Source of the DNA: an uncultured Eubacteriales bacterium | Lineage (GTDB): Bacteria; Bacillota; Clostridia; Lachnospirales; Lachnospiraceae | Assembly: GCA_949294665.1 (NCBI GenBank) | Contig: CASFID010000014.1 | Location: forward strand, 1 to 64,000 | DNA: 64,000 nucleotides | Direction: 5' to 3' | Shown here: positions 1 through 64,000 of the stretch, one piece after another | Position numbering within the stretch: position 1 is the stretch's first letter | Layout of the letters: every line of letters begins with the position of its first letter | Notes under the pieces: model-generated | Seen by the model: only the letters and a program-made list of their open reading frames with translations | What the model was told of the DNA's origin: nothing | Database searches by the model: none | Translations under genes and position numbers: made by a program

Positions 1-91
1 TATATCGCATTTTTTCAGATATAGCGACAGCTATGTCTATTTCAGCATGTCTATTTTTCACTTTTTAGATAATATTTACTTTTCAAAGTTC

Positions 92-138
92 AACGCCAGC
101 GTCTGCTGGCTATGATCACTCAGGATTCCGAGAGATCA
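92..138 (-). terminator. Possible terminator hairpins after the permease gene
   Basis: Just downstream of the permease stop (minus strand) lies a six-base-pair stem, GCCAGC with GCTGGC around a 4-nt loop (95-110). A second, longer ATGATC/GATCAT pair (111-138 region) sits beside it. No long T tract follows, so termination is only plausible. Further down, at 31-54, two ATGTCTAT half-sites resemble those in the arsR promoter. Confidence 0.35.
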
Positions 139-1152
139 TTAAACAATTAAATATTGTATTGCGTTGAAAAGATAGCCTACAATAATAATACCAGCGGCAC
201 ATATTCCAATGAAAATACCGAGCAGTTTCGGCTTAACTGCCTTGCGAAGCATAATTATTGAAGGGAGCGAGAGCGTTGTAACGGCCATCATAAAGGAAAG
301 GACAACGCCGAGCAAAGCACCTTTTGCAAGCAGGGCTTCTGCAATCGGGATTGTACCGAAAATATCCGCATACATCGGAATACCGACTATCGTAGCAAGA
401 ATTACGCCAAACGGATTATTTTCGCCAAGTGCTTTGACAATAAATTCTTCAGGAATCCAGTTGTGAATGAAAGCACCAATACCCACGCCGATCAGAACAT
501 AAGGAGCAACCTTTTTAGCGGTTTCAACAACCTGTTCCCACGCAAATTTCATACGATCTTTGAAATGCAGCTCCTCCTGCGGAACATCAATTGAGTGCCC
601 GTTTCGGATATATTCTTCCACTTGATTATCGAGGTGCAACTTTTCAATCAGCGTTCCGCCAGCCACAGCGATTACCAAACCGAATATTACATATAAAACA
701 GCAACTTTCCAGCCGAAAATACTCATCAGTAAGACAAGGCTTCCGAGGTCAACCATCGGCGAAGAAATCAAAAAGGAAAATGTAACGCCAAGCGGCAAGC
801 CTGCACTTGTAAACCCGATAAACAACGGAATAGAGGAACACGAGCAAAACGGTGTTACCGTACCGAGCAGGGCTGCGATGATATTTGCCCATATTCCGTG
901 AAATCTGCCGAGTATCTTTTTGGTTCTTTCGGGCGGGAAATAACTTTGAATATACGAGATAATCAAAATCAAAACGCCGAGCAGTACCATAATTTTTACA
1001 GTATCATAGATGAAAAACTGAATACTTCCTCCTATTTTGCCCGTGGTATCTAAACCGCAAGTGTTCAAAAATGTTTCAATGAGGCGATTCAGCCAGTTCA
1101 TACCGAGGACTTCATTTTGAAAAAAGTCCCAAATTGTTTTTAGTGTCTCCAT
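139..1152 (-). CDS. ArsP/DUF318-family membrane permease
   Basis: This is a 337-residue polytopic membrane protein of the DUF318/ArsP_1 permease family, which exports metalloids or organoarsenicals or handles other thiol-reactive metals. About eight to ten hydrophobic segments are visible. The family hallmark TPFCSCSS sits near residue 100 in a membrane segment, with two cysteines that could ligate a metal, and a second conserved glycine/proline-rich repeat (GIPMYADIFG) lies in the C-terminal half. It is the second gene of a two-gene unit after an ArsR repressor, about 90 bp away, so metal- or metalloid-inducible export is the natural reading. The true substrate (arsenical, other metal, or something else) cannot be told from sequence. 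Confidence 0.82.
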   Translation of the reverse strand: METLKTIWDFFQNEVLGMNWLNRLIETFLNTCGLDTTGKIGGSIQFFIYDTVKIMVLLGVLILIISYIQSYFPPERTKKILGRFHGIWANIIAALLGTVTPFCSCSSIPLFIGFTSAGLPLGVTFSFLISSPMVDLGSLVLLMSIFGWKVAVLYVIFGLVIAVAGGTLIEKLHLDNQVEEYIRNGHSIDVPQEELHFKDRMKFAWEQVVETAKKVAPYVLIGVGIGAFIHNWIPEEFIVKALGENNPFGVILATIVGIPMYADIFGTIPIAEALLAKGALLGVVLSFMMAVTTLSLPSIIMLRKAVKPKLLGIFIGICAAGIIIVGYLFNAIQYLIV

Positions 1153-1240
1153 AAAAAGCGCCTTTCACATAGTTATATTTAAATATATCGATTTGTTATC
1201 CCGAATATAAGCCGCGCGGAAAAGCAATCAATAAACTTCC

Positions 1241-1549
1241 TCACTTTTCACAGCACGACTTGTTTTCGCTTTCAACATCAAGTGTTGTCAACTGCCGCAA
1301 ACATTCTTTTGCCTGCTCCACACCTTTTTCTGAAATAGAATAGTGTGTCCATTTTCCCTCTTTGCGCCCGACAACTATTTCAGCGTCACAAAGAATTTTC
1401 ATATGGTGGGAAAGCGTAGGCTGTGTGACATTGATTTCTTCCAGCAGCTTGCAGGCGCATTTTTCACCTGAACGCAGCAGTTTTATAATCCTAATGCGGT
1501 TTTCATCACAAAACGCTTTGAAAATTGCCGCAATTCTTTTTTCATCCAT
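1241..1549 (-). CDS. ArsR/SmtB-family metal-responsive repressor
   Basis: This 102-residue winged-helix repressor has the ArsR recognition helix region around residues 40-55 (VTQPTLSHHMKIL). The sensor motif KCACKLLEE (residues 30-38) has the paired cysteines typical of As(III)/Sb(III)- or soft-metal-sensing members. The C-terminus ends in a further Cys-Cys pair. In this family, metal binding releases the repressor from a dyad overlapping its own promoter. Here two near-identical dyads (1567-1584 and 1602-1619) flank and overlap a strong promoter just upstream, so autoregulation together with the permease is very likely. Start ATG at 1547-1549 follows a GAGAGATGG stretch. Confidence 0.88.
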   Translation of the reverse strand: MDEKRIAAIFKAFCDENRIRIIKLLRSGEKCACKLLEEINVTQPTLSHHMKILCDAEIVVGRKEGKWTHYSISEKGVEQAKECLRQLTTLDVESENKSCCEK

Positions 1550-1566
1550 CTCTCTTAATCACCTAC

Positions 1567-1619
1567 CATAGATAAATGTCTATGTGTTATCATATGCAAT
1601 ACATAGAAAAATGTCAATA
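1567..1619 (-). promoter_or_regulatory. arsR promoter with two tandem operator dyads
   Basis: On the minus strand, -35 TTGACA (1612-1617) and -10 TATGAT (1589-1594) are separated by exactly 17 bp. Two copies of CATAGA-N6-TCTATG occur: a perfect one at 1567-1584 and a one-mismatch one at 1602-1619, with centres 35 bp apart. The upstream copy covers the -35 box and the other covers the transcription start. They are the probable ArsR binding sites. Confidence 0.75.
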
Positions 1620-1745
1620 TATTTTTTGATTTAAGTGAAACTTTTCGCTGCTTAAGAATCCTTCTTCGGTATCTGTCAAATTAATCCTGACTGTTATCGG
1701 TTCAGTTCCCATTGCTCCTGACTCCGTCATTTTCTTTTCGATCAT
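1614..1745 (-). pseudogene. Short unrecognised ORF, possible gene remnant
   Basis: The ORF encodes 43 residues beginning MIEKKMTESGAMG and containing ITVRINLTDTEEG. Its ATG overlaps the stop of a tiny upstream reading frame (MKKIDK, preceded by GGAAAG), an ATGA arrangement that suggests either coupling or a frameshifted remnant. Its end overlaps the arsR promoter. I recognise no family. It could be the tail of a decayed gene left at an insertion boundary. Confidence 0.25.
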
Positions 1746-1804
1746 TTATCAATTTTCTTCATAATTTCAACTTTCCTATTATACCATAACTTGCTTTATA
1801 TAAA

Positions 1805-1930
1805 CTAATTGTATATGTAGAATTTTCCGCCGCAGTGAGAACACGTTCCTATTTTCCATCGTGATTCCGGAATGAAGCCAAATACGCTCTTTCCACAGTG
1901 AGGGAAATAGATGTTATGAATCCCCTTATA
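1805..1930 (-). pseudogene. Zinc-ribbon gene fragment
   Basis: An open stretch with no usable start encodes about 41 residues containing PHCGKS and, 15-20 residues later, CSHCGGKF, ending shortly after at TAG. The C-x2-C spacing in the second knuckle and the CG after the first look like a small zinc ribbon. An in-frame stop (1931-1933) cuts it off upstream, so this appears to be the decayed 3' end of a larger gene. The remaining non-coding DNA between 1550 and 2015 shows nothing else I can name. Confidence 0.35.
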
Positions 1931-2015
1931 TCATTGTGTTGAGGTCTCATACCGCTCGGAAAGCTAAGGTGTTGTCCTCGCTCTCTCGGGTCTTTTATTC
2001 TCTATGTTACGCTAT

Positions 2016-3269
2016 TCAATTTTGCCTCTTTTTGGATAATTGCCTTTGCCCTTCTACAGACGCAGCCGTGCCGGCGGCATAGCCGCTGGCCCAGGCAAAT
2101 GTCAGATTATATCCGCCGCACATGCCGTCAACATCCAGGATTTCCCCCGCCAGATAGAAGCCCGGCACATACAGAGACTCCATCGTCTGCGGATCCACTT
2201 CTCTTGTGTCAACGCCGCCGCAGCACACCTGTGCCTTTTCAAAAGAGTTGGAAGCAGTGACGCGGACACAGAACTCTTTTATCCTGTCCGTGAGTTTTTC
2301 CAGATCACTGTCCGAAAGATCTCCCGCTTTTCTGTCCTCCGGGATTCTGGACAGCCGGATCCAAAGATCAGAGAGCTTTTGATGAAAGAGTCCGATCAGG
2401 AACATCCGAGCCTTCTTTTCCGGTCTGGCCGCTGCACGGGCGCGCAGGAAAGCACACATCTGATCCCGTGACAGATCGGGCATAAAGTCAAGAAGCGCGT
2501 ACACCTCTTTCTTCTCATAGAGAAGCCGGGAAGCATAGCGGCTCACCTGAAACACCGGTATCCCTGAAATACCATAGTCTGCAAGCTGTATCTCACCTGT
2601 GTCCCGGGCGATGCAGGATCCCTCCGACCATATGGATACCGTCCCCTGGGCGCGGACGCCGGCTATACTTTTAAAAAACTTTTCCTCACAGCGCAGCTGC
2701 ACGAGAGCGGGAAGGACCGGGATGATCCGGTGCCCCAGACTCTTCGCAAGCGCGTATCCCGAACCGTCGGAGCCGGTGGAGGGCGCCGCTTTGGATCCTG
2801 TGGCAAGGATCACGCGGTCTGCGCGTACTGTGCCCTTATCCGTTGTAACCACAAATCCATTCTTAACCGGACGGATATCTGTACAGTTGATTTCTGTCCT
2901 CACTTCAACGTCCAGCCTCTCGATCTCCATCCGGAACGCGTCCAGGACCGCCCTCGCCTGATCAGAATTCGGGTAGATATATCCGTTTCTGTTCTTCGAA
3001 TAGACGCCGAGCTGCAGGAAAAACGAGATTACATCCCGGGCGTTGAAGTTCTCCACGACGTCCCACGGAAACAAGGGATTATCCGAGCGATAGCATACGG
3101 GTTCCTGCAGGATATTTGTGAAATTGCATCTGCCGTTTCCTGTGGACAGGATTTTCTTCCCGATACGGTCATTATGTTCCAGAAGAATGACATGAGCGCC
3201 GTTTGACGCAGCAGTCACGGCCGCCATCATACCCGAAGCCCCGCCTCCGATCACTGCCACTGATCTCAT
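2016..3269 (-). CDS. HI0933/YhiN-family FAD-dependent oxidoreductase
   Basis: This 417-residue flavoprotein belongs to the HI0933 (BaiN-like) family. It begins with a dinucleotide-binding fold, GGGASG at residues 8-13, followed by the family signature around residues 38-52 (KKILSTGNGRCNFTN). A second conserved stretch near the C-terminus (GGYNLTFAWASG) closes the FAD site. Family members are usually annotated as NAD(P)/FAD-dependent oxidoreductases. A few have been tied to reductive steps on steroids, but most have no assigned substrate. It is the last gene of the mutS-mutL-miaA-lyase operon and overlaps the upstream lyase gene by 4 bp, implying translational coupling. Confidence 0.88.
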   Translation of the reverse strand: MRSVAVIGGGASGMMAAVTAASNGAHVILLEHNDRIGKKILSTGNGRCNFTNILQEPVCYRSDNPLFPWDVVENFNARDVISFFLQLGVYSKNRNGYIYPNSDQARAVLDAFRMEIERLDVEVRTEINCTDIRPVKNGFVVTTDKGTVRADRVILATGSKAAPSTGSDGSGYALAKSLGHRIIPVLPALVQLRCEEKFFKSIAGVRAQGTVSIWSEGSCIARDTGEIQLADYGISGIPVFQVSRYASRLLYEKKEVYALLDFMPDLSRDQMCAFLRARAAARPEKKARMFLIGLFHQKLSDLWIRLSRIPEDRKAGDLSDSDLEKLTDRIKEFCVRVTASNSFEKAQVCCGGVDTREVDPQTMESLYVPGFYLAGEILDVDGMCGGYNLTFAWASGYAAGTAASVEGQRQLSKKRQN

Positions 3270-4576
3270 ACGCTCCTCCTTATCCTCTCTTCGCTTATTG
3301 TCCCTGCGTCAACCATGCTCTGCAGAGATTTCAATATCCCCAGCTTTGCATGGTTCCATGTAAGTCCTCCCTGAAAATACACGGCATATGGCGGTTTGAT
3401 TGGTCCGTCCGCCGACAGTTCGATAGACGAGCCCTGCACGAAAGCTCCCGCCGCCATGATCACATCGCTGTCATATCCCGGCATCGCCCACGGCTCCGGC
3501 GATACATAGCTGTCCACCGGAGCGGCCGCCTGGATCCCCCTGCAAAATGCAATGACTCCTTCCGGCGAACCAAGAGTGACGGCCTGGATGATATCATGCC
3601 GGGATTCCCGGCTGTTCGGTATGACCGGGAACCCCAGTCCCTCATAAACGCCCGCAGCGAACACCGCGCCTTTTAACGCGCCACACACTACCGTCGGAGC
3701 AAGGAAAAATCCCTGGTAGAGAGACTGCATCACTCCAAGCGAAGCCCCGACTTCCCTTCCAAGTCCCGGCGACGTCAGACGGCACGCACAGTTTTCGATA
3801 AGCTCTTTCTTTCCGGCGATATATCCCCCGATCGGCGCCAGTCCGCCGCCGGGATTTTTAATAAGAGAGCCGACGATCATGTCTGCTCCCACATCGCTTG
3901 GCTCAGTCCGCTCGACAAACTCGCCGTAACAGTTGTCCACCATGCAGATCACATCCGGTCTCCGTTCCTTGATAAACGCGATCAGCTCGCCGATTTTCTC
4001 CACAGAATAGCTCGGCCGTGTCTGATATCCTTTTGACCGCTGGATCGTTACCACTTTTGTTTTCTCAGTGAGGGCCTTTTCAATCGCCGGATAATCAAAG
4101 TATCCGTCCTCCAAAAGCTCTGTCTGACGGTATATCACTCCGTATTCTGCGAGGGATCCCCGGGAAGGGCGTATGCCGATTACCTCCTCCAGCGTATCAT
4201 ACGGCTTCCCCACAGGCGAAAGGAGCTCATCCCCCGGTCGAAGGTTCGCAGAGAGCGCCACTGCCAGCGCATGTGTCCCGCAGGTTATCTGCGGGCGCAC
4301 AAGAGCCGCCTCTGTATGGAATGTAGACGCATATACGGCTTCCAGAGTATCTCTTCCCATATCGTTATAACCATATCCGCTGACATAGTTAAAACAGCTC
4401 TCGCTGACGCGGTTTTTTTGCATCGCGTGGAGGACCTTGAGCTGATTGTACTCTGCCGTCTCGTCAAACCGGCGGAAACGTCCGCCCAGTTCTTCCTCTA
4501 TCTTCTGCCCGTATGCCCGGACTTCAGGGGATATTCCCATCTGTTCATACATATATTGTGTATCTGTCCTGTTCAT
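3266..4576 (-). CDS. PLP-dependent C-S lyase (methionine gamma-lyase/YnbB family)
   Basis: This 436-residue fold-type I PLP enzyme belongs to the family annotated as methionine gamma-lyase family protein or aluminium resistance protein. The probable Schiff-base lysine is Lys240 in SLIKNPGGG, and Asp214 (VDNCYGEF) would pair with the pyridine nitrogen. The N-terminal NQLKVL...SGYGYND segment (residues 44-72) is typical. It likely eliminates sulfur from a Cys- or Met-related substrate, but the physiological substrate is unknown. The gene is linked to miaA and mutL in many Firmicutes. It overlaps miaA upstream and the flavoprotein gene downstream by 4 bp each. Confidence 0.85.
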   Translation of the reverse strand: MNRTDTQYMYEQMGISPEVRAYGQKIEEELGGRFRRFDETAEYNQLKVLHAMQKNRVSESCFNYVSGYGYNDMGRDTLEAVYASTFHTEAALVRPQITCGTHALAVALSANLRPGDELLSPVGKPYDTLEEVIGIRPSRGSLAEYGVIYRQTELLEDGYFDYPAIEKALTEKTKVVTIQRSKGYQTRPSYSVEKIGELIAFIKERRPDVICMVDNCYGEFVERTEPSDVGADMIVGSLIKNPGGGLAPIGGYIAGKKELIENCACRLTSPGLGREVGASLGVMQSLYQGFFLAPTVVCGALKGAVFAAGVYEGLGFPVIPNSRESRHDIIQAVTLGSPEGVIAFCRGIQAAAPVDSYVSPEPWAMPGYDSDVIMAAGAFVQGSSIELSADGPIKPPYAVYFQGGLTWNHAKLGILKSLQSMVDAGTISEERIRRSV

Positions 4577-5547
4577 ATCTTATCCGTCCTCTGTTTATTT
4601 ATAAATCCTTTTGATAAAAGATAATCCGTGATCTTTTCAAGCATGACGTCTTCATCCTGGCCGCATGAGGAACGATCGATCCAGATCACGTCTCTCTCTC
4701 TTTTAAACCAGGTGAGCTGCCTTTTTGCAAAATGTCTTGTGTCCCGCTTGATGATGCGGACCGCCTCCTCGATCGGATACTCGCCCTCCAGACAGGCGTA
4801 AAGCTCTTTGTAGCCAAGCCCCTGCATGGACGTTGCATCCCGCCTGACGCCGCGTTCTTTCAACGCCCGCACTTCTTCTGACAATCCCTGCTCCATCATC
4901 TTGTCTACTCGCCGGTCGATACGCTCATAAAGTCTGCTTCTCTCATCTGTGAGCACAAAATATACATAGTGATAAGGAGAGTGTTTCTGTTTCTCCCTGG
5001 CGTTATGCTCTGAGATCTTTCTGCCGGTCTGTTTATGGAACTCAAGAGCGCGTATGATCCGTTTGGTATTATGCGGATGGATCTGCAGCGCCGCTCCCGG
5101 ATCCGCCTCCCTGAGCAGGCAGTGAAGATACTCTCCGCCCTTTTCCCCGGCAAGCCGCTCCAGGCTGCGCCGATAGGTTATATCGCCGTCATTTTCTTCA
5201 AAATCTATATCATAGAGCAGCGCCTGGATATAAAATCCTGTCCCGCCCACCACAAGCGGGACTTTTCCTCTTTCGATGATGTTCTCTACAGCTTCCTTTG
5301 CCATTTTCTGGAAACGTACGACGTTAAACTCGTCTTCCGGCTCCAGTATATCTATGAGATGATGGGGAATCCCGTCCATTTCCTCCGCGGTTATCTTCGC
5401 GGAGCCGATATCCATACCGCGGTATACCTGCATGGAATCCGCAGATATGATCTCAGCGTTTATCAGCTCTGCCAGCCGGACGGAAAGCGCTGTTTTCCCG
5501 ACAGCCGTAGGTCCTGCCAGTATAATAAGTGGTTTCTTCGTCATCAC
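4573..5547 (-). CDS. miaA: tRNA dimethylallyltransferase MiaA
   Basis: This 324-residue enzyme transfers a dimethylallyl group from DMAPP to N6 of A37 in tRNAs that read UNN codons, improving codon-anticodon fidelity. The P-loop GPTAVGKT is at residues 12-19, followed by the substrate-binding stretches SADSMQVYRGMDIG and PHHLID (near residue 60). The C-terminal KRDTRHFAKRQLTWFK segment is the tRNA-binding signature. Length is normal for the family. The start overlaps the mutL stop by 4 bp (ATGA) and its end overlaps the lyase gene in the same way. Confidence 0.97.
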   Translation of the reverse strand: MMTKKPLIILAGPTAVGKTALSVRLAELINAEIISADSMQVYRGMDIGSAKITAEEMDGIPHHLIDILEPEDEFNVVRFQKMAKEAVENIIERGKVPLVVGGTGFYIQALLYDIDFEENDGDITYRRSLERLAGEKGGEYLHCLLREADPGAALQIHPHNTKRIIRALEFHKQTGRKISEHNAREKQKHSPYHYVYFVLTDERSRLYERIDRRVDKMMEQGLSEEVRALKERGVRRDATSMQGLGYKELYACLEGEYPIEEAVRIIKRDTRHFAKRQLTWFKRERDVIWIDRSSCGQDEDVMLEKITDYLLSKGFINKQRTDKI

Positions 5548-7520
5548 ACGATCCTCTTAAACTTCTTTTCCAGCTCTTTCTTTGTCATCGCAATGATCGT
5601 CGGCCTTCCGTGCGGGCAGTGATAAGGATTATCCAGCGTCAGAAGCTCTCCGATCAGTGCGTCGACTTCCTGCGCGGACAGACGGCTGTTACCTTTCACT
5701 GCAGCTTTGCACGACATGGACGCTACCTTTTCATCGATCAGTTCGGGCGTCATGGAAGTTGTCAGACCGTCGGAAAGATCATCGATCATCTCTATCAGAA
5801 GTTCTTTTTTCGCGATCCCGAAGAGATTATCCGGCACTGCCCTTACGGCATACTCTTCCCCGCCGAAAGGTTCGATCTCAAATCCTATGCGTGCGAACCG
5901 GTCCATATTTTCTTCCAGGAGACGCGCTTCCTGCATGGAGAGAGACAGGATGACAGGCGGACTTAAATACTGGGAAGTAAATTCCCGCGTTTTCATTCCC
6001 TTCAGCGTGCGCTCATAGAGTACGCGCTCATGAGCCGCGTGCTGATCTATGATGTAGAGATTATCCTGATACTGTACAAGCCAGTATGTATCAAATACCT
6101 GACCGATGATCCTGTATTCCGCCCGCACCTCTCTTTTGAGAAAATTCTCCTCAAAGAGATCCATCTGGCAGGGCGCAGCGCTCCTGTTCTGATCCGGTCC
6201 GTCTGTCTCCAGCGATTTATCTTCTGTTCGGGAACCGTAACGGACCGTTTCCCTGATCCGGTCCGTCTGTTCTTCCTGCCGGTAGATGCCGCTTTTGTCA
6301 GACACCTCTGCCGAAGACGCTCTCTGATGATACGCTGTGACACGCTCCCTCATCTTGCGGATGAAATAGTCTTCATCACGCACGGATGTCTCCCTGACCT
6401 GGCCGTCCGTCTCCACCTCAGGGTTCTTCGGCTTTAACAGGAAGGGACTCTGCTCTTCTTTTGTTTTTGATTTTCCCTTCTCTTTCTGCCCTTTGGCAGC
6501 CGGAGCGGGAACTTCCGCTCTCTGGATGAGTTCGGGTTCAAGAAGACGCCGGTGCACACTCTCGAATACCGTATTATAGACGTCCTGCTGTCGCTGGAAT
6601 CTCAGTTCCATTTTTGTCGGATGGACATTGACATCGATGGCCTCTCCATCAATATGAAAATGAAGCACTGCGAACGGAAATCTGTGCTGCATGGTGAAAT
6701 CTCTGTAAGCGTCTTCCAGCGCCTTTGATATCATCTGGCTCCTGACATAACGTCCGTTCACGAAGAAATTCTCAAAGTTCCGGTTTCCTCTTGTGATCAC
6801 CGGCTTTCCTAGATATCCTGTGATCCGCAGACCGTCTTTTTCGCAGTCGATATCCAGCAGATTCGCCGCCACATCACGTCCGTATATACTGTAGATCACA
6901 TCTTTTAATCTGCCGTTTCCGGAAGTCCTCATCTTCTCCTGTCCATTGTTGACAAAACGGAAAGACACCTCCGGATGAGAAAGCGCCAGGTGCATGAGCA
7001 GATCCTGCACATGCCCGGCTTCCGTCATGGGAGTCTTTAAGAACTTTCTCCTTGCAGGGACATTGTAAAATAACTGGCGCACAAGAAATGTGCTGCCCTC
7101 CCGGGCTCCCGTCTCATCGAGAGCGGTCTCCCTGCCCCCTTCGATGACGTAACGGGTGCCCAGTTCTTCCTCCGCAGTCTTTGTGGTCAGTTCCGTCTGC
7201 GTCACAGCCGCGATGCTCGAGAGCGCCTCTCCGCGGAAGCCCAGCGAACGGATATGCGCAATATCTTCAACACTGCTGATTTTACTCGTAGAGTGCCGCA
7301 GGAAAGCGCTTCTCACTTCGTCGTGCGGGATACCGCACCCGTTGTCCGAGATACGGATCAGTGAGATGCCGCCGTCCTTTATCTCTATCGTAACAGAAGA
7401 CGCCTTCGCATCAATCGAGTTTTCCACGAGTTCTTTTACGATAGATGCAGGGCGTTCGATCACCTCTCCTGCGGCAATCTTGTCGATCGTTACCTGGTCA
7501 AGTACATGTATATGAGGCAT
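5544..7520 (-). CDS. mutL: DNA mismatch repair protein MutL
   Basis: I place the start at ATG 7518-7520 (MPHIHVLDQ), which follows AAGGAG by 6 nt, giving 658 residues. The frame remains open for six more codons upstream. The N-terminal GHKL ATPase shows ELVENSIDA, DNGCGI and GFRGEALSSI. The C-terminal domain carries the endonuclease motif DQHAAHER and the zinc-site motif CPHGRP near the end, so this is a nicking MutL as expected in an organism without MutH. The linker (about residues 340-450) is long, charged and low in complexity. It is downstream of mutS in the same operon, 18 bp from the mutS stop, and overlaps miaA. Confidence 0.97.
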   Translation of the reverse strand: MPHIHVLDQVTIDKIAAGEVIERPASIVKELVENSIDAKASSVTIEIKDGGISLIRISDNGCGIPHDEVRSAFLRHSTSKISSVEDIAHIRSLGFRGEALSSIAAVTQTELTTKTAEEELGTRYVIEGGRETALDETGAREGSTFLVRQLFYNVPARRKFLKTPMTEAGHVQDLLMHLALSHPEVSFRFVNNGQEKMRTSGNGRLKDVIYSIYGRDVAANLLDIDCEKDGLRITGYLGKPVITRGNRNFENFFVNGRYVRSQMISKALEDAYRDFTMQHRFPFAVLHFHIDGEAIDVNVHPTKMELRFQRQQDVYNTVFESVHRRLLEPELIQRAEVPAPAAKGQKEKGKSKTKEEQSPFLLKPKNPEVETDGQVRETSVRDEDYFIRKMRERVTAYHQRASSAEVSDKSGIYRQEEQTDRIRETVRYGSRTEDKSLETDGPDQNRSAAPCQMDLFEENFLKREVRAEYRIIGQVFDTYWLVQYQDNLYIIDQHAAHERVLYERTLKGMKTREFTSQYLSPPVILSLSMQEARLLEENMDRFARIGFEIEPFGGEEYAVRAVPDNLFGIAKKELLIEMIDDLSDGLTTSMTPELIDEKVASMSCKAAVKGNSRLSAQEVDALIGELLTLDNPYHCPHGRPTIIAMTKKELEKKFKRIV

Positions 7521-7538
7521 GCCTGTCTCCTTTCTCAC

Positions 7539-10190
7539 TTACCATCTGTTTTTCAGTCTGTTCTGCAGCCGGTAGATCGTATTAAGCGCGTCGATAGGCG
7601 TCATATTGCCGACGTCCAGATTTTTAAGTTCTTCAAGGACATCGTCGTCTTTAACTGTGTCAAAGAGCGACATCTGTGCGATATCCACTTCGTCGTACTT
7701 TTTTGCTTTTGTTTTTTTCTTCGACGACCGGTCTCTGACAGTGATCTCACTGACCCTGGCAGTGATATCTTCCTCGCTCAGTTCCTCTACGATTTCTTTC
7801 GCTCTGTCGATGACCATATCCGGAACGCCCGCCAGCTTTGCCACCTGGATCCCATAGCTTTTGTCCGCTCCCCCTTTTACGATCTTTCTCAAAAATACGA
7901 TATCGTCGCCCTTTTCCTTGACTGCGATGCAGTAGTTGTTCACATTCTCGATCTTGCCCTCCAGTTCCGTCAGCTCATGGTAATGTGTGGCAAAAAGTGT
8001 TTTTGCCCCGAGGAGCCTGCTGTCGCTGATGTATTCCACCACTGCCCAGGCGATGGACAATCCGTCGAACGTGCTCGTTCCCCGCCCGATCTCATCTAAG
8101 ATCAAAAGACTTCTGGATGTTGCATTTCTCAAGATGTTAGCCACCTCCGTCATCTCCACCATAAATGTACTCTGACCGGACGCGAGATCATCGGATGCCC
8201 CCACTCTTGTGAATATCCTGTCCGACAGCCCGATATCGGCGCTCTTCGCAGGCACAAAGGAGCCGACCTGCGCCATCAGGGCAATCAGGGCAGTCTGTCT
8301 CATATAGGTAGATTTTCCGGCCATATTGGGACCGGTTATGATCGATATCCTGTGTTTTTTGTCATCAAGATATGTGTCATTTGCGATAAACATCTCATTG
8401 GGGATCATCCTTTCTACAACAGGATGTCTTCCTTCTTTGATATCAATGACGCCTTTCTCATTGATCCCTGGCCTGACATATTCATTCCGCTCCGCGACAA
8501 GAGCAAGCGATGCGAAAACGTCAAGCGCCGCTACCGCCTTCGCCGTCTGCTGGATGCGTTCTACCTGAGAGGCGATCTTTTCCCTTACTTCCGTGTAAAG
8601 TTCATATTCCAGAGCATACAGTTTATCCTCCGCCCCCAGGATCATGTCCTCCAGTTCCTTTAATTCCGGCGTGATATAGCGCTCTGCATTGGCAAGCGTC
8701 TGTTTGCGCGTATAATACTCCGGGACCAGATCCCTGTAAGAGTTGGTCACTTCCAGGTAATACCCGAATACTTTGTTGTATTTGATCCGAAGATTCTTGA
8801 TCCCGGTCTTTTCCCTCTCGTCCTCTTCCAGCTTCGCCAGCCAGTCCTTTCCGTCAGACTTCGCACGCCGGAGCTTATCGACTTCCTCGTTGTATCCGTC
8901 ACGGATGATATTTCCTTCTTTCATCGCGATCGGCGGTTCTTCCCTTATAGCGTTCTGTATCAGCACACACAGATCGTCCAGTGGATCCAGATCCGCGCAG
9001 ATCTGCTCTAAAAGAGCACATTTCATATCCTGAAGGACATACCGTATGGGAGGAAGCATCTCCAGGGACGTCTGGAATGCTGTAAGATCTCGTGGATTTG
9101 CGGAGCCGTATGTAATTTTTGTTATAAGTCTTTCCAGGTCGTAGACCGGGGAGAGATATTCCCTGATCTCTTCTCTGGATATCGCTTCGTTTTTGAGTTT
9201 TCCTACCGCGTCAAGACGTTTTTCTATCTCCTCTTTTTCTATCAGAGGCTGTTCTATGTATTTACGCAGCGTCCTTGCCCCCATGGCGGTCTTTGTCTTA
9301 TCCAGCACCCACAGAAGGGAACCTCTTTTCTGCTTTTCCCTGAGAGTCTCGCACAGCTCCAGATTGCGCCGCGTTGAACTGTCGAGCATCATATATCTGC
9401 CGGATGTATACGGCGTGATATGCGTCAGGTTGGACAGATCGTTTTTCTGCGTTTCCAGAAGATATGTCAGAAGCGCTCCCGCACTTATGATACCACAGTC
9501 GTAATCTCCGAGCCCAAGCCCCGCGAAGGAAGATACCCGGAAATGTTCCAGCAGTTTCTGCCTGCACAAGGCATCGTCAAAATACCAGGAATCCAGCGAA
9601 TATATCGTAATATTCAAACGGTCTTTCATTTCTTCGAGATCCATCCCGCTCATGTAGAATGCTTCATTGCAGATAATCTCCGAGGGGGAGAAACGATAGA
9701 TCTCGTCCATCAGTTTCGCGCTGTCTTCTATCTCTGTCACAAAATAATCCCCGGTCGTGATATCCGCTACAGAGATGCCGTATCGATCCGCAATATACAC
9801 AATACACATGATATAGTTGTTCCTGGATTCATCCAGAGCCTGTGTGTCAAGATTTGTCCCCGGCGTCACGATACGCACGACTTCTCTCTTCACAATGCCT
9901 TTTGCCGTCTTTGGATCCTCCACCTGTTCACAGATCGCTACTTTATACCCTTTTTTCACTAGTTTGTTCAGATAGCTGTCCACTGCGTGGTAAGGGACGC
10001 CGCACATGGGCGCCCGCTCTTCCTGTCCGCAGTTTTTTCCTGTCAGAGTGATCTCCAACTCTCTGGAGGCGGTCAGCGCATCATCAAAAAACATCTCGTA
10101 AAAGTCGCCTAATCTATAGAACAGAATGCAGTCTGGATACTGGGATTTCGTCTCCATATACTGTTTCATCATCGGTGTTAATTCAGCCAA
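7539..10190 (-). CDS. mutS: DNA mismatch repair ATPase MutS
   Basis: MutS binds mismatches and recruits MutL. I choose a TTG start at 10188-10190 (reads MAELTPMMKQY), 7 nt after AGGAG, giving 883 residues. A longer frame from an upstream ATG lacks a ribosome binding site and adds 16 non-conserved residues. The mismatch-recognition Phe-x-Glu motif is present (FYEMFF) near residue 30. The C-terminal ABC ATPase has GPNMAGKST, the Walker B region (LLILDEIGRGTST) and FATHYHELTEL. A Lys-rich linker (SSKKKTKAKK) precedes the C-terminal tail. It is the first gene of the five-gene operon. Confidence 0.97.
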   Translation of the reverse strand: MAELTPMMKQYMETKSQYPDCILFYRLGDFYEMFFDDALTASRELEITLTGKNCGQEERAPMCGVPYHAVDSYLNKLVKKGYKVAICEQVEDPKTAKGIVKREVVRIVTPGTNLDTQALDESRNNYIMCIVYIADRYGISVADITTGDYFVTEIEDSAKLMDEIYRFSPSEIICNEAFYMSGMDLEEMKDRLNITIYSLDSWYFDDALCRQKLLEHFRVSSFAGLGLGDYDCGIISAGALLTYLLETQKNDLSNLTHITPYTSGRYMMLDSSTRRNLELCETLREKQKRGSLLWVLDKTKTAMGARTLRKYIEQPLIEKEEIEKRLDAVGKLKNEAISREEIREYLSPVYDLERLITKITYGSANPRDLTAFQTSLEMLPPIRYVLQDMKCALLEQICADLDPLDDLCVLIQNAIREEPPIAMKEGNIIRDGYNEEVDKLRRAKSDGKDWLAKLEEDEREKTGIKNLRIKYNKVFGYYLEVTNSYRDLVPEYYTRKQTLANAERYITPELKELEDMILGAEDKLYALEYELYTEVREKIASQVERIQQTAKAVAALDVFASLALVAERNEYVRPGINEKGVIDIKEGRHPVVERMIPNEMFIANDTYLDDKKHRISIITGPNMAGKSTYMRQTALIALMAQVGSFVPAKSADIGLSDRIFTRVGASDDLASGQSTFMVEMTEVANILRNATSRSLLILDEIGRGTSTFDGLSIAWAVVEYISDSRLLGAKTLFATHYHELTELEGKIENVNNYCIAVKEKGDDIVFLRKIVKGGADKSYGIQVAKLAGVPDMVIDRAKEIVEELSEEDITARVSEITVRDRSSKKKTKAKKYDEVDIAQMSLFDTVKDDDVLEELKNLDVGNMTPIDALNTIYRLQNRLKNRW

Positions 10191-10267
10191 AATCTTACTC
10201 CTTTTCTGAACCATGCACTGACATGTATCTTGCCGCATGCAGGTATAAATTAAATTTCTGCTGATGT

Positions 10268-10296
10268 ATTATAGCATTTTTGAGAATTCTATTCAA
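10268..10296 (-). promoter_or_regulatory. Promoter of the mutS operon
   Basis: On the minus strand, -35 TTGAAT (10291-10296) and consensus -10 TATAAT (10268-10273) are spaced by 17 bp. Transcription would start near 10260, leaving a leader of about 70 nt before the TTG start of mutS. Confidence 0.75.
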
Positions 10297-10375
10297 CTAT
10301 AGGAAAATGAATATGGAACTTAGTTTGTGGATTATACTTTTAAGAAAAGCGAGACATGAATAATAAATATAAGAA

Positions 10376-10406
10376 GGGGCTGCCGCATCAATTCGTGCGG
10401 AGCCCC
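10376..10406 (-). terminator. Terminator of the glycyl radical/sugar operon
   Basis: GGGGCTGCCGCA (10376-10387) pairs with TGCGGAGCCCC (10396-10406) around an 8-nt loop with one bulged base. On the minus strand it is followed by a T-rich stretch (TTCTTATATTTATT). It lies 25 bp after the stop of the PfkB kinase gene and ends the nine-gene operon. Confidence 0.85.
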
Positions 10407-10431
10407 TCTCTAGATTCATATAAATACAATG

Positions 10432-11577
10432 TTATTCAACTTTTTCCCATCCATTTTTTATTTTCTCGCCCATTACCCGAAAAGATTCCAGCCCACTTAA
10501 CGCATCATAAGTTGTTACGCACGAGGCGCCGGCAGCCGCCGCAAAGTGCAGGGCTTCTTTCCAGTCAATTCCCTTCAGGGCTGAATACAAAAATGCCGCT
10601 ATACTGACATCACCGGCTCCCATAGCCGATACAACCCTCTCAGGCTTATAACTTCTTTCAAAATACTCCTGACAAGACCAGGAAAGTAAAGAAGTCGACA
10701 GCCCACCGCCGATATTTTTTATATGGTTTTGTGTATTCGTTCTGAAATATATCCCACGGGCGCCGCATTTGATTAAAACTATCTTTGCTCCCCATTTCAT
10801 AAGTTTGTCTGCCATCGGTCTGATATGTTTTTCTATCGATAAAACATCTGTAATATCTTTGCCTTTGCTTTTTTCAATCAGTTCATAATACATGGACCGA
10901 TCAATAAAATAGACAAGTTCCTCAAAACTCGGTGCAAAAATATCAACATATGGCATTACTGTCTGCAGTATTTGATCCCAGTCAGCTTTTCCACCTTCTG
11001 ACATCTCATCTGCAATCGCCATATCTAATGAAGTAGCGACACCTGATTGCTTCACATTTTTAAAAAGCCGGATAAACTCTTCACCTTCATTCGCATACAT
11101 ATGACGCATGATAGGGGGATATCCAAAATGAAACAGATTTGCTTTTTCAACAATCTCAAAATCCACATCTTCAAAACCGAACGAATTATTGGCTCCCGAA
11201 TTGTGCAGAATAATCCTGTCAATACCTTTTACAGATAAAACAATTGAATATGCCGTCTCCACATTCGCATTCGTTTCCTTCACGAACTCTGCCTTTACTC
11301 CGAGCTTACTGATCTGCTCCTGAATAAGCCAGCCAAACTTATCATCCCCTATTTTAGCCATAAGGTATACGTCAGCGCCAAATTTTTTCATTGCCAATCC
11401 TGTGTTTCCAACAGAACCGCCGATATGAATATCCGCACTGCCTACAGGAATTATTTTTCCCGGTTTAAAAAGTTGAGATATTGTTTCATAGTTTTTATGC
11501 TCCTGGAAAGATGGTGCGATATCTAAACAAATGTGACCTGCTGAAACTACAGCTTTTTTCTCATTGTATGATTTCAT
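10432..11577 (-). CDS. PfkB-family carbohydrate kinase
   Basis: This 381-residue sugar kinase of the ribokinase/PfkB fold has the N-terminal glycine-rich signature GGSVGNTGLA (residues 53-62). The C-terminal ATP/catalytic signature is SAMGAGDVSIAAF, with the catalytic Asp in GAGD. At 381 residues it is longer than the usual 300-330, with an insertion around residues 210-240 (DRSMYYELIEKSKGKD). It is the last gene of the operon, one base after the aldolase gene. The likely role is ATP-dependent phosphorylation of the imported sugar or of an intermediate, making the substrate for the aldolase or the glycyl radical enzyme. Exact specificity is not readable. Confidence 0.88.
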   Translation of the reverse strand: MKSYNEKKAVVSAGHICLDIAPSFQEHKNYETISQLFKPGKIIPVGSADIHIGGSVGNTGLAMKKFGADVYLMAKIGDDKFGWLIQEQISKLGVKAEFVKETNANVETAYSIVLSVKGIDRIILHNSGANNSFGFEDVDFEIVEKANLFHFGYPPIMRHMYANEGEEFIRLFKNVKQSGVATSLDMAIADEMSEGGKADWDQILQTVMPYVDIFAPSFEELVYFIDRSMYYELIEKSKGKDITDVLSIEKHIRPMADKLMKWGAKIVLIKCGARGIYFRTNTQNHIKNIGGGLSTSLLSWSCQEYFERSYKPERVVSAMGAGDVSIAAFLYSALKGIDWKEALHFAAAAGASCVTTYDALSGLESFRVMGEKIKNGWEKVE

Positions 11578-11578
11578 A

Positions 11579-12529
11579 TCATTTTCCCCTGGTTGTGTCT
11601 TCTTTTTGAAGTTCTTTTATCACTTCGGTTACAATGGTCTTAATAATTTCTTTCCTCTCTATTTGCATATATTCTGCTTTTCCGGCAGAGCCAAAAAGAG
11701 TCATCTTTCTGATAACTGATTCTTTCACTGCATTAACCGCTGCCGGTATGAGATCAATAATCCCTTTATTCATACGATCAAAAGCACTAAATTCCGCCTC
11801 TACGGCAGCTATATTAATATCTGTAAAGATATTGATTTTACTGATGCCTTTTTCGATTGCCTTTTTAAAATCATAATCTGACAAGCCGGAACCGCCATGA
11901 AGAACAAGGGGAATATCGATTGTATCTGCAATAGCTTTAATTCTCTCAAAATCAAGTTTTGGAGGCAGTTTATATGTTCCGTGCGCAGTTCCTACAGAAA
12001 TTGCCAGGGCATCCACGCCTGTTTTTTCTACAAAATCCTTAGCCTGTTTCGGATCCGTAAAATACCGGCCTGGATCTGTCTGTACAGAGTTTCCCTCTGC
12101 CGAATTATCATTGTCTCCTACATGTCCAAGTTCTGCTTCAATTGTGGCTCCATACGAATGTGCAATCTCCGTCATCTCTTTTACTTTCTCAACATTAATG
12201 TCGTAAGGATCTGTAGAGCAATCATACATGATAGACGAAAACCCCAGCTTCAGTGCTTTTATACATGTTTCCTTTCTCAATCCATGATCTAAATGTACTA
12301 CTACCGGAACACTTGCTTTTTGGGACATAGGGAGCAAATAATAAGAAACTTCTTCTAATGGGCCATATGGGAACAAAACTTCTGCTGTTCCTACTATAAC
12401 CGGCGAACGCATTTCTTCCGCCGCGGCAAGGATTCCTCTTGCCAATTCAAGATTTACAGCATTAAAAAGGCCCACCGCATACTTTCCCTTACGTGCAGGT
12501 ATAAGAACATCATTTAATGTTGCAAGCAT
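11579..12529 (-). CDS. Class II ketose-phosphate aldolase (Fba/GatY/KbaY family)
   Basis: This 316-residue zinc aldolase has family metal and catalytic positions His82 and Asp81 (HLDHG), the Glu131/Glu133 region (EAELGHVG), His183 (SVGTAHGTY) and His211 (LHGGSG). It would cleave a phosphorylated ketose to a triose phosphate plus a second three-carbon product. Whether the substrate is fructose 1,6-bisphosphate, tagatose bisphosphate or a deoxy-ketose monophosphate cannot be decided from the motifs. The gene sits between the LacI regulator and the PfkB kinase in the inducible operon, which argues for a dedicated catabolic aldolase rather than the glycolytic enzyme. Confidence 0.9.
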   Translation of the reverse strand: MLATLNDVLIPARKGKYAVGLFNAVNLELARGILAAAEEMRSPVIVGTAEVLFPYGPLEEVSYYLLPMSQKASVPVVVHLDHGLRKETCIKALKLGFSSIMYDCSTDPYDINVEKVKEMTEIAHSYGATIEAELGHVGDNDNSAEGNSVQTDPGRYFTDPKQAKDFVEKTGVDALAISVGTAHGTYKLPPKLDFERIKAIADTIDIPLVLHGGSGLSDYDFKKAIEKGISKINIFTDINIAAVEAEFSAFDRMNKGIIDLIPAAVNAVKESVIRKMTLFGSAGKAEYMQIERKEIIKTIVTEVIKELQKEDTTRGK

Positions 12530-12593
12530 TTATCTTACCTCATTTCCATCTGTAAATATAAGCATTATCATTATCCTCTTAAACAAAAACATA

Positions 12594-13571
12594 TTAAGTT
12601 GTCATCCCTTTTACAAGCCGGATATCTTCTAAAGCAATATTGCTGGATATCTTCTCTCCATTGATTTTGCGTATCAGGATCTCTACAACTTTATCGGCTA
12701 TCAGATCAAATGGCTGCTCCACGTATGTAAGTGTCGGATACATTAATTTGGCGATATCTCCTCCATCATATCCGACAAGTTTTACCTCCTCAGGAATTTT
12801 ACGGCCCGAATCAAGCAAATATTTCATTACATTCGCTATAACTAAATCAGAAGAAAATACTCCGTCAATTTCAGGATATTCTTCAAAGACTTTTTTCGCT
12901 TCATTATAGTATTGATCACGTCTGAGTTCATTTCTCTTTAGAGAATAATCTATACATCTGATCCTGTTTTCTTTTAAAATCTCTGCGAAAATGCTATTTC
13001 TGATAAAGGAGGGGGTTTTCACATTCACATCACCCTGCATCTGAATTACACACTTACAACGATTTCGGACAAATTCTTCTGCAGCCAGTCTTCCTCCTTT
13101 TGCATGATCTGAAGAAATAGTGGGAATCGAATCACTCAGGGTAACATCGAGCGCTACCACCGGCATTTCGATCGCCCGGTACTGCTCCGTTTTTAACATA
13201 TGTGTTCCGATGATAATACCATCTACTTTATTCTGGAACAACATGTTTAAATATTCGTTTTCATAAGAGCCTCTGTCTTTGGAATTACATAAAAATAATT
13301 TATAACCCCGCTTACGTAATCTGGTTTCAATCCGCTCTGTCATCTCAGTAAAAAATGGAATCGCAACATCAGGAATAAGCAATCCGATATAAGAAGTTCT
13401 CCTGTTATGGAAACTTCTTGCAAGCTGGTTTGGCTGATAATTTAGCGCCGCCATTGCATTCTGTACTTTTTCTTTTGTCTCAACGGAAATGTAGCCTCTG
13501 TCATTCATAACCCGAGACACCGTTGTAATTGAAACGCCGGCTTCTTTTGCCACTTCTTTAATTGTTACCAT
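12594..13571 (-). CDS. LacI-family transcriptional regulator
   Basis: This 325-residue regulator has an N-terminal LacI helix-turn-helix (residues 2-25, TIKEVAKEAGVSITTVSRVM) and hinge helix, followed by a periplasmic-binding-protein-like effector domain. It is embedded between the glycyl radical activase and aldolase genes, so it is transcribed with its own targets. The likely operators are two copies of a motif with a central AAACGATTG upstream of the substrate-binding protein gene, one covering the -35 box. The effector is presumably the imported compound or its phosphate. Confidence 0.92.
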   Translation of the reverse strand: MVTIKEVAKEAGVSITTVSRVMNDRGYISVETKEKVQNAMAALNYQPNQLARSFHNRRTSYIGLLIPDVAIPFFTEMTERIETRLRKRGYKLFLCNSKDRGSYENEYLNMLFQNKVDGIIIGTHMLKTEQYRAIEMPVVALDVTLSDSIPTISSDHAKGGRLAAEEFVRNRCKCVIQMQGDVNVKTPSFIRNSIFAEILKENRIRCIDYSLKRNELRRDQYYNEAKKVFEEYPEIDGVFSSDLVIANVMKYLLDSGRKIPEEVKLVGYDGGDIAKLMYPTLTYVEQPFDLIADKVVEILIRKINGEKISSNIALEDIRLVKGMTT

Positions 13572-13600
13572 CTTATCCCCTCCATTGATTCAAATATCAG

Positions 13601-14497
13601 TTATGAGATCACGACATTTTTATTTACTGACTGAATCATTTCCTTTATTTTTTGCATTCTGCCGGCATCAGGCTCCTGAAACACTTTTGCCTTCATTTGC
13701 AGGCTTTGCGCCTTATAGAGTCCATAGGAATGATATGTCAGCAGATCAATTCTTTCAATTTTGCCCAACTCTCTATAGTATGCCGTAAAGGCCGATATGT
13801 CCTCATCCGAATCATTCACCTGATGTATTAAAGGCATACGTATCCAGATTTCAGTTTTTCCTGTCCGTGATAACCGTTTCAGATTTTCTAAAATAAGTCT
13901 GTTTGCAACTCCTGTATATTCTTTGTGGATATGATTCCTGACCGCCTTGACATCGAATAAAAATAAATCTGTGTATGGAATTATTTTTTCAAAATTACTC
14001 CATGAGACACAGCCGGCAGTATCAACGGCGGTATGTATTCCTTTTTCTTTTGCCATTTTTAACATTTCAGACACTTCTTCAATCTGGAGCATTGGTTCTC
14101 CGCCCGAAAGAGTAATGCCTCCCCATCCGAATATCAGATCATCGTAACAGGCGTCGTCTAAAGTATCCCGGATATCAACATATCTCCCGGACATCTGAAG
14201 TGCGTCTGCATAGCAGTTCTCGACACAGACTCCACAAACTGCGCATTTTTCAAGATCAAGCTGCCATCTGTTATTCTTTATTGAAATTGCTTTTTCTGGG
14301 CATACATTTAAACAGACTCCACATCCTCTGCATCTTTTTTCCATATATTGGATTTCTCTGTACCGGTGCTGTGTTTCCGGATTGTGGCACCACTGGCACC
14401 TGAGATTACACCCTTTCAGAAAATAAGTGGTACGTATTCCCGGGCCATCATGCATACTGTATCGCTGAATCTGAGAAATAAATAATTTGTTACCCAT
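13601..14497 (-). CDS. Glycyl-radical enzyme activating enzyme (radical SAM)
   Basis: This 298-residue radical SAM activase abstracts a hydrogen from the C-terminal glycine of its partner enzyme. The SAM cluster motif is Cys30-x3-Cys34-x2-Cys37. An inserted ferredoxin domain with two 4Fe-4S motifs (CRGCGVCLNVCPE and CAVCGVCVENC, about residues 55-95) is typical of activases for dehydratase or lyase-type glycyl radical enzymes and absent from the plain PFL activase. The motif TLSGGEP follows (about residue 128). The gene overlaps the partner's stop codon by 8 bp, a strong sign of a dedicated pair. Confidence 0.95.
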   Translation of the reverse strand: MGNKLFISQIQRYSMHDGPGIRTTYFLKGCNLRCQWCHNPETQHRYREIQYMEKRCRGCGVCLNVCPEKAISIKNNRWQLDLEKCAVCGVCVENCYADALQMSGRYVDIRDTLDDACYDDLIFGWGGITLSGGEPMLQIEEVSEMLKMAKEKGIHTAVDTAGCVSWSNFEKIIPYTDLFLFDVKAVRNHIHKEYTGVANRLILENLKRLSRTGKTEIWIRMPLIHQVNDSDEDISAFTAYYRELGKIERIDLLTYHSYGLYKAQSLQMKAKVFQEPDAGRMQKIKEMIQSVNKNVVIS

Positions 14498-16733
14498 TCA
14501 CTATTGTTCTCCCTATAATCTCATCCTGAATTTCTGGAGCAAGCGAAGTGAAATAAGCGCTGAAGCCGCATACTCTGACAATAATATTTTTATATTGTTC
14601 CGGATCTTTTTTTGCTTTTTCGAGTTTACTTACGTCAAGCATATTAATATCCAAAGCGCTTCCGCCTGCTCTGAGGAAGGCTTTTACTGTCATATTAAGA
14701 TAATCCTTATTTATACTGCTTTTGCTGACAGGCATCTCAAGATAAGTAACTCCGCTTCCAGGATAAAGTGACAGATCGATTTTTGAGATTGCGGACAATA
14801 TATTTGCTATATTTGTAATTCCACTCTGTTCTGTCGGATTAATTCCTCTCGACAAGGCTACCCCTGCCTCTCTTCCGTCCGGGGTAGCTCCAACTTTATC
14901 TTTCATCCAGTCAAACAAATAGAACACGAATAATGAAGCTTCATATTTCCCGTCTCGTGAGTTGTCATAATGGGAGGTCACAGCTGCGGCATCCGCAAAA
15001 AATCTTTGAGAAAACTCCTCAGATTCCTCCGAACCGTCTCCAAATTGAGGACATCTATTTTTAATATAGTCCTGTATTCTCTGGCTGTCCACATAATTTT
15101 TGCTTAGAATATCCGAAAATTCTTTAAGACTCAGCATTTTCCGGTCATACACCATCGTTTTTATAGCCAGAAGCGAGTTGATTGCCGTTCCAATCCCTAC
15201 CATTGGAATACTTGTACTATTATATACAGCTCCCCCTTCTGTCATATCTTTGCCCTTTTCTATACAGTCGTCCATAGTTGCGGAAATCATTGCGCATGGA
15301 TTATATAACGCTGCTTTTTTTTCGTACTGATTAACTTTTTGCACCAACCCCTTATATAGAGTTTTTAACCTTTCCACAAAATTTTCATACAGATCCTCAA
15401 AACTTTCCCAATCTAGCCATCTGCTGTCGGTATTACAGGATTTGGCCATAAAAGCATTTAATTTATTATCCAGAAATGTATTGACTAGTTGAGGCAGACT
15501 AATATATAAAAAGGCTCTGCTATTAAATTCTTTATTATCCAGAACCGGTTCCTGACATCCCCCTGCGGAATACAGGCGTGAATCCTCCAAAAGTTTTCCC
15601 ATTTTCACATTTGCTTTGATAATAATATCATCATTCAAAAACGAAAAAATATTCTGCCCTTTTGCGACCATTGCACTGCACATATCAAAATATTCATCGG
15701 GATGATTTACAGTCATTCTTGCCTGAACTTTTGGATTAACAAATCCAAATTCATCATAACATTCCAGGATCATTCTGCTGATATCATTCCAGATCAGCTG
15801 ACCCTTTTCATTACAGCCTCCTATTGTAATACTGCAATTTGTGGAAGCGAAATCACAATTTTCCAGATCCCATCTTGCATCTGTATGGGAAAGCCAGTGC
15901 GCCATATAATTTTTGGCAGATTCATAGGTGATTTTTCCCGACGAGATATCCTTTTCATAATAAGGCAAGAGTATTCTGTCAAGATGACCTAAAACAGCAA
16001 CGGCTACACCCTCCAGATCAATTGCCATTTCTTTCATAAAAAGAATCGCACAAAGAGCCTCATAAAAACCAGAGGCCGGCTTATACGGAACATTTTTTGC
16101 CGCGTGAGTAATTTCTCTGAGGTTTTCAGCAAAATCAGGATTGCTTTCATGCTTGAGCATTTCCTCTGCTTTTGAGGCAAAATTCTCTGCGATCTGTTTC
16201 AAAGCCCCACACATTGTCAAAACGCTCTGATAAAATGATATTTTTCTGTCATCAGATTCTTTATCCAGTTTGCTTCTGACTTCCTCTTCAATCCCTGAAA
16301 TTCCTACGTGGAGAACTTTTTCATATCCCATCGTATGATGCGCCATATCTGTAAATACTTCACCCCATACAAGATCTCTGTCCTGATACGGCTTCATCCA
16401 CTTCTGGAACTCTTCCATTATAAAATTATTTTTTCTGGTAAACCAGCCTTCCAGTCCGGGCCCCGGTGGATATCCGTTCTGGCTTGTATTGCGCATTCGC
16501 CCGGATACCAGTTCAAAGAAAAACGGGGATGTACGGAAAACATGTACATCACATAATTCTGCCGCTCCTTTATATACCAGAGCCTTTTTTTTATAGGAAT
16601 ATTCTGAACCTGTTTCTGCAAGCCACTCATCCATGATCTTCTGTTGTTTTGATACATCGTACGGCATCTTTTCGTAATATTCCTCAAATTCCCGAAAAAG
16701 TTTATCCTTATATTTTTTAAACAGACACGCCAT
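14490..16733 (-). CDS. Glycyl radical enzyme, unassigned dehydratase/lyase clade
   Basis: This 747-residue member of the pyruvate formate-lyase superfamily has its radical site in RVCGFSAYF, with Gly723 the expected radical glycine. The thiyl cysteine is Cys393 in GGCQEP, followed by Glu395. This single Cys plus Cys-x-Glu arrangement marks eliminating enzymes (dehydratases, C-O, C-S or C-N lyases) rather than PFL, which has two adjacent cysteines. I cannot assign it to glycerol, propanediol, choline, hydroxyproline or sulfonate enzymes. Its neighbours (sugar ABC importer, PfkB kinase, ketose aldolase, MDR dehydrogenase) point to a sugar or anhydro-sugar substrate. The enzyme should be oxygen-sensitive and cytoplasmic. 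Confidence 0.93.
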   Translation of the reverse strand: MACLFKKYKDKLFREFEEYYEKMPYDVSKQQKIMDEWLAETGSEYSYKKKALVYKGAAELCDVHVFRTSPFFFELVSGRMRNTSQNGYPPGPGLEGWFTRKNNFIMEEFQKWMKPYQDRDLVWGEVFTDMAHHTMGYEKVLHVGISGIEEEVRSKLDKESDDRKISFYQSVLTMCGALKQIAENFASKAEEMLKHESNPDFAENLREITHAAKNVPYKPASGFYEALCAILFMKEMAIDLEGVAVAVLGHLDRILLPYYEKDISSGKITYESAKNYMAHWLSHTDARWDLENCDFASTNCSITIGGCNEKGQLIWNDISRMILECYDEFGFVNPKVQARMTVNHPDEYFDMCSAMVAKGQNIFSFLNDDIIIKANVKMGKLLEDSRLYSAGGCQEPVLDNKEFNSRAFLYISLPQLVNTFLDNKLNAFMAKSCNTDSRWLDWESFEDLYENFVERLKTLYKGLVQKVNQYEKKAALYNPCAMISATMDDCIEKGKDMTEGGAVYNSTSIPMVGIGTAINSLLAIKTMVYDRKMLSLKEFSDILSKNYVDSQRIQDYIKNRCPQFGDGSEESEEFSQRFFADAAAVTSHYDNSRDGKYEASLFVFYLFDWMKDKVGATPDGREAGVALSRGINPTEQSGITNIANILSAISKIDLSLYPGSGVTYLEMPVSKSSINKDYLNMTVKAFLRAGGSALDINMLDVSKLEKAKKDPEQYKNIIVRVCGFSAYFTSLAPEIQDEIIGRTIVNG

Positions 16734-16748
16734 AATAATTTTTCCTTC

Positions 16749-17768
16749 CTATGAGATAATAAGATTTACTTTTAAAGCCCTTTTTTCAACAATAGCCCGG
16801 AAACCTTCCTCATAATCTTCCAAAGGCAAACGATGAGTAACCAGAATATCTGTGTTGATCTTCCCATCCAAGATTCCTTCTTCAACAAATTGGTGGGTTT
16901 TCGCTTCTTCCGCTGGAATTGGCCATTGAACCAGTTTTAATGTAATATTGCGGATATTATTGACGGGAAGGAGGATATTGTCGCCAGTCCTGAGTCCATA
17001 TACAGCAATTGTCCCATTCTCTTTTACAACCGATAATCCCTGCAGTATTGTTTCGTCAGTTCCTATCGTGTCTATGTAGAAATCATACCTGTTACTTCTC
17101 AATTTCTCTTTATCCGTATCTTTTTTATTATGATATCGGTTCCTTGCGCCGATTTTTTCGGCAACTTTCAGATTTTCTTCATGGTTTCCCACGATATCGA
17201 CATCTTTTATCCCCATATAGTTACAGATACTGAGCATACTCAATCCTACAGGTCCGTCTCCTACAATAAGAAGCTCCGCCCCGGGGCAGGCCCCTGTCCT
17301 CCAGATTGCGCTGCAGGTTTCTTTCAGTGTGATCATGAGTGATGCCTGTTCCGGGGTGATTTCCGTAGCAACCACCTGCTGTGTCAAAGAACTACAGGCT
17401 GTGGGAATATCTACGCCGTCTTCGAGCATAGCGCCGCTGTCCTTTACGATTCCATACTCCGAAAAACTTCCCCATCCGCTGTGATATTTCTCAGAATCCC
17501 CCAGCGATACACGCATAACACGATCGCCGATTTTAAAATTGCGGACATTCTTACCTTTCTTAATGACGGTTCCCACGCCCTCATGGCCTAATACCAGTGG
17601 GTAATTTTTTGCCTCCCGCAATTGCTGATGTATAATTTCCATGTCTGTCCCATTGCATATCATACAGCACTCCATTTTCACCAGCGCTTCATAATCATTA
17701 ATCTCAGGCACAGGGATATCATCAACCAGCCTTACTTTTCCCGTATTTTCAACAATTAACCCTTTCAT
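16749..17768 (-). CDS. Zinc-type MDR alcohol/polyol dehydrogenase
   Basis: This 339-residue medium-chain dehydrogenase has catalytic-zinc ligands Cys38 (CNGTD) and His62-Glu63 (GHEGVG). The nucleotide fold shows GDGPVG near residue 170. The usual four-cysteine structural-zinc lobe is missing: the segment after GDRV (about residues 83-105) has no cysteines. It probably oxidises a polyol or reduces a small carbonyl such as hydroxyacetone for redox balance. Within the operon it follows the two permease genes by 7 bp and precedes the glycyl radical enzyme by 15 bp. Confidence 0.88.
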   Translation of the reverse strand: MKGLIVENTGKVRLVDDIPVPEINDYEALVKMECCMICNGTDMEIIHQQLREAKNYPLVLGHEGVGTVIKKGKNVRNFKIGDRVMRVSLGDSEKYHSGWGSFSEYGIVKDSGAMLEDGVDIPTACSSLTQQVVATEITPEQASLMITLKETCSAIWRTGACPGAELLIVGDGPVGLSMLSICNYMGIKDVDIVGNHEENLKVAEKIGARNRYHNKKDTDKEKLRSNRYDFYIDTIGTDETILQGLSVVKENGTIAVYGLRTGDNILLPVNNIRNITLKLVQWPIPAEEAKTHQFVEEGILDGKINTDILVTHRLPLEDYEEGFRAIVEKRALKVNLIIS

Positions 17769-17775
17769 TGTACAA

Positions 17776-18636
17776 TCACCCCTTTACGCCCGATAATGTT
17801 ACGGACTGGATAAAATATTTCTGTAAAAACAGATATAAAATTAAAATTGGAAGCACACTGATTATGGTTGCTGCCATCACCTCATTCCATGGAGGTATAA
17901 ATTCGACCGACGGTCCTGTCAATGAAGCCATAGCCAGGGTTACCGGATACATTTCTTCCTTATTAAGCGCAACTAACGGCCAGAGAAGATTATTCCAGCT
18001 CTGCAAAAATACATATACCCCGAGCGTCAGCATTCCAGGAACTGCATTTGGCAGGATAATCCTGGAAAATATTTGAAAATCCCCCGCTCCGTCCACATAA
18101 GCCGCTTCATTCAGCTCTTTTGGTATCCCGATAAAAAACTGACGTATCAGAAATGTTCCAAAAGGAATGGACCACGCCGTCAAAGGCAGTATCAATCCCA
18201 GGTAACGGTTCATCAGATTCAGATTCTTTATTAAGATAAACGACGGGATCAGTCTGACGACCATCGGCACCATCATTGTTGAAAGATAAATAAAGAAAAC
18301 CAAAGTTGCATGCCTGAACTTCATTCTTGTCAAAGCATATGCCGCCATGCTGCAAACCAAAACTGTTAATAGCGCCGTTGGCACAGAGACGATAAAGGAA
18401 TTTAAAAAACTTCTGGGAAAGTCGATCAAAGTCCATGCTTTTGCAAAGTTACTCCACAATATTTCGCCGGGGATCAGTTTCGGCGGATAGATAAAAAGTT
18501 CCGTATCGTTTTTCAAGGCTGTCGAAAGTACCCAGCAGAATGGATACAAGACAACAATAGCAATTAAAACCGCTGCGAAAATGCAGAGACATGATTCAAT
18601 TAATTTTTTCTTTCTATAGCTTTTATTTTTCATCAT
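17776..18636 (-). CDS. Carbohydrate ABC transporter permease, MalG type (CUT1)
   Basis: This 286-residue inner-membrane permease has six predicted membrane segments. The EAA loop for ATPase contact is EAAYVDGAGDFQIF. The N-terminus has a short cytoplasmic lysine-rich lead before the first membrane helix. It forms the import channel with the MalF-type partner encoded 11 bp upstream. No ATPase gene is present in the operon, so the importer must borrow a general MsmK/UgpC-like ATPase encoded elsewhere, as many Firmicutes CUT1 systems do. Confidence 0.93.
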   Translation of the reverse strand: MMKNKSYRKKKLIESCLCIFAAVLIAIVVLYPFCWVLSTALKNDTELFIYPPKLIPGEILWSNFAKAWTLIDFPRSFLNSFIVSVPTALLTVLVCSMAAYALTRMKFRHATLVFFIYLSTMMVPMVVRLIPSFILIKNLNLMNRYLGLILPLTAWSIPFGTFLIRQFFIGIPKELNEAAYVDGAGDFQIFSRIILPNAVPGMLTLGVYVFLQSWNNLLWPLVALNKEEMYPVTLAMASLTGPSVEFIPPWNEVMAATIISVLPILILYLFLQKYFIQSVTLSGVKG

Positions 18637-18647
18637 ATTATCATCCT

Positions 18648-19535
18648 CTACTCAGATTTTGTCACACGGTTCTGTAATATAGTAAATACCAGGATCACCA
18701 CAAAGAGAAATACTGACATCGCGCTTGCATATCCCATATCCATAGAAGAAAATGCAGTTTGATACATGTAATACCCTGTAACGTACGTGGAAGTTCCCGG
18801 ACCTCCCGACGTAATCATATAAAACAGATCGAATTCCTGAAATGATCCTATGATACTCATTAAAGCAATAAATACTATAACTGTTTTCAGTTCAGGCAGC
18901 GTTATATATCTGAATTTCTGCCATGGACCGGCACCTTCCAGACTTGCCGCTTCATAATACTGTTCTGAAATATCAAGCATGCCCGCAACAAGCATGACCA
19001 TGTAATAACCGGCCCATCGCCATACTGTCACAATAACGATTGATATCATCGCTATCTTTCCACTTGTAAACCATTTTACAGGTTCTATCCCCAGAATGTC
19101 TAACAGACCGTTTACCGCGCCGTTATTAGTTCCAAGCAAATAATTCCAGGCTATGCCAGTTGCCACCAGAGATAACATGGTCGGCATAAAAAAAATCCCT
19201 CTGAACAATTTTGCAAGTTTAGTATGCGTAACCAACACCGCCATGCCCAGTGACGCTACTATGATAAGCGGAACATTTAAAACAATATAATAGAGGGTAT
19301 TCCAGACGCTTTCCCACCACAGAGAGTCTCCAAACAACTTTTTATAATTCGCTAAGCCTGTAAAATCTGCACCTTTAAGAGGACTCCACTCATAGAACGA
19401 AAGTACCATAGAATAAATCATTGGCCATAAAACAAACACAAGCAAGAGCGCGAGACTGGGCAAAAGGAACAGAAACACTGTGAAACTTCTGCGAAGTGTA
19501 TTTCTTTTTCTTTCACTGTTAATTGTTCTACTCAT
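18648..19535 (-). CDS. Carbohydrate ABC transporter permease, MalF/UgpA type (CUT1)
   Basis: This 295-residue permease has six predicted membrane helices and an EAA loop reading EAASLEGAGPWQKF, the partner of the downstream MalG-type protein. The lead before the first helix is basic (SERKRNTLRRS). It is encoded about 85 bp after the substrate-binding protein gene. Confidence 0.93.
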   Translation of the reverse strand: MSRTINSERKRNTLRRSFTVFLFLLPSLALLLVFVLWPMIYSMVLSFYEWSPLKGADFTGLANYKKLFGDSLWWESVWNTLYYIVLNVPLIIVASLGMAVLVTHTKLAKLFRGIFFMPTMLSLVATGIAWNYLLGTNNGAVNGLLDILGIEPVKWFTSGKIAMISIVIVTVWRWAGYYMVMLVAGMLDISEQYYEAASLEGAGPWQKFRYITLPELKTVIVFIALMSIIGSFQEFDLFYMITSGGPGTSTYVTGYYMYQTAFSSMDMGYASAMSVFLFVVILVFTILQNRVTKSE

Positions 19536-19621
19536 ATTTTCTCCTGTTTATACTGCCCGGCATTTGATATAATTCCGGGCAGCTATATGTACAAAGGATA
19601 AAATTTATCCTTTCGTAACCG

Positions 19622-20932
19622 TTATTTATTCTCTGCAGCGTCCGCTTCCAGCATTTCATTTATCTCCTCTGCCAGATCTTCCATCACTACAGCTGCATCT
19701 TCTTTGTCATACCATATTCTGTCAAGTTGTCTTGACGCGGCATTTAATTGATCATTTTCACTCAACACATTAGGAATCCATTTACAGTAATCTAATGCGT
19801 CTATAAAGATCCCCGCATTCTTAGACGGATCGAACTGAGAAATAGATGATTCCTTTAACGATTTTCTTACCGCAATCTGAGGATCGCTGGTGTTCTCCAA
19901 TAATATCTTAAGCCCTTCTTCTCCAGTAATATATTTTATAAAATCAAGAGCGGCTTCCTTATTCTGAGACGTTGACGCGATTCCCAACGAATTTACATAC
20001 AGCACTTCCCCTTTATCTCCGTTATTTCCATATGGAGAATGCATGATCTCCCAGTCAAGCACATCATTATCTTCCAGTTTCAATGCTTCCCATAAAGCGA
20101 CACGCCCCATCGCGATCGATCCAGAATTCAACATTCCTACGATCGGAAAAGAACCTTCATCCAGCTTTTCAATTGCAGGGATTAACCCCTCATCCACGAG
20201 GCTCTGAATATATGCTACTGCTTCAACTGTTTTCGGATCATCAAGATTACATTTGGTTTCATCAGAATTCGTATATTCTACTCCATTCTGCCACATATAT
20301 GGCAGCAAAGTCTTTAATCCATAGTCGTTTATCAGCGTTGCATAATCTACGCCCAGTTCTTCTTTATTTGCCATTATCTGTTGGCAGACATCTTTAAATT
20401 CATCCCAGGTAAAACCTTCTTCCGGAACTGTAATATTCAGTTTATCAAACATATTCTTGTTATATACCCATGCATAGTTTCCGCCATCTACAGGAACGCC
20501 GTACGCCTTACCGTTATAAACCGCATAATTCAGAGTTATCTCCCAAAAGTCGTCAAAATTATAGTCTGAATCCTTTTTCAATTCATCATAATCAATCTCT
20601 TCCAATATCCCGGCATCAGCAAACATCTGAGTATTTCCTACTTTACAGGAAATAAGATCAGGCAGTGCATCTCCTGCCGCTTCAGTATTGATTTTTGTTT
20701 CATAATCCGATACCTGCTCATAATTGATCGTCACATTCGGATTAACTTCCTTATAAGCGTCTATCACCGGCTGATACTTGGATACAGGATCCCAGCTCTG
20801 CCACGTAAGAGTAACTGCCCCGGAATCATCCGTACTTTCGCTTTTATTTTCTGAGTTACCGGATGAACAGCCTGCAACTAAGCCTGTAAGCATTGCCGAT
20901 GACAATAAAATTGCTAAAATTCTTCTTTTCAT
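19622..20932 (-). CDS. Extracellular sugar-binding lipoprotein of a CUT1 ABC importer
   Basis: This 436-residue lipoprotein begins with a basic signal peptide and the lipobox LVAGC, with lipidation at Cys22. A Ser/Asn/Glu-rich linker tethers the mature protein to the outer face of the membrane. The remainder matches family-1 solute-binding proteins (SBP_bac_1) in length and character. It captures the oligosaccharide, polyol or related substrate for the two permeases. It is the first gene of the nine-gene operon. Its ATG lies 11 nt after AAGGAG, and upstream are a -35/-10 pair and two operator-like sites. Confidence 0.92.
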   Translation of the reverse strand: MKRRILAILLSSAMLTGLVAGCSSGNSENKSESTDDSGAVTLTWQSWDPVSKYQPVIDAYKEVNPNVTINYEQVSDYETKINTEAAGDALPDLISCKVGNTQMFADAGILEEIDYDELKKDSDYNFDDFWEITLNYAVYNGKAYGVPVDGGNYAWVYNKNMFDKLNITVPEEGFTWDEFKDVCQQIMANKEELGVDYATLINDYGLKTLLPYMWQNGVEYTNSDETKCNLDDPKTVEAVAYIQSLVDEGLIPAIEKLDEGSFPIVGMLNSGSIAMGRVALWEALKLEDNDVLDWEIMHSPYGNNGDKGEVLYVNSLGIASTSQNKEAALDFIKYITGEEGLKILLENTSDPQIAVRKSLKESSISQFDPSKNAGIFIDALDYCKWIPNVLSENDQLNAASRQLDRIWYDKEDAAVVMEDLAEEINEMLEADAAENK

Positions 20933-20981
20933 AAATTTCCGATCTCCTTTTTCATAATTCCGCAGCTGCTTTATAATTCAC

Positions 20982-21021
20982 ATACTATCACCATCGTATA
21001 TGTATGTCAATCGTTTTCATA
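20982..21021 (-). promoter_or_regulatory. Promoter and operator 1 of the sugar operon
   Basis: On the minus strand, -35 TTGACA (21005-21010) and -10 TAGTAT (20982-20987) are spaced by 17 bp. The -35 box lies inside ATGAAAACGATTGACAT (21003-21021 region), a LacI-type sequence with outer TATG/CATA symmetry. A repressor bound here would cover the -35 box. Confidence 0.7.
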
Positions 21022-21145
21022 TATTTTCATATACTATTTCTCGCAATTTTATTATATTTTAAAAATTATTATTGTATATTTTTTAATTATTTCACACTAT
21101 TATATATAATTTCCAAAAAATGACATTCAATTTACATAAATTTTT

Positions 21146-21165
21146 ATGGAAACGATTGTCGCAAT
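21146..21165 (+). promoter_or_regulatory. Operator 2, second copy of the LacI-type motif
   Basis: The plus strand reads ATGGAAACGATTGTCGC, sharing ATG, AAACGATTG and a following C in register with operator 1, but in opposite orientation and about 140 bp away. Paired sites at this spacing suit a looping LacI-family repressor. CcpA binding is an alternative, but the match to a cre consensus is imperfect. Confidence 0.5.
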
Positions 21166-21172
21166 AATCATT

Positions 21173-21222
21173 AAAACCTTTATCATAGTGATTACCTGTT
21201 AAATCTCTATGATAAAGGTTTT
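21173..21222 (-). terminator. Terminator after the CmpB-like gene
   Basis: AAAACCTTTATCATAG (21173-21188) pairs perfectly with CTATGATAAAGGTTTT (21207-21222) around an 18-nt loop. It lies directly downstream of the 21229-21645 gene and, because it begins with A4 and ends with T4, could work in both directions. It insulates the sugar operon's regulatory region. Confidence 0.85.
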
Positions 21223-21228
21223 ACTCGT

Positions 21229-21645
21229 TTATAGTACATGAAAATACGGCATTTTCTCCCCGTAGAGAAAGTGGAGCAGATATCCGCTCAGCAGGATCCC
21301 CACCGCACAAAGACCGGAAAATATGATCGTAAACGGAAGACATATCTGCCCCATGATCTGGAACGGCTGATCCGTATAGTCCCACACATTCCAATTCATG
21401 ATCTTATTGACAAGTATTCCTGTAATGAACTCGCTTGCCGTCACAAATATGGCGCACCATCCCACCTGTTTCCACAGCGGCTCCTCCCATCCCGTCCATA
21501 TCCCCTGCTGTGCAAAAAAGACAAAGCACAATCCTCCCAGCAGGAACATAGACCAGTGGGAGAAGCCGCGGAAAGCCATCTCAAAGCTATAGTACAGAGC
21601 ACCGCCCAAAGTCCAGAGAAATAAATATTCGCTCAGTCGTTTCAA
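21229..21645 (-). CDS. CmpB-type putative ABC transporter membrane protein
   Basis: This 138-residue protein has four hydrophobic helices and matches the ABC_trans_CmpB family of small Firmicutes membrane proteins. Characteristic features are YYSFEMAFRGFSHWSM near the start and the central GWxxWxYTDQPFQIMGQICLP-like segment, with Trp and aromatic residues at membrane interfaces. Despite the family name, no transport function is established and no ATPase is adjacent. It stands alone between the sugar operon and rarA with its own terminator. Confidence 0.75.
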   Translation of the reverse strand: MKRLSEYLFLWTLGGALYYSFEMAFRGFSHWSMFLLGGLCFVFFAQQGIWTGWEEPLWKQVGWCAIFVTASEFITGILVNKIMNWNVWDYTDQPFQIMGQICLPFTIIFSGLCAVGILLSGYLLHFLYGEKMPYFHVL

Positions 21646-21738
21646 AATAAGTAACCTCGTTTTTCTTTTATGTTCGGTCCGAAATACGGTTTCCGGTCAA
21701 AATACACTCATGCATAGTCTGAGCTTTTTCAGCATAAT

Positions 21739-23058
21739 TTATGAGCGATTGTCCCTGAATTTTTTAATCTCGTCAAGACGCCATGCTGTTTTCCTCTCTT
21801 CGCCATCCTCTGTCGGATGATAATACGTCCTGTCTTTCAGGCTTTCCGGCATGCACTGCATATGAGTCAGTTTTTCTTCTGTGTCATGTGCGTATTCATA
21901 GCCTTCACCATATCCCTGCTCTCTCATCAGACCGGTGACCGCGTTTCTTATCTGCATAGGCACCGGCTCGGCCCTGCGTGTTCTGACATCTTTTTTCGCC
22001 GCCTCACAAGCGGTATAGAGCGCATTTGACTTTGGCGCCATGGACAGATAGACGACTGCATGAGTGAGGTGTACGTCGCATTCCGGCATTCCGAGAAAAT
22101 GACAGGCCTGATATGCCGCCACTGCAATCTGCAGTGCGCGGCTGTCCGCCATACCAACGTCCTCACTTGCGAAACGGATCAGACGTCTTGCGATATAGAG
22201 AGGATCTTCCCCTCCGTCGAGCATACGCATCGTCCAGTAAATGGCAGCGTCGGGATCGCTGTTGCGCATGGATTTATGCAGGGCCGAGATCAGATTATAA
22301 TGTTCCTCCCCCGTCTTGTCATACAGGAGGGAGCGCCGGCTGACGCATTGTTCCAGCCCTTCTTCTGTCACTGTGATCCCCTTTGCACTGACCTCGCCGT
22401 TCAGCACCGCTGTCTCCAGCGTATTGAGCGCCGTTCTGGCATCCCCGTTTGCAAACGCCGCGATAGCCCGTAGATGTTCGGGGGAAATAACCACATTTTG
22501 TCCGCCGAATCCGGCGGGGTTCTTCAGTGCGTTCTCCAGAAGCATAACGAGATCGTCTTCCTCCAGAGCCTTTAGGACGAACACGCGGCAGCGCGACAGA
22601 AGCGCTGCATTGATCTCAAACGAGGGATTCTCTGTGGTCGCTCCGATCAGAATGATGCTCCCTTTCTCCACATAAGGCAGAAAGGCATCCTGCTGTGCTT
22701 TGTTAAACCGATGTATCTCATCGACAAAAAGCACTGTGCGCATCCCCACCCTCCTGCTCATCTCCGCCCGGTTCATAACTTCTTTTATCTCTTTGATACC
22801 GCTGGTGACCGCGCTGAAATTAATAAACTCAGACTTTGTCGTGGCGGCGATAATACTTGCGAGCGTCGTCTTTCCCACGCCGGGCGGTCCCCAGAAGATC
22901 ATCGATGATATCTGATCTTTCTCAATAAGCTGCCTTAATATCTTTCCCCTGCCTATCAGATGCTCTTGTCCGACAAAGCCGTCGAGTGAATCCGGCCGCA
23001 GTCTGCTTGCAAGGGGTGTCATAGCCCGGTTATTCCCAAACAGTGTCATCTGTTCCAT
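21739..23058 (-). CDS. rarA: Replication-associated recombination protein RarA (MgsA)
   Basis: RarA is an AAA+ clamp-loader-like ATPase acting at stalled replication forks and SSB-coated DNA. I set the start at ATG 23056-23058 (MEQMTLFGNN), preceded by AGGAAGCAGC, giving 439 residues. A longer frame lacks conserved sequence. Motifs include GQEHLIG, Walker A (GPPGVGKT), Walker B (LFVDEIHRFNKAQQD), sensor 1 (GATTENP) and a C-terminal tetramerisation domain with MRMLDGGEDPLYIARRL. Near the N-terminus QMTLFGNN resembles a beta-clamp-binding motif (Q-x-x-L-F). Confidence 0.95.
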   Translation of the reverse strand: MEQMTLFGNNRAMTPLASRLRPDSLDGFVGQEHLIGRGKILRQLIEKDQISSMIFWGPPGVGKTTLASIIAATTKSEFINFSAVTSGIKEIKEVMNRAEMSRRVGMRTVLFVDEIHRFNKAQQDAFLPYVEKGSIILIGATTENPSFEINAALLSRCRVFVLKALEEDDLVMLLENALKNPAGFGGQNVVISPEHLRAIAAFANGDARTALNTLETAVLNGEVSAKGITVTEEGLEQCVSRRSLLYDKTGEEHYNLISALHKSMRNSDPDAAIYWTMRMLDGGEDPLYIARRLIRFASEDVGMADSRALQIAVAAYQACHFLGMPECDVHLTHAVVYLSMAPKSNALYTACEAAKKDVRTRRAEPVPMQIRNAVTGLMREQGYGEGYEYAHDTEEKLTHMQCMPESLKDRTYYHPTEDGEERKTAWRLDEIKKFRDNRS

Positions 23059-23099
23059 GCTGCTTCCTCTCTTTCTCCGTCTGCATACATAAAGGAAAA

Positions 23100-23140
23100 G
23101 ACGCATAACAGGTCTCTTTCCAGGAGCCTGTTACGCGTCA
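23100..23140 (-). terminator. Terminator of pnp
   Basis: GACGCATAACAGG...CTC pairs with GAG...CCTGTTACGCGTC with one mismatch in a long stem. On the minus strand it is followed by TCTTTTCCTTT. It sits 24 bp after the pnp stop. Confidence 0.85.
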
Positions 23141-23163
23141 TATGTCTGTCTTATATCTGTTCT

Positions 23164-25251
23164 CTACTCTGCCACATCCCGGATGCTGAAGCTGAATCTT
23201 CCCATCTTATCTTTCCCGAGACAAACCGCCTTTACTACATCGCCAATGGAGAGAACGTCCTCCACTTTATTGACGCGATGCTTTGCGATCTTGGAAATGT
23301 GAACGAGTCCTTCTTTACCGGGAGCGAATTCAAGGAAAGCTCCAAAGTCTTTAATACTTACCACTTTACCCTCAAATACCTGTCCGGCTTCAAAATCCGT
23401 CACGATCGTATGGATGAGTTTGGCAGCCTTGTCCATTCCCTGTTTCTCTGTGCCGCAGATCGATACGGAACCGTCGTCCTCAATATCGATCTTAACGCCG
23501 GTCTGCTCAATGATGGAATTAATCGTCTTTCCTCTCTGTCCAACCACATCGCCGATCTTCTGGGGATCGATCTGCATCTGGATGATCTTGGGAGCATACG
23601 GTCCTACTTCCGGTCTCGGTTCAGAGATCGCTTTGTTCATCACTTCGTCTATAATATAAGTTCTTGCCTTTTTCGTAGCAGCGATCGCCTCTTCAATGAT
23701 CGGACGTGTCAGACCGTGGATCTTGATATCCATCTGAATGGCTGTGATGCCTTTATGCGTTCCTGCGACTTTAAAATCCATGTCCCCGAAGAAATCCTCA
23801 AGCCCCTGGATATCAGTCAGAACAAGATAATCATCATCTGTCTCTCCTGTAACAAGGCCTGCGGAGATACCCGCAACAGGCGCTTTGATCGGCACGCCTG
23901 CCGTCATAAGAGACATACTTGATGCGCAGACACTCGCCTGTGATGTAGAACCATTTGACTCAAATGTCTCGGACACTGTACGGATGGCGTACGGGAACTC
24001 AGATTCACCCGGAAGCACCGGAAGCAGCGCTCTCTCGGCAAGCGCCCCGTGTCCGATCTCGCGGCGTCCCGGACCTCTGGACGGCTTTGTCTCTCCGACA
24101 GAGTATGACGGGAAATTATAGTGATGCATATATCTTTTGGACGTCTCAGCCTCATCCAGCCCGTCCAGTCTCTGCGCCTCTGACAGAGGAGCCAGAGTTG
24201 TGACCGTGCAGATCTGCGTCTGTCCTCTTGTGAACATGGCGGAACCGTGTACACGCGGGATGATATCGGTTTCAGCCGCAAGCGGACGGATCTGATCGAT
24301 GGCGCGTCCGTCCGGTCGCTTGTGGTCTGTAAGGATCATCTTTCTCACGGTTTTCTTCTGATACTGGTACACAGCCTCGCCGAGCGCCTCAAGCCACTCC
24401 TCGTTCTCCGCGAAGGCCTCTTCCAGTCTTTCGGTGATGACGCGGATGTTCTCCTCTCTCGTCTGCTTATCGTCTGTAAATACCGCTTCCTCCATCTCCT
24501 GCGGAGGCACGATCTTGCGGATAGCGTCGAAAAGCTCCTGCGGTACCGCACAGCTCTCATATTCATGTTTTGGTTTTCCACATTCCTCAACGATCGTATC
24601 AAAAAAAGCGATCACTTTCTGATTAAGGTCATGAGCCGCAAAGATCGCATCGATCATCTGCGCCTCGGGCACTTCATTTGCTCCGGCTTCGATCATGATG
24701 ACCTTTTCCCTTGTGGATGCCACTGTAAGCGCAAGATCCGACGCTTCTCTCTGAGCGGCAGTCGGATTGAACACGAATTCGCCGTCCACAAGCCCCACCT
24801 GTGTAGATGAAATCGGCCCGTCAAACGGAATATCCGAGATACTAGTCGCAATAGACGCTCCAAGCATTGCCGTCAGTTCCGGGCTGCAGTCCTGGTCCAC
24901 TGACATAACAAGATTCTCAAGCGTGACGTCATTTCTGTAATCTTTCGGGAAGAGGGGACGCATCGGACGATCGATGACGCGGTCCGTCAGAATCGCGTTT
25001 TCTGACGCCTTTCCTTCCCTTTTATTGAATCCTCCCGGTATTTTCCCCACAGCATAAAGTCTCTCGTTATACTCCACGCTGAGAGGGAAAAAATCAATCC
25101 CGTCCCTTGGCTTCTCGGATGCAGTCGCCGTACAGAGCACTGTCGTGTCGCCATAATGCATCAGGACAGCGCCATTCGCCTGCTTTGCCACTCTGCCGAC
25201 ATCAACGCGCAGCGTCCTGCCTGCAAGTTCCATCTCATACTTCTTGTACAT
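23164..25251 (-). CDS. pnp: Polyribonucleotide nucleotidyltransferase PNPase
   Basis: This 695-residue trimeric 3'-5' phosphorolytic exoribonuclease of the RNA degradosome has two RNase PH-like domains (about residues 1-230 and 310-550) joined by a helical linker. A KH domain (GQRGKTINSI, about 570) and a C-terminal S1 domain (about 620-690, GAFLEFAPGKEGLVHISK) follow. The catalytic stretch of the second core includes FTRGQTQ. The mRNA leader holds a long stem-loop (25285-25375) of the type used in pnp autocontrol by RNase III and PNPase. rpsO lies upstream, the classic order. Confidence 0.97.
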   Translation of the reverse strand: MYKKYEMELAGRTLRVDVGRVAKQANGAVLMHYGDTTVLCTATASEKPRDGIDFFPLSVEYNERLYAVGKIPGGFNKREGKASENAILTDRVIDRPMRPLFPKDYRNDVTLENLVMSVDQDCSPELTAMLGASIATSISDIPFDGPISSTQVGLVDGEFVFNPTAAQREASDLALTVASTREKVIMIEAGANEVPEAQMIDAIFAAHDLNQKVIAFFDTIVEECGKPKHEYESCAVPQELFDAIRKIVPPQEMEEAVFTDDKQTREENIRVITERLEEAFAENEEWLEALGEAVYQYQKKTVRKMILTDHKRPDGRAIDQIRPLAAETDIIPRVHGSAMFTRGQTQICTVTTLAPLSEAQRLDGLDEAETSKRYMHHYNFPSYSVGETKPSRGPGRREIGHGALAERALLPVLPGESEFPYAIRTVSETFESNGSTSQASVCASSMSLMTAGVPIKAPVAGISAGLVTGETDDDYLVLTDIQGLEDFFGDMDFKVAGTHKGITAIQMDIKIHGLTRPIIEEAIAATKKARTYIIDEVMNKAISEPRPEVGPYAPKIIQMQIDPQKIGDVVGQRGKTINSIIEQTGVKIDIEDDGSVSICGTEKQGMDKAAKLIHTIVTDFEAGQVFEGKVVSIKDFGAFLEFAPGKEGLVHISKIAKHRVNKVEDVLSIGDVVKAVCLGKDKMGRFSFSIRDVAE

Positions 25252-25284
25252 CTTATTCTCCTTTTCCTGTCTTAGATCTTTTTG

Positions 25285-25375
25285 TGCAGACAGGTGTCTC
25301 CGAAACTACTGAAAAAAGTATTCATACAGATATGAATGCGCTTTTCAGTGGTCTCGGTTACGTAAAGCTGTCCGC
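25285..25375 (-). promoter_or_regulatory. Long leader hairpin of pnp mRNA
   Basis: In the minus-strand RNA, GCGGACAG pairs with CTGTCTGC at the base, and further up CCGAGACCACTGAAAA pairs imperfectly with TTTTCAGTAGTTTCGG. The inner CATTCATA/TATGAATA pair extends the stem, giving about 90 nt of mostly paired RNA between promoter and start. It resembles the double-stranded leader cut by RNase III in enterobacterial pnp autoregulation. Whether the same mechanism operates here is inference. Confidence 0.6.
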
Positions 25376-25384
25376 AATCTTAAA

Positions 25385-25413
25385 TATTATATCACAACGT
25401 ATAACATAAGGCA
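25385..25413 (-). promoter_or_regulatory. Promoter of pnp
   Basis: On the minus strand, -35 TTGCCT (25408-25413) and consensus -10 TATAAT (25385-25390) are spaced by 17 bp. pnp therefore has its own promoter just after the rpsO terminator. Confidence 0.7.
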
Positions 25414-25446
25414 AATAATTTTAGACTCTGAAGCCATACAAAAAAA

Positions 25447-25497
25447 GAACTGCAGCGCCTGTTATGATGTGTGCTCATATCCTCAGCGCAGCAGTCC
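25447..25497 (-). terminator. Terminator of rpsO
   Basis: GAACTGCAGCGC (25447-25458) pairs with GCGCAGCAGTCC (25486-25497) with one internal mismatch and a G-U pair, followed on the minus strand by seven T. It lies 27 bp after the rpsO stop. Confidence 0.88.
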
Positions 25498-25524
25498 TTC
25501 TTTTCACCTGCCGTAATCCGAAGC

Positions 25525-25791
25525 TTATTTCCTAAGTCCGAGTCTCTCGATCAGTGAACGATATCTCTCGATATCAATTTTCTTTAAATATGCAAGAAGA
25601 CCTCTTCTCTGACCTACCATCTTAAGAAGACCTCTTCTTGAGTGATGATCTTTCGGGTTGGCCTTAAAGTGCTCTGTCAGCTCGTTGATCCTTGCCGTCA
25701 GGATAGCCACCTGTACTTCCGGTGATCCTGTGTCACCTTCTGTTCTTCCATACTCTTTGATGATTGCCTGCTTCTTTTCCTTAGCGATCAT
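25525..25791 (-). CDS. rpsO: 30S ribosomal protein S15
   Basis: This 88-residue protein binds 16S rRNA helices 20-22 early in 30S assembly. The conserved core includes [21 protein letters not shown] and HHSRRGLL. I choose the second ATG (25789-25791, MIAKEKKQ) because it lies 8 nt from GGAGG, whereas the first ATG, two codons earlier, is only 2 nt away. The leader contains CGG/CCG-rich pairing (25838-25870) that could be the S15 feedback site. Confidence 0.97.
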
Positions 25792-25888
25792 TTTCATTTC
25801 CTCCTTAACCTTTTTGTAAACGCCGGATATTAAGCAACGGTCGGAGTGATCCGATTACCGAACATCGGCTGTCTTTGTAACCTTGGTT

Positions 25889-25917
25889 AGTATAGCACAC
25901 CGCATCAGGCTTGTAAA
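25889..25917 (-). promoter_or_regulatory. Promoter of rpsO
   Basis: On the minus strand, -35 TTTACA (25912-25917) and -10 TATACT (25889-25894) are spaced by 17 bp. They lie in the gap after ribF, giving an rpsO leader of about 90 nt. Confidence 0.75.
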
Positions 25918-25924
25918 GCTGTTT

Positions 25925-26818
25925 TTATCTTCCCCGGAAATATCTTTCCCCATACTCCATATCGTTCATGACGTGGCTCTTAAGCTCATCGAGGGAACCG
26001 AATTTTGTCTCTGGGCGCTCGAAATCACAGAACTGCGCTGTAACCTCTTTCCCATATGCGTCTCCTTCATATCCATAGACGAACACCTCAAGCAGACGGC
26101 GGTGTTCATCTGTCACTGTAGGCTTGATCCCTGCGTTCCCCACGGCATGATACCATTGTCCGTCGATCTTTATCCTGCAGGCATACACCCCGAATCTCGG
26201 AAGTATCTTTTTCTCTTCGGGCTCAATATTCATAGTCGGGAATCCAAGCGTACGGCCCAGCTTTCTTCCGTGCCGCACGATACCTGTCATCTCGTACGGA
26301 TATCCCAGAAGAGTTTCCGCCAGATGTACGTCGCCCTGTGCCAGTGCGTCTTTGATATAGGTGCTGCTGATGACAGTACCGCAATACCTTTCTTTCTCGA
26401 TAACATCTAGGCTGTACCCGTATTTTCCCGAATATTCCTCCAGCATCCGGGTATTTCCGCGCTTGCCGCATCCGAAAGTGAAATCCGTCCCGACTACAAT
26501 ATGGGACGCATGAAAAGTATCGATAAGGATGTCACGGATAAATGCTTCCGCCGTCATGCTCTTTAATTGTTCTGTAAACGGCCAGTCGATCAGCCAGTCC
26601 ACCCTGCCCTCCAGATGCTCCCGGCGCTCCCGGTTCGTCATCAGAGAATCCCTTTGCATATCGAAAGCACAGACAACAGTCTCGCACGAGTCGGATGCGT
26701 ACTTCTTTATCTTATCGATCAGTTTCTGATGTCCCCGGTGAAGCCCGTCGAACTTTCCGATCGTTATAGCGGTGTCTTTTTTCCCACAGTAGGATTCGAT
26801 CCCTGTGATATACTTCAT
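25925..26818 (-). CDS. ribF: Bifunctional riboflavin kinase/FAD synthetase
   Basis: This 297-residue enzyme converts riboflavin to FMN and FAD. The N-terminal adenylyltransferase domain carries GKFDGLHRGHQKL (residues 22-34). The C-terminal flavokinase domain starts near residue 180, with GRTLGFPTMNIEP. FAD made here would serve flavoproteins such as the HI0933 enzyme. The gene follows truB by 6 bp and ends the long translation operon. Confidence 0.95.
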   Translation of the reverse strand: MKYITGIESYCGKKDTAITIGKFDGLHRGHQKLIDKIKKYASDSCETVVCAFDMQRDSLMTNRERREHLEGRVDWLIDWPFTEQLKSMTAEAFIRDILIDTFHASHIVVGTDFTFGCGKRGNTRMLEEYSGKYGYSLDVIEKERYCGTVISSTYIKDALAQGDVHLAETLLGYPYEMTGIVRHGRKLGRTLGFPTMNIEPEEKKILPRFGVYACRIKIDGQWYHAVGNAGIKPTVTDEHRRLLEVFVYGYEGDAYGKEVTAQFCDFERPETKFGSLDELKSHVMNDMEYGERYFRGR

Positions 26819-26824
26819 GTCACT

Positions 26825-27760
26825 TCATGTCCTTTCGCTTATCTGATCCGAATCAAAAAACATTTTCTCAGGACGGAGCTTCCCTGTCTTTTTGTCATAG
26901 CAGTAAATGCCGATAAAACGGTCCGCCTCATCATACAGCCTGTATCTGCCGTCCGTCTCATAGGATCCGTCCATATCTGCTCTGATGATCTGTTCCGCAA
27001 GGAGCGGATTGCCGTTATATCCAAGAGACGCATATCGGTCCTTTACCGATATCTTCTGAAGATCTGCAAATACACTGTCCAACGGCAGAAGAATACCGTC
27101 CAGTCTGTTCTCTGCCACTGCTTTTTCCACTTCGTCCAGCTTTACGCTGTCGCGGATATCAAACTTTCCGACCCGGGTGCGGAGCAGGTGCTCCATACAT
27201 CCTCCGCACCCGAGTTTACAGCCGATGTCATGGCAGAGCGTCCGGATATAGGTTCCCTTGGAACACTTCACTTCCATGCGGATATGCGGAAGGCTGATAT
27301 CCAGGATACGGATATCAAAGACTGTTATCCTCCTGCCCCTGCGCTCGACGGTCTTTCCTTCCCGGGCAAGCTCGTAGAGTCTGCGCCCGCCTACTTTCAG
27401 CGCCGAATACATCGGCGGCACCTGATCGATGTCGCCGATAAAACTTCGGATACACGCGGCAGCTTCCTTTTCTGTGATAACCGAGACCGGAGATTCCCCA
27501 AGAACCTTTCCCGAGATATCCTGCGTATCCGTCGTTTTACCCAGCAACAGAACAGTCTCATAAGATTTGTCTCTGTCCGTCAGTATACCGCACACTTTTG
27601 TCGCCCGCCCAAGACAGACAGGGAGCACCCCTTCCGCATCAGGATCAAGGGTGCCCGTATGTCCGATCTTCTTCTGTCCGGTGATCCCTCTCAGTCGCGC
27701 TACGACGTCATGAGAAGTATAGCCTCTTTCTTTATAAATATTCAAGATACCATTGATCAT
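26825..27760 (-). CDS. truB: tRNA pseudouridine-55 synthase TruB
   Basis: This 311-residue enzyme makes pseudouridine 55 in the T-loop of tRNA. The catalytic Asp is Asp39 in GHTGTLDPDAEGVLP, and the N-terminal KERGYTSHDVV segment is typical. The C-terminal extension (about residues 230-300) contains a PUA-like region. The start overlaps the nrnA stop by 4 bp. Confidence 0.95.
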   Translation of the reverse strand: MINGILNIYKERGYTSHDVVARLRGITGQKKIGHTGTLDPDAEGVLPVCLGRATKVCGILTDRDKSYETVLLLGKTTDTQDISGKVLGESPVSVITEKEAAACIRSFIGDIDQVPPMYSALKVGGRRLYELAREGKTVERRGRRITVFDIRILDISLPHIRMEVKCSKGTYIRTLCHDIGCKLGCGGCMEHLLRTRVGKFDIRDSVKLDEVEKAVAENRLDGILLPLDSVFADLQKISVKDRYASLGYNGNPLLAEQIIRADMDGSYETDGRYRLYDEADRFIGIYCYDKKTGKLRPEKMFFDSDQISERT

Positions 27761-28755
27761 GACTCCGGTTCCTGCTCCTCTTCATGATTAAGCTGATGAG
27801 CAATACGCGCTGTTATATTGTTGATGACGTCATAACTCGATCCTTCCATCGTAACGCCTGCAGCGCGCACATGTCCGCCGCCGCCGTAATACTTTGCGAT
27901 CTCGCTTACGTCTACTTCCCCTTTCGAGCGAAGGCTCACCTTGAATTTCTGTGGAGCCAGCTCATGCAGGAAGATCGCCACTTCAACTCCTTTTGTCTGG
28001 CGCAGCTGACTTACGATCCCTTCCAGGTCAGACGGCAATGCCTGGAAGAAATCCATGGATTTCTTTCTGATCACCGACACGATACATTTCTTATCCATAA
28101 CAAGCATGCTCTCAAGCAGGGCTCTTCCAAGGATCTGATTCTGTATGTACGTCTTCTCGTAGTATGTCTTGTCGATGATCCGGCTGGCATCGATCCCTTT
28201 TCTCATGAGGACTGCCGCGGTCTCCATCGTCTCCGGCGAGGTGCAGGAATACTGGAATACGCCTGTATCGTGAGCGATCCCCATATACAGAGCCTCTGCG
28301 ATCTCCCGGGTGATCTTCTCCGTATCCAGAAGATGAAACACAAGTTCCGAGGTGGAGCTTGCATCGGGGACGATATAGTTATCGTCTGCGAAGGAATCGT
28401 TGCTCACATGATGGTCAATACAAAGAGTTGCTTTCGCTCGTTCAAAAAGAGGTCTCGAAAAGCCGAGACGAAGAAGATCTCCGCAGTCCATACAGATAAA
28501 CAGATCGTATGTCTCATCAGCCGGCGCTTCGGTCTTCACCTCATCTGTACCGCTTATGATGCGGTATGCCTCGGGGATTTCCTCGAGATATACATCCACG
28601 CTCATGGCGGGATACTGATCTTTCAGATAGAGATACAGGCCCATGCACGAGCCCACGCAGTCGCCGTCCGGGCGGACATGCCCGCCCAGAGCGACTTTTC
28701 TTTTTCCTTTCAGGATATCATTTAATACAATCTTCATGCTATTCTTCAGCTCCAT
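27757..28755 (-). CDS. nrnA: DHH/DHHA1 phosphoesterase, NrnA-like nanoRNase
   Basis: This 332-residue cytoplasmic enzyme degrades short oligoribonucleotides and in many species also converts pAp to AMP. DHH-domain metal motifs are GHVRPDGDCVGS, MDCGD and IDHHVSND. The C-terminal DHHA1 domain shows GGGGHVRAAG. The ATG at 28753-28755 overlaps the end of rbfA. An ATG at 28735-28737, just after the rbfA stop (TAGCATG), is an equally good start and would remove six residues. Confidence 0.9.
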   Translation of the reverse strand: MELKNSMKIVLNDILKGKRKVALGGHVRPDGDCVGSCMGLYLYLKDQYPAMSVDVYLEEIPEAYRIISGTDEVKTEAPADETYDLFICMDCGDLLRLGFSRPLFERAKATLCIDHHVSNDSFADDNYIVPDASSTSELVFHLLDTEKITREIAEALYMGIAHDTGVFQYSCTSPETMETAAVLMRKGIDASRIIDKTYYEKTYIQNQILGRALLESMLVMDKKCIVSVIRKKSMDFFQALPSDLEGIVSQLRQTKGVEVAIFLHELAPQKFKVSLRSKGEVDVSEIAKYYGGGGHVRAAGVTMEGSSYDVINNITARIAHQLNHEEEQEPES

Positions 28756-29113
28756 TATCCAAATCTCTCGTTACTTCGTCTATCTTTCTGCTGATATTCA
28801 CTCCATATTCGATGGACTGGTCTGCGATGAACCGGATCTCCGGGGTATTCCGCATATTGATCGTATGCGCCAGTTCACGGCGGATATATCCCTCCGCGCT
28901 CTGCAGGCCCCTGATCGTGTCCTGCTGGGCTTTGTCATCCCCCAGGACACTGATATACGCCTTACATGTCTTTAAATCCGGAGCAACCTCCACAGCTACC
29001 ACGGAAGTCATCGGCGCAACTCTCGGATCCTTGATCCCGCTGCGTATGATGTTGCTCAGTTCCCGCTGGACCTCAGCGTTTACACGTGTGTTTTTAATAC
29101 TGTTCTTTCTCAT
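28739..29113 (-). CDS. rbfA: Ribosome-binding factor A
   Basis: This 124-residue KH-like 30S maturation factor is needed for 16S rRNA 5'-end processing and cold growth. Conserved segments are RVNAEVQRELSNII, DPRVAPMTSVVAVEVAPDL and the ELAHTINMRNTPEIRF strand-helix. The gene lies 21 bp after infB and overlaps nrnA. Confidence 0.95.
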   Translation of the reverse strand: MRKNSIKNTRVNAEVQRELSNIIRSGIKDPRVAPMTSVVAVEVAPDLKTCKAYISVLGDDKAQQDTIRGLQSAEGYIRRELAHTINMRNTPEIRFIADQSIEYGVNISRKIDEVTRDLDNGAEE

Positions 29114-29134
29114 TGCCGCTCCTTTTTGCGAAGA

Positions 29135-31969
29135 CTATTTTCGTTCTGCCTCCACCATTTTATATGCTTCTACGTTGTCTCCCTCTTTGATATCGTTGTA
29201 ATTCTCAAATACAAAGCCGCATTCGTATCCGGCTCTGACTTCTTTGACGTCGTCCTTAAACCGTCTAAGCGATGCCAGCGGTCCGTCGAAAACTACGATG
29301 CCGTCGCGGATCAGGCGGACCGAACAGTTTCTCTCGAAAATACCGTCCTGCACATATGCTCCGGCGATCGTTCCCACTCCGGACGCCTTGAATGTCTGAC
29401 GCACCTCTGCATGACCGAGGATCTTCTCCTCAAACACCGGATCGAGCATTCCTTTCATGGCTGCCTCCACATCCTCAATGGCATTGTAGATCACCCGGTA
29501 CAGTCTGATGTCCACGCCTTCTCTGTCTGCGATGTCCTTTGCAGTTGCATCCGGACGGACATTAAATCCGATGATGATCGCATTGGACGCCGATGCGAGG
29601 ATCACGTCGGATTCATTGATCGCTCCTACGCCTCCGTGGATCACCTTGATCACCACCTCATCGTTGGACAGCTTGAGAAGGCTCTGTTTCAGCGCCTCCA
29701 CAGAACCCTGCACATCCGCTTTCACCACGATATCGAGTTCTTTCAGATTGCCCTCCTGGATCTGGTTGAACAGATCATCAAGAGACATCCTGGATTTTGT
29801 TTCCTCAAGGAGTTTCACCTTATTCTGAGCGATAAACGTCTCTGCGAAGTTTCTCGCCTCTTTCTCAGAATCGCATCCCACAAATACCTCTCCGGCGTTG
29901 GGCACTTCGTTTAATCCGAGGATCTCCACCGGCTGAGACGGTCCGGCCTCTTTCACACGTCTTCCGCGGTCGTCCATCATTGCGCGGACGCGCCCGTGCG
30001 CGCTGCCCGCCGCGATGGCATCTCCTACATGGAGCGTTCCCTTCTGCACGAGCACTGTCGCAACGGAACCTTTCCCCTTGTCAAGCTCTGCCTCGATCAC
30101 GAGACCTCTTGCCGCACGGTTCGGATTGGCTTTCAGTTCCATCACCTCGGCTGTGAGCAGGATCATCTCAAGGAGCTCCGGAATCCCTTCTCCTGTGTGG
30201 GCCGATACCGGTACAAATACGGTGCTGCCGCCCCAGTCCTCGGGAATCAGTTCATATTCTGTCAGTTCCTGCTTTACCCTCTCGATATTTGCTCCCGGCT
30301 TGTCGATCTTATTGATCGCCACGATGATCTCTACTCCGGCAGCTTTTGCGTGATTGATCGCCTCTACAGTCTGAGGCATCACGCCGTCGTCTGCCGCCAC
30401 GACAAGGATCGCGATATCTGTCGAGCTTGCACCTCTCATACGCATAGCTGTGAACGCCTCGTGTCCGGGAGTGTCAAGGAACGTGATCTTCTCGCCGTTG
30501 ATCTGGACTACATACGCTCCGATGTGTTGTGTGATTCCTCCGGCCTCACGGTCCGTCACATTTGTATGGCGGATCGCGTCAAGAAGCGATGTCTTTCCAT
30601 GATCTACATGGCCCATGACACAGACAACAGGCGGGCGCTTCACCATCAGGCTCTCGTCTTCTTCGTCTTCTTTCAGGAGTTCTTCGATCACGTCCACAAC
30701 TTCCTCTTTCTCGCAGAGGATGTCAAAATCAAGCGCGATCTCTTCTGCCATATCATAATCTATCTCCTGATTTACTGTAACGACTTTTCCCTGAAGGAAC
30801 AGTTTCTTAATGATGACTGACGGAACTACTTTCATCTTGTCAGCCAGCTCTTTGATCGTGAGCACCTCGGGGATCACGATCTGTTTGATCTTCTCTTCCT
30901 TCTTTTCCTCCTGTCTGGGCTGGGGCCTCTTCGCCTCGGCTACCTGTTTCTGTTTCCTTCCTTTTCTGCCCTTGCCCTCGAACGCCTCGTCGCGGTATTC
31001 TTTCTTCTTATTATCCCGCTCTTTATCCCGGGCCTTATTTCTCTGACTCTTCTGCTGTTCCATTACAGGAGCGCTCATATCTTCCCTGCGCGTGTCGCGG
31101 CGCTCTCCTCTTGGATTCTGACTGCCGCGCTGATCCCGGCCGCCTCTCTCCTGCCGGCCCTGACGTCCGTTTCCTCCTGCGAAGGAACGCCCGGACTGGC
31201 CTCTGTCTGAATGTGCCGGACGCTCCGATGCGCCGCGCTCTGTCCTCGTCTGTCTCTCCGGCGCCTGACTCCTCTCTGAACGGGGCTGCCTGTCAGACGC
31301 TCCCTGACGCTGCGGACGCTCTGCCGTTCTCTCCGGACGCGCAGGACGTTCAGAAGTTCTTCTCGCATCCGATGCAGGCTGCTCCGCTCTTACCGGCCGG
31401 TCGGCGGCAGATCTGTTCTCGCTCTGTGGCCGGTTCTCGCCAGCCGGCTTTGCAGACTGTCCGTTATTCTCCTGCCGGACCGCTGCCGGCCTTGGATCTG
31501 CCGGCCGGTTCTCCACACCCGGACGCGTTCCGTGAGCAGCTCTTTCCGGGCGCACAGGTCTTTCGCCTGCCGGACGGGCTCCATGTGCGGGGCGGGCGCC
31601 GTTCTGGCCCGGACGAGCCTGGCGCTGCGCAGGACGTTTTCCCTGTATCCTGCTGCTGTTCTTGGAGTTCTGCGGACGGATCACGAATGCAAGATTCTTC
31701 TTTTTCGGGGCTGTGCCCTCCTTTGCCGACGGCTGCTCCGCAGCCTTTTCCCCGGTCTTTTCTTCCGCCTTTTCTGCGGATCTGCCTTCCGCCTTTTCCA
31801 CTCCCTCCGATCTGGAAGAGAACTCCGTGCGGATCTTGTCAGCCTCACTGTCCTCGATCGTACTCATGTGGTTTTTAACTGCTATATTTTTTTTCTGGAG
31901 AATATCTACAAGTTCTTTATTGTCGATCCCCAGCTCCTTTGCCAGCTCATGTACCCTCATTTTTGTCAT
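29135..31969 (-). CDS. infB: Translation initiation factor IF-2
   Basis: This 944-residue GTPase places fMet-tRNA on the 30S subunit. The N-terminal IF2_N helical module (residues 1-55) is followed by a very long low-complexity linker rich in Arg, Pro, Ala, Gln and Glu (about residues 60-350), with repeated [10 protein letters not shown]-like and RPVRAEQ-like units. A second IF2_N-like segment precedes the G domain. The G domain carries [14 protein letters not shown] and NKIDKP, and the C-terminal domains C1/C2 are complete. The linker makes it longer than the 700-residue Bacillus protein but within the clostridial range. Start ATG follows GGAGG by 7 nt. Confidence 0.97.
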
Positions 31970-31983
31970 ATCAACTACCTCCT

Positions 31984-32313
31984 TTATGCAATATCCTCTC
32001 GTTTTTTAAGCTCTTTAAGAATCCCGTCTGCAAATCCTTCGTCCAATATAGCCAGAGATGCACGGAATTCCTTTCCCATTGCATGCCCTAAGGTATCTTT
32101 ATCTCCGTAAATATAAATTGGAACTCTGTAAAATTTACACATATCCCGAAATTTTTTCTTTGTGTTGTCCGATGCGTCCGATGCAACGATCGCAAGACAG
32201 GCGTTTCCTGATTTGATCCCGCTCTCCGTCATCGCCTCGCCGCTCGCGCATCTGCCTGCCCGTACTGCAAGCCCGATCAGAGACAGGATCCTATCCCTTT
32301 TTTTCAATCTCAC
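31984..32313 (-). CDS. ylxQ: L7Ae-family K-turn-binding ribosomal protein YlxQ
   Basis: This 109-residue L7Ae/L30e/Gadd45-fold protein binds RNA kink-turns. I place the start at GTG 32311-32313 ([21 protein letters not shown]), downstream of AAGGAG. A much longer frame extends through ylxR but is an overlap artefact. Family hallmarks are the GLAVRAGR and [12 protein letters not shown] segments and [12 protein letters not shown]. It overlaps ylxR by 23 bp, in the conserved nusA-ylxR-ylxQ-infB order. Confidence 0.92.
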
Positions 32314-32572
32314 CCATCTCCTTTTCCAGTCTGTCATATACGTCCTGCGGGATTTCCTGCTTAAAGGAACGTTCCAGACCTTTTGATCTGGCCGCGCGGC
32401 GGAAGCATTCCACCGATCTGCACATGTATGCGCCGCGGCCGTTCTTCTTTCCCGCCGCATCTACGATGAACTCCCCGCTCTCTGTCCTGAGTATACGCAT
32501 CAGTTCCTTTTTCGGCTTCATCTCGCCGCATCCTACACATTTTCTCATTGGGATCTTCTTTTTTACTGCCAA
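32291..32572 (-). CDS. ylxR: YlxR-family RNA-binding protein (RnpM)
   Basis: This 93-residue protein of the YlxR/DUF448 family was reported in Bacillus to modulate RNase P. I choose TTG 32570-32572 (MAVKKKIPMRKC), 8 nt after AAGGAG. The signature RKCVGCGEMKPKKEL and the basic GRGAYMCRSVECFRRA segment are both intact. It is translationally coupled to ylxQ. Confidence 0.93.
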   Translation of the reverse strand: MAVKKKIPMRKCVGCGEMKPKKELMRILRTESGEFIVDAAGKKNGRGAYMCRSVECFRRAARSKGLERSFKQEIPQDVYDRLEKEMGEIEKKG

Positions 32573-32596
32573 ATAACCCACTCCTTCAGATCATAT

Positions 32597-33856
32597 CTAC
32601 CGATCGTCCGTCTCAACGAATTCGATCTCCTCAGCGCCTGTCTCTTCCTGTTCCCGGTCATCGTAGGAACCGTCATACTCCTGAGGCTCATCGTAATTGT
32701 CATAGCCATCGTATGCTCCATCTTCATAACCGTCATCGTATCCGTCGTCATAGTCTCCCGTGTAACCTTCCTCGCCCATGAGTCCCATCTGCTCCATGTA
32801 GTTCTCCGGAAGGTCGCCTGCCTCGATCGCCTGCGTCTCGCTCTTGATATCGATCTTGTAGCCTGTAAGCCTTGCCGCAAGGCGAGCGTTCTGTCCTTCT
32901 TTTCCGATAGCCAGAGAGAGCTGGTAATCCGGGACGATCACGTTCGCTACTTTCTCCTCGGGATCCGCCATGACGGAAATGACCTTTGCCGGGCTAAGCG
33001 CGTTTTCTATCAGGAGCGCCGGATTCTCATCCCAGTTGATAATGTCGATCTTCTCGCCCCGCAGTTCCTGAACGACTGCGTTGACTCTCGCTCCGTTCAT
33101 GCCGACACATGCGCCCACCGGATCCACATTCGGATCGTTTGACCAGACCGCCATCTTCGTACGCGAACCCGCCTCACGGGCAATACTCTTGATCTCTACG
33201 GTACCATCGCGCACCTCGGCCACCTCGGCCTCGAAAAGTCGTTTCACAAGTTCCGGATGTGTCCTTGACACAAGGATCCTCGGTCCTCTCGGAGTATTTT
33301 TCACTTCAACAACATAAAGCTTGATCCGCTCTGTCGGTTTGAATACCTCGCCTTTTACCTGCTCGTTCTCAGTGAGCATAGCGTCCGCTCTTCCGAGGTT
33401 GATACTGATATTCTTTCCCACATAACGCTGGACGATACCGGTCACGATATCCTTCTCTTTCTCAAAATACTGGTCGAATACGACTTTGCGCTCTTCCTCC
33501 CGTATCTTCTGAAGGATAAGGTTCTTTGCGTTCTGCGTCGCGATACGGCCGAACTCTTTGGACTGTACCGGTATCTGAGCGATATCTCCGATCTGGAGGG
33601 AAGGATCGATCTTCTCCGCTTCCTCCAGAGTGATCTCCAGTGCGGGATTCGTCACTTCCTCTACAACTGTTTTCTCTGCATAAACCGCATAGTCGCAAGT
33701 ATCGCGGTCCATGACCACTTTGATATTTTCCGCGGTTCCAAAGTGATTCTTGCAGGCGCTGATCAATGAATTCTCGATCGCATCCATCATCACGTCTCTG
33801 CTGATGTTCTTTTCCTTCTCAAGGATTGTCAATGCCTCCATTAACTCTGTGTTCAT
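32597..33856 (-). CDS. nusA: Transcription termination/antitermination factor NusA
   Basis: This 419-residue RNA polymerase-associated pausing factor has an N-terminal domain (1-125), S1 (about 130-200), KH1 and KH2 (about 205-345, with VGACVGMNGARV and LAIGKEGQNARLAARLTG). The C-terminus carries an unusual tail of about 60 residues (360-419) made largely of Asp, Tyr, Gly and Glu. Standard Bacillus NusA ends soon after KH2, so the tail is an addition. It resembles the acidic stretch in the plus-strand membrane protein at 57.8 kb. Confidence 0.96.
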   Translation of the reverse strand: MNTELMEALTILEKEKNISRDVMMDAIENSLISACKNHFGTAENIKVVMDRDTCDYAVYAEKTVVEEVTNPALEITLEEAEKIDPSLQIGDIAQIPVQSKEFGRIATQNAKNLILQKIREEERKVVFDQYFEKEKDIVTGIVQRYVGKNISINLGRADAMLTENEQVKGEVFKPTERIKLYVVEVKNTPRGPRILVSRTHPELVKRLFEAEVAEVRDGTVEIKSIAREAGSRTKMAVWSNDPNVDPVGACVGMNGARVNAVVQELRGEKIDIINWDENPALLIENALSPAKVISVMADPEEKVANVIVPDYQLSLAIGKEGQNARLAARLTGYKIDIKSETQAIEAGDLPENYMEQMGLMGEEGYTGDYDDGYDDGYEDGAYDGYDNYDEPQEYDGSYDDREQEETGAEEIEFVETDDR

Positions 33857-33880
33857 TCTTACGTTTCCTCCTAAACAATA

Positions 33881-34348
33881 TTAAAAATCCAAAGCCAGAC
33901 GGATCAGTGCAATATCGGCACGGTCAAAGGTCTGTTCTGTATCATCTTCATACGCGATCGTGACGGTATCTCCGTCATATCTCTTCAGGATACCCACAAA
34001 TTCTTTCTGACGGTCAATGGCCCGGTAAGTACGGATCTCCACTTCCTCTCCGATACTCCTTGCAAAATCTTTCTCTTTCCTGAGCGGTCTTCCGAGACCG
34101 GGGGAGCTCACCTCAAACACATAGGAATCCTCGATATAGTCTTTTTCATCGAGAATGTCGGAGAACCGTCTGCTGACCGCCTCGCAGTCGTCCACGGTAA
34201 TACCGCCCGGTTTATCGATGTACGCCCGGAGATACCAGGTTCCGCCCTCTTTGACATACTCTACATCCACCAGTTCAAATCCCAGCCCTGTAACGATCGG
34301 TTCAAGGAGTTCCTCGGTCTTCTTTTCATATTCCTCTCTTCTGGACAC
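33881..34348 (-). CDS. rimP: Ribosome maturation factor RimP
   Basis: This 155-residue 30S maturation factor acts in assembly of the central and head domains. I choose GTG 34346-34348 (MSRREEYEKKTEELLEPI), 6 nt after GGAAAGGAAG. The longer ATG frame adds 18 unlikely residues. Features include LGFELVDVEYVKEG, the YLRAYIDKPGG strand, the SRRFSDILDE helix and VSSPGLGRPL. It is the first gene of the nusA-infB operon. Confidence 0.95.
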   Translation of the reverse strand: MSRREEYEKKTEELLEPIVTGLGFELVDVEYVKEGGTWYLRAYIDKPGGITVDDCEAVSRRFSDILDEKDYIEDSYVFEVSSPGLGRPLRKEKDFARSIGEEVEIRTYRAIDRQKEFVGILKRYDGDTVTIAYEDDTEQTFDRADIALIRLALDF

Positions 34349-34432
34349 GCTATACTTCCTTTCCTCTATAAAACTGATACTTTGTTTCATACAGCACGGC
34401 AATACGCTTTATGGTATTCCCTCACCAACAAA

Positions 34433-34460
34433 GAAGAGTGAACTTTCGTTCACTCTTCTG
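34433..34460 (-). terminator. Terminator-like hairpin in the rimP leader
   Basis: AGAAGAGTGAAC pairs perfectly with GTTCACTCTTCT around TTTC. On the minus strand it is followed by TTTGTTGG, a weak T tract. It lies after parC, but also downstream of the rimP operon promoter (34487-34515), so it may both stop parC transcripts and attenuate the nusA operon. Confidence 0.75.
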
Positions 34461-34486
34461 CCGGGTTCCTTATGTAACTATTGGCT

Positions 34487-34515
34487 AGTATACCACCAGT
34501 TTCCAGAGAATGCAA
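34487..34515 (-). promoter_or_regulatory. Promoter of the rimP-nusA-infB operon
   Basis: On the minus strand, -35 TTGCAT (34510-34515) and -10 TATACT (34487-34492) are spaced by 17 bp, starting transcription near 34480. This leaves a leader of about 130 nt that contains the terminator-like hairpin at 34433-34460. Confidence 0.78.
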
Positions 34516-34562
34516 GGGCTGGAAAGAAAAAATTAAAAGGAAAATTTATCAGTCCGCATTTG

Positions 34563-36806
34563 TCAGCCGCGGTATTTCGTCCCGGTCCCGTCGCGTTTTG
34601 CATGTTTGAGGCGGTTCAAAGTGACTTCTTTCTCATTATAATGAATTTTAGACTCGGTCCCCTCTTCAAACAGATATACGTTTTCAAGCTCATCCTTTTT
34701 CTGGAGACGTATCCCGCGCACTCCCACGGCCGCTTTCTTCTTTTCCGGGATGTCTGATGCAGAGAACCGCAGGAAATATCCATTTTTCGTCTGCAGGACA
34801 ACGTCCTGATTCTCCGAGACTACCTTTACCGCCACGAGAGAATCTCCTTCCTGAAGCTTCGTAGCGCTGATCGTGCGCTTGGACACCTGGAATTCTGTTC
34901 CCTCCACTCTCTTTATCATCCCCTGAGATGTGGCGAACAGCAGATGGGAAAACCGCATCTGCTCGGCATCGCAGACCATGACGATCTCTTCCTCGTTTGT
35001 AGAGTAATTGCTGATATTGTCGATCGGAGTCCCCTTATCCCGAAACTTCCCGTACGGTACATCCATCACCTTCACCTGATGCATTTTCCCCGTGTCCGTA
35101 AAAATACACAGGCGTCCCGTGTTCATACAGTGGACGATGTATCTGTTCTCACTGTCCGCAGCCTCTTTATTGCGCTCATAGACCGAGGTATCCACCGTTC
35201 TGGAATACCCGAAACGGTCCATAAGGAATACGACTTCCTGCTCCTCGATCTTCTTTTCCTCGTACACCGCTTCCTCTGCGTTTTCGATGACCGTGCGACG
35301 TTTTCTCGCATATTCTTTCTTACAGGCGTCCAGCTCTTCCATTATGACGCCTGCCATAGAGTCGTAATTGTTCAGGATGTCTTCATAGCGGGCGATATTC
35401 TTGAGCGTCTGTTCATGTTCCGCCCTTAACGCCTCGATCTCAAGACCGATGAGACGATAGAGGCGCATCTCCAGTATTGCTGTCGCCTGTCTCTCAGTGA
35501 ATCTGAGAAGCGCGGCCATCTTTTTGGAGATAGTGGACTTGAACCTGATATTGTCCGTGACGCCGTTTACGAGACATGCCCGGGCGTCTTTTACTGATTT
35601 ACTTCCCCTTAATATCTCTATAATAAGGTCGATGACGTCGCACGCCTTGATAAGTCCTTCCTGCACTTCGCTCTTTTCCTGCTCTTTGGCAAGCAGCGTC
35701 GTGTATTTTCTCGTGGCGAGCTCAAACTGGAAATCCACATGATGCTCGATGATCTTCTTAAGGCCCAGTGTTTCCGGACGGCCGTCGGCCACCGCCAGCA
35801 TGTTGACGCCAAACGTATCCTCCAGACGTGTTTTCTTGTAGAGCATGTTCTTTAAATTCTCCACGTCCGTCCCGCGCTTGAGTTCCAGTACGATGCGGAT
35901 GCCTTCTTTTGAAGACTGATTGGAGATATCGATAATGTCCGTTGTCTTTTTTGACTCTACAAGATTTGCCACGTCGTTCAGGAATTTACCGATCCCGCTT
36001 CCGATCATCGTATAAGGGATCTCGCTGATGACAAGCTGCTTTCTTCCGCCCTTTAGATCCTCCACTTCGACCTTTCCCCGAATTTTGATCTTGCCCTGTC
36101 CGGTCTCATAGATGGAAAGCAGATCGTCCTTATTTACGACAATGCCTCCTGTAGGGAAATCCGGCCCTTTGATATATCTCATGAGCTGCTTCGTACTGAT
36201 GGCGTCGTTTTTCATATATGCTTTGACTGCATCGATCACTTCGCCGAGATTGTGAGTTGGAATACTTGTCGCCATTCCGACGGCAATTCCTTCCGCTCCG
36301 TTTACAAGCAGGTTCGGCACTCGCACAGGAAGTACGAGAGGCTCTTTCTCAGTCTCGTCAAAGTTTGGCCCGAAGTCAATGACATTTTTGTCCAGATCAG
36401 CCAGGCAGACTTCCTGTGTAAACCTGGTAAGCCTTGCCTCTGTGTAACGCATGGCCGCGGCTCCGTCTCCTTCTATAGAGCCGAAGTTTCCATGTCCGTC
36501 CACAAGGATCTGGCCTTTTTTGAAGTCCTGTGCCATAACAACGAGAGCTTCGTAGATGGAGCTGTCTCCGTGAGGATGGTATTTACCCATCGTATCTCCC
36601 ACGATACGGGCACATTTTCTGTATGGCCTGTCATAGCGTATGCCAAGCTCATACATGTCGTAGAGCGTCCGCCTCTGTACCGGCTTGAGCCCGTCGCGCA
36701 CGTCGGGGAGCGCACGGGATATGATGACGCTCATCGCATAATCGATATATGATTTCTTCATAAGATCAGAATATTCTGTCCTTATGATCTGTGATTCACT
36801 GTTCAT
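34563..36806 (-). CDS. parC: DNA topoisomerase IV subunit A (GyrA/ParC family)
   Basis: This 747-residue cleavage-religation subunit has its catalytic tyrosine at Tyr121 (AAMRYTEARLT). The quinolone-region residues are Ser82 and Glu86 (HPHGDSSIYEALV). The C-terminal beta-pinwheel (from about residue 490) lacks a recognisable GyrA box (QRRGG-type). That, and the length of 747 against about 830-870 for gyrase A, favour topoisomerase IV (decatenation) over gyrase. The 3' end of the CDS is followed at once by the rimP operon promoter. It lies 15 bp after parE. Confidence 0.87.
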   Translation of the reverse strand: MNSESQIIRTEYSDLMKKSYIDYAMSVIISRALPDVRDGLKPVQRRTLYDMYELGIRYDRPYRKCARIVGDTMGKYHPHGDSSIYEALVVMAQDFKKGQILVDGHGNFGSIEGDGAAAMRYTEARLTRFTQEVCLADLDKNVIDFGPNFDETEKEPLVLPVRVPNLLVNGAEGIAVGMATSIPTHNLGEVIDAVKAYMKNDAISTKQLMRYIKGPDFPTGGIVVNKDDLLSIYETGQGKIKIRGKVEVEDLKGGRKQLVISEIPYTMIGSGIGKFLNDVANLVESKKTTDIIDISNQSSKEGIRIVLELKRGTDVENLKNMLYKKTRLEDTFGVNMLAVADGRPETLGLKKIIEHHVDFQFELATRKYTTLLAKEQEKSEVQEGLIKACDVIDLIIEILRGSKSVKDARACLVNGVTDNIRFKSTISKKMAALLRFTERQATAILEMRLYRLIGLEIEALRAEHEQTLKNIARYEDILNNYDSMAGVIMEELDACKKEYARKRRTVIENAEEAVYEEKKIEEQEVVFLMDRFGYSRTVDTSVYERNKEAADSENRYIVHCMNTGRLCIFTDTGKMHQVKVMDVPYGKFRDKGTPIDNISNYSTNEEEIVMVCDAEQMRFSHLLFATSQGMIKRVEGTEFQVSKRTISATKLQEGDSLVAVKVVSENQDVVLQTKNGYFLRFSASDIPEKKKAAVGVRGIRLQKKDELENVYLFEEGTESKIHYNEKEVTLNRLKHAKRDGTGTKYRG

Positions 36807-36821
36807 GATCTGTCTCCTTTG

Positions 36822-38744
36822 TTAGATATCCAGCTCCGCCTCGGTCGCGTTCTCATAGATGAACGCCCGTCTCGGCGGCACTTCCGTCCCCATGAGCATC
36901 TCCGTTACGCCGGACGCCATCCTCGCGTCCTCGATCTCTACCAGCTTGAGCAGTCTGCGCTTTGGATCCAGCGTTGTCTCCCATAGCTGTTCCGCATCCA
37001 TTTCGCCCAGTCCTTTGTACCGCTGCAGGGTAAACGGGCCGGTGTGGGTCTTCCTGTATTTCTCAAGCGCCTTATCATCATACAGATACTCTTCTTCGCC
37101 GTTTTTAGGCATCGCCTTGTACAGCGGAGGCATCGCGATATACACATGTCCCTCGTAGATGAGTTCGGGCATAAACCGGTAGAACAAAGTCAGGAGCAGC
37201 GTAGAGATATGAGCGCCGTCCACGTCCGCATCGGCCATGATGATGATCTTGTCATAGCGCAGCTTTGAAATATCAAAGTCGTTGCCATACCCTTCCGAAA
37301 ATCCACAGCCGAACGCGTTTATCATTGTCTTGATCTCCGCATTGGCCAGGATCTTGTCTATACTTGCTTTCTCCACATTGAGGATCTTTCCTCTGATGGG
37401 GAGGATCGCCTGGTAATTCCTGTCTCTGGCTGTCTTTGCAGATCCGCCGGCCGAATCACCCTCCACGATAAATATCTCGCATTTCTTCGGATCGCGGCTC
37501 TCACAATTGGCCAGTTTTCCGTTGCTGTCAAAGGAATATTTCTGCTTTGTCAAAAGATTGGTCTTAGCCTTTTCTTCTGTCTTTCTGATCTTCGCAGCTT
37601 TCTCCGCGCTGGAGAGCACTGTCTTCAGAGTATCCAGATTACGGTCGAAATACCGGACGATCTCGTCTCCGGTCACTTTACTTACGGCTTTCGCCGCGTC
37701 CGGGTTGTCGAGTTTCGTCTTTGTCTGTCCCTCGAACCGGGGATCAGGGTGCTTGATGGAGACGATGGCAGTCATGCCGTTTCGGATGTCCGCGCCGGTA
37801 AAATTCGCATCTTTCTCTTTTAAGATCCCAAGCTCTCTCGCATACTGGTTCATGACCGTAGTAAATGTGGTCTTGAAACCCGTAAGGTGCGTGCCGCCCT
37901 CCGCATTATAAATATTGTTGCAGAAGCCAAGCACGTTTTCATGGAACTCGTTCACATACTGAAATGCCGCTTCCACCTCTATGCCGTCGGCCGTTCCGCT
38001 GAAATACACCGGTTCGTGGAGCGTGTCCTTTTTCTTATTCAGATCCCGGATAAATCCAAGGATTCCCTCAGGTTCGTGATACTCGATATGTTCTGGCGTA
38101 TCCGGGCGTTTATCGTCGAATATGATCTTGAGCTTCGGATTCAGGTAGGCCGTCTCGTGAAGTCTGCTCTTTACTTCCTCCGCACGAAATCTCGTCTTTT
38201 CAAAGATCGTATCATCCGGCAGGAAATTCACTGTAGTGCCTGTCTTTTTCGTCTTTCCGATCTTTGGCAGCAGTCCGTCCTCAAGTTCCACGACAGGTAT
38301 CCCCCGCTCGTAACGGTCATGATGGATATATCCGTCGCGGCTGATCTTTACGTCCATATAGGCAGAGAGCGCGTTTACGACAGAGGAGCCCACTCCGTGG
38401 AGTCCGCCGCTCGTCTTATATGCCGAATCGTCAAATTTACCGCCCGCATGCAGCGTTGTGTAGACAAGCCTCGCCGCAGAGACTCCCTTCTGATGCATAT
38501 CCACAGGGACGCCCCTGCCGTTGTCAGATACCGTAGCCGAACCGTCCTTCTCCAGAGTGACGCGGATCTCCGAACAGAATCCGGCAAGATGCTCGTCCAC
38601 CGAATTGTCAACGATCTCATAGATCAGGTGATTGAGCCCTTTCGTTGATACGCTTCCGATATACATGCCCGGACGTTTGCGGACCGCCTCGAGCCCTTCA
38701 AGGACTGCAATGCTGTCCGCATCATATGTATTCTTAGCTGCCAT
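36822..38744 (-). CDS. parE: DNA topoisomerase IV subunit B (GyrB/ParE family)
   Basis: This 640-residue ATPase subunit has a GHKL domain with IVDNSVDEHLAG, DNGRGVPVD and TSGGLHGVGSSVVNALS. The TOPRIM domain has EGDSAGGSA (about residue 428) and ADADVDGAH (about residue 500). The C-terminal PPLYK and RYKGLGEMDAEQLWETT blocks are complete. It is linked to parC and separated from the dnaA-gyrB locus, so I assign topo IV. Discrimination from a second gyrase is inferred from the partner subunit. Confidence 0.87.
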   Translation of the reverse strand: MAAKNTYDADSIAVLEGLEAVRKRPGMYIGSVSTKGLNHLIYEIVDNSVDEHLAGFCSEIRVTLEKDGSATVSDNGRGVPVDMHQKGVSAARLVYTTLHAGGKFDDSAYKTSGGLHGVGSSVVNALSAYMDVKISRDGYIHHDRYERGIPVVELEDGLLPKIGKTKKTGTTVNFLPDDTIFEKTRFRAEEVKSRLHETAYLNPKLKIIFDDKRPDTPEHIEYHEPEGILGFIRDLNKKKDTLHEPVYFSGTADGIEVEAAFQYVNEFHENVLGFCNNIYNAEGGTHLTGFKTTFTTVMNQYARELGILKEKDANFTGADIRNGMTAIVSIKHPDPRFEGQTKTKLDNPDAAKAVSKVTGDEIVRYFDRNLDTLKTVLSSAEKAAKIRKTEEKAKTNLLTKQKYSFDSNGKLANCESRDPKKCEIFIVEGDSAGGSAKTARDRNYQAILPIRGKILNVEKASIDKILANAEIKTMINAFGCGFSEGYGNDFDISKLRYDKIIIMADADVDGAHISTLLLTLFYRFMPELIYEGHVYIAMPPLYKAMPKNGEEEYLYDDKALEKYRKTHTGPFTLQRYKGLGEMDAEQLWETTLDPKRRLLKLVEIEDARMASGVTEMLMGTEVPPRRAFIYENATEAELDI

Positions 38745-38856
38745 TTACATTCTCCTATTCTCTTGCGCCTGCACCGCCGGCGTCAAAATACGCCGGGCAG
38801 AACAGAGCTTCGTTCTTCTGTGTCGTCCCGCAGAAGTGCAGGACAATCCATTACAT

Positions 38857-38885
38857 AATATAACACCAGCGTTTGTGGTTTTCAA
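38857..38885 (-). promoter_or_regulatory. Promoter of parE-parC
   Basis: On the minus strand, -35 TTGAAA (38880-38885) and -10 TATATT (38857-38862) are spaced by 17 bp. A CCGGCG/CGCCGG stem (38777-38797) lies further down in the leader. Confidence 0.65.
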
Positions 38886-38915
38886 GCATTAAAAGCGGCG
38901 AATGTTGTGGGTGGG

Positions 38916-40103
38916 CTATTCCCCGACAAGCACTTCATACAGCATATCAGAGAGCAGCTCCATGGCATTTTTCATTTCTTCTACAGTATTTGTCTGTGCT
39001 CCCGCCTCGATCAGAAGGGATTTTGGCATCAAATGCAGATTGTACCTGTAAGCTCTCAGATAGATGTGCCGCACAAAGCCCGGATACTTGTTCTCGGCAG
39101 CTATCTGCAGCTGAAGTGAAAAAGCCAGATTATCCTGTATGTAAGGATTGGGAAGATAGCTGATCTCACCGTTCGTTCTCGAACGGCTCAGTCCGTTGAA
39201 AAACATGATCCTGGCCGTCGGTTTCCCGTTGACTTCTGTCACAAGATGCGTCCCCTCCGCAACGCCGTCACGGTGCAGATCGATAAGCACCTCTATCGTA
39301 GGATTCTCCTTTAGTATCTTTGTCACTGCCTCCCCCGCATACTCATAAGCATTGCTCCGGTCAAGCTTTCCGTCTATGATGTCGTATACACCTGTGTCGT
39401 GGATCGTTTCGATCCCTTTCTCATTTAGAAGCTCCGTCAGATAGTCGCCGACTCCTACGATGCTCGTAGCCGGATCTCCGGGAGTCGAGTCGGCAAATTC
39501 TTCCTGGGAATGTGTGTGGTAGATCAGCACTTTCGGGCCGTCGCCCTCTCTGTCGATCTTCATGCTCCGCCCAAGCAGATCATCCGCATTCAACTGATCT
39601 TCTCCGATCATCGTAGAACTGTCTACCGTGTAGAAATTACTCAGAAGATAGTCAAAATCTCTCAGTTTTTCTATGGAAGTGTCCACTGTCGGAACGGCCT
39701 CTTGTGCGGCGACGGTCTCGGATTCATCCGGCTCGCCGATGAGCTTTCCGTTCTCGTCCACTGCATTCTCATCATTCGCCTGCGCTTCCAGTATCCTGGC
39801 AAGCGTCTCTTCATCTTCCACCGAAGTATCATATGATACGTGGTCCTCCGCATAAGTTACAAGAGGGATCCAGGCAAGAGATTTCTCCCTGAGCCACTCT
39901 TCAATCCCCTGACCGGGCGTTCGGTTCACCCAGGTAAAGACCGGCAGATACGTCTCGGACGCACTGAACGATATCTGTTTCTGCATATGATACCGCCAGT
40001 CTCCCGCGCCGCCGGCCCCGGTATATATGACAAAAACAGTCAGAAGCAGGGCGGATACTGCCGCTGCAGCCTGTTTGAGATTTTTCTTTATCTGTCTGTC
40101 CAT
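38916..40103 (-). CDS. spoIIP: Stage II sporulation protein P (SpoIIP)
   Basis: This 395-residue sporulation-specific peptidoglycan amidase/endopeptidase works with SpoIID and SpoIIM to thin septal wall during engulfment. An N-terminal membrane anchor (about residues 10-30) is followed by a variable linker rich in Glu, Asp and Ala. The catalytic domain carries LIYHTHSQEEF and, later, LIDLHRDG plus RSNAYEYAG-like conserved residues. Length is typical. It lies about 90 bp after gpr, a conserved clostridial pairing, and should be read by a mother-cell/forespore sigma factor. Confidence 0.93.
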   Translation of the reverse strand: MDRQIKKNLKQAAAAVSALLLTVFVIYTGAGGAGDWRYHMQKQISFSASETYLPVFTWVNRTPGQGIEEWLREKSLAWIPLVTYAEDHVSYDTSVEDEETLARILEAQANDENAVDENGKLIGEPDESETVAAQEAVPTVDTSIEKLRDFDYLLSNFYTVDSSTMIGEDQLNADDLLGRSMKIDREGDGPKVLIYHTHSQEEFADSTPGDPATSIVGVGDYLTELLNEKGIETIHDTGVYDIIDGKLDRSNAYEYAGEAVTKILKENPTIEVLIDLHRDGVAEGTHLVTEVNGKPTARIMFFNGLSRSRTNGEISYLPNPYIQDNLAFSLQLQIAAENKYPGFVRHIYLRAYRYNLHLMPKSLLIEAGAQTNTVEEMKNAMELLSDMLYEVLVGE

Positions 40104-40192
40104 CGTAAGGCAGCATCCCTCCCGCTGTTCATTTCTGTTCTTCTGAAATCATATGCATATGCAGAACAGGTTATGCACAGGACCGATATCCG

Positions 40193-41170
40193 TTATCCCG
40201 CTGTCTGGAGCATGTTGATCGCCTCCGAGATCGTATGGCTTATCTGGTGGATCATCTCATCTACGTCTTTCGGCGTCACGAACATCCCGTTCAGATGCGG
40301 AGCGATCAGTTCCTTTACAAACTCATATTTTTCGCCCGGATTATATGATCTCAGTACCTCGCCCACCCCTCTGAGGGACTCTGAAGACTCCAGCGCCGTG
40401 ATAAAGTTTTCCATCGTGTCATTGACGATCGTCGCGGCGTCCACTACTGTAGGGACGCCGATTCCTATGACAGGTACGCCGACGGACGATTCCGTGAGCC
40501 CTATACGGTTATTCCCGATCCCGGAGCCCGGATGGATTCCCGTATCTGCGATCTGCACTGTCCGGTTCAGTCGTCTGCTGTTGCGGGCAGCAAGTGCGTC
40601 TACTGCGATCACCATATCCGGATGCGTCTCGTTCACGATCCCCCGCACGATCTCCGTGCTTTCCATTCCTGTCTGCCCCATCACTCCGGGCACGACAGCG
40701 CTTATCAGCCTTGCATGTTCCACTCCCATCGCATATTTTCCGTACTCTCTTACAATGTGCCTTGTTACGGACAGATGGTCGGCAACGCATGGCCCCAGCG
40801 CATCCGGCGTCACGTCCCGGTTGCCAAGACCGACGACCAGGATAGAGAAATCTTCTTCCGGTTCTTTTTCTTTCCTGTTTTTCTGTATCAACTCCCGGAT
40901 GTACATACACAGTTTCTCTGAGATATTTCTGTGTGATTCGTCATCCGGGACCGCAAGATCCGGCGTCTCGATCGTAAGATACGTGCCCACCGGCTTTCCC
41001 ATTGCTTTCGCCCCGTTTTCTGTTTTGATCTCCACCCGGGTTACGCGGATCTCCTGTTCCTCATCATATTCTTCTTCAAGCACGACACCCTGTATTTCTA
41101 CATCGTCCGACTCAAATCTTTCCTTTTCCTCCAGGGCAAGGTCTGTCCTGACACTGTAATTTCTATACAT
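40193..41170 (-). CDS. gpr: Germination protease Gpr
   Basis: This 325-residue aspartic-type spore protease degrades the small acid-soluble proteins that coat spore DNA when the spore germinates. It is made as a zymogen in the forespore. The first conserved block (NYSVRTDLALE) contains the propeptide/autoprocessing region. The core motif VVGLGNRDVTPDALGP and the GIHPGSGIGNNR block match the family. It is divergent from rpsT and followed by spoIIP. A sigma-G promoter is expected in 41171-41280, but I could not define it. Confidence 0.93.
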   Translation of the reverse strand: MYRNYSVRTDLALEEKERFESDDVEIQGVVLEEEYDEEQEIRVTRVEIKTENGAKAMGKPVGTYLTIETPDLAVPDDESHRNISEKLCMYIRELIQKNRKEKEPEEDFSILVVGLGNRDVTPDALGPCVADHLSVTRHIVREYGKYAMGVEHARLISAVVPGVMGQTGMESTEIVRGIVNETHPDMVIAVDALAARNSRRLNRTVQIADTGIHPGSGIGNNRIGLTESSVGVPVIGIGVPTVVDAATIVNDTMENFITALESSESLRGVGEVLRSYNPGEKYEFVKELIAPHLNGMFVTPKDVDEMIHQISHTISEAINMLQTAG

Positions 41171-41280
41171 ATCCTGTCCTCGCTTTTCTTTTCTCTTATG
41201 ATGCTGCTGCTCATATGACAGTTCAGTAGATCAGATGGCTGAACTGTTACTATATTTTGCAATATTTCTCAAAATATGTA

Positions 41281-41309
41281 TTGACAAGCCAATCCGGTTA
41301 GCATAAAAT
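41281..41309 (+). promoter_or_regulatory. Promoter of rpsT
   Basis: Plus-strand consensus -35 TTGACA (41281-41286) and -10 TAAAAT (41304-41309) are spaced by 17 bp, giving a leader of about 90 nt. Just upstream is a 9-bp stem, ACAGTTCAG/CTGAACTGT (about 41219-41248), of unknown role. Confidence 0.8.
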
Positions 41310-41402
41310 AAATGAGTATGTTTCAGCGGAGCGTCCGTGTCCGAATCTGCTGGATACATGGAGTATATTTGAAATTTCATGTCATATTTGGAGGTGTACA
41401 GA

Positions 41403-41666
41403 TTGGCTAACATTAAGTCTGCTAAGAAGAGAATTTTAGTAAACGAGACAAAAGCTGCAAGAAACAAAGCAATCAAGTCTAAAGTGAAGACTGCTGTCAA
41501 GAAAGTCGACACTGCAGTTGCCGCAAAAGACGCAGATGCTGCTAAGACTGCTCTGCACGCAGCGATCGTGGAGATTTCCAAAGCAGGAAGCAAGGGTGTG
41601 TATCACAAGAAAACTGTTTCCAGAAAGATCTCCCGTCTGTCAAAAGCTGTAAACAGCATTGCTTAA
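41403..41666 (+). CDS. rpsT: 30S ribosomal protein S20
   Basis: This 87-residue lysine- and alanine-rich helical protein binds the 5' and 3' minor domains of 16S rRNA. The TTG start at 41403-41405 (MANIKSAKKR) lies 6 nt after GGAGGTG. Rare start codons are known for S20 genes and can weaken translation for feedback control. The upstream ATG at 41379 lacks a ribosome binding site. A strong terminator follows. Confidence 0.96.
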   Translation: MANIKSAKKRILVNETKAARNKAIKSKVKTAVKKVDTAVAAKDADAAKTALHAAIVEISKAGSKGVYHKKTVSRKISRLSKAVNSIA

Positions 41667-41690
41667 TTAACATAGAGGGATTAATTATAA

Positions 41691-41724
41691 GAGGCATCCG
41701 CACCGTCAGGCGGATGCCTCTTTT
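41691..41724. terminator. Bidirectional terminator between rpsT and the MATE gene
   Basis: GAGGCATCCGC (41691-41701) and GCGGATGCCTC (41710-41720) form a perfect 11-bp stem with an 8-nt loop, followed by T4. The T tract overlaps the stop codon of the convergent MATE gene. Confidence 0.92.
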
Positions 41725-43111
41725 ATTCTTCTTTCAGCGCCGGCCACACCGTAATCAGCATCGTCACAAAGCAGGCAGTACCTCCGATCACATTGGAGAC
41801 CGGCTCCGCCCAGAATACGCCGGCCGTCCCAAGACCTCCGATCATCGGCAGGACGATCGTCAGCGGCACTACAATGATCACCTTCCGGAACAGGGAGAAA
41901 AACACCGCCTGTTTCGGACGGTTCAGCGCAACATTCGTAGACTGGCCCACAAACTGGAGCGCCATCATAAAGATCCCACAGAAGTAGATCTTAAGCGCCG
42001 GGATTCCTTTTTCGATCAGTTCCTGCTCGCTTGTGAACAGATGCAGGAAAAATCTCGGCTCCAGAAATACGACTGCCCACAGGATCAGTGAGAATACGAT
42101 CCCCACTACCGTAATGAACCGGATAGCAGACTTGACTCTTTGATAGCGGCCTGCTCCATAATTGTACCCCATGACCGGCTGCGCTCCGGACGTAAGTCCG
42201 TTCAGAGGCAGTGTGGCGATCTCGCGCACGGAATTGATCACCGTCATGATCCCTACATAGAGATCCCCGCCGTACCGGGAAAGGACTGCATTGCACACGA
42301 TCTGAACGGTTCCATTTGTGACAGACATGACAAACCCGGACGTTCCCAGAAAGGTGATATCTTTTACCAGCGACGCCTTCAGCTTCATGGATTCCCGGGT
42401 AAGCTTAAAAAGCGCTTTTCTGCCTGTCAGGAAAGTAAAAACCCACAGTGCGGAAGCGCCCTGCGATATGACAGTTGCGATCGCCGCGCCCTGCACTCCC
42501 ATATCGAACCCGAAGATCAGGATTGGATCCAGAATAATATTCATGACGGCGCCCAGAAGCACAGTCAGCATCCCCATTTTCCCGAATCCCTGCGCATTGA
42601 TAAAATTATTCATACCGAGGCTGGTCATAACAAAAATCGGTCCCAGCAGATAGATCGTAATATAGTCGTCTGCATATCCGTAGGTCGCTTCGCTTGCCCC
42701 GAACAGATACAGGATCGGCCTTTTCATCGCCAAACAGAGAAGCATCAGGATCACACCTGTGAGGAGCAGCATGGTAAATGAGTTACCCATCACTTTCTGC
42801 GCCCTCTTTTCTTCATGCCCTCCTCTGGCGATGGAACACAGGGGCGCGCCTCCCATTCCGAACAGATTGGCAAAAGCGGACAGGATCGTGATGATCGGAA
42901 GGCAGAGTCCGATCCCGGTCAGCGCTTCCGCCGATGCATGGGGAAGGTGCCCGATATAGACCCGGTCCACAACACTGTAGAGCACGTTGATCAGCTGGGC
43001 CAGCGTCATGGGGACGGCGAGACCGAGTATATGCCGTACAATGCTGCCCTTGCTGAAATCATTGTCATTTGATATTTTCTTCTCTTCTTTCGACTGCCCG
43101 GTCTGAGCCAT
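41723..43111 (-). CDS. MATE-family multidrug/metabolite exporter
   Basis: This 462-residue membrane protein has twelve predicted helices arranged as two six-helix repeats. It belongs to the NorM/DinF-like MATE family, which exports cationic compounds against Na+ or H+. Family features are the N-terminal PMTLAQLINVLYSVVDRVYIG helix and the GAAIATVISQ and VMGYNYGAG segments. The substrate is unknown. It is a single gene flanked by the rpsT terminator and the ilvC terminator. Confidence 0.92.
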   Translation of the reverse strand: MAQTGQSKEEKKISNDNDFSKGSIVRHILGLAVPMTLAQLINVLYSVVDRVYIGHLPHASAEALTGIGLCLPIITILSAFANLFGMGGAPLCSIARGGHEEKRAQKVMGNSFTMLLLTGVILMLLCLAMKRPILYLFGASEATYGYADDYITIYLLGPIFVMTSLGMNNFINAQGFGKMGMLTVLLGAVMNIILDPILIFGFDMGVQGAAIATVISQGASALWVFTFLTGRKALFKLTRESMKLKASLVKDITFLGTSGFVMSVTNGTVQIVCNAVLSRYGGDLYVGIMTVINSVREIATLPLNGLTSGAQPVMGYNYGAGRYQRVKSAIRFITVVGIVFSLILWAVVFLEPRFFLHLFTSEQELIEKGIPALKIYFCGIFMMALQFVGQSTNVALNRPKQAVFFSLFRKVIIVVPLTIVLPMIGGLGTAGVFWAEPVSNVIGGTACFVTMLITVWPALKEE

Positions 43112-43162
43112 ACTCTTCCTCCTTCACAAGGAGCCCTCTTCTCTCCTGTTTTTTTCTTATGA

Positions 43163-43196
43163 CAAAACGCCCGACAGATCTCTGCCAGGCGTTTCG
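43163..43196 (-). terminator. Terminator of ilvN-ilvC
   Basis: AAACGCC pairs with GGCGTTT, with an inner GGCAGA/TCTGTC extension. The minus strand reads GGCGTTTTGTC at its end. It lies about 27 bp after the ilvC stop. Confidence 0.8.
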
Positions 43197-43222
43197 CCGC
43201 TTACCTATTGTATGATCAACTA

Positions 43223-44254
<1,032 letters not shown>

Positions 44255-44269
44255 CTAAATATGATAAAA

Positions 44270-44767
44270 TTATAAATATGCTACATCCTTGCTTCCCCTG
44301 GAAAGCCCTGTGATACCGGTCCTTGCAAGTTCCAGTATCTCGTATCCTTTCAGAAGATTCAGGAATGCGTCCAGTTTACTCTGCGTTCCCGTGAGCTCCA
44401 CGATCAGGGAATCTTCCTCCACGTCAACGATCTTCGCGCGGAAGATATCTGCCACTGAGATGATCTCCCCTCTCTGTGACGCATCAGCGCGGAGTTTGAC
44501 CATGATCAGTTCACGGCATACAGACTCATCGTCTTTGAGCACTTTGATCGCGACCACATCTTCCAGCTTTCTGACCTGCTTCTCAATCTGTGAGAGAATC
44601 AGTTCGTCTCCGGATGATACGACTGTGATGCGTGTGAATCTCGGATCTGCCGTCATTCCCGCTGTGATACTGTCGATGCTGTATCCGCGGCGGCTGAACA
44701 GTCCTGCGATCCGGCTCAAGACGCCGGGATTATTGTCCACAAGTAATGAATATACCTGTTTTCTCAT
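44270..44767 (-). CDS. ilvN: Acetolactate synthase small (regulatory) subunit
   Basis: This 165-residue regulatory subunit confers valine feedback inhibition on acetolactate synthase. The N-terminal ACT domain (SLLVDNNPGVLSRIAGLFSRRGYSIDS) is followed by a second ACT-like half. I choose ATG 44765-44767 (MRKQVYSLL), which follows GGAAGGAG. An upstream ATG adds eight residues. The catalytic subunit gene ilvB is not in this window. Transcription starts only about 50 nt upstream, so no T-box or leader attenuator is present. Confidence 0.95.
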   Translation of the reverse strand: MRKQVYSLLVDNNPGVLSRIAGLFSRRGYSIDSITAGMTADPRFTRITVVSSGDELILSQIEKQVRKLEDVVAIKVLKDDESVCRELIMVKLRADASQRGEIISVADIFRAKIVDVEEDSLIVELTGTQSKLDAFLNLLKGYEILELARTGITGLSRGSKDVAYL

Positions 44768-44824
44768 CGATTTCTCTCCTTCCCGTCTCAAAAAACAGAT
44801 TGCGCTCTGTTTTTGTCTTTTATA

Positions 44825-44853
44825 ATATTACCAAGTGTCTTCTGCTTTGTCAA
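44825..44853 (-). promoter_or_regulatory. Promoter of ilvN-ilvC
   Basis: On the minus strand, consensus -35 TTGACA (44848-44853) and -10 TAATAT (44825-44830) are spaced by 17 bp. The -35 box overlaps the stop codon of the ABC-F gene. Confidence 0.65.
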
Positions 44854-46679
44854 CCCTGTTCGGAAATTTTCTCGGCAAGTTCGTTCAGATATACCCACCG
44901 CTCCGTCTTCTCGTTAAGAGCAGCCTGTATCTTCTCCTGCTCCTCCAGAAGTTCACGCAGTTTTACGGAATTTGTCGCATTGGCTGTGATCTGTCGTTCA
45001 ATAGAAGAAAGTTTCTCCTCCAGAGCAGCGATATCGTCGTCGATCGTCTCGTATTCCCGCTGCTCCCTGTATGTAAATTTCAGCTTCTCGGAGTGCTGTT
45101 TCCAGTCCCTGGAACTGCTTTTGTTTTTCCTGGCATCTGCTTCTGGATCTCTTCCGGCGGCCACGCCCGGCCTGTTTCCCCTGTCTGCAACTGCTCCGCC
45201 GCTGTTCTGTTCGCGCTGCTTTGCAGTCAGATAATCTGTATATCCGCCCTCATATTGTCTCGCATGTCCGTTCCCATCCAGTTCAAAGATCCGGTCCACT
45301 ACATTATCCAGAAAATATCTGTCGTGGGAAACCGTGATCACGATTCCGTTAAAGGAGTTCAGATAGTCCTCAAGTATCGTCAGTGTCGGAATATCCAGAT
45401 TATTGCCGGCCTCGTCAAACAGAAGTACATTGGCATTCTCTGCGAGGACGCCCAGCAGATACAGCCTGCGTTTTTCCCCGCCTGAAAGCTTTCCGATGGG
45501 TGCATACTGCATGTCCGGCGTAAAGAGGAATCTCTCCAGGAGCGCTGAAGCGCTGATCTTCCCGTCGGTCGTGGTGATATACTCTGCAATATCTTTCACA
45601 TAGTCGATCACCCGCTGGCTGTCATCCATATGCTGTTCTTCCTGTGCGAAATATCCGATCTTAATGGTCTCACCGATCTCGATATGTCCTGCATCCGGCT
45701 CGACAAGACCTGCGATCATCTTGATCAGCGTTGATTTTCCGCATCCGTTGGGGCCGATGATCCCCAGCCTCTGGTTTTTCAGGACAATATAGCTGAAGTC
45801 TTCCAGTATCTTCTTTTCCCCGTAGCTTTTGCTGATATGGTGAAGTTCGATCGTCTTCTTTCCCATCCTTGTCTCCACAGAGCCAAGTTCAACAGTCTGA
45901 TCCTGCACCGGTGCTTTTCCGTTTTTCAGCGCTTCCAGCCGTTCCAGTCTCGCCCGCTGTTTTGTGGATCGCGCGCGGCATCCCCGCTTCGCCCACTCAA
46001 GCTCCATGCGCAGCACGCTCTGCCGCTTCCGTTCTGAGGCCAGCTCCATCTCCTCCCTGGCTGCCTTAAGTTCGAGGAAGCCCGAATAATCCGCGTCATA
46101 TCCATACATCTTTCCGCGGCTGATCTCAAGGATCCGGCTGCACACTCTGTCGAGGAAATACCTGTCGTGGGTTACCATAAGGACTGTTCCCCTGTAGGAT
46201 CGCAGATACTCCTCAAGCCATGTGATCATCTCCCCGTCCAGATGGTTGGTCGGCTCGTCCAGCAGGAGAACGTCGAAATCCTCCGCCAGCGTTTTCGCCA
46301 GCACAACTCTTCTCTTCTGTCCGCCGGATAGATGTTCGATCTTCTGGTCAAATTGAGAAATCCCCAGCTCCATCAGATTGGACTCCACCTGCCAGTCCTC
46401 CCCGTCTCCTTTTGAGAACGCATAGGAACGGACGTCCGCTCCGTCCGGGAAAACCGGGTTCTGCGGCACATAGGCGATCTTAAGCCCGTTCTGCTTTATG
46501 ATCTGCCCCTCGTCCGGCACTTCCTCTCCGGCGATCATCCGAAGAAGAGTGGATTTTCCGGTTCCGTTGATACCCACGATCCCAATTTTGTCTCCCTGCT
46601 GGATGCCGAAAGACGCGTCATCATAGATGACCTTTTCTCCGTAGATCTTACTGATATGTTCTATATTGATGATATTCAT
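44850..46679 (-). CDS. ABC-F subfamily ATPase (Uup-like)
   Basis: This 609-residue soluble protein has two ABC ATPase domains and no membrane domain. ABC-F proteins act on the ribosome to relieve stalling or protect against antibiotics. Domain 1 has Walker A GINGTGKST (about 36-44), signature LSGGQ, and DEPTNHLD at 141-148. A basic interdomain linker (about 205-255) follows. Domain 2 has Walker A GPNGCGKST and LSGGEKRR, but its Walker B/D-loop reads DEAGNNLD (422-429) instead of DEPTNDLD. The C-terminal coiled coil (about 535-605) is Uup-like. The start region has its own promoter overlapped by a dyad. Confidence 0.9.
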   Translation of the reverse strand: MNIINIEHISKIYGEKVIYDDASFGIQQGDKIGIVGINGTGKSTLLRMIAGEEVPDEGQIIKQNGLKIAYVPQNPVFPDGADVRSYAFSKGDGEDWQVESNLMELGISQFDQKIEHLSGGQKRRVVLAKTLAEDFDVLLLDEPTNHLDGEMITWLEEYLRSYRGTVLMVTHDRYFLDRVCSRILEISRGKMYGYDADYSGFLELKAAREEMELASERKRQSVLRMELEWAKRGCRARSTKQRARLERLEALKNGKAPVQDQTVELGSVETRMGKKTIELHHISKSYGEKKILEDFSYIVLKNQRLGIIGPNGCGKSTLIKMIAGLVEPDAGHIEIGETIKIGYFAQEEQHMDDSQRVIDYVKDIAEYITTTDGKISASALLERFLFTPDMQYAPIGKLSGGEKRRLYLLGVLAENANVLLFDEAGNNLDIPTLTILEDYLNSFNGIVITVSHDRYFLDNVVDRIFELDGNGHARQYEGGYTDYLTAKQREQNSGGAVADRGNRPGVAAGRDPEADARKNKSSSRDWKQHSEKLKFTYREQREYETIDDDIAALEEKLSSIERQITANATNSVKLRELLEEQEKIQAALNEKTERWVYLNELAEKISEQG

Positions 46680-46695
46680 AAAAAACTCCTCACAG

Positions 46696-46741
46696 ACTCT
46701 GCATTTAGAACTATTGTGCAGAGTTTGCGGGGAGTTGTCAA
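46696..46741 (-). promoter_or_regulatory. Promoter of the ABC-F gene with overlapping dyad
   Basis: On the minus strand, consensus -35 TTGACA (46736-46741) and -10 CACAAT (46713-46718) are spaced by 17 bp. The dyad ACTCTGCA-N13-TGCAGAGT (46696-46703 and 46717-46724) overlaps the -10 box and the start of the leader. It could be an operator, or the first hairpin of an attenuator upstream of GTGAGGAG. Confidence 0.5.
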
Positions 46742-46773
46742 GTGCAATCAGCGATTCGCCTGTTGCCTGCAGA

Positions 46774-48009
46774 TCATTTATTCACCTGATGCCTGCGGAA
46801 GAACAGATATGCCAGTCCGGAAAATATTACAGCGCACAGACCGTTTACGATCATAGCCGCCGTCGGCAGAGTCATCCTTATATTCCCTATGCTGTATGCG
46901 ATATAGGAGGCAAAATGAAACTCCGATATTCTCTCCGGCAGCAGCGCCAGCAAGTGTACCCACAGGTATCCCCCTGAATTCGTTGACAGGAACAACGGAA
47001 CACAGAGATACAAAAATGCTGTCACGATCACCACATAAGGATTTTTAAACAGAGCTGACAGGAGTAATACAAGCCCTCCAAGTCCGAGTGTTATCACATA
47101 TCCCATCAGAAGGGCGAGAAGATATGCCTGACTCGTGGTGAGGGCATAACTGGACGGCATTCCCGAATAAAGAAGCTGTACGGGAAGATCCCAGCCGTCA
47201 GCTCCCACGAAAATGAGAAGTACCGCCGAGTACAGTAACACGATCCCCCAGTATAAGACGCCGGCATACACAAAGGATGCCGCCAGCTTTGCAAGAATGA
47301 GCCCGTGCTTTCCGTGTTTCATGCACAGAAGGAGCGAATCGCATTTCGACTGATACTCTCCTGCAAATACAGGCGCTATGCCCACACATACGATCATCAT
47401 GATGAAAAGCACCCACGGCAGATTACTGATCAGAATATCCCACACTTTATAATTGCCATATGTGTACTCGCCAACCTTATCATCCTGCTCATCCCACCAG
47501 TCTGCCTCTGAAAGAGTCACACTGCCTTGGTTCACATAGTAAGTAAGCCTCTCCTGTACCCGTTCTTTCCTTGCCTCATAAAAATCCTTTCCGAAATTTT
47601 TTTCAAATAACTGACGGTCGCTCACATTTCCCTGCCCTTCCTGCATATACGTTCCGCTGATCAGATTCAACAGCCCCCTGTTAGGCAGGTACCACGTCCG
47701 GTACATCTTCTCCGACAGATACTGAAGCTCAGGGTCATCGGAGGATGTGTCGGGATTCTCCGTATAATCGAGATATTCCTTCATAACAGCGGTCACTGTC
47801 TCCTGATCCAGAACAATTCGTTCTGTCCCTTTCAGAGCTTTCACGGCAGCCATGCCAGTCACCTGATTGCCTTTGCCGTCTGTCGTCTGGATCTGACGGA
47901 TACCCGACCATGTGCAGAATAACAGGAACAGGACACATCCGATCACTGCAAACTGGGTAAGCCTGCTCTGCCATATCCGCTTCCATTCATACCATATCAT
48001 TCTCTTCAT
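46774..48009 (-). CDS. ABC transporter permease (ABC-2-like)
   Basis: This 411-residue membrane protein has an N-terminal helix (about 18-38), a large extracytoplasmic loop (about 45-190) and five further membrane helices towards the C-terminus. This is the layout of ABC-2/bacteriocin-type export permeases. It ends the operon of sigma factor, membrane protein and ATPase genes, and its start overlaps the ATPase stop by 4 bp. The substrate is not identifiable; peptides, lipids or cell-wall-active compounds are usual for this type. Confidence 0.8.
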   Translation of the reverse strand: MKRMIWYEWKRIWQSRLTQFAVIGCVLFLLFCTWSGIRQIQTTDGKGNQVTGMAAVKALKGTERIVLDQETVTAVMKEYLDYTENPDTSSDDPELQYLSEKMYRTWYLPNRGLLNLISGTYMQEGQGNVSDRQLFEKNFGKDFYEARKERVQERLTYYVNQGSVTLSEADWWDEQDDKVGEYTYGNYKVWDILISNLPWVLFIMMIVCVGIAPVFAGEYQSKCDSLLLCMKHGKHGLILAKLAASFVYAGVLYWGIVLLYSAVLLIFVGADGWDLPVQLLYSGMPSSYALTTSQAYLLALLMGYVITLGLGGLVLLLSALFKNPYVVIVTAFLYLCVPLFLSTNSGGYLWVHLLALLPERISEFHFASYIAYSIGNIRMTLPTAAMIVNGLCAVIFSGLAYLFFRRHQVNK

Positions 48010-48935
48010 GACCGTTCCCCCCTTCTTCCTGCTCTCATACTCTTATCCGATATATTCCGGTTATCCAGGCTCTGTTCATCGGCAAAACATTTCAGGTACA
48101 GATCTTCCAGCGTAGGTTCCGTCTGTCCACAGTCTGCACACGGAGCAGACTGGCTGATCACCCTCGCTTCCACCACACTTCCAAGATTACGGGAATTTAC
48201 GATCGTGTGCCTGCTCTCGAAAGAGAGCCAGTCTCCTGCCGGCACACGGCAGGACCAGACCATTCCATCTACTTCCGCGATCAGTTCTTCCGCAGTTCCC
48301 TGCAGAAGAAATCTCCCTTTCTTCATGATGAGCACCTGATCTGAAATGTACTCGATATCCGACACGATATGGGTAGAGATAATAATGATCTTATCCTTCG
48401 CCATCTCTGCGATCACATTTCTGAAATAGGCTCTCTCTTTCGGGTCCAGCCCGGCAGTAGGTTCGTCCATGATCAGAATCTTCGGATCATTTAGAAGCGC
48501 CTGTGCAATGCCGAGCCTGCGCTTCATTCCCCCGGAGAAGGTGCGGATCTTCCGGTTCATGTCCTCTTTTAAATTGACCAGTTCCAACAGTTCCCCGCTC
48601 TTTCGCTTTGCCCTGCGAGGCGGGATCCCTTTGACCGACGCAATGTAAAGCATAAAGTCCTTTGCCGTAAATCCGGGGGTATAGCCGAATTCCTGGGGGA
48701 GATATCCGAGCATATCACGGAATTCAATCCCCATCTCCACATTATTTTTCCCGTCTACTTTCACCTCGCCTCTTGTCGGAGCAACGATCCCGCAGATCAT
48801 CTGCATAAGAGTCGTCTTTCCCGCTCCGTTCGCTCCCAGAAACCCGTAGATTCCTTCTCTGAGTTCGGCGTTCACATTGTCTACGGCGATTCTGTTCTTA
48901 AACTGTTTAGACAGCCGTTCCAGCGTTAATCTCAT
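48006..48935 (-). CDS. ABC transporter ATP-binding protein
   Basis: This 309-residue export-type ATPase has Walker A GANGAGKTT near residue 34, signature FSGGMKRRLGIAQAL, Walker B LIMDEPTAGLD and switch His in ISTHIVSD. After the core (about residue 220) a C-terminal domain carries CADCGQTEPTLEDLYL, a CPR/DrrA-type tail with a C-x-x-C pair. It pairs with the downstream permease. The gene start overlaps the upstream membrane-protein gene by 29 bp. Confidence 0.92.
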   Translation of the reverse strand: MRLTLERLSKQFKNRIAVDNVNAELREGIYGFLGANGAGKTTLMQMICGIVAPTRGEVKVDGKNNVEMGIEFRDMLGYLPQEFGYTPGFTAKDFMLYIASVKGIPPRRAKRKSGELLELVNLKEDMNRKIRTFSGGMKRRLGIAQALLNDPKILIMDEPTAGLDPKERAYFRNVIAEMAKDKIIIISTHIVSDIEYISDQVLIMKKGRFLLQGTAEELIAEVDGMVWSCRVPAGDWLSFESRHTIVNSRNLGSVVEARVISQSAPCADCGQTEPTLEDLYLKCFADEQSLDNRNISDKSMRAGRRGERS

Positions 48936-49680
48936 CTACATTCCCTCCTGACTGTTTTATCAAATCTCCCATCTGCCTCACCGTTCCTGACACAGCGATA
49001 ACTTCCGCAAGCGCCCATATCCAGATATACTGCGCACGGTAGATCTCTCCGCCCGTGTTTTCCATACCGAGCAGGACCCCGCTAATCAGCGCAGCCCATG
49101 CGCCGCAGAAAAACATTCCATTTTCTGTATCCCATCGTTTCAGGATTGCCATGCATCCGCCGCACATCATAAAATACGGTACCGTTCCATACAAAATAAT
49201 CTGCCAGATCTCCCCGCTGTCCGATACAGAAAACACTGCCGCCGCACTGATAAGGACCAGCAGGTCAGCTCCGCCAAATGCAGTCAGCCGGACAAGGAGA
49301 ACCTGCCGGAGCGGGTTTCTAACCGTCATCTGTAACTCCAAAAGTCCCGGCTGACAGAGATTCCACAGTTCACGGGCATTGATCAGACAGAGAAGCGGCA
49401 TCCCGACAGCGCCCAGAAGCAGAAGAGAACTATCTGGTTCCATTTCATTCTCCGTGACAAAATGGAGAAATAAAATCGTTGCCGCTGCCTTGAAAAGCCA
49501 TGTTCTCTTCCGGATAAACTTAAGCTGATCGAAAAAGAATCTCCCGGCAGACATCCTTATCCCTGTACTGTCGGTCTTTCGCTGTTCTGCCAGCAGAAGT
49601 GTTTCAGTTTTCCTCCTCCTCTTTTCGTCATATGGCGCGACTGTAAATTCTTCCAGATATTTCTTCAGTTTCCTGTCCAT
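48907..49680 (-). CDS. Unrecognised membrane protein between sigma factor and ABC genes
   Basis: I choose ATG 49678-49680 (MDRKLKKYLEEFTVAPYDEKR), preceded by GGAGAGGAG, giving 257 residues. A longer frame lacks a ribosome binding site. A cytoplasmic N-terminal part of about 60 charged residues is followed by about six hydrophobic helices. The position directly after the sigma factor, with a cytoplasmic head and membrane body, fits an anti-sigma factor or a second permease-like component. I see no zinc anti-sigma motif (H-x3-C-x2-C). Role unproven. Confidence 0.6.
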   Translation of the reverse strand: MDRKLKKYLEEFTVAPYDEKRRRKTETLLLAEQRKTDSTGIRMSAGRFFFDQLKFIRKRTWLFKAAATILFLHFVTENEMEPDSSLLLLGAVGMPLLCLINARELWNLCQPGLLELQMTVRNPLRQVLLVRLTAFGGADLLVLISAAAVFSVSDSGEIWQIILYGTVPYFMMCGGCMAILKRWDTENGMFFCGAWAALISGVLLGMENTGGEIYRAQYIWIWALAEVIAVSGTVRQMGDLIKQSGGNVDEINAGTAV

Positions 49681-49748
49681 AAAATGCTCCTCTCCTTTAT
49701 CTGTATTATGATTCAGCGTCAGTACAGCCTTACGAATAGAACAAAATA

Positions 49749-50324
49749 TCACCGCAGCTTCTCTCTGAGAATCTTCTCCGCCTGCTTGAGCCTGTACCGG
49801 ACAGTGGATACCGGCATCTCCATGACAGCGGCGATATCTTTCAGCCGCATTTCCTGATAATACCGTAAGATGATCATCTCCCGCTCTGCTGGTTCAAGAG
49901 TATCCAGCGCCTCTATGACCTGTATCCGGTCGATAAGCCTGTCGATCTCACCGCTCCCACACAAAGTAACGCTGTCCGGGCCGCCTGTACTTCCCGTGTT
50001 TTTGTACCGGAAACTTCTCTTTCCGCCCGGATACTTTTCCTGTATATCCACCGACGTTTCATATAACGTACTTGCCTTTTTTAAGTAATCTCTCACAGCA
50101 TTTCCGGCAATCACATAAAGATAATTCTTCATCTTCCCGTACTCGCGGTATCGTTCCATACTGCTTATAAACTTCAAAAAGACCTCCTGCGTAACATCCT
50201 CAGCCAGTGTCTTATTCTTCAGAAGCCGGTAACAGTATTTATAAATATCCTCGTAATTCCCGCAGATCAGATCCTCTATGAACCTCTCGTCATCAGGATC
50301 TTTCCGCTGTAATATATAAAGCAA
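49749..50324 (-). CDS. ECF-type RNA polymerase sigma factor
   Basis: This 191-residue sigma-70 family protein has region 2 (about 20-90, YCYRLLKNKTLAEDVTQEVFLKF) and region 4 (about 135-190, LEPAEREMIILRYYQEMRLKDIAAVM with VSTVRYRLKQAEKIL). Regions 1 and 3 are absent, as in extracytoplasmic-function factors. The start is TTG, 8 nt after AGGA. It probably drives its own operon, comprising the membrane protein and ABC exporter genes. Homologous sigma/ABC units respond to cell-envelope stress or antimicrobial peptides; that role is inferred here. Confidence 0.88.
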   Translation of the reverse strand: MLYILQRKDPDDERFIEDLICGNYEDIYKYCYRLLKNKTLAEDVTQEVFLKFISSMERYREYGKMKNYLYVIAGNAVRDYLKKASTLYETSVDIQEKYPGGKRSFRYKNTGSTGGPDSVTLCGSGEIDRLIDRIQVIEALDTLEPAEREMIILRYYQEMRLKDIAAVMEMPVSTVRYRLKQAEKILREKLR

Positions 50325-50677
50325 TTGTTATATCCTCTCAGTGTCTGCAACAGTTCTTCCATGTGTCATCTATTAAAGTATAACGATTCAGGTTGAAAAA
50401 AAAACAATCGTACCATAGATTCCAATACTCCCTTGTCCGCCTTCACTCTTTTGTAAGCCCTGTTCAGGCTATCTTTCTTCCATATCCGGTTGAACGAGCA
50501 TTTGTCCATGGATTAACCTGCACCTTTACGAAACGTGCCGCCGCCAGGCCCACAAAGAATAAAACCTGTAACACATCTTTCAAATATGCGTTACAGGTTT
50601 TATTCTGTGGAATTCTCTTATCTTAAGTTTTATACGCTTCTCATTCAGATATTCCAGATAGAAACACAGTATCCTTT
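50325..50677. other. Intergenic region with one strong terminator
   Basis: This 353-bp gap contains a terminator at 50556-50606 and an A-tract with CAACCT-like sequence upstream of the sigma factor, where an ECF-type promoter might sit. I could not identify -35 and -10 elements with confidence. No conserved ORF is visible. Confidence 0.4.
50556..50606 (-). terminator. Terminator of the flavodoxin/ferredoxin gene
   Basis: AGAATAAAACCTGTAAC (50556-50572) and GTTACAGGTTTTATTCT (50590-50606) form a perfect 17-bp stem with a 17-nt loop. It is T-rich on both sides and so may work in both directions. Confidence 0.9.
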
Positions 50678-51445
50678 TTATAAGAAAAGCTCATTGCTTT
50701 TCCTTTCTGAACATGCTTTTTTGATCGCCATTGCAGCTACAGAAACCATGGCGGAATTCACTTTACGAGCCGACTGCGGGCATATTGAAACACAACGCAT
50801 GCAGGAAATGCATGCTTTACTGTTCGTTTCCTTTGGGTTATCCTTACTAATCGCCTGTGCCGGACACTTTTCTGCACAAACGCCGCACTTGTTACACTTG
50901 TGATCTGCCTTTGGTACGAGGCCTGCGCCACCAGCTTTCTTGTAAGGATGATTTCCCGGGATTTTAAACGCAGACATATCTAATGGATCACTATTTATTT
51001 TTGCAAGAATTTTTCTCGCAAAATCTTGCAACTCGCTCTTATCTCTGTCATCTGGTCTGCCAGCAGCATATTGATGCATGATAGAATGCTCTGCAATGGC
51101 TGTGATCCCAGCGATTACCTCAAAACCGCTCTTTATCGCGATATCATTCAGTTCAACAAGCGTATCCTCATATGCACGATTACCATATACACAGACGACC
51201 ACGCACATGGCTCCATTGCCATGAATTTTTTTGAGCCGTTCGGCAGCCAACGCCGGTACACGTCCCCCGAAAGAAGGAACAGCAATTATGGTAATGCTGT
51301 CTTTATTCAGGGTGATTGTAGAAAAATCCGTTTTAGGGTCGGATAAGTCGATTTTTTCAACAGGTACGCCCCATTCCGCTGTAATGATATCCGTAACCTT
51401 TTGCGTCCCTCCAGTAGGACTGAAAACGATTTGCGCAACATGCAT
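50678..51445 (-). CDS. EFR1-family flavodoxin-ferredoxin protein
   Basis: This 255-residue redox protein has an N-terminal flavodoxin-like fold (FSPTGGTQKVTD at residues 8-19, FMN phosphate loop; SFGGRVPAL near 60). The C-terminal 2[4Fe-4S] ferredoxin domain is CNKCGVCAEKCP and CISCMRCVSICP. It probably passes electrons between ferredoxin and FMN, but the partner is unknown. I choose ATG 51443-51445 (MHVAQIVFSPTGG), 7 nt after AGGAGGG, over an ATG 22 codons upstream. It is divergent from the Rrf2 regulator and shares a promoter region with it. Confidence 0.9.
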   Translation of the reverse strand: MHVAQIVFSPTGGTQKVTDIITAEWGVPVEKIDLSDPKTDFSTITLNKDSITIIAVPSFGGRVPALAAERLKKIHGNGAMCVVVCVYGNRAYEDTLVELNDIAIKSGFEVIAGITAIAEHSIMHQYAAGRPDDRDKSELQDFARKILAKINSDPLDMSAFKIPGNHPYKKAGGAGLVPKADHKCNKCGVCAEKCPAQAISKDNPKETNSKACISCMRCVSICPQSARKVNSAMVSVAAMAIKKACSERKSNELFL

Positions 51446-51479
51446 AATAATCCCTCCTGTAATATTTAAATTTACACCA

Positions 51480-51539
51480 ATTATAATCTTCATAAAGTGT
51501 AATGTCAACATTTACAGCTTGGGAGGTTTGCTCTATAAT
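51480..51539. promoter_or_regulatory. Back-to-back promoters with central palindrome
   Basis: The minus strand has -35 TTGACA (51503-51508) and -10 TATAAT (51480-51485), 17-bp spacer. The plus strand has -35 TTTACA (51511-51516) and -10 TATAAT (51534-51539), 17-bp spacer. The two -35 boxes are 2 bp apart and lie in an imperfect palindrome, TGTAATGT-CA-ACATTTACA (51498-51516), a plausible binding site for the Rrf2 regulator encoded on the plus strand. Confidence 0.8.
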
Positions 51540-51571
51540 AAAATCGTATTTTATAAGGAGAATGAGACTCT

Positions 51572-52003
51572 ATGCATATCAGTACAAAATGTTCCGTGGC
51601 AATTCATTGCCTTCTTTTTATTAACGAGTACGGCGAAAAAACAAAAGTCACCAGTGAACTGCTATCTCTCTCAACAGGAATTAACGCTGTTACTATACGG
51701 ACTATCATGAGTGCTTTGAAGAGAGATGGCATTATATTGGTAAAATATGGGACAGGAGGGGCAACCTTAAATTGTCCGCCCAACGAAATAAGTCTATTCC
51801 GTGTGTGCAAAGCAATAGATCCTGATTTTTTGTCAAAATTGATAGGAGTGCATCCGGCCCCGTCTCCGGCATGTCCTATTGGCCAGAATATTTATGCCGT
51901 ACTTGATCGGTCTTACGATAAAATACGGAGTGATTTAAAGAAAAGTTTGGAGGAGATCACATTTGACCTGATTGTTTCAGATTATCATAATTGTACTGGA
52001 TAA
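51572..52003 (+). CDS. Rrf2-family transcriptional regulator
   Basis: This 143-residue winged-helix regulator (helix-turn-helix about 25-50) belongs to the Rrf2 family of iron-sulfur/cysteine sensors. Three cysteines are spread through the C-terminal half: residue 74 region (RVCKAID), PACPIGQ near 100 and HNCTG at the end. The tight C-x5-8-C-x5-C cluster of IscR is not obvious, so the sensing mode is uncertain. It is divergent from the flavodoxin/ferredoxin gene, which it very likely controls from the shared promoter. Confidence 0.85.
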   Translation: MHISTKCSVAIHCLLFINEYGEKTKVTSELLSLSTGINAVTIRTIMSALKRDGIILVKYGTGGATLNCPPNEISLFRVCKAIDPDFLSKLIGVHPAPSPACPIGQNIYAVLDRSYDKIRSDLKKSLEEITFDLIVSDYHNCTG

Positions 52004-52093
52004 TTATGATTCACATCGACTGTTACGGAATTTTTGCTTCCCACGCTTTTGGAAATTCCCCGGATATATGTCACCCGCACCGGTACTGATAAT

Positions 52094-52109
52094 CCGGGAT
52101 CATTCCCGG
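52094..52109. repeat. Perfect 6-bp stem after the MFS gene
   Basis: CCGGGA-TCAT-TCCCGG lies between the convergent Rrf2 and MFS genes. No T tract follows on either strand, so it is a weak terminator candidate. Confidence 0.35.
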
Positions 52110-52171
52110 TCTGTCATCTAAGATATGATTCGACAGATACTTCCCTGATATCCGATAATATCGAGATCCTT

Positions 52172-53404
52172 TCAGTTCCGTATCAGCAGCAGACCGCAGC
52201 ATATGACCGCAATCCCCGCGCCGATCATAATTCCCTGCACAGGGACTCTGTCCGCCACAGGCCCGAAGACGGCCATTCCAAGAGGCATGGCTCCATAATA
52301 CATGGAACTCAGGAGTCCGACGGTCCTTCCCTGCATATCTGCTCTGCTCATTCTCTGTACAGCCGCTGTTACCTGCGTCTGTACGACCGTCATCGCCACT
52401 CCGAATCCGATCATCAGAAAAAGATAGAGCAGGAAGTTTCCGGTCATCCCCATCCCAGCGCCAAGCACGCCGAACGACAGTAAGCCGCAATACAACATTT
52501 TCTTTCCTGCCAGACTGCCGCGTATACCCATGTAAATACCGCCCGCCAGCATCCCGGCAAATCCCGCTGCTTCCACTGCAGTCAGATACCAGTATGCCTC
52601 ACCATATACCCGGTTTACAAACAGTCCCGCCATGAATCCCGAGGGCACACACAGAAATGTAAATATTCCGTAAAAAATCATAAATCTGTTCAGTTTTTTA
52701 CAGGAAAGCACATACCTGAAGCCCTCTCCCGATTCCTGAAAGAGCAGTCTGCAGGATTCCCGGACGGCACTGCAAGGCGAACTATCTGGCGGACCGTGAT
52801 ACACTGATGCCGGCAGTTTCACGCATAACAGAATAAGTATCCCGAGCATGGCAGTGACAACGTCGATCATCAAAGTCGGGCGCAGGCTCCCCATCGTCAG
52901 GACTGCTCCTGCAGCAGCCGGAGCTGCGAACTGTACGGTTGACTGCATCGCTGCATTGATCCCGTTATAACGGATCAGGTCTTCTCCCGGTACAAGCTGC
53001 GGGATTACAGCATTGACTGCCGGCGTCTGTATTCCTGCGCTCACAGAACGCAGGAACGACATGACAAGCAGTGCTGCTAGAAGAGCCTGCTCCCGCCGGA
53101 ATATCCCCATAGTAGCCGCCATACAGAAAGTGATAAGTGCCGTCACCGCATCCGCGCCGATGATCAATTTCTTTCTGTCGTACCGGTCTGCAAACACACC
53201 GCCCATAAAAGAGACAAAAAACTGCGGCAGCCAGGAGCAGATATAAAACACTGCCACCCACCTGCCGGATGATGTCGTCCGCGTCGCGTGCCATATAACT
53301 GCCATTTGTACCACTGTGGAACCGAAAAGCGTAACGGACTGGCTGATAAGAAACAGGATCGTCTGTCTCTTCCATTCACAGCACCTGTTCTTCTTTGCTC
53401 TCAT
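52172..53404 (-). CDS. MFS transporter (drug-exporter-like)
   Basis: This 410-residue major facilitator protein has twelve predicted helices. The N-terminal half contains GGVFADRYDRKKL in the 2-3 loop (about residues 66-78), the family hallmark. It resembles macrolide/multidrug exporters of the MefA/enterobactin-exporter type. Its start overlaps the upstream AraC-GNAT gene by 4 bp, so a drug or toxic-metabolite export function under that regulator is plausible. Substrate unknown. Confidence 0.87.
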   Translation of the reverse strand: MRAKKNRCCEWKRQTILFLISQSVTLFGSTVVQMAVIWHATRTTSSGRWVAVFYICSWLPQFFVSFMGGVFADRYDRKKLIIGADAVTALITFCMAATMGIFRREQALLAALLVMSFLRSVSAGIQTPAVNAVIPQLVPGEDLIRYNGINAAMQSTVQFAAPAAAGAVLTMGSLRPTLMIDVVTAMLGILILLCVKLPASVYHGPPDSSPCSAVRESCRLLFQESGEGFRYVLSCKKLNRFMIFYGIFTFLCVPSGFMAGLFVNRVYGEAYWYLTAVEAAGFAGMLAGGIYMGIRGSLAGKKMLYCGLLSFGVLGAGMGMTGNFLLYLFLMIGFGVAMTVVQTQVTAAVQRMSRADMQGRTVGLLSSMYYGAMPLGMAVFGPVADRVPVQGIMIGAGIAVICCGLLLIRN

Positions 53405-54297
53405 TTACAATCCCCCTTCGCCAGGCAGAAACGCTGGGTAGGGTACCCGAATTCTGTCAGCAGCTCTTTTCCTGCAAATCCGAGTCTCTCCAGTTCCTTT
53501 CGGTACCCTGTATCCGCCCTGTCGTTTTCCCGGTAAGTTGTAATGCTGATCTCATATCCCGGAAAAAGTTCTCCCGCCAGATGATCGACCAGAAGCTTAT
53601 AAAGCCCTGCCTTTCTGTACTGTGGCAGGACCGCCAGATACTCGATGTGTATGGTCTCGTACAGACCGAGAGGAGCCATCCTGTATGCATGAAACTTCCT
53701 TACTCTTGCAGCAGGGACTGAAAATGCCATAACGCCTGCGATCCCGCCATTTTTCTCAAGTACTATCCCGCATCCTTTTGCAATATAATCTCGAAGGCGG
53801 CAGATATAATCTTTTTCTTCCAGACATGGATATCCGTCAACAGCCGATCTTACGACTTTCATCCAGCCGTTTATATCTTCCTGTACCGCGTATCTGACTT
53901 TTTCCTGATGCATTCCCGTATCTTCTGACATAGAGCACAGGCTGAGCCGATATTGAAGAGGATAAAAGGTCCGTCTGTTCCTGCACTCACCCGGCGTTAT
54001 CTTATACATATCACGAAACGCTGCTGCGAATGACTGCTGTGTTTCATATCCGTATCGCACTGCCGCCTCGAGCACCCGCATGTCAGAAAACACAAGTGTC
54101 CTCGCCGCTTCCGTCAATCTCCTTCTGACCGCATATTCATGCAGCGGTATGCCGGCCGCCGCGGTAAACATACGGTGAAGGTAGTATTTAGAATAATTGA
54201 GAGCGCCTGCTATCGTATGCAGATCCATATTTTCGTCCAGATGGCTCTCAATCAGCTCGATGATCTGGCCGATCATAATAACTGATTGCTTTCTCAT
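53401..54297 (-). CDS. AraC-type regulator fused to a GNAT acetyltransferase domain
   Basis: This 298-residue two-domain protein has an N-terminal AraC DNA-binding module (residues 8-105) with two helix-turn-helix motifs, including LNYSKYYLHRMF and RYGYETQQSFAAAFR. The second part (about 135-292) looks like a GNAT fold: IEYLAVLPQYRKAGLYKLLVDHL (218-240) is motif A with the acetyl-CoA-binding Q-x-x-x-G/A pattern. Usual AraC effector domains are cupins, not GNAT domains. ATG 54295-54297 follows GGAGGTTGTACCC. It is transcribed with the MFS exporter and overlaps it by 4 bp. Confidence 0.8.
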   Translation of the reverse strand: MRKQSVIMIGQIIELIESHLDENMDLHTIAGALNYSKYYLHRMFTAAAGIPLHEYAVRRRLTEAARTLVFSDMRVLEAAVRYGYETQQSFAAAFRDMYKITPGECRNRRTFYPLQYRLSLCSMSEDTGMHQEKVRYAVQEDINGWMKVVRSAVDGYPCLEEKDYICRLRDYIAKGCGIVLEKNGGIAGVMAFSVPAARVRKFHAYRMAPLGLYETIHIEYLAVLPQYRKAGLYKLLVDHLAGELFPGYEISITTYRENDRADTGYRKELERLGFAGKELLTEFGYPTQRFCLAKGDCK

Positions 54298-54461
54298 GGG
54301 TACAACCTCCGGTATTTCGTGTCGTAATATTCTTTCTCATCATGCTGCCAGAAACATTGTATCACGAAATCCGGTATTTGTTTTATCAGTTCTTGCTCTG
54401 TTTGAAATCCCCGGTCTCCATCGGGCAGAATACTAAAAAAATAAATCCCTGGACGACAAAA

Positions 54462-54486
54462 GCAGCCCGCATCATGCGCGGACTGC
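54462..54486 (-). terminator. Terminator overlapping the end of the UPF0104 gene
   Basis: GCAGCCCGC pairs with GCGCGGACTGC with a single mismatch, over the stop codon. The minus strand continues TTTTG. It could also block readthrough into the AraC-GNAT gene. Confidence 0.65.
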
Positions 54487-55530
54487 CTTTGCCTCTTTTC
54501 TTCTGTCAAATACAAATCTGTTGATAAGCACGACTGCCAGGCTTACGATCAGCAGAAAGTAAAAATTGATCCCCCGGCTGACCAGCATGGACGGGATCAG
54601 ATACGTCCCTGTAAACACATGGACGAACACCGCCTGATACATCAGTTCTGTGATTCCCTGTGCTCCGGGCAATGGAAGCATATCCACCGCAATATACACG
54701 GCGGCCTGGAGAAGGATCACTTTCATGGCGCCGGAGCCATGGAGTCCGAACCCCAAATAGACCATATAGGTCAGCACAAACACGCTGCATCTCTGTAAAA
54801 AAGTCACAAAGATCACCACCAGAAGACTTCCTCTGTGATCTTTCAGCCATGTTACCGCCTGCTGGTAGCTGTCGATAAATCCATTGATCTTCTCCTCCCT
54901 CTTCTCCGACGGTTTCCATATCTTAAGCCGGATGAACAGTCCCTCAAACAGAAGCGCAAGCTTTAGGATCACCTTCGGAAAGAGCATGACTCCCAGGATC
55001 AGGATAACGAGTATAATATTAAGAAACAGTCCCAGAATATACAGCGGAAAATAATTGCCCAGTTCCTGCCGGAGCGGATGCAGCCAGAACAGCAGGATCC
55101 CAAGTCCGAGAACGACAAGGACAAATTTATATGCCACCGCAACCGTCATGAGCACCACCGTACTGTCCGAACCCCGGTTTCCGTCTTTATTCATATAATA
55201 AAGCTGTACCGGCTGCCCGCCTGTCGCCGAGGGGGTGATTCCGGAATAGAAGAAACCAATAAAGGAATACTGGAAACATCTGAGAAGAGAACTCGGTTTA
55301 CAGCCGGTTTTCTGCGCTTTCATGGAGCGGAGCAGATACCAGATCATGAATCCCTCAGCGCATACAAAAAACACAGCCAGCGCTATGGCCGGGATCAGAT
55401 ACCACGGCGACATGCTCATAAGGGCCCGCCCGATTTCGGACAGATCTCTGCCGCTGAACAGAGCGTAAAAAGTCAGCAGCATGATCACCAGAAAAAGGGC
55501 GATCTGAAATACTCTCTTTTTCAAGCTCAT
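54472..55530 (-). CDS. UPF0104/MprF-like membrane protein (LPG synthase TM region)
   Basis: This 352-residue integral membrane protein has eight to nine helices and matches the lysylphosphatidylglycerol synthase transmembrane (UPF0104/AglD) family. Conserved motifs include GYSGITPSATGGQP-like (residues about 105-120), with Gly-Gln-Pro near the membrane face. It lacks the C-terminal aminoacyl-transferase domain of MprF, so it may be a lipid flippase or lipid-linked transferase rather than a complete MprF. It lies directly downstream of the NlpC/P60-like gene, overlapping by 4 bp. Confidence 0.8.
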   Translation of the reverse strand: MSLKKRVFQIALFLVIMLLTFYALFSGRDLSEIGRALMSMSPWYLIPAIALAVFFVCAEGFMIWYLLRSMKAQKTGCKPSSLLRCFQYSFIGFFYSGITPSATGGQPVQLYYMNKDGNRGSDSTVVLMTVAVAYKFVLVVLGLGILLFWLHPLRQELGNYFPLYILGLFLNIILVILILGVMLFPKVILKLALLFEGLFIRLKIWKPSEKREEKINGFIDSYQQAVTWLKDHRGSLLVVIFVTFLQRCSVFVLTYMVYLGFGLHGSGAMKVILLQAAVYIAVDMLPLPGAQGITELMYQAVFVHVFTGTYLIPSMLVSRGINFYFLLIVSLAVVLINRFVFDRRKEAKAVRA

Positions 55531-56162
55531 AAGTTCACACCCCGTTTCAGGAAATTAATGATATACGCCGCCCCGGCATATGCCGGTCTCATGAAAGGAA
55601 AAACAGGGATGCGCTTTTTTCCGGTACGGCTTCCGCTTCTTGCAACAAGCTCACAGAGGCTTCCCTCATATATCTTCTCTTTTCTTTCATACTCATAGAA
55701 GTCTTTTGGCGTTACGAGCGAGAAGTGCTTTTCCCACTGACAGACGCCTGCCTCTTCAAGAAGCTTTGCCAGATAAGAAGAACATGTATAATGATTTTTC
55801 TGATAAAACGGGATATTCATCAGGATAAAGGGCAGACCGAGGACGGCATAGTGATAACGGAAACGTCTCTCCATCGCCTCGTTCAATCTCTGCTCGATAT
55901 ACTTTTTCTGTTCCGGCGTGCACTTCACGCTGCATACCATATAGTCCGCGTCAGGAAACGCGCGCAGTATCTTATACTTGTCTTCTTTTTCAAACCCTGA
56001 GATCAGCGGCACAGACGGATGTCTTCGCCCAATACTGTAAGTCTCTTCCAGATACGGATCCAATGAAAGAGCCACATGGATATATTTCTGTTTGATCACA
56101 CGGCGGATGATCCCCGCAAAGAAACCGGGGGTATCCACAAATGCTATGTAAATCTCTGCCAT
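55527..56162 (-). CDS. Permuted NlpC/P60-like thiol hydrolase, putative
   Basis: This 211-residue protein carries the pair His29 (KYIHVALSLD) and Cys127 (HYTCSSYLAKLL), ordered His-then-Cys as in circularly permuted NlpC/P60 (YiiX/YaeF-like) papain-fold proteins. These cleave lipid or amide linkages in envelope-associated substrates. No signal peptide is visible and the C-terminus has a short hydrophobic stretch (AYAGAAYIINFL). Neighbours are a UPF0104 protein and a glycosyltransferase, which hints at lipid or envelope chemistry. Specific function unknown. Confidence 0.6.
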   Translation of the reverse strand: MAEIYIAFVDTPGFFAGIIRRVIKQKYIHVALSLDPYLEETYSIGRRHPSVPLISGFEKEDKYKILRAFPDADYMVCSVKCTPEQKKYIEQRLNEAMERRFRYHYAVLGLPFILMNIPFYQKNHYTCSSYLAKLLEEAGVCQWEKHFSLVTPKDFYEYERKEKIYEGSLCELVARSGSRTGKKRIPVFPFMRPAYAGAAYIINFLKRGVNL

Positions 56163-56219
56163 ACTTTTTCTCCCTTTTCAGCGTGCATAAAGCAGCGCTT
56201 TCGTGTACTTTCTGTGTCG

Positions 56220-57257
56220 TTACTGAAACTGATAGATCTTCTTTGCGAAACGGTATCCGCTTATCGTAAGTTTACCCCCCAGTCTTCCGGGCAGGTAGGT
56301 AAGTCCGCTCAGTGTCGAATATCTCAGCCGATAATAGAGTGAAGCGTTGTACGCCTTGATACGCTCCCACATATCCCGCCGTTTCTGTTCCGCTTCTGCC
56401 GTCTCGATGAGCAGAAGATGGATGGATGATATCGACAGCATGATCGAGATATTTCGTGTCATGTAGGAGGCAAGCTTAGGATATTTTTTCTTCACTTCGT
56501 CCAGGTCCACACATTCTGCGACCATTTCCGTGACACGGATCTGCTGATCGATCCGCTTCATCAGGACTTTCTCATTGACAGACTGATCTTCCCTCCCCAG
56601 ATAATAATGATAGAGGTCGATATCCATATAGTAGATACTCTCCACATAGGGAAGCGGCTGATAGGAAAACAGATTGTCCACATAAAAAGTATGCTCAGGA
56701 AGCTTTACTCCCGACTTCTTCAATATACTTGTCCGGAACATGAGGGAATGCATGATCAGATACTGAGACGGCCGGAAACGCCCGATATCGTTCCATCCGC
56801 ACATTTTCTCTGTCGGAAATATGTTCCGGTAATCCATGCTTCGCGTCTTTCCCTCGTCCAGATGATCGTACACGTAATTACAGACAAATAGATCCGGTAT
56901 GTTCTTTTCACAATCTGCCGATCCGCCGCAGAGCTCTTTTACTCTCTCCAGCAGTTGCCGGTACGCATCGATGTCAAACCAGTCATCCGAATCCACCACT
57001 TTATAATAGATCCCGTCTGCCAGTTCCAGTCCCTTATTCACTCCTGAACCGTGCCCGCCGTTCTCCTTGTGCACAGCCCGGACGATGTCCGGATGTGCAA
57101 GTTCGTACGCATCTGCGATCTGTGCCGTTCCATCTGTGGAACCGTCGTCTATCAGGATGATCTCCACATCTTTTCCTCCCGTCAGCAGTGTATCCACACA
57201 CCGCCGCATATAACTTTCCGAATTATAGCAGGGTACTGCAAAAGTAATATATTTCAT
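56220..57257 (-). CDS. Family 2 glycosyltransferase
   Basis: This 345-residue GT-A glycosyltransferase has the nucleotide-sugar site IDDGSTDGT (about residues 36-44) and the metal-binding VDSDDWFD (about 88-95). The C-terminal half is helical with an unusually basic end (KIYQFQ). It transfers an unknown sugar, probably to an envelope lipid, glycan or protein. A promoter (57314-57342) precedes it. It is followed by the NlpC/P60-like and UPF0104 genes on the same strand. Confidence 0.87.
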   Translation of the reverse strand: MKYITFAVPCYNSESYMRRCVDTLLTGGKDVEIILIDDGSTDGTAQIADAYELAHPDIVRAVHKENGGHGSGVNKGLELADGIYYKVVDSDDWFDIDAYRQLLERVKELCGGSADCEKNIPDLFVCNYVYDHLDEGKTRSMDYRNIFPTEKMCGWNDIGRFRPSQYLIMHSLMFRTSILKKSGVKLPEHTFYVDNLFSYQPLPYVESIYYMDIDLYHYYLGREDQSVNEKVLMKRIDQQIRVTEMVAECVDLDEVKKKYPKLASYMTRNISIMLSISSIHLLLIETAEAEQKRRDMWERIKAYNASLYYRLRYSTLSGLTYLPGRLGGKLTISGYRFAKKIYQFQ

Positions 57258-57313
57258 AGATGGTCCTCTCCTTCTCTCTTCCTCAGTCAGATAATGAGAT
57301 TTTCAACAGTTTT

Positions 57314-57342
57314 AATATACTTTGTTGTTCTTAAGATAACAA
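57314..57342 (-). promoter_or_regulatory. Promoter of the glycosyltransferase gene, flanked by repeats
   Basis: On the minus strand, -35 TTGTTA (57337-57342) and -10 TATATT (57314-57319) are spaced by 17 bp. The decamer TTCTTAAGAT occurs twice on the plus strand (57328-57337 and 57351-57360), 23 bp apart. One copy lies in the spacer and the other just upstream of -35. Confidence 0.55.
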
Positions 57343-57397
57343 AAAGGTAATTCTTAAGATTTTTTAAAGATTTATGAAACAGCGGAAAAAGACTGTT

Positions 57398-57553
57398 TTA
57401 CCGGCTGAATTTGAGCAGTAGACGGTCCAGCGCCGACCACAGCCCGGACAACACGAACATTACGGCGCCGATCGGAACGATCACAACGATCAGAAAGGCG
57501 ATCATAATCCATCCGAGCAGCCTTCCCAGACGTCTGTTTGAATCTCCGTTCAC
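57398..57553 (-). CDS. Small single-pass membrane protein, 51 residues
   Basis: A GTG start (57551-57553) 6 nt after AAGGAGG opens a 51-residue protein: basic MNGDSNRRLGRLLGW, then a single membrane helix (about residues 14-36, IMIAFLIVVIVPIGAVMFVL), then a short basic tail ending KFSR. The strong ribosome binding site and clean domain layout support a real gene. Function unknown. It could tune a neighbouring membrane enzyme. Confidence 0.6.
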   Translation of the reverse strand: MNGDSNRRLGRLLGWIMIAFLIVVIVPIGAVMFVLSGLWSALDRLLLKFSR

Positions 57554-57744
57554 TTTCTTACCTCCTTGCCTTGTTTAAAGAATTTCATCCTGCATATATA
57601 TAGTAACAGATCCCATAAATATTCTTCCATTCAGGCGACTTACATTTCGACCGGACAGCCTTACACTTTTGTAAGTCCGTTCGCACAAACCTCCACATGC
57701 GGCATATGAAAAATGAAAACTTTTTAAAAAATTCACAGGAAACC

Positions 57745-57773
57745 TTGAGAATATACGAAAAACGCGCTAACAT
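57745..57773 (+). promoter_or_regulatory. Promoter of the acidic membrane protein gene
   Basis: Plus-strand -35 TTGAGA (57745-57750) and -10 TAACAT (57768-57773) are spaced by 17 bp, about 35 bp before the start codon. Confidence 0.6.
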
Positions 57774-57806
57774 AAGAGAGATTTTTTGAGAAAGGAAAGG
57801 GATTCC

Positions 57807-58634
57807 ATGAACAGGAAACAGGAATTTGATGATATATTCGACGACAATTTTGAAGTAACTTATGAAGACGATACCGGTATGACAGTAGACATCACGGATA
57901 AAACTCAGCAATATGACCGCAGTGATCCGAGATTCGCCGCTTTTTCCGACTATGATTCAGAATACGACGACAACGGCAGTGACTATGACGATGACGACAG
58001 TTATGATGATTATGACGACGGCTACGATGAGCCTGACGACAGATATGACGGAAGAAAGGGAAGAGACGGTTCCGGGCGGACAGATACACCCTCGCACAGT
58101 CCTTCATATAGAAAAAAGAACCGGGGCGTACCTCTGGCGGCTCCCATACGCAAAGGCGGCCGTACCTTATCACGCCTGACAGCCGCTGTTGTGCGCAGCC
58201 TCACGATCGTCCTGATACTGGCGATCCTCGTATATGTGACGTGGACTTTCTGGCGGGCAAGCACCCCTTACGGAGATATCATGGAGATGATCCGTACACA
58301 ACAGCCGTCTGTTACCCTCGGCTCCTATCTGTGTGTCGCAGCGCTTTTCATGCTCTTTGAGCTGATCTCGCTCTTCTGGTCTATGACAAGAGCCCGGGTA
58401 AGGAACGGCATGGATACCTGGATTGAGGATACCGGGCGGGGACTCTTTTCTTTTATCCTCGTATTCGCTTCCTCATATCTGGCTTTTCTTCTCAGTCCGT
58501 TCATACCGGAAGCGCCGGAAGCAGTATACGGGGTAAAGGGAGCGCTTGATGTATATGGTTCTGTGCACAATGTTCTCTTCGGATTGTGTACGGCCGGAGT
58601 GATTTCATGCATCATCCGCAGATATTTTGCCTGA
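57807..58634 (+). CDS. Unrecognised membrane protein with an acidic Asp/Tyr-rich head
   Basis: I choose ATG 57807-57809 (MNRKQEFDDIF) after GAAAGGAAAGGG, giving 275 residues. The first 80-85 residues are extremely acidic (repeated DYDDD/YDDGYD). A basic segment (GRKGRDGSGR, KKNRG, RKGGRTLSR) follows, then about four membrane helices from residue 125 on. The cytoplasmic acidic region could bind a basic partner such as the ribosome, RNA polymerase or the cell-division apparatus. I recognise no named family. It stands alone on the plus strand. Confidence 0.65.
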   Translation: MNRKQEFDDIFDDNFEVTYEDDTGMTVDITDKTQQYDRSDPRFAAFSDYDSEYDDNGSDYDDDDSYDDYDDGYDEPDDRYDGRKGRDGSGRTDTPSHSPSYRKKNRGVPLAAPIRKGGRTLSRLTAAVVRSLTIVLILAILVYVTWTFWRASTPYGDIMEMIRTQQPSVTLGSYLCVAALFMLFELISLFWSMTRARVRNGMDTWIEDTGRGLFSFILVFASSYLAFLLSPFIPEAPEAVYGVKGALDVYGSVHNVLFGLCTAGVISCIIRRYFA

Positions 58635-58668
58635 TGATCCGGAAAAAGGTTCCTGTCCGCATCGGACG

Positions 58669-59562
58669 TTACGGCTTCTCTATATGAATCTTTACAAGAT
58701 CCGCAGCCTGTCTTTGCAGATTATCTCTGTAAAGAGTGCTGCGGTATCTTCGTATCTGCTGCTCAGTCCTGCCCATCTGTCTGGCGGTCTGGAGGTCCGT
58801 CGCTCCATAGGAAAACAGATTAAAGGCGCAGCTGTTCCTCACCTCCTGGGCGCTGTAGTTCCGGATCCCTGCAAGGGCGCAGTATTTTTTCATCATACGG
58901 CTTATATACATGGCGTTAAGAGGACGACGGCTGCGGTTATAGAAAAGAGTGCCGCATATCTCGCGCTGGTCCATATATTCACTCAGGATCTTCCATGCGT
59001 CGTCAGGTATATAACACGGTTCCCTCCTGCCGGACAGTACCGCGTACATTCTGCCGTCATACTCCACAATATCGCTCTCCCCGGACATGGAAGCGATCTC
59101 GGTGGAAGTCATGCCCGCGCGATACATAAGTGTAAGTATCGTGTATGTCATCCGATCGTCGGAAGCAGCTTTTAAAAGCGCATCCATATCCTCCACCGGG
59201 ACTGAGCCCGCCAGTGCCGACTCTTTTTGCATTGTTTTCAGATACGGATAAAACGGATCGTGTTCTTTCTCCCTCATATACGTCCCCTGCTCCATAAGAA
59301 ATGAGGCAAAAGAATGAAGCTCGCGGAATTTTTTCGTCAATGTGATCCTGCTTAATCTTCCCGCTTTGACCTGCTCATTCATACGGGTGTAATATTCTCT
59401 CACATCGCTTTCATCAGCTCTGGAAAATTCTTTCCCCGTCATACGACAGAATTCCAGGATATCCGACCGATACGAGGCCGCTGTCGTCTCACTCTTAAAT
59501 CTTTTTATAAATAAATCCCATATTTTTGTATTGACAAATTTTTCTTCGCAGTTCTGGCTCAA
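58669..59562 (-). CDS. Tyrosine recombinase-like protein with degenerate catalytic motifs
   Basis: This 297-residue protein has an N-terminal core-binding (SAM-like) domain (about 10-100) and a C-terminal phage-integrase-fold domain (about 120-290). Arg148 (YRAG), Arg242 and Tyr273 (RRYRS) stand at the expected catalytic positions. The canonical histidines are replaced: Gln239 in AQEVR instead of PHxLR, and Arg265 in GRTE instead of GH. It may be a catalytically weak or inactive recombinase with a structural or regulatory role. No att-like direct repeats were seen next to it. Confidence 0.75.
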   Translation of the reverse strand: MSQNCEEKFVNTKIWDLFIKRFKSETTAASYRSDILEFCRMTGKEFSRADESDVREYYTRMNEQVKAGRLSRITLTKKFRELHSFASFLMEQGTYMREKEHDPFYPYLKTMQKESALAGSVPVEDMDALLKAASDDRMTYTILTLMYRAGMTSTEIASMSGESDIVEYDGRMYAVLSGRREPCYIPDDAWKILSEYMDQREICGTLFYNRSRRPLNAMYISRMMKKYCALAGIRNYSAQEVRNSCAFNLFSYGATDLQTARQMGRTEQQIRRYRSTLYRDNLQRQAADLVKIHIEKP

Positions 59563-59649
59563 TGGCTGGCTCCCCCTTGCTTGTGCGATACGACTTTGAT
59601 TTGTTATTAGTATTATTCATACTATAACATTTAGTTGGTCTTTAGTTTA

Positions 59650-59880
59650 TCACTCGTCGAACTCGAGCACGGCGATATGAAATCTCGGCGTCTCTTTGAG
59701 TTCTTTGACAGTGCCGCGTCTTGTCTTCAGCCGCTCCGCCTGCTTAAAGTTTCCGCTCATTCCAAGCGCGTGCTCGATCATATAATAATATGACGAAGGA
59801 AGAATGCCCTCTGTCACGTTCACTTCCATTCCCGGTCTGAGCGCCTCTGTATCTTCGATCGTAAATTCCATTGTTCTCAT
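59650..59880 (-). CDS. Small conserved-looking protein, function unknown
   Basis: This 76-residue acidic/basic mixed protein begins MRTMEFTIEDTEALRPGME. It contains a YYYMIEH helix and a basic RLKTRRGTVKEL segment. There are no membrane helices or cysteines. The start follows a weak GGAGAGGAG stretch. It lies between the recombinase-like gene and the aldo-keto reductase. I do not recognise the family. Confidence 0.65.
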   Translation of the reverse strand: MRTMEFTIEDTEALRPGMEVNVTEGILPSSYYYMIEHALGMSGNFKQAERLKTRRGTVKELKETPRFHIAVLEFDE

Positions 59881-59930
59881 CCCATATTCTCCTCTCCTTC
59901 TGTATCTCTGTCATGATACTGCGGTTGGCG

Positions 59931-59957
59931 CGGGATCCGTTTCCGGAACGGATCCCG
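59931..59957 (-). terminator. Strong hairpin after the aldo-keto reductase gene
   Basis: CGGGATCCGTT pairs perfectly with AACGGATCCCG over a 5-nt loop. No T tract follows on the minus strand, so it may act through RNA stability or a Rho-like mechanism. Confidence 0.55.
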
Positions 59958-59967
59958 TCATAAGTTC

Positions 59968-61101
59968 TTATGAAACCCTTGCCGCAAAATCAACCATTAC
60001 CTCTGATATCTTGATCTGCTGCGGACAGACAGCTTCGCAGCTCCTGCATCCGATGCATGCGCCGGGCTTCTTGTCCTCATCGTACGAGGCGAGTGTCATC
60101 GATGCAATAAATCCGCCTTCTGTAAATCTGTGCTCATTGTACAGCCCGATGAGCGCCGGGATGTCAAGACCTTGTGGGCAGTGGCTCACGCAGTAATGAC
60201 AGGAGGTGCATGGCAGCACTTTCTTTTCCAGCATGCTGTCGGCAATGTCGAGGAGAGTTTTCATCTCTTTATCATTTAAAGGCTTCTCCTCTTCATATGT
60301 ATGGATATTTTCCCGGAGCTGTTCCATGTTGGACATACCGGAGAGAACGACTTTTACGTCCGGCAGAGACTGCAGGAATCGAAATGCCCAGGCAGGAACG
60401 CTTTCATCCGCACGCAGAGCTCTTAACTTCTGCGTATTATCCTCTGAGAGAGCGGCCAGTTTTCCTCCTCTTAACGGTTCCATTACCCATACCGGAATCC
60501 CATATTCTCTCAAAAGTTCCACTTTCGCTTTTGCGTCCTGGAACGTCCAGTCAAGATAATTGATCTGGAGCTGACAGAATTCCATGTCTTTTCCGTACGC
60601 CTCAAGGAAACGCCTGATCACATCATAGTTCCCGTGCGCGGAAAACCCGAGATGGCGGATACGCCCGTTCTTTTTCTGTCGGATGAGATAATCATAGGTG
60701 CCGTATTTTTCATCGTCCAGATACTGCTCGATGTTCATCTCACAGACATTATGGAACAGGTAGAAATCAAAATATCCGACCTGACATTTCTCAAGCTGCT
60801 TCTCGAAAATTTCTTCCACTTTGCCAAAATTAGAAAGGTCGTATCCGGGGAATTTCGTTGCCAGATAGAACTTGTCTCTCGGATATTTCTTCAGAATATT
60901 CCCCATGACGATCTCCGACTGTCCGCCGTGATATCCCCAGGCCGTATCGTAATAATTGATGCCATGTTCCATAGCGTATGCGACCATTTCTTCTGCCGCC
61001 GCAGCATCGATCCTGCTGTCATTCCCTTCGATCACCGGAAGACGCATTGCACCCAGTCCCAGTCCGGAGAGTTTTAAATCCTGAAAATCTCTGTAAATCA
61101 T
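59968..61101 (-). CDS. Aldo-keto reductase with C-terminal 4Fe-4S ferredoxin domain
   Basis: This 377-residue protein has an N-terminal AKR barrel with the catalytic Tyr in NYYDTAWGYHGG (about 50-60) and the KFPG lysine region. The C-terminal ferredoxin-like extension carries CTSCHYCVSHCP and CIGCRSCEAVCP (about 300-360). The family is common in anaerobes. It probably reduces a carbonyl using NAD(P)H or shuttles electrons between NAD(P)H and ferredoxin. Substrate unknown. Confidence 0.92.
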   Translation of the reverse strand: MIYRDFQDLKLSGLGLGAMRLPVIEGNDSRIDAAAAEEMVAYAMEHGINYYDTAWGYHGGQSEIVMGNILKKYPRDKFYLATKFPGYDLSNFGKVEEIFEKQLEKCQVGYFDFYLFHNVCEMNIEQYLDDEKYGTYDYLIRQKKNGRIRHLGFSAHGNYDVIRRFLEAYGKDMEFCQLQINYLDWTFQDAKAKVELLREYGIPVWVMEPLRGGKLAALSEDNTQKLRALRADESVPAWAFRFLQSLPDVKVVLSGMSNMEQLRENIHTYEEEKPLNDKEMKTLLDIADSMLEKKVLPCTSCHYCVSHCPQGLDIPALIGLYNEHRFTEGGFIASMTLASYDEDKKPGACIGCRSCEAVCPQQIKISEVMVDFAARVS

Positions 61102-61234
61102 CGTGTTGATCCCTCTTTTCTAAATCTGCGCCGCCAATACGGCTGACGCATCTTTCTGATTGTCAACTCCTATTATATTCTCTTTTCCGCTTCCTGTCTA
61201 ATACAAGATAGATATGATGATCCATTCCTTTTCC

Positions 61235-61726
61235 CTATACTTCGATCACAAAGTAATCTTCTTCCGGATAGTCCACCACTGTACAGTCGTTTGCATATGT
61301 ACACTCCGGCAGGATGATCATTGCCTGAAGTTCGTCCTCATGGACCGGAAGCGGCGCCAGATGCCAGATCGCCGTGTTGATCTTTACGAGCGTTCCCTTT
61401 GGCACTATGAATGCTTTCGTCAGTTCCGGCACAGGTGTCCCCCCGGAGGCAGGCGCTACATGGAGGATCATATCGTCGTTGATCGGAAGGATGATCTCAG
61501 GCGTAGTCGTGTGATATTCTGCCTGCGTGATCTTCATTACTTCGGGCTTTTTCACAAGGATAGGAGAAAATGCCGCCCTGGATGTATAAGACTCCGTCAT
61601 CCTGTCCGGGAAAAACCGATGGAGCTCTCCGTTGAGGGAATATCCCGATGGACCGGTCATATTATAAAACGTTCCGTACGGGGCATATGCGTCGTGTGTC
61701 AATGGTTCCGCTTTGATCTTTCTCAT
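61235..61726 (-). CDS. Ureidoglycolate lyase-like cupin
   Basis: This 163-residue cupin resembles AllA/ureidoglycolate lyase. The DDMILHVAPASGG strand and the INTAIWHLAPLPV metal/substrate strand with His are in the expected order. AllA acts in allantoin use, but no other allantoin genes are here, so this is a family-level call. It is a single gene between the aldo-keto reductase and the ribbon-helix-helix gene. Confidence 0.75.
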   Translation of the reverse strand: MRKIKAEPLTHDAYAPYGTFYNMTGPSGYSLNGELHRFFPDRMTESYTSRAAFSPILVKKPEVMKITQAEYHTTTPEIILPINDDMILHVAPASGGTPVPELTKAFIVPKGTLVKINTAIWHLAPLPVHEDELQAMIILPECTYANDCTVVDYPEEDYFVIEV

Positions 61727-61785
61727 AGTCTGTCTCTCCTTTTGCTTTTATTATACTGATAACGCTATTATATCGCACAAAAATA

Positions 61786-61817
61786 CGGACTGTCCACATC
61801 CTTTTGCGCACAGTCCG
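61786..61817 (-). terminator. Terminator of the SPFH-RHH operon
   Basis: CGGACTGT (61786-61793) pairs with ACAGTCCG (61810-61817) over a 16-nt loop, followed on the minus strand by TATTTTTG. It lies about 48 bp after the ribbon-helix-helix gene stop. Confidence 0.8.
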
Positions 61818-61864
61818 GTTTCTGTTCCGTGACCAGCCCGAGAGGGGCTTCTGTCCGGTATCTC

Positions 61865-62068
61865 TTACTCAATATCCAGTTCGATCGGCTCATCCAGGTG
61901 CTCCGGGATATATTTCCCGTTCTTTTTTCGCTGCCGCACACACTCGGTCAGCAGATATTCAATCTGTCCGTTGACCGAGCGGAAGTCGTCTTCTGCCCAG
62001 GCTGCTATGGCGTCATACAGCTTCGCGGAAAGCCGGAGCGGAACCTGTTTCTTTTTCTGATCCGCCAT
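61865..62068 (-). CDS. Arc/ribbon-helix-helix DNA-binding protein
   Basis: This 67-residue protein has an N-terminal beta strand, [14 protein letters not shown] (residues 8-21), and two helices ([23 protein letters not shown]) as in Arc/MetJ-type dimeric repressors. Its gene is immediately downstream of the SPFH gene (23-bp gap), in the same operon. The promoter of that operon carries a perfect palindrome suited to a symmetric dimer, so autoregulation of the pair is likely. Confidence 0.85.
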
Positions 62069-62090
62069 TTCTGACTCCGTTTCCCGGCTT

Positions 62091-63119
62091 CTAATACAGA
62101 CTGCCGGAATTTACGATCGGCTGAGCGTCCCGATTGCCGCAGAGTACGACAAGCAGATTCGATACCATGGCAGCCTTACGCTCTTCGTCAAGTTCCACTA
62201 CTCCCTTCTCGTTCAGACGGTCCAACGCCATCTCGACCATTCCGACAGCTCCGTCCACGATCATCTTTCTCGCATCGACAACGGCAGACGCCTGCTGTCT
62301 CTGGAGCATCACGGCTGCGATCTCCGGCGCATATGCAAGATATGTGATCCTCGCTTCGAGAATTTCAAGACCTGCTTTCTCTACTTTCTTCTGGATCTCA
62401 TCGCGGATACGAGCCGCCACGATCTCACTGGAACCTCTCAGACTCCCTTCGTCTGCGATACCGTCTCCTGTCGTGTCCACATTCGGCGCCACGTCATAAG
62501 GATAGATCCGGACGATATTGCGGAGAGCCGTGTCACACTGCAAAGACAGATATTCCTTGTAATTATCCACATTAAATACCGCTCTCGCCGTATCCACCAC
62601 GCGCCACATGACCGCGATCCCGATCTCGACCGGATTGCCCAGACAGTCGTTGATCTTCTGCCGGTTATTGTTCAGCGTCATGATCTTAAGGGATATCTTC
62701 TTGTTTCCTGAAATCTCTGCTTCAGCCTTTCCGACGTTAAAAGCAAGAGACAGGGCAGACTTCTGTCTGTCGCTGTTGTCTACATCTCCGCTCTGATGGA
62801 GATGCGTAGCCGCCGCGGGATTCACGCTTGAAGAAAATGGATTGACAAAATAGAAGCCCTCGCTCTTGAGCGTACCGGTATAATTGCCGAACAGTGTCAG
62901 CACAAGGGCCTCCTGCGGCTTTAATATACGAAGGCCGCAGTACGGGATCCAGCCGATACAAAGCCAGATAATGCTTATGACCAGCAGCGCCGGACTTCCC
63001 TCGTCTGAGACTATCATGCCCCCGAAAACGCATCCCGCGATTGCTCCAAGATACAGAAGCGTTGTCAGGACCAGAACGATCATGCCGTTTTTTTTGTTCA
63101 GTAATACTTTTTCATCCAT
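62091..63119 (-). CDS. SPFH/Band 7 (flotillin/stomatin-like) membrane protein
   Basis: I choose ATG 63117-63119 ([13 protein letters not shown]) 8 nt after AAGGAGG, giving 342 residues. Two membrane helices fill about residues 14-60. A SPFH domain follows (about 70-260): [25 protein letters not shown], a nested [21 protein letters not shown]-like segment, and [30 protein letters not shown]. Then comes a helical tail. SPFH proteins organise membrane microdomains or protease complexes. Pairing with a ribbon-helix-helix repressor is a recurrent Firmicutes arrangement whose role is unclear. Confidence 0.9.
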
Positions 63120-63151
63120 AAATGAATCCTCCTTACACAATACGTCTTTTT

Positions 63152-63189
63152 GATATCATTATGATATCATATTGTCGTTCTGCTGTAAA
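63152..63189 (-). promoter_or_regulatory. Promoter of the SPFH-RHH operon with a perfect palindrome
   Basis: On the minus strand, -35 TTTACA (63184-63189) and -10 TATCAT (63161-63166) are spaced by 17 bp. The perfect inverted repeat GATATCAT-T-ATGATATC (63152-63168) covers the -10 box. A ribbon-helix-helix dimer encoded by the second gene is the best candidate to bind it. Confidence 0.8.
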
Positions 63190-63515
63190 GAGTCTTTTTT
63201 CTGTCGCAGACTTCCCCTTCTATCGCACAAAATTTGTAAAACAGGCCTCCTCTTTCTCCGGCATTCCGTACTGCTCCTTTCCCAGCGCGATGCTCTTCAA
63301 AAGAAATCCATATTGCGCGCCAGAGTGCGCATCGTCTGATATCCTTGTTTCCCACCTGTATGATCTCTGTCTCGATACCTCCTTGTTCTGAAATATGCAC
63401 TGTTTTGTAAAACAGCGCCATGGAAAAAGGAGAAGTCGCCTTCTCCTTTCTTACCAAATAAAATTATAGCTCTGCACGCATCTGTTTGCAAGAGGAAAGT
63501 ACTTCTTTCGGATGT
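63190..63515. other. Intergenic region with no supported gene
   Basis: This 326-bp gap holds the terminator at 63426-63449. A 96-codon minus-strand frame is open across part of it, but it has no ribosome binding site or recognisable composition and overlaps that terminator. Confidence 0.5.
63426..63449 (-). terminator. Terminator after the ABC ATPase gene
   Basis: AAAGGAGAAG (63426-63435) pairs perfectly with CTTCTCCTTT (63440-63449) over a 4-nt loop. The minus strand runs on as TTTTTCC. It ends the transporter operon that enters the window from the right. Confidence 0.88.
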
Positions 63516-64000
63516 TTACCGCACCTGAGTCAGCACGCCTGCGTCCATCTCGAAGACCGTATCGCACAGATATTCAATCTCCATCATATTATGTGCCGCG
63601 ATCAGGATTGTCGTCCCCCTCTCCCGAAAATCTGACAGCAGATCGCACACATCCCCTGCTCCCCGTTTGTCCAGTCCGTTAAAAGGTTCGTCCAGCACAA
63701 GAAGCCGTGGCTTCTCCATAATGGCCTGGGCAATTCCAAGACGTTCCCTCATACCCAGAGAATACTTTCCCGCTTTCTTTTTTGAAAACGGATCCAGTCC
63801 TGTCTGCCTCATCGACTCTCTGATCTCCTCCGGGCCGATCCTTCTCCTGATATCAGCCAGACGCTTCAGATTCGCGTATCCGCTCAGGTGCGGAAGAAAT
63901 CCCGGACTCTCGATGATCATACCCACAGATTCGGGGAAATCCGTCTCTTTCCCAATCTGTCTGCCCTGCACATAGATGTTTCCCTCATCCGGCCTGAGCA
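63516..64000 (-). CDS. ABC transporter ATP-binding protein, 3' part
   Basis: This is the C-terminal 160 or so residues of an ABC ATPase whose start lies beyond the right edge; the frame is open to the window edge (PDEGNIYVQG). It shows signature YSLGMRERLGIAQAI, Walker B LLVLDEPFNGLD and switch His AAHNM. The Q-loop glutamine region reads VGMIIESPGFLP, typical of bacitracin/lantibiotic-type exporters (BcrA-like). The expected Q is replaced by Glu-Ser, so the assignment to that group is tentative. Walker A is outside the window. Confidence 0.85.
   Translation of the reverse strand, partial: LRPDEGNIYVQGRQIGKETDFPESVGMIIESPGFLPHLSGYANLKRLADIRRRIGPEEIRESMRQTGLDPFSKKKAGKYSLGMRERLGIAQAIMEKPRLLVLDEPFNGLDKRGAGDVCDLLSDFRERGTTILIAAHNMMEIEYLCDTVFEMDAGVLTQVR

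Follow-up and report, generated by a model that had tools for sequence, protein, structure and literature searches.

A glycyl radical enzyme outside the named subfamilies in a nine-gene carbohydrate operon of a Lachnospiraceae bacterium

A nine-gene operon and its regulatory signals

We analyzed a stretch of 64,000 nucleotides (hereafter, the window) from an uncultured Eubacteriales bacterium. It carries one run of nine open reading frames on the minus strand, and both the reading frames and the domain profiles agree with the gene families and positions of the initial annotation. The run opens with an importer: a CUT1-type sugar-binding lipoprotein (SBP; 19622..20932, PF01547/PF13416, with the lipobox-like motif LVAGCSS) and two permeases with the domain PF00528 (BPD_transp_1), the first UgpA/GlcT/MalF-like (18648..19535) and the second GlcU/UgpE-like (17776..18636), both below the curated cut-offs. 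These are followed by a sorbitol-dehydrogenase-like MDR dehydrogenase (16749..17768; PF08240/PF00107, ADH_N/ADH_zinc_N), a glycyl radical enzyme (GRE; 14490..16733; PF02901, PFL-like, 337 bits, and PF01228, Gly_radical, 55 bits), a radical SAM glycyl-radical activase with two ferredoxin-type clusters (13601..14497; Radical_SAM and Fer4, TIGR02494), a LacI-family regulator (12594..13571; PF00356 and a sugar-binding domain), a class II (DHAP-type), YdjI-like aldolase (11579..12529; PF01116, F_bP_aldolase), and a PfkB-family kinase (10432..11577; PF00294), probably a ketose kinase given its neighbors in other genomes. Each of the nine starts with ATG preceded by a purine-rich stretch, and the successive gaps from SBP to PfkB are 86, 11, 7, 15, -8, 29, 64, and 1 bases. 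The operon includes no gene for an importer ATPase, and none of the ten proteins searched with domain profiles is a component of a PTS. The window has no Rfam match at gathering scores and no tRNA detected by ARAGORN.

A single promoter and a single terminator had been proposed for this operon. There is indeed a promoter-like site ahead of the SBP gene (TTGACA-17-TAGTAT, 20982..21010, minus strand), but it is weak on its own because the scanned stretch contains 44 such sites for 32.5 expected. Similarly, a GC-rich hairpin with a T-rich tail lies 3' of PfkB (about 10362..10408, minus strand) and the 117-base stretch holding it folds with a z of -4.09, but this terminator-like hairpin is absent from the list produced by a strict terminator scan. 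The -35 box is overlapped by an operator-like site of 17 bases, ATGAAAACGATTGACAT (21004..21020, minus strand), and the identical 17 bases precede the SBP gene of the genome G013. The sequence is found without mismatch once in the source genome and once in G013, both times ahead of the SBP gene, so that no second exact site pointing to further members of a regulon was found in these two genomes. Scans allowing mismatches gave no usable pattern: the source genome has 13 matches, twelve of them with 2-3 mismatches (15 in the reversed control), and G013 has 23, one of them exact (7 in the reversed control). Two other genomes have exact sites, two in G015 and one in G104 (together with one nearby at one mismatch), and these are exclusively ahead of the SBP gene; in G104 this region also serves divergent GH32-aldolase genes. 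Sites with one mismatch occur elsewhere in these genomes, seven in G015 and two in G104. Homologues of the LacI regulator with 45-80% identity are present at the loci L004, L026, and L028. We infer that LacI would govern the single promoter.

The glycyl radical enzyme forms a clade apart from the characterized types compared

The assignment to the GRE superfamily is based on the PFL-like and Gly_radical domains, both over their cut-offs, on the residues Cys393-Gln394-Glu395 and Gly723, which a motif check confirmed as initially annotated, and on the adjoining activase, also over its cut-off. The enzyme had been described as matching no assigned type, and this holds. It matches eight named NCBIfam GRE equivalogs and is far below every cut-off: HypD (282 bits), HpsG (257), HpfG (231), CutC (216), indoleacetate decarboxylase (193), hydroxyphenylacetate decarboxylase (151), and PFL (48) have cut-offs of 994-1150, and the formate C-acetyltransferase model PRK09983 gives 219 bits for a cut-off of 1109. 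Among solved structures, phmmer scores are 228 bits for glycerol dehydratase, 226 for HypD, 219 for propanediol dehydratase, and 158 for isethionate lyases. Hence, the B12-independent glycerol and propanediol dehydratases score about as HypD does, and neither they nor isethionate and other sulfonate lyases (IslA) are close kin, as far as these scores tell.

In the phylogenetic tree, the enzyme falls within a clade of 12 rows (support 100/100), apart from YbiW, PflD, CutC, HypD, PflB, and one pdu-type GRE, in a tree built without IslA, HpsG, glycerol and propanediol dehydratases, decarboxylases, and succinate synthases. Five near-identical HypD-like rows (L018, L020-L023) were also left out, PflB was flagged as a long branch, and L046 was flagged for odd composition. 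YbiW and PflD are 23-25% identical to the window GRE and lie across a 100/100 branch of length 1.71. A search of the open-access literature found no paper assigning this branch, which is weak evidence.

His132, Cys393, and Glu395 are invariant in the six rows of the window GRE's group, where Gly723 is also kept, and the enzyme has the CxE and partner His of GRE eliminases. The CxE residues and the sugar type of the operon are as initially noted. According to PMC7077986, CXE is conserved among GRE eliminases, and the HypD variants H160Q, C434S, E436Q, and G765A are inactive. Since His132, Cys393, Glu395, and Gly723 align with these essential residues, the window GRE is likely a radical eliminase. 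It departs from all 16 outside GREs compared at two positions, Gln394 and a small residue at 244: the residue after the Cys is Gln or His in the window clade and Val, Ile, or Ser in the others. These two positions could be associated with a different chemistry. A structure prediction from the window and L004 sequences only had a mean pLDDT of 38.7, and statements on the pocket are therefore drawn from the alignment only.

A conserved core with variable importers

The closest GRE group is represented by six loci (the window, L004, L026, L027, L028, and L029) found in five genomes. The order MDR-GRE-activase is kept in all six, with identities across all pairs of 35-61% for MDR, 38-68% for GRE, and 39-59% for the activase. 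The activase scores 314 bits with TIGR02494 (cut-off 174) and, in addition to CX3CX2C, has two CX2CX2CX3C motifs, in agreement with the two clusters initially attributed to it. The closest solved relatives of MDR are sorbitol dehydrogenases (69 bits), and its ICNGTD cysteine, GHE, and later Glu (L[KE]E), which we take to bind the catalytic zinc, are kept in the five relatives. The searches for homologues in genomes were limited to the top two or three candidates per genome, and a paralogue may have escaped them.

An ABC importer is encoded near the GRE in L004, L026, L027, and L029. The closest solved relative of the SBP is an arabino-oligosaccharide-binding protein (107 bits). SBP identities are 64-71% among the window, L004, and L026, and 18-26% in every other pair of the six loci, low values that could result from fast divergence instead of exchange. 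Judging from the sequences compared, MDR-GRE-activase is the conserved core of these loci, while the importers diverge. Glycosidases are linked to the GRE locus in half of the cases: L026 has a GH32-like gene inside the cluster, L028 has a divergently oriented GH32 gene beside its operon, and L028 and L029 share a homologous glycosidase-like protein of 904/933 residues, for which neither single-sequence nor profile searches found a solved relative. Using tblastn, no linked glycosidase family was found at the window, L004, or L027. We propose that importers and linked glycosidases vary with the form in which the sugar unit arrives.

The aldolase and the kinase point to a ketose branch

The aldolase is closest to E. 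coli YdjI (205 bits with the structure 6ofu, 40% identity over 286 residues) and keeps the motifs HxDHG, HGxSG, and NIxT, so that kinship and motifs both place it in the YdjI-type class. YdjI is annotated as a ketose-1-phosphate aldolase, and class II DHAP-type aldolases cleave C1-phosphorylated ketoses. The initial proposal of an aldol cleavage to hydroxyacetone is not supported by this class. The best NCBIfam match of PfkB is IolC, whose substrate is a deoxy keto-acid, with 85 bits for a cut-off of 300. The aldolase class, the sole basis here, would place the phosphorylation by PfkB at O1.

The two genes occur together in a GRE operon in the window alone and are often apart elsewhere. In genomes or loci without the GRE, they have a xylose-isomerase-like protein and an AraC-type regulator as neighbors in 5 of 17 contexts, and in one context PfkB is near a D-lyxose isomerase. 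These neighbors indicate that the input of the branch is probably a free ketose. Together, these data suggest a path from ketose to ketose 1-phosphate to DHAP.

Orthologues were counted in 245 genomes, presumed from agreeing identifiers to belong to the 299 searched. The aldolase is present in 3 of 4 GRE-positive and in 6 of 241 other genomes, and PfkB in 3 of 4 and 21 of 241 (score limit 338 bits, in a set that includes G088 at 338.2 bits). Excluding the window's own genome weakens the co-occurrence, with p values of 0.003 for the aldolase, 0.024 for PfkB, and 0.06 for both together, and with thresholds set after the scores were seen, kinship uncorrected, and GRE-positive genomes among the larger ones.

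A proposed pathway and its alternatives

The GRE is unlike the characterized types compared and its nearest relatives keep the same MDR and activase, so that an imported sugar probably loses an oxygen group through its action. The reading that we favor, tentatively and at slightly less than an even chance, is that of an inducible anaerobic operon where the radical eliminase, together with the sorbitol-dehydrogenase-like MDR, turns a sugar or polyol unit without phosphate into a ketose that here enters the PfkB/aldolase branch. The importer would bring in the unphosphorylated carbohydrate. The activase would make a radical on Gly723 that is passed to Cys393, and the thiyl radical would abstract a hydrogen beside a hydroxyl group of the substrate. 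Glu395 and His132 would handle the proton as the neighboring C-O substituent leaves, and this radical elimination would yield a deoxygenated carbonyl compound. MDR would work on this molecule too, by forming the ketone before the GRE step or by reducing the carbonyl after it. In this genome, PfkB would phosphorylate the free ketose or deoxyketose at O1 and the aldolase would split the 1-phosphate into DHAP and an aldehyde. The eliminase chemistry and the order of these steps are what we infer, while gene content, gene order, clade, catalytic residues, and the conserved core are read directly from the sequences.

The aldolase and PfkB may instead be a separate ketose module merely joined to the operon, the GRE product entering other metabolism, which we regard as rather unlikely but deserving of weight. 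Neither gene is in the fetched neighborhoods of L004, L026, L027, and L029, the genes have their own loci in genomes lacking the GRE, and in the GRE-positive genome G250 they lie beside a xylose-isomerase-like gene and not beside the GRE. Given that they are found independently of the GRE and are seldom linked to it elsewhere, they may serve another sugar. However, their co-occurrence with the GRE is above background, the pair precedes the terminator-like hairpin in the window, and L028 encodes an aldolase 72% identical to that of the window, which together with the GH32 gene is divergent from the GRE operon, with two operator-like sites in the intergenic region common to both directions.

A specific form of our preferred reading, with a confidence that overlaps with it and is on its own fairly low, has the GRE as a polyol or sugar dehydratase: water would be lost from an alditol or ketose, MDR would balance the redox, and a deoxyketose 1-phosphate would give DHAP and a 3-hydroxypropanal-like aldehyde. 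The resemblance of MDR to sorbitol dehydrogenase among solved structures, of the kinase to IolC within NCBIfam, and the DHAP-type aldolase are consistent with this, and GRE dehydratases offer a precedent (PMC7077986). However, the SBP is most like an oligosaccharide binder, the glycosidases at three of the six loci would be needless for a free polyol, and the position aligned with the substrate-binding residue of glycerol dehydratase is Ala or Gly.

It is doubtful that the GRE opens the ring of an unphosphorylated anhydro-sugar or anhydro-alditol, imported free or as a glycoside, with the aldolase and PfkB handling another part. ABC import, the linked glycosidases, and the eliminase residues would suit this, and GRE ring opening has a precedent: a review of the work of Ma et al. 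(JACS 2024) describes the anhydroglycolysis of YbiW/PflD, with PTS import to a 6-phosphate and then 1-deoxyfructose 6-phosphate (PMC12441222), chemistry that the initial annotation had given correctly. Yet, in the tree, the window GRE is not close kin of the ring-opening enzymes.

Two further ideas have a low probability. The clade might not be eliminases but carry out a different kind of radical chemistry (C-C cleavage or a rearrangement, for example), in line with the Gln or His after the Cys and with sister sub-groups of the window GRE's group that lack the Glu, but the group itself keeps all four of the catalytic residues. Equally speculatively, MDR and GRE might be a redox-assisted radical lyase for glycosides, where MDR oxidizes a hydroxyl, the GRE thiyl radical expels the glycosidic or ring oxygen, and the ketose is freed for the ketose-1-phosphate branch. 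If true, sugar-oxygen bonds would be broken without hydrolysis or phosphorylation, and importers and trimming glycosidases would be swapped around a constant MDR-GRE-activase core; the lack of a linked glycosidase family at the window, L004, and L027 weakens the glycoside idea.

Finally, the PfkB-first route of the initial annotation (1,5-anhydrohexitol import, C6 phosphorylation, opening to 1-deoxyfructose 6-phosphate, cleavage to glyceraldehyde 3-phosphate and hydroxyacetone, and reduction by MDR) is very improbable: its chemistry is real (PMC12441222) and the gene kinds are broadly those of the known route (GRE, activase, aldolase, dehydrogenase), but the GRE is of a different clade than YbiW/PflD, no PTS component is among the ten proteins searched, the aldolase is of class II instead of FSA, and 1-deoxyfructose 6-phosphate lacks the C1 oxygen, unlike the C1-phosphorylated ketoses of class II aldolases, which leaves the route unsupported. 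Moreover, PfkB is absent from the fetched neighborhoods of four of the five other GRE loci (L004, L026, L027, and L029) and the fifth has a 26% homologue outside the operon, which makes phosphorylation before the GRE step unlikely to be obligatory; three of these genomes nevertheless carry a closer PfkB elsewhere.

Comparison with known systems

The E. coli YbiW and PflD systems resemble the window in having a GRE with CxE, an activase, and a nearby aldolase, plus a dehydrogenase for PflD: ybiW-ybiY is located by fsaA, and pflD-pflC by fsaB, gldA, ptsA, and frwBCD. They differ in using a PTS and an FSA-type aldolase, where the window has ABC import, a class II aldolase, MDR, and PfkB. In E. 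coli, 1-deoxyfructose 6-phosphate goes to the FSA enzymes. HypD tops the solved relatives in a profile search (417 bits) and has in common with the window GRE the His, Cys, Glu, and Gly that serve radical and acid-base chemistry, but the window GRE is far from the HypD cut-off of 1100 bits, has Ala244 in place of Asp278, and lies in an operon without proline genes. The B12-independent glycerol dehydratase (1r8w/1r9d), the best solved relative by single sequence, has a different operon, and its His281 and Ser282 correspond, across the six loci, to Ala/Gly and Val/Ile/Phe, the former being a position where it binds its substrate. The GRE-dehydrogenase pairs of the HpfG-HpfD type (PMC11489063) would work alike if the window MDR reduces a carbonyl made by the GRE, and differ in that the HpfG cut-off of 1000 bits is far from reached and that the HpfG substrate is a sulfonate. 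The E. coli YdjHIJL cluster, annotated as an octuluronate kinase, a 1-phosphate aldolase, and two zinc dehydrogenases, also has PfkB, class II aldolase, and MDR close together, but it lacks a GRE and the window kinase and MDR are only 21% and 22-26% identical to its proteins.

Several assigned GRE branches have each opened an anaerobic pathway for one substrate. The branch described here is deep, keeps one partner dehydrogenase throughout, stands in a carbohydrate context, and scores below the cut-off of every named NCBIfam GRE subfamily. It narrows the testable substrates to a short list and could reveal anaerobic sugar deoxygenation or cleavage ahead of any phosphorylation.

Operon layout and putative control sites

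As the initial annotation stated, nine tightly spaced minus-strand ORFs span positions 20932 to 10432. Their Pfam families are a sugar-binding lipoprotein (SBP), two permeases, a sorbitol-dehydrogenase-like dehydrogenase (MDR), a glycyl radical enzyme (GRE) with PFL-like and glycyl radical domains, a radical SAM activase with ferredoxin clusters, a LacI regulator, a class II aldolase and a PfkB kinase; no importer ATPase gene was found among them in our ORF and Pfam survey of the operon. The catalytic signature was also as described (Cys393-Gln-Glu395 and Gly723). A promoter-like site (21010-20982, minus strand) is overlapped by a 17-base site, of which one unchanged copy occurs in a relative (G013), also before the SBP gene. 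The operon ends in a hairpin with a T-rich tail. A small CmpB-like ORF lies upstream, and two ORFs downstream are, judging by eye from their sequence, of MutS and MutL type.

Placement and distribution of the glycyl radical enzyme

In NCBIfam, the general PFL2-3 model gave the window GRE 304 bits (cut-off 678), and the eight named GRE equivalogs that it matched gave 48-282 bits (cut-offs 994-1150). Among solved structures, the best matches were glycerol dehydratase (228 bits), the trans-4-hydroxy-L-proline dehydratase HypD (226) and propanediol dehydratase (219); the E. coli enzymes PflD and YbiW scored 177 and 161. A profile of eight relatives had the same three types on top (HypD 417, glycerol dehydratase 415, propanediol dehydratase 405), and gave 347 for PflD and 325 for YbiW. 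In a 32-row tree the window GRE belongs to a 12-row clade, parted by a branch of length 1.71 (support 100/100) from YbiW, PflD, CutC, HypD, a pdu-type GRE and PflB, the last being a long row of unsure placement. Glycerol and propanediol dehydratases, IslA, HpsG, decarboxylases and succinate synthases were compared by scores alone. Hence, the window GRE matches no assigned type among those compared here, and clusters with none of the characterised glycerol, propanediol, sulfonate or hydroxyproline enzymes in that comparison.

The clade is rare and has a conserved MDR partner. Copies at 38-68% identity to the window GRE (or the query itself) occur in 5 of 299 family genomes, own included, and the six loci of this closest group come from the window's own genome (G000), G013, G015 (two), G104 and G250. 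A copy from the same clade with 27% identity occurs in G161, another family genome. Copies at 30-36% were found, besides G000, in one genome of the order draw (n=392), four of the class draw (n=391) and none of the phylum draw (n=398). A scan of genome contigs returned one locus (L004), and plasmid GREs, among the best 40 of 58 matched records, reached at most about 28% identity where most of the query was covered. Two Bacteroidota plasmid GREs (L057:5518-7797 and L058:5578-7791) form a separate long branch (2.2, 100/100); a ROK-family gene and a ManNAc-6-phosphate epimerase lie beside one, and a GH20 gene near the other.

All six loci of the closest group keep the order SBP-permease-permease-MDR-GRE-activase. 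In six more distant clade members (L030, L031, L039, L045, L046 and L047), the retrieved stretches, which are short contigs for L039 and L045, yielded no MDR homologue. Between window/L004/L026 and L027/L028/L029, identity is 35-44% for MDR, GRE and activase, whereas SBP identity is 64-71% among the former three and 18-26% in all other pairs. This contrast suggests that the importer was either exchanged or is diverging much faster than the MDR-GRE-activase core. At L004 (14220-16526), a 768-residue ORF divergent from the GRE operon has a LacI-like start and, by eye, a sugar-binding-protein-like continuation.

Glycosidase-type genes lie close to three of these six loci. The L026 cluster contains a GH32-like propeller protein, and at L028 a GH32 enzyme is divergent from the GRE operon and adjoins an aldolase sharing 72% identity with that of the window. 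A glycosidase-like family of 904/933 residues is present in L028 (4263-7064) and L029 (11712-14426), with a mutual identity of 37-38%; its six-hairpin glycosidase match is weak at most, and a search for a solved relative found none. Searches by tblastn detected no member of these families in the window, L004 or L027. We infer that a constant catalytic core is fed by differing imported compounds, some of them glycosides. Cohesin-like and dockerin-like proteins are encoded downstream of a G015 GRE operon (L026:1994-6074).

Catalytic residues and likely reaction class

In the alignment, His132, Cys393, Glu395 and Gly723 of the window GRE correspond to His160, Cys434, Glu436 and Gly765 of HypD. 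An excerpt of PMC7077986 reports each HypD variant at these positions as inactive, and describes CXE as conserved among GRE eliminases. Judged from these residues, elimination is therefore the likely reaction class. At the column of HypD Asp278, YbiW has His, PflD has Ser, and the window's group has Ala or Gly. All six loci keep Arg406 and Glu598, which are absent at the same columns from 16 of 16 aligned GREs outside the clade; Arg406 is also found in L045 and L046. These differences imply, at the level of sequence, a pocket unlike those of the enzymes compared. The window GRE is most likely a radical eliminase whose substrate would be a sugar or polyol unit without phosphate, with moderate support for the mechanism class, radical elimination.

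A sub-group of the same deep clade (L031:9285-11492, L039:108-2375, L047:9006-11255) keeps Cys and Gly, with the CxE Glu replaced by Asp or Gly (CWD, CWG), and may perform non-eliminase chemistry. AraC-type genes adjoin its members in L031 and L047.

The aldolase and the PfkB kinase

The window aldolase is nearest to E. coli YdjI (205 bits, 40% identity), which is annotated as a 1-phosphate aldolase and adjoins a kinase and zinc dehydrogenases. Class II aldolases of this family release DHAP; therefore, the substrate should be phosphorylated on C1.

In GRE-positive genomes, orthologues of the aldolase and PfkB mostly lie away from the GRE. Both are present in G015 and G250, PfkB only in G013, and the aldolase only, at high identity, in G104. 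Across 245 family genomes (thresholds of at least 440 bits for the aldolase and 338 for PfkB), the aldolase occurs in 3/4 GRE-positive vs 6/241 other genomes (p 1.4e-4; 2.8e-3 without G000), PfkB in 3/4 vs 21/241 (p 3.1e-3; 2.4e-2) and both in 2/4 vs 4/241 (p 2.9e-3; 0.06), p-values that take no account of relatedness or genome size.

Among 17 contexts with an aldolase gene, a PfkB gene or both (L041-L043 and 14 new ones), five, belonging to four genomes, have in common an AraC-type regulator and a xylose-isomerase-like protein. Scores on TIGR02631, obtained for three of these five isomerase-like proteins, were 195-209 bits, below the cut-off of 447. At L043, a D-lyxose isomerase lies about 2 kb from PfkB, and the remaining contexts have no shared partner of isomerase kind. 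The isomerase-linked contexts make it seem that the aldolase-PfkB pair often receives a free ketose from an isomerase, and the repeated association of YdjI-like aldolase and PfkB with a xylose-isomerase-like protein and an AraC-type regulator (L042, L114, L116, L117, L118) suggests a ketose-1-phosphate route. In the window, MDR and GRE would occupy the isomerase's place as the ketose source.

Comparison with anhydroglycolysis

The initial annotation suggested as a possibility a PTS-free anhydroglycolysis, with PfkB phosphorylation, ring opening of YbiW/PflD type and aldol cleavage. Its view of an unassigned GRE in a sugar operon is retained; the pathway is rejected as the leading reading. The window GRE falls in another clade, and PfkB is absent from the fetched neighbourhood in four of the five relatives' loci. 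A 1-deoxyketose can carry no C1 phosphate, a further point against this route. The E. coli pathway, as outlined in an excerpt of PMC12441222, passes from the PTS through YbiW or PflD to 1-deoxyfructose 6-phosphate. FSA genes lie near both of these E. coli GREs, whereas the window has an aldolase of the DHAP type.
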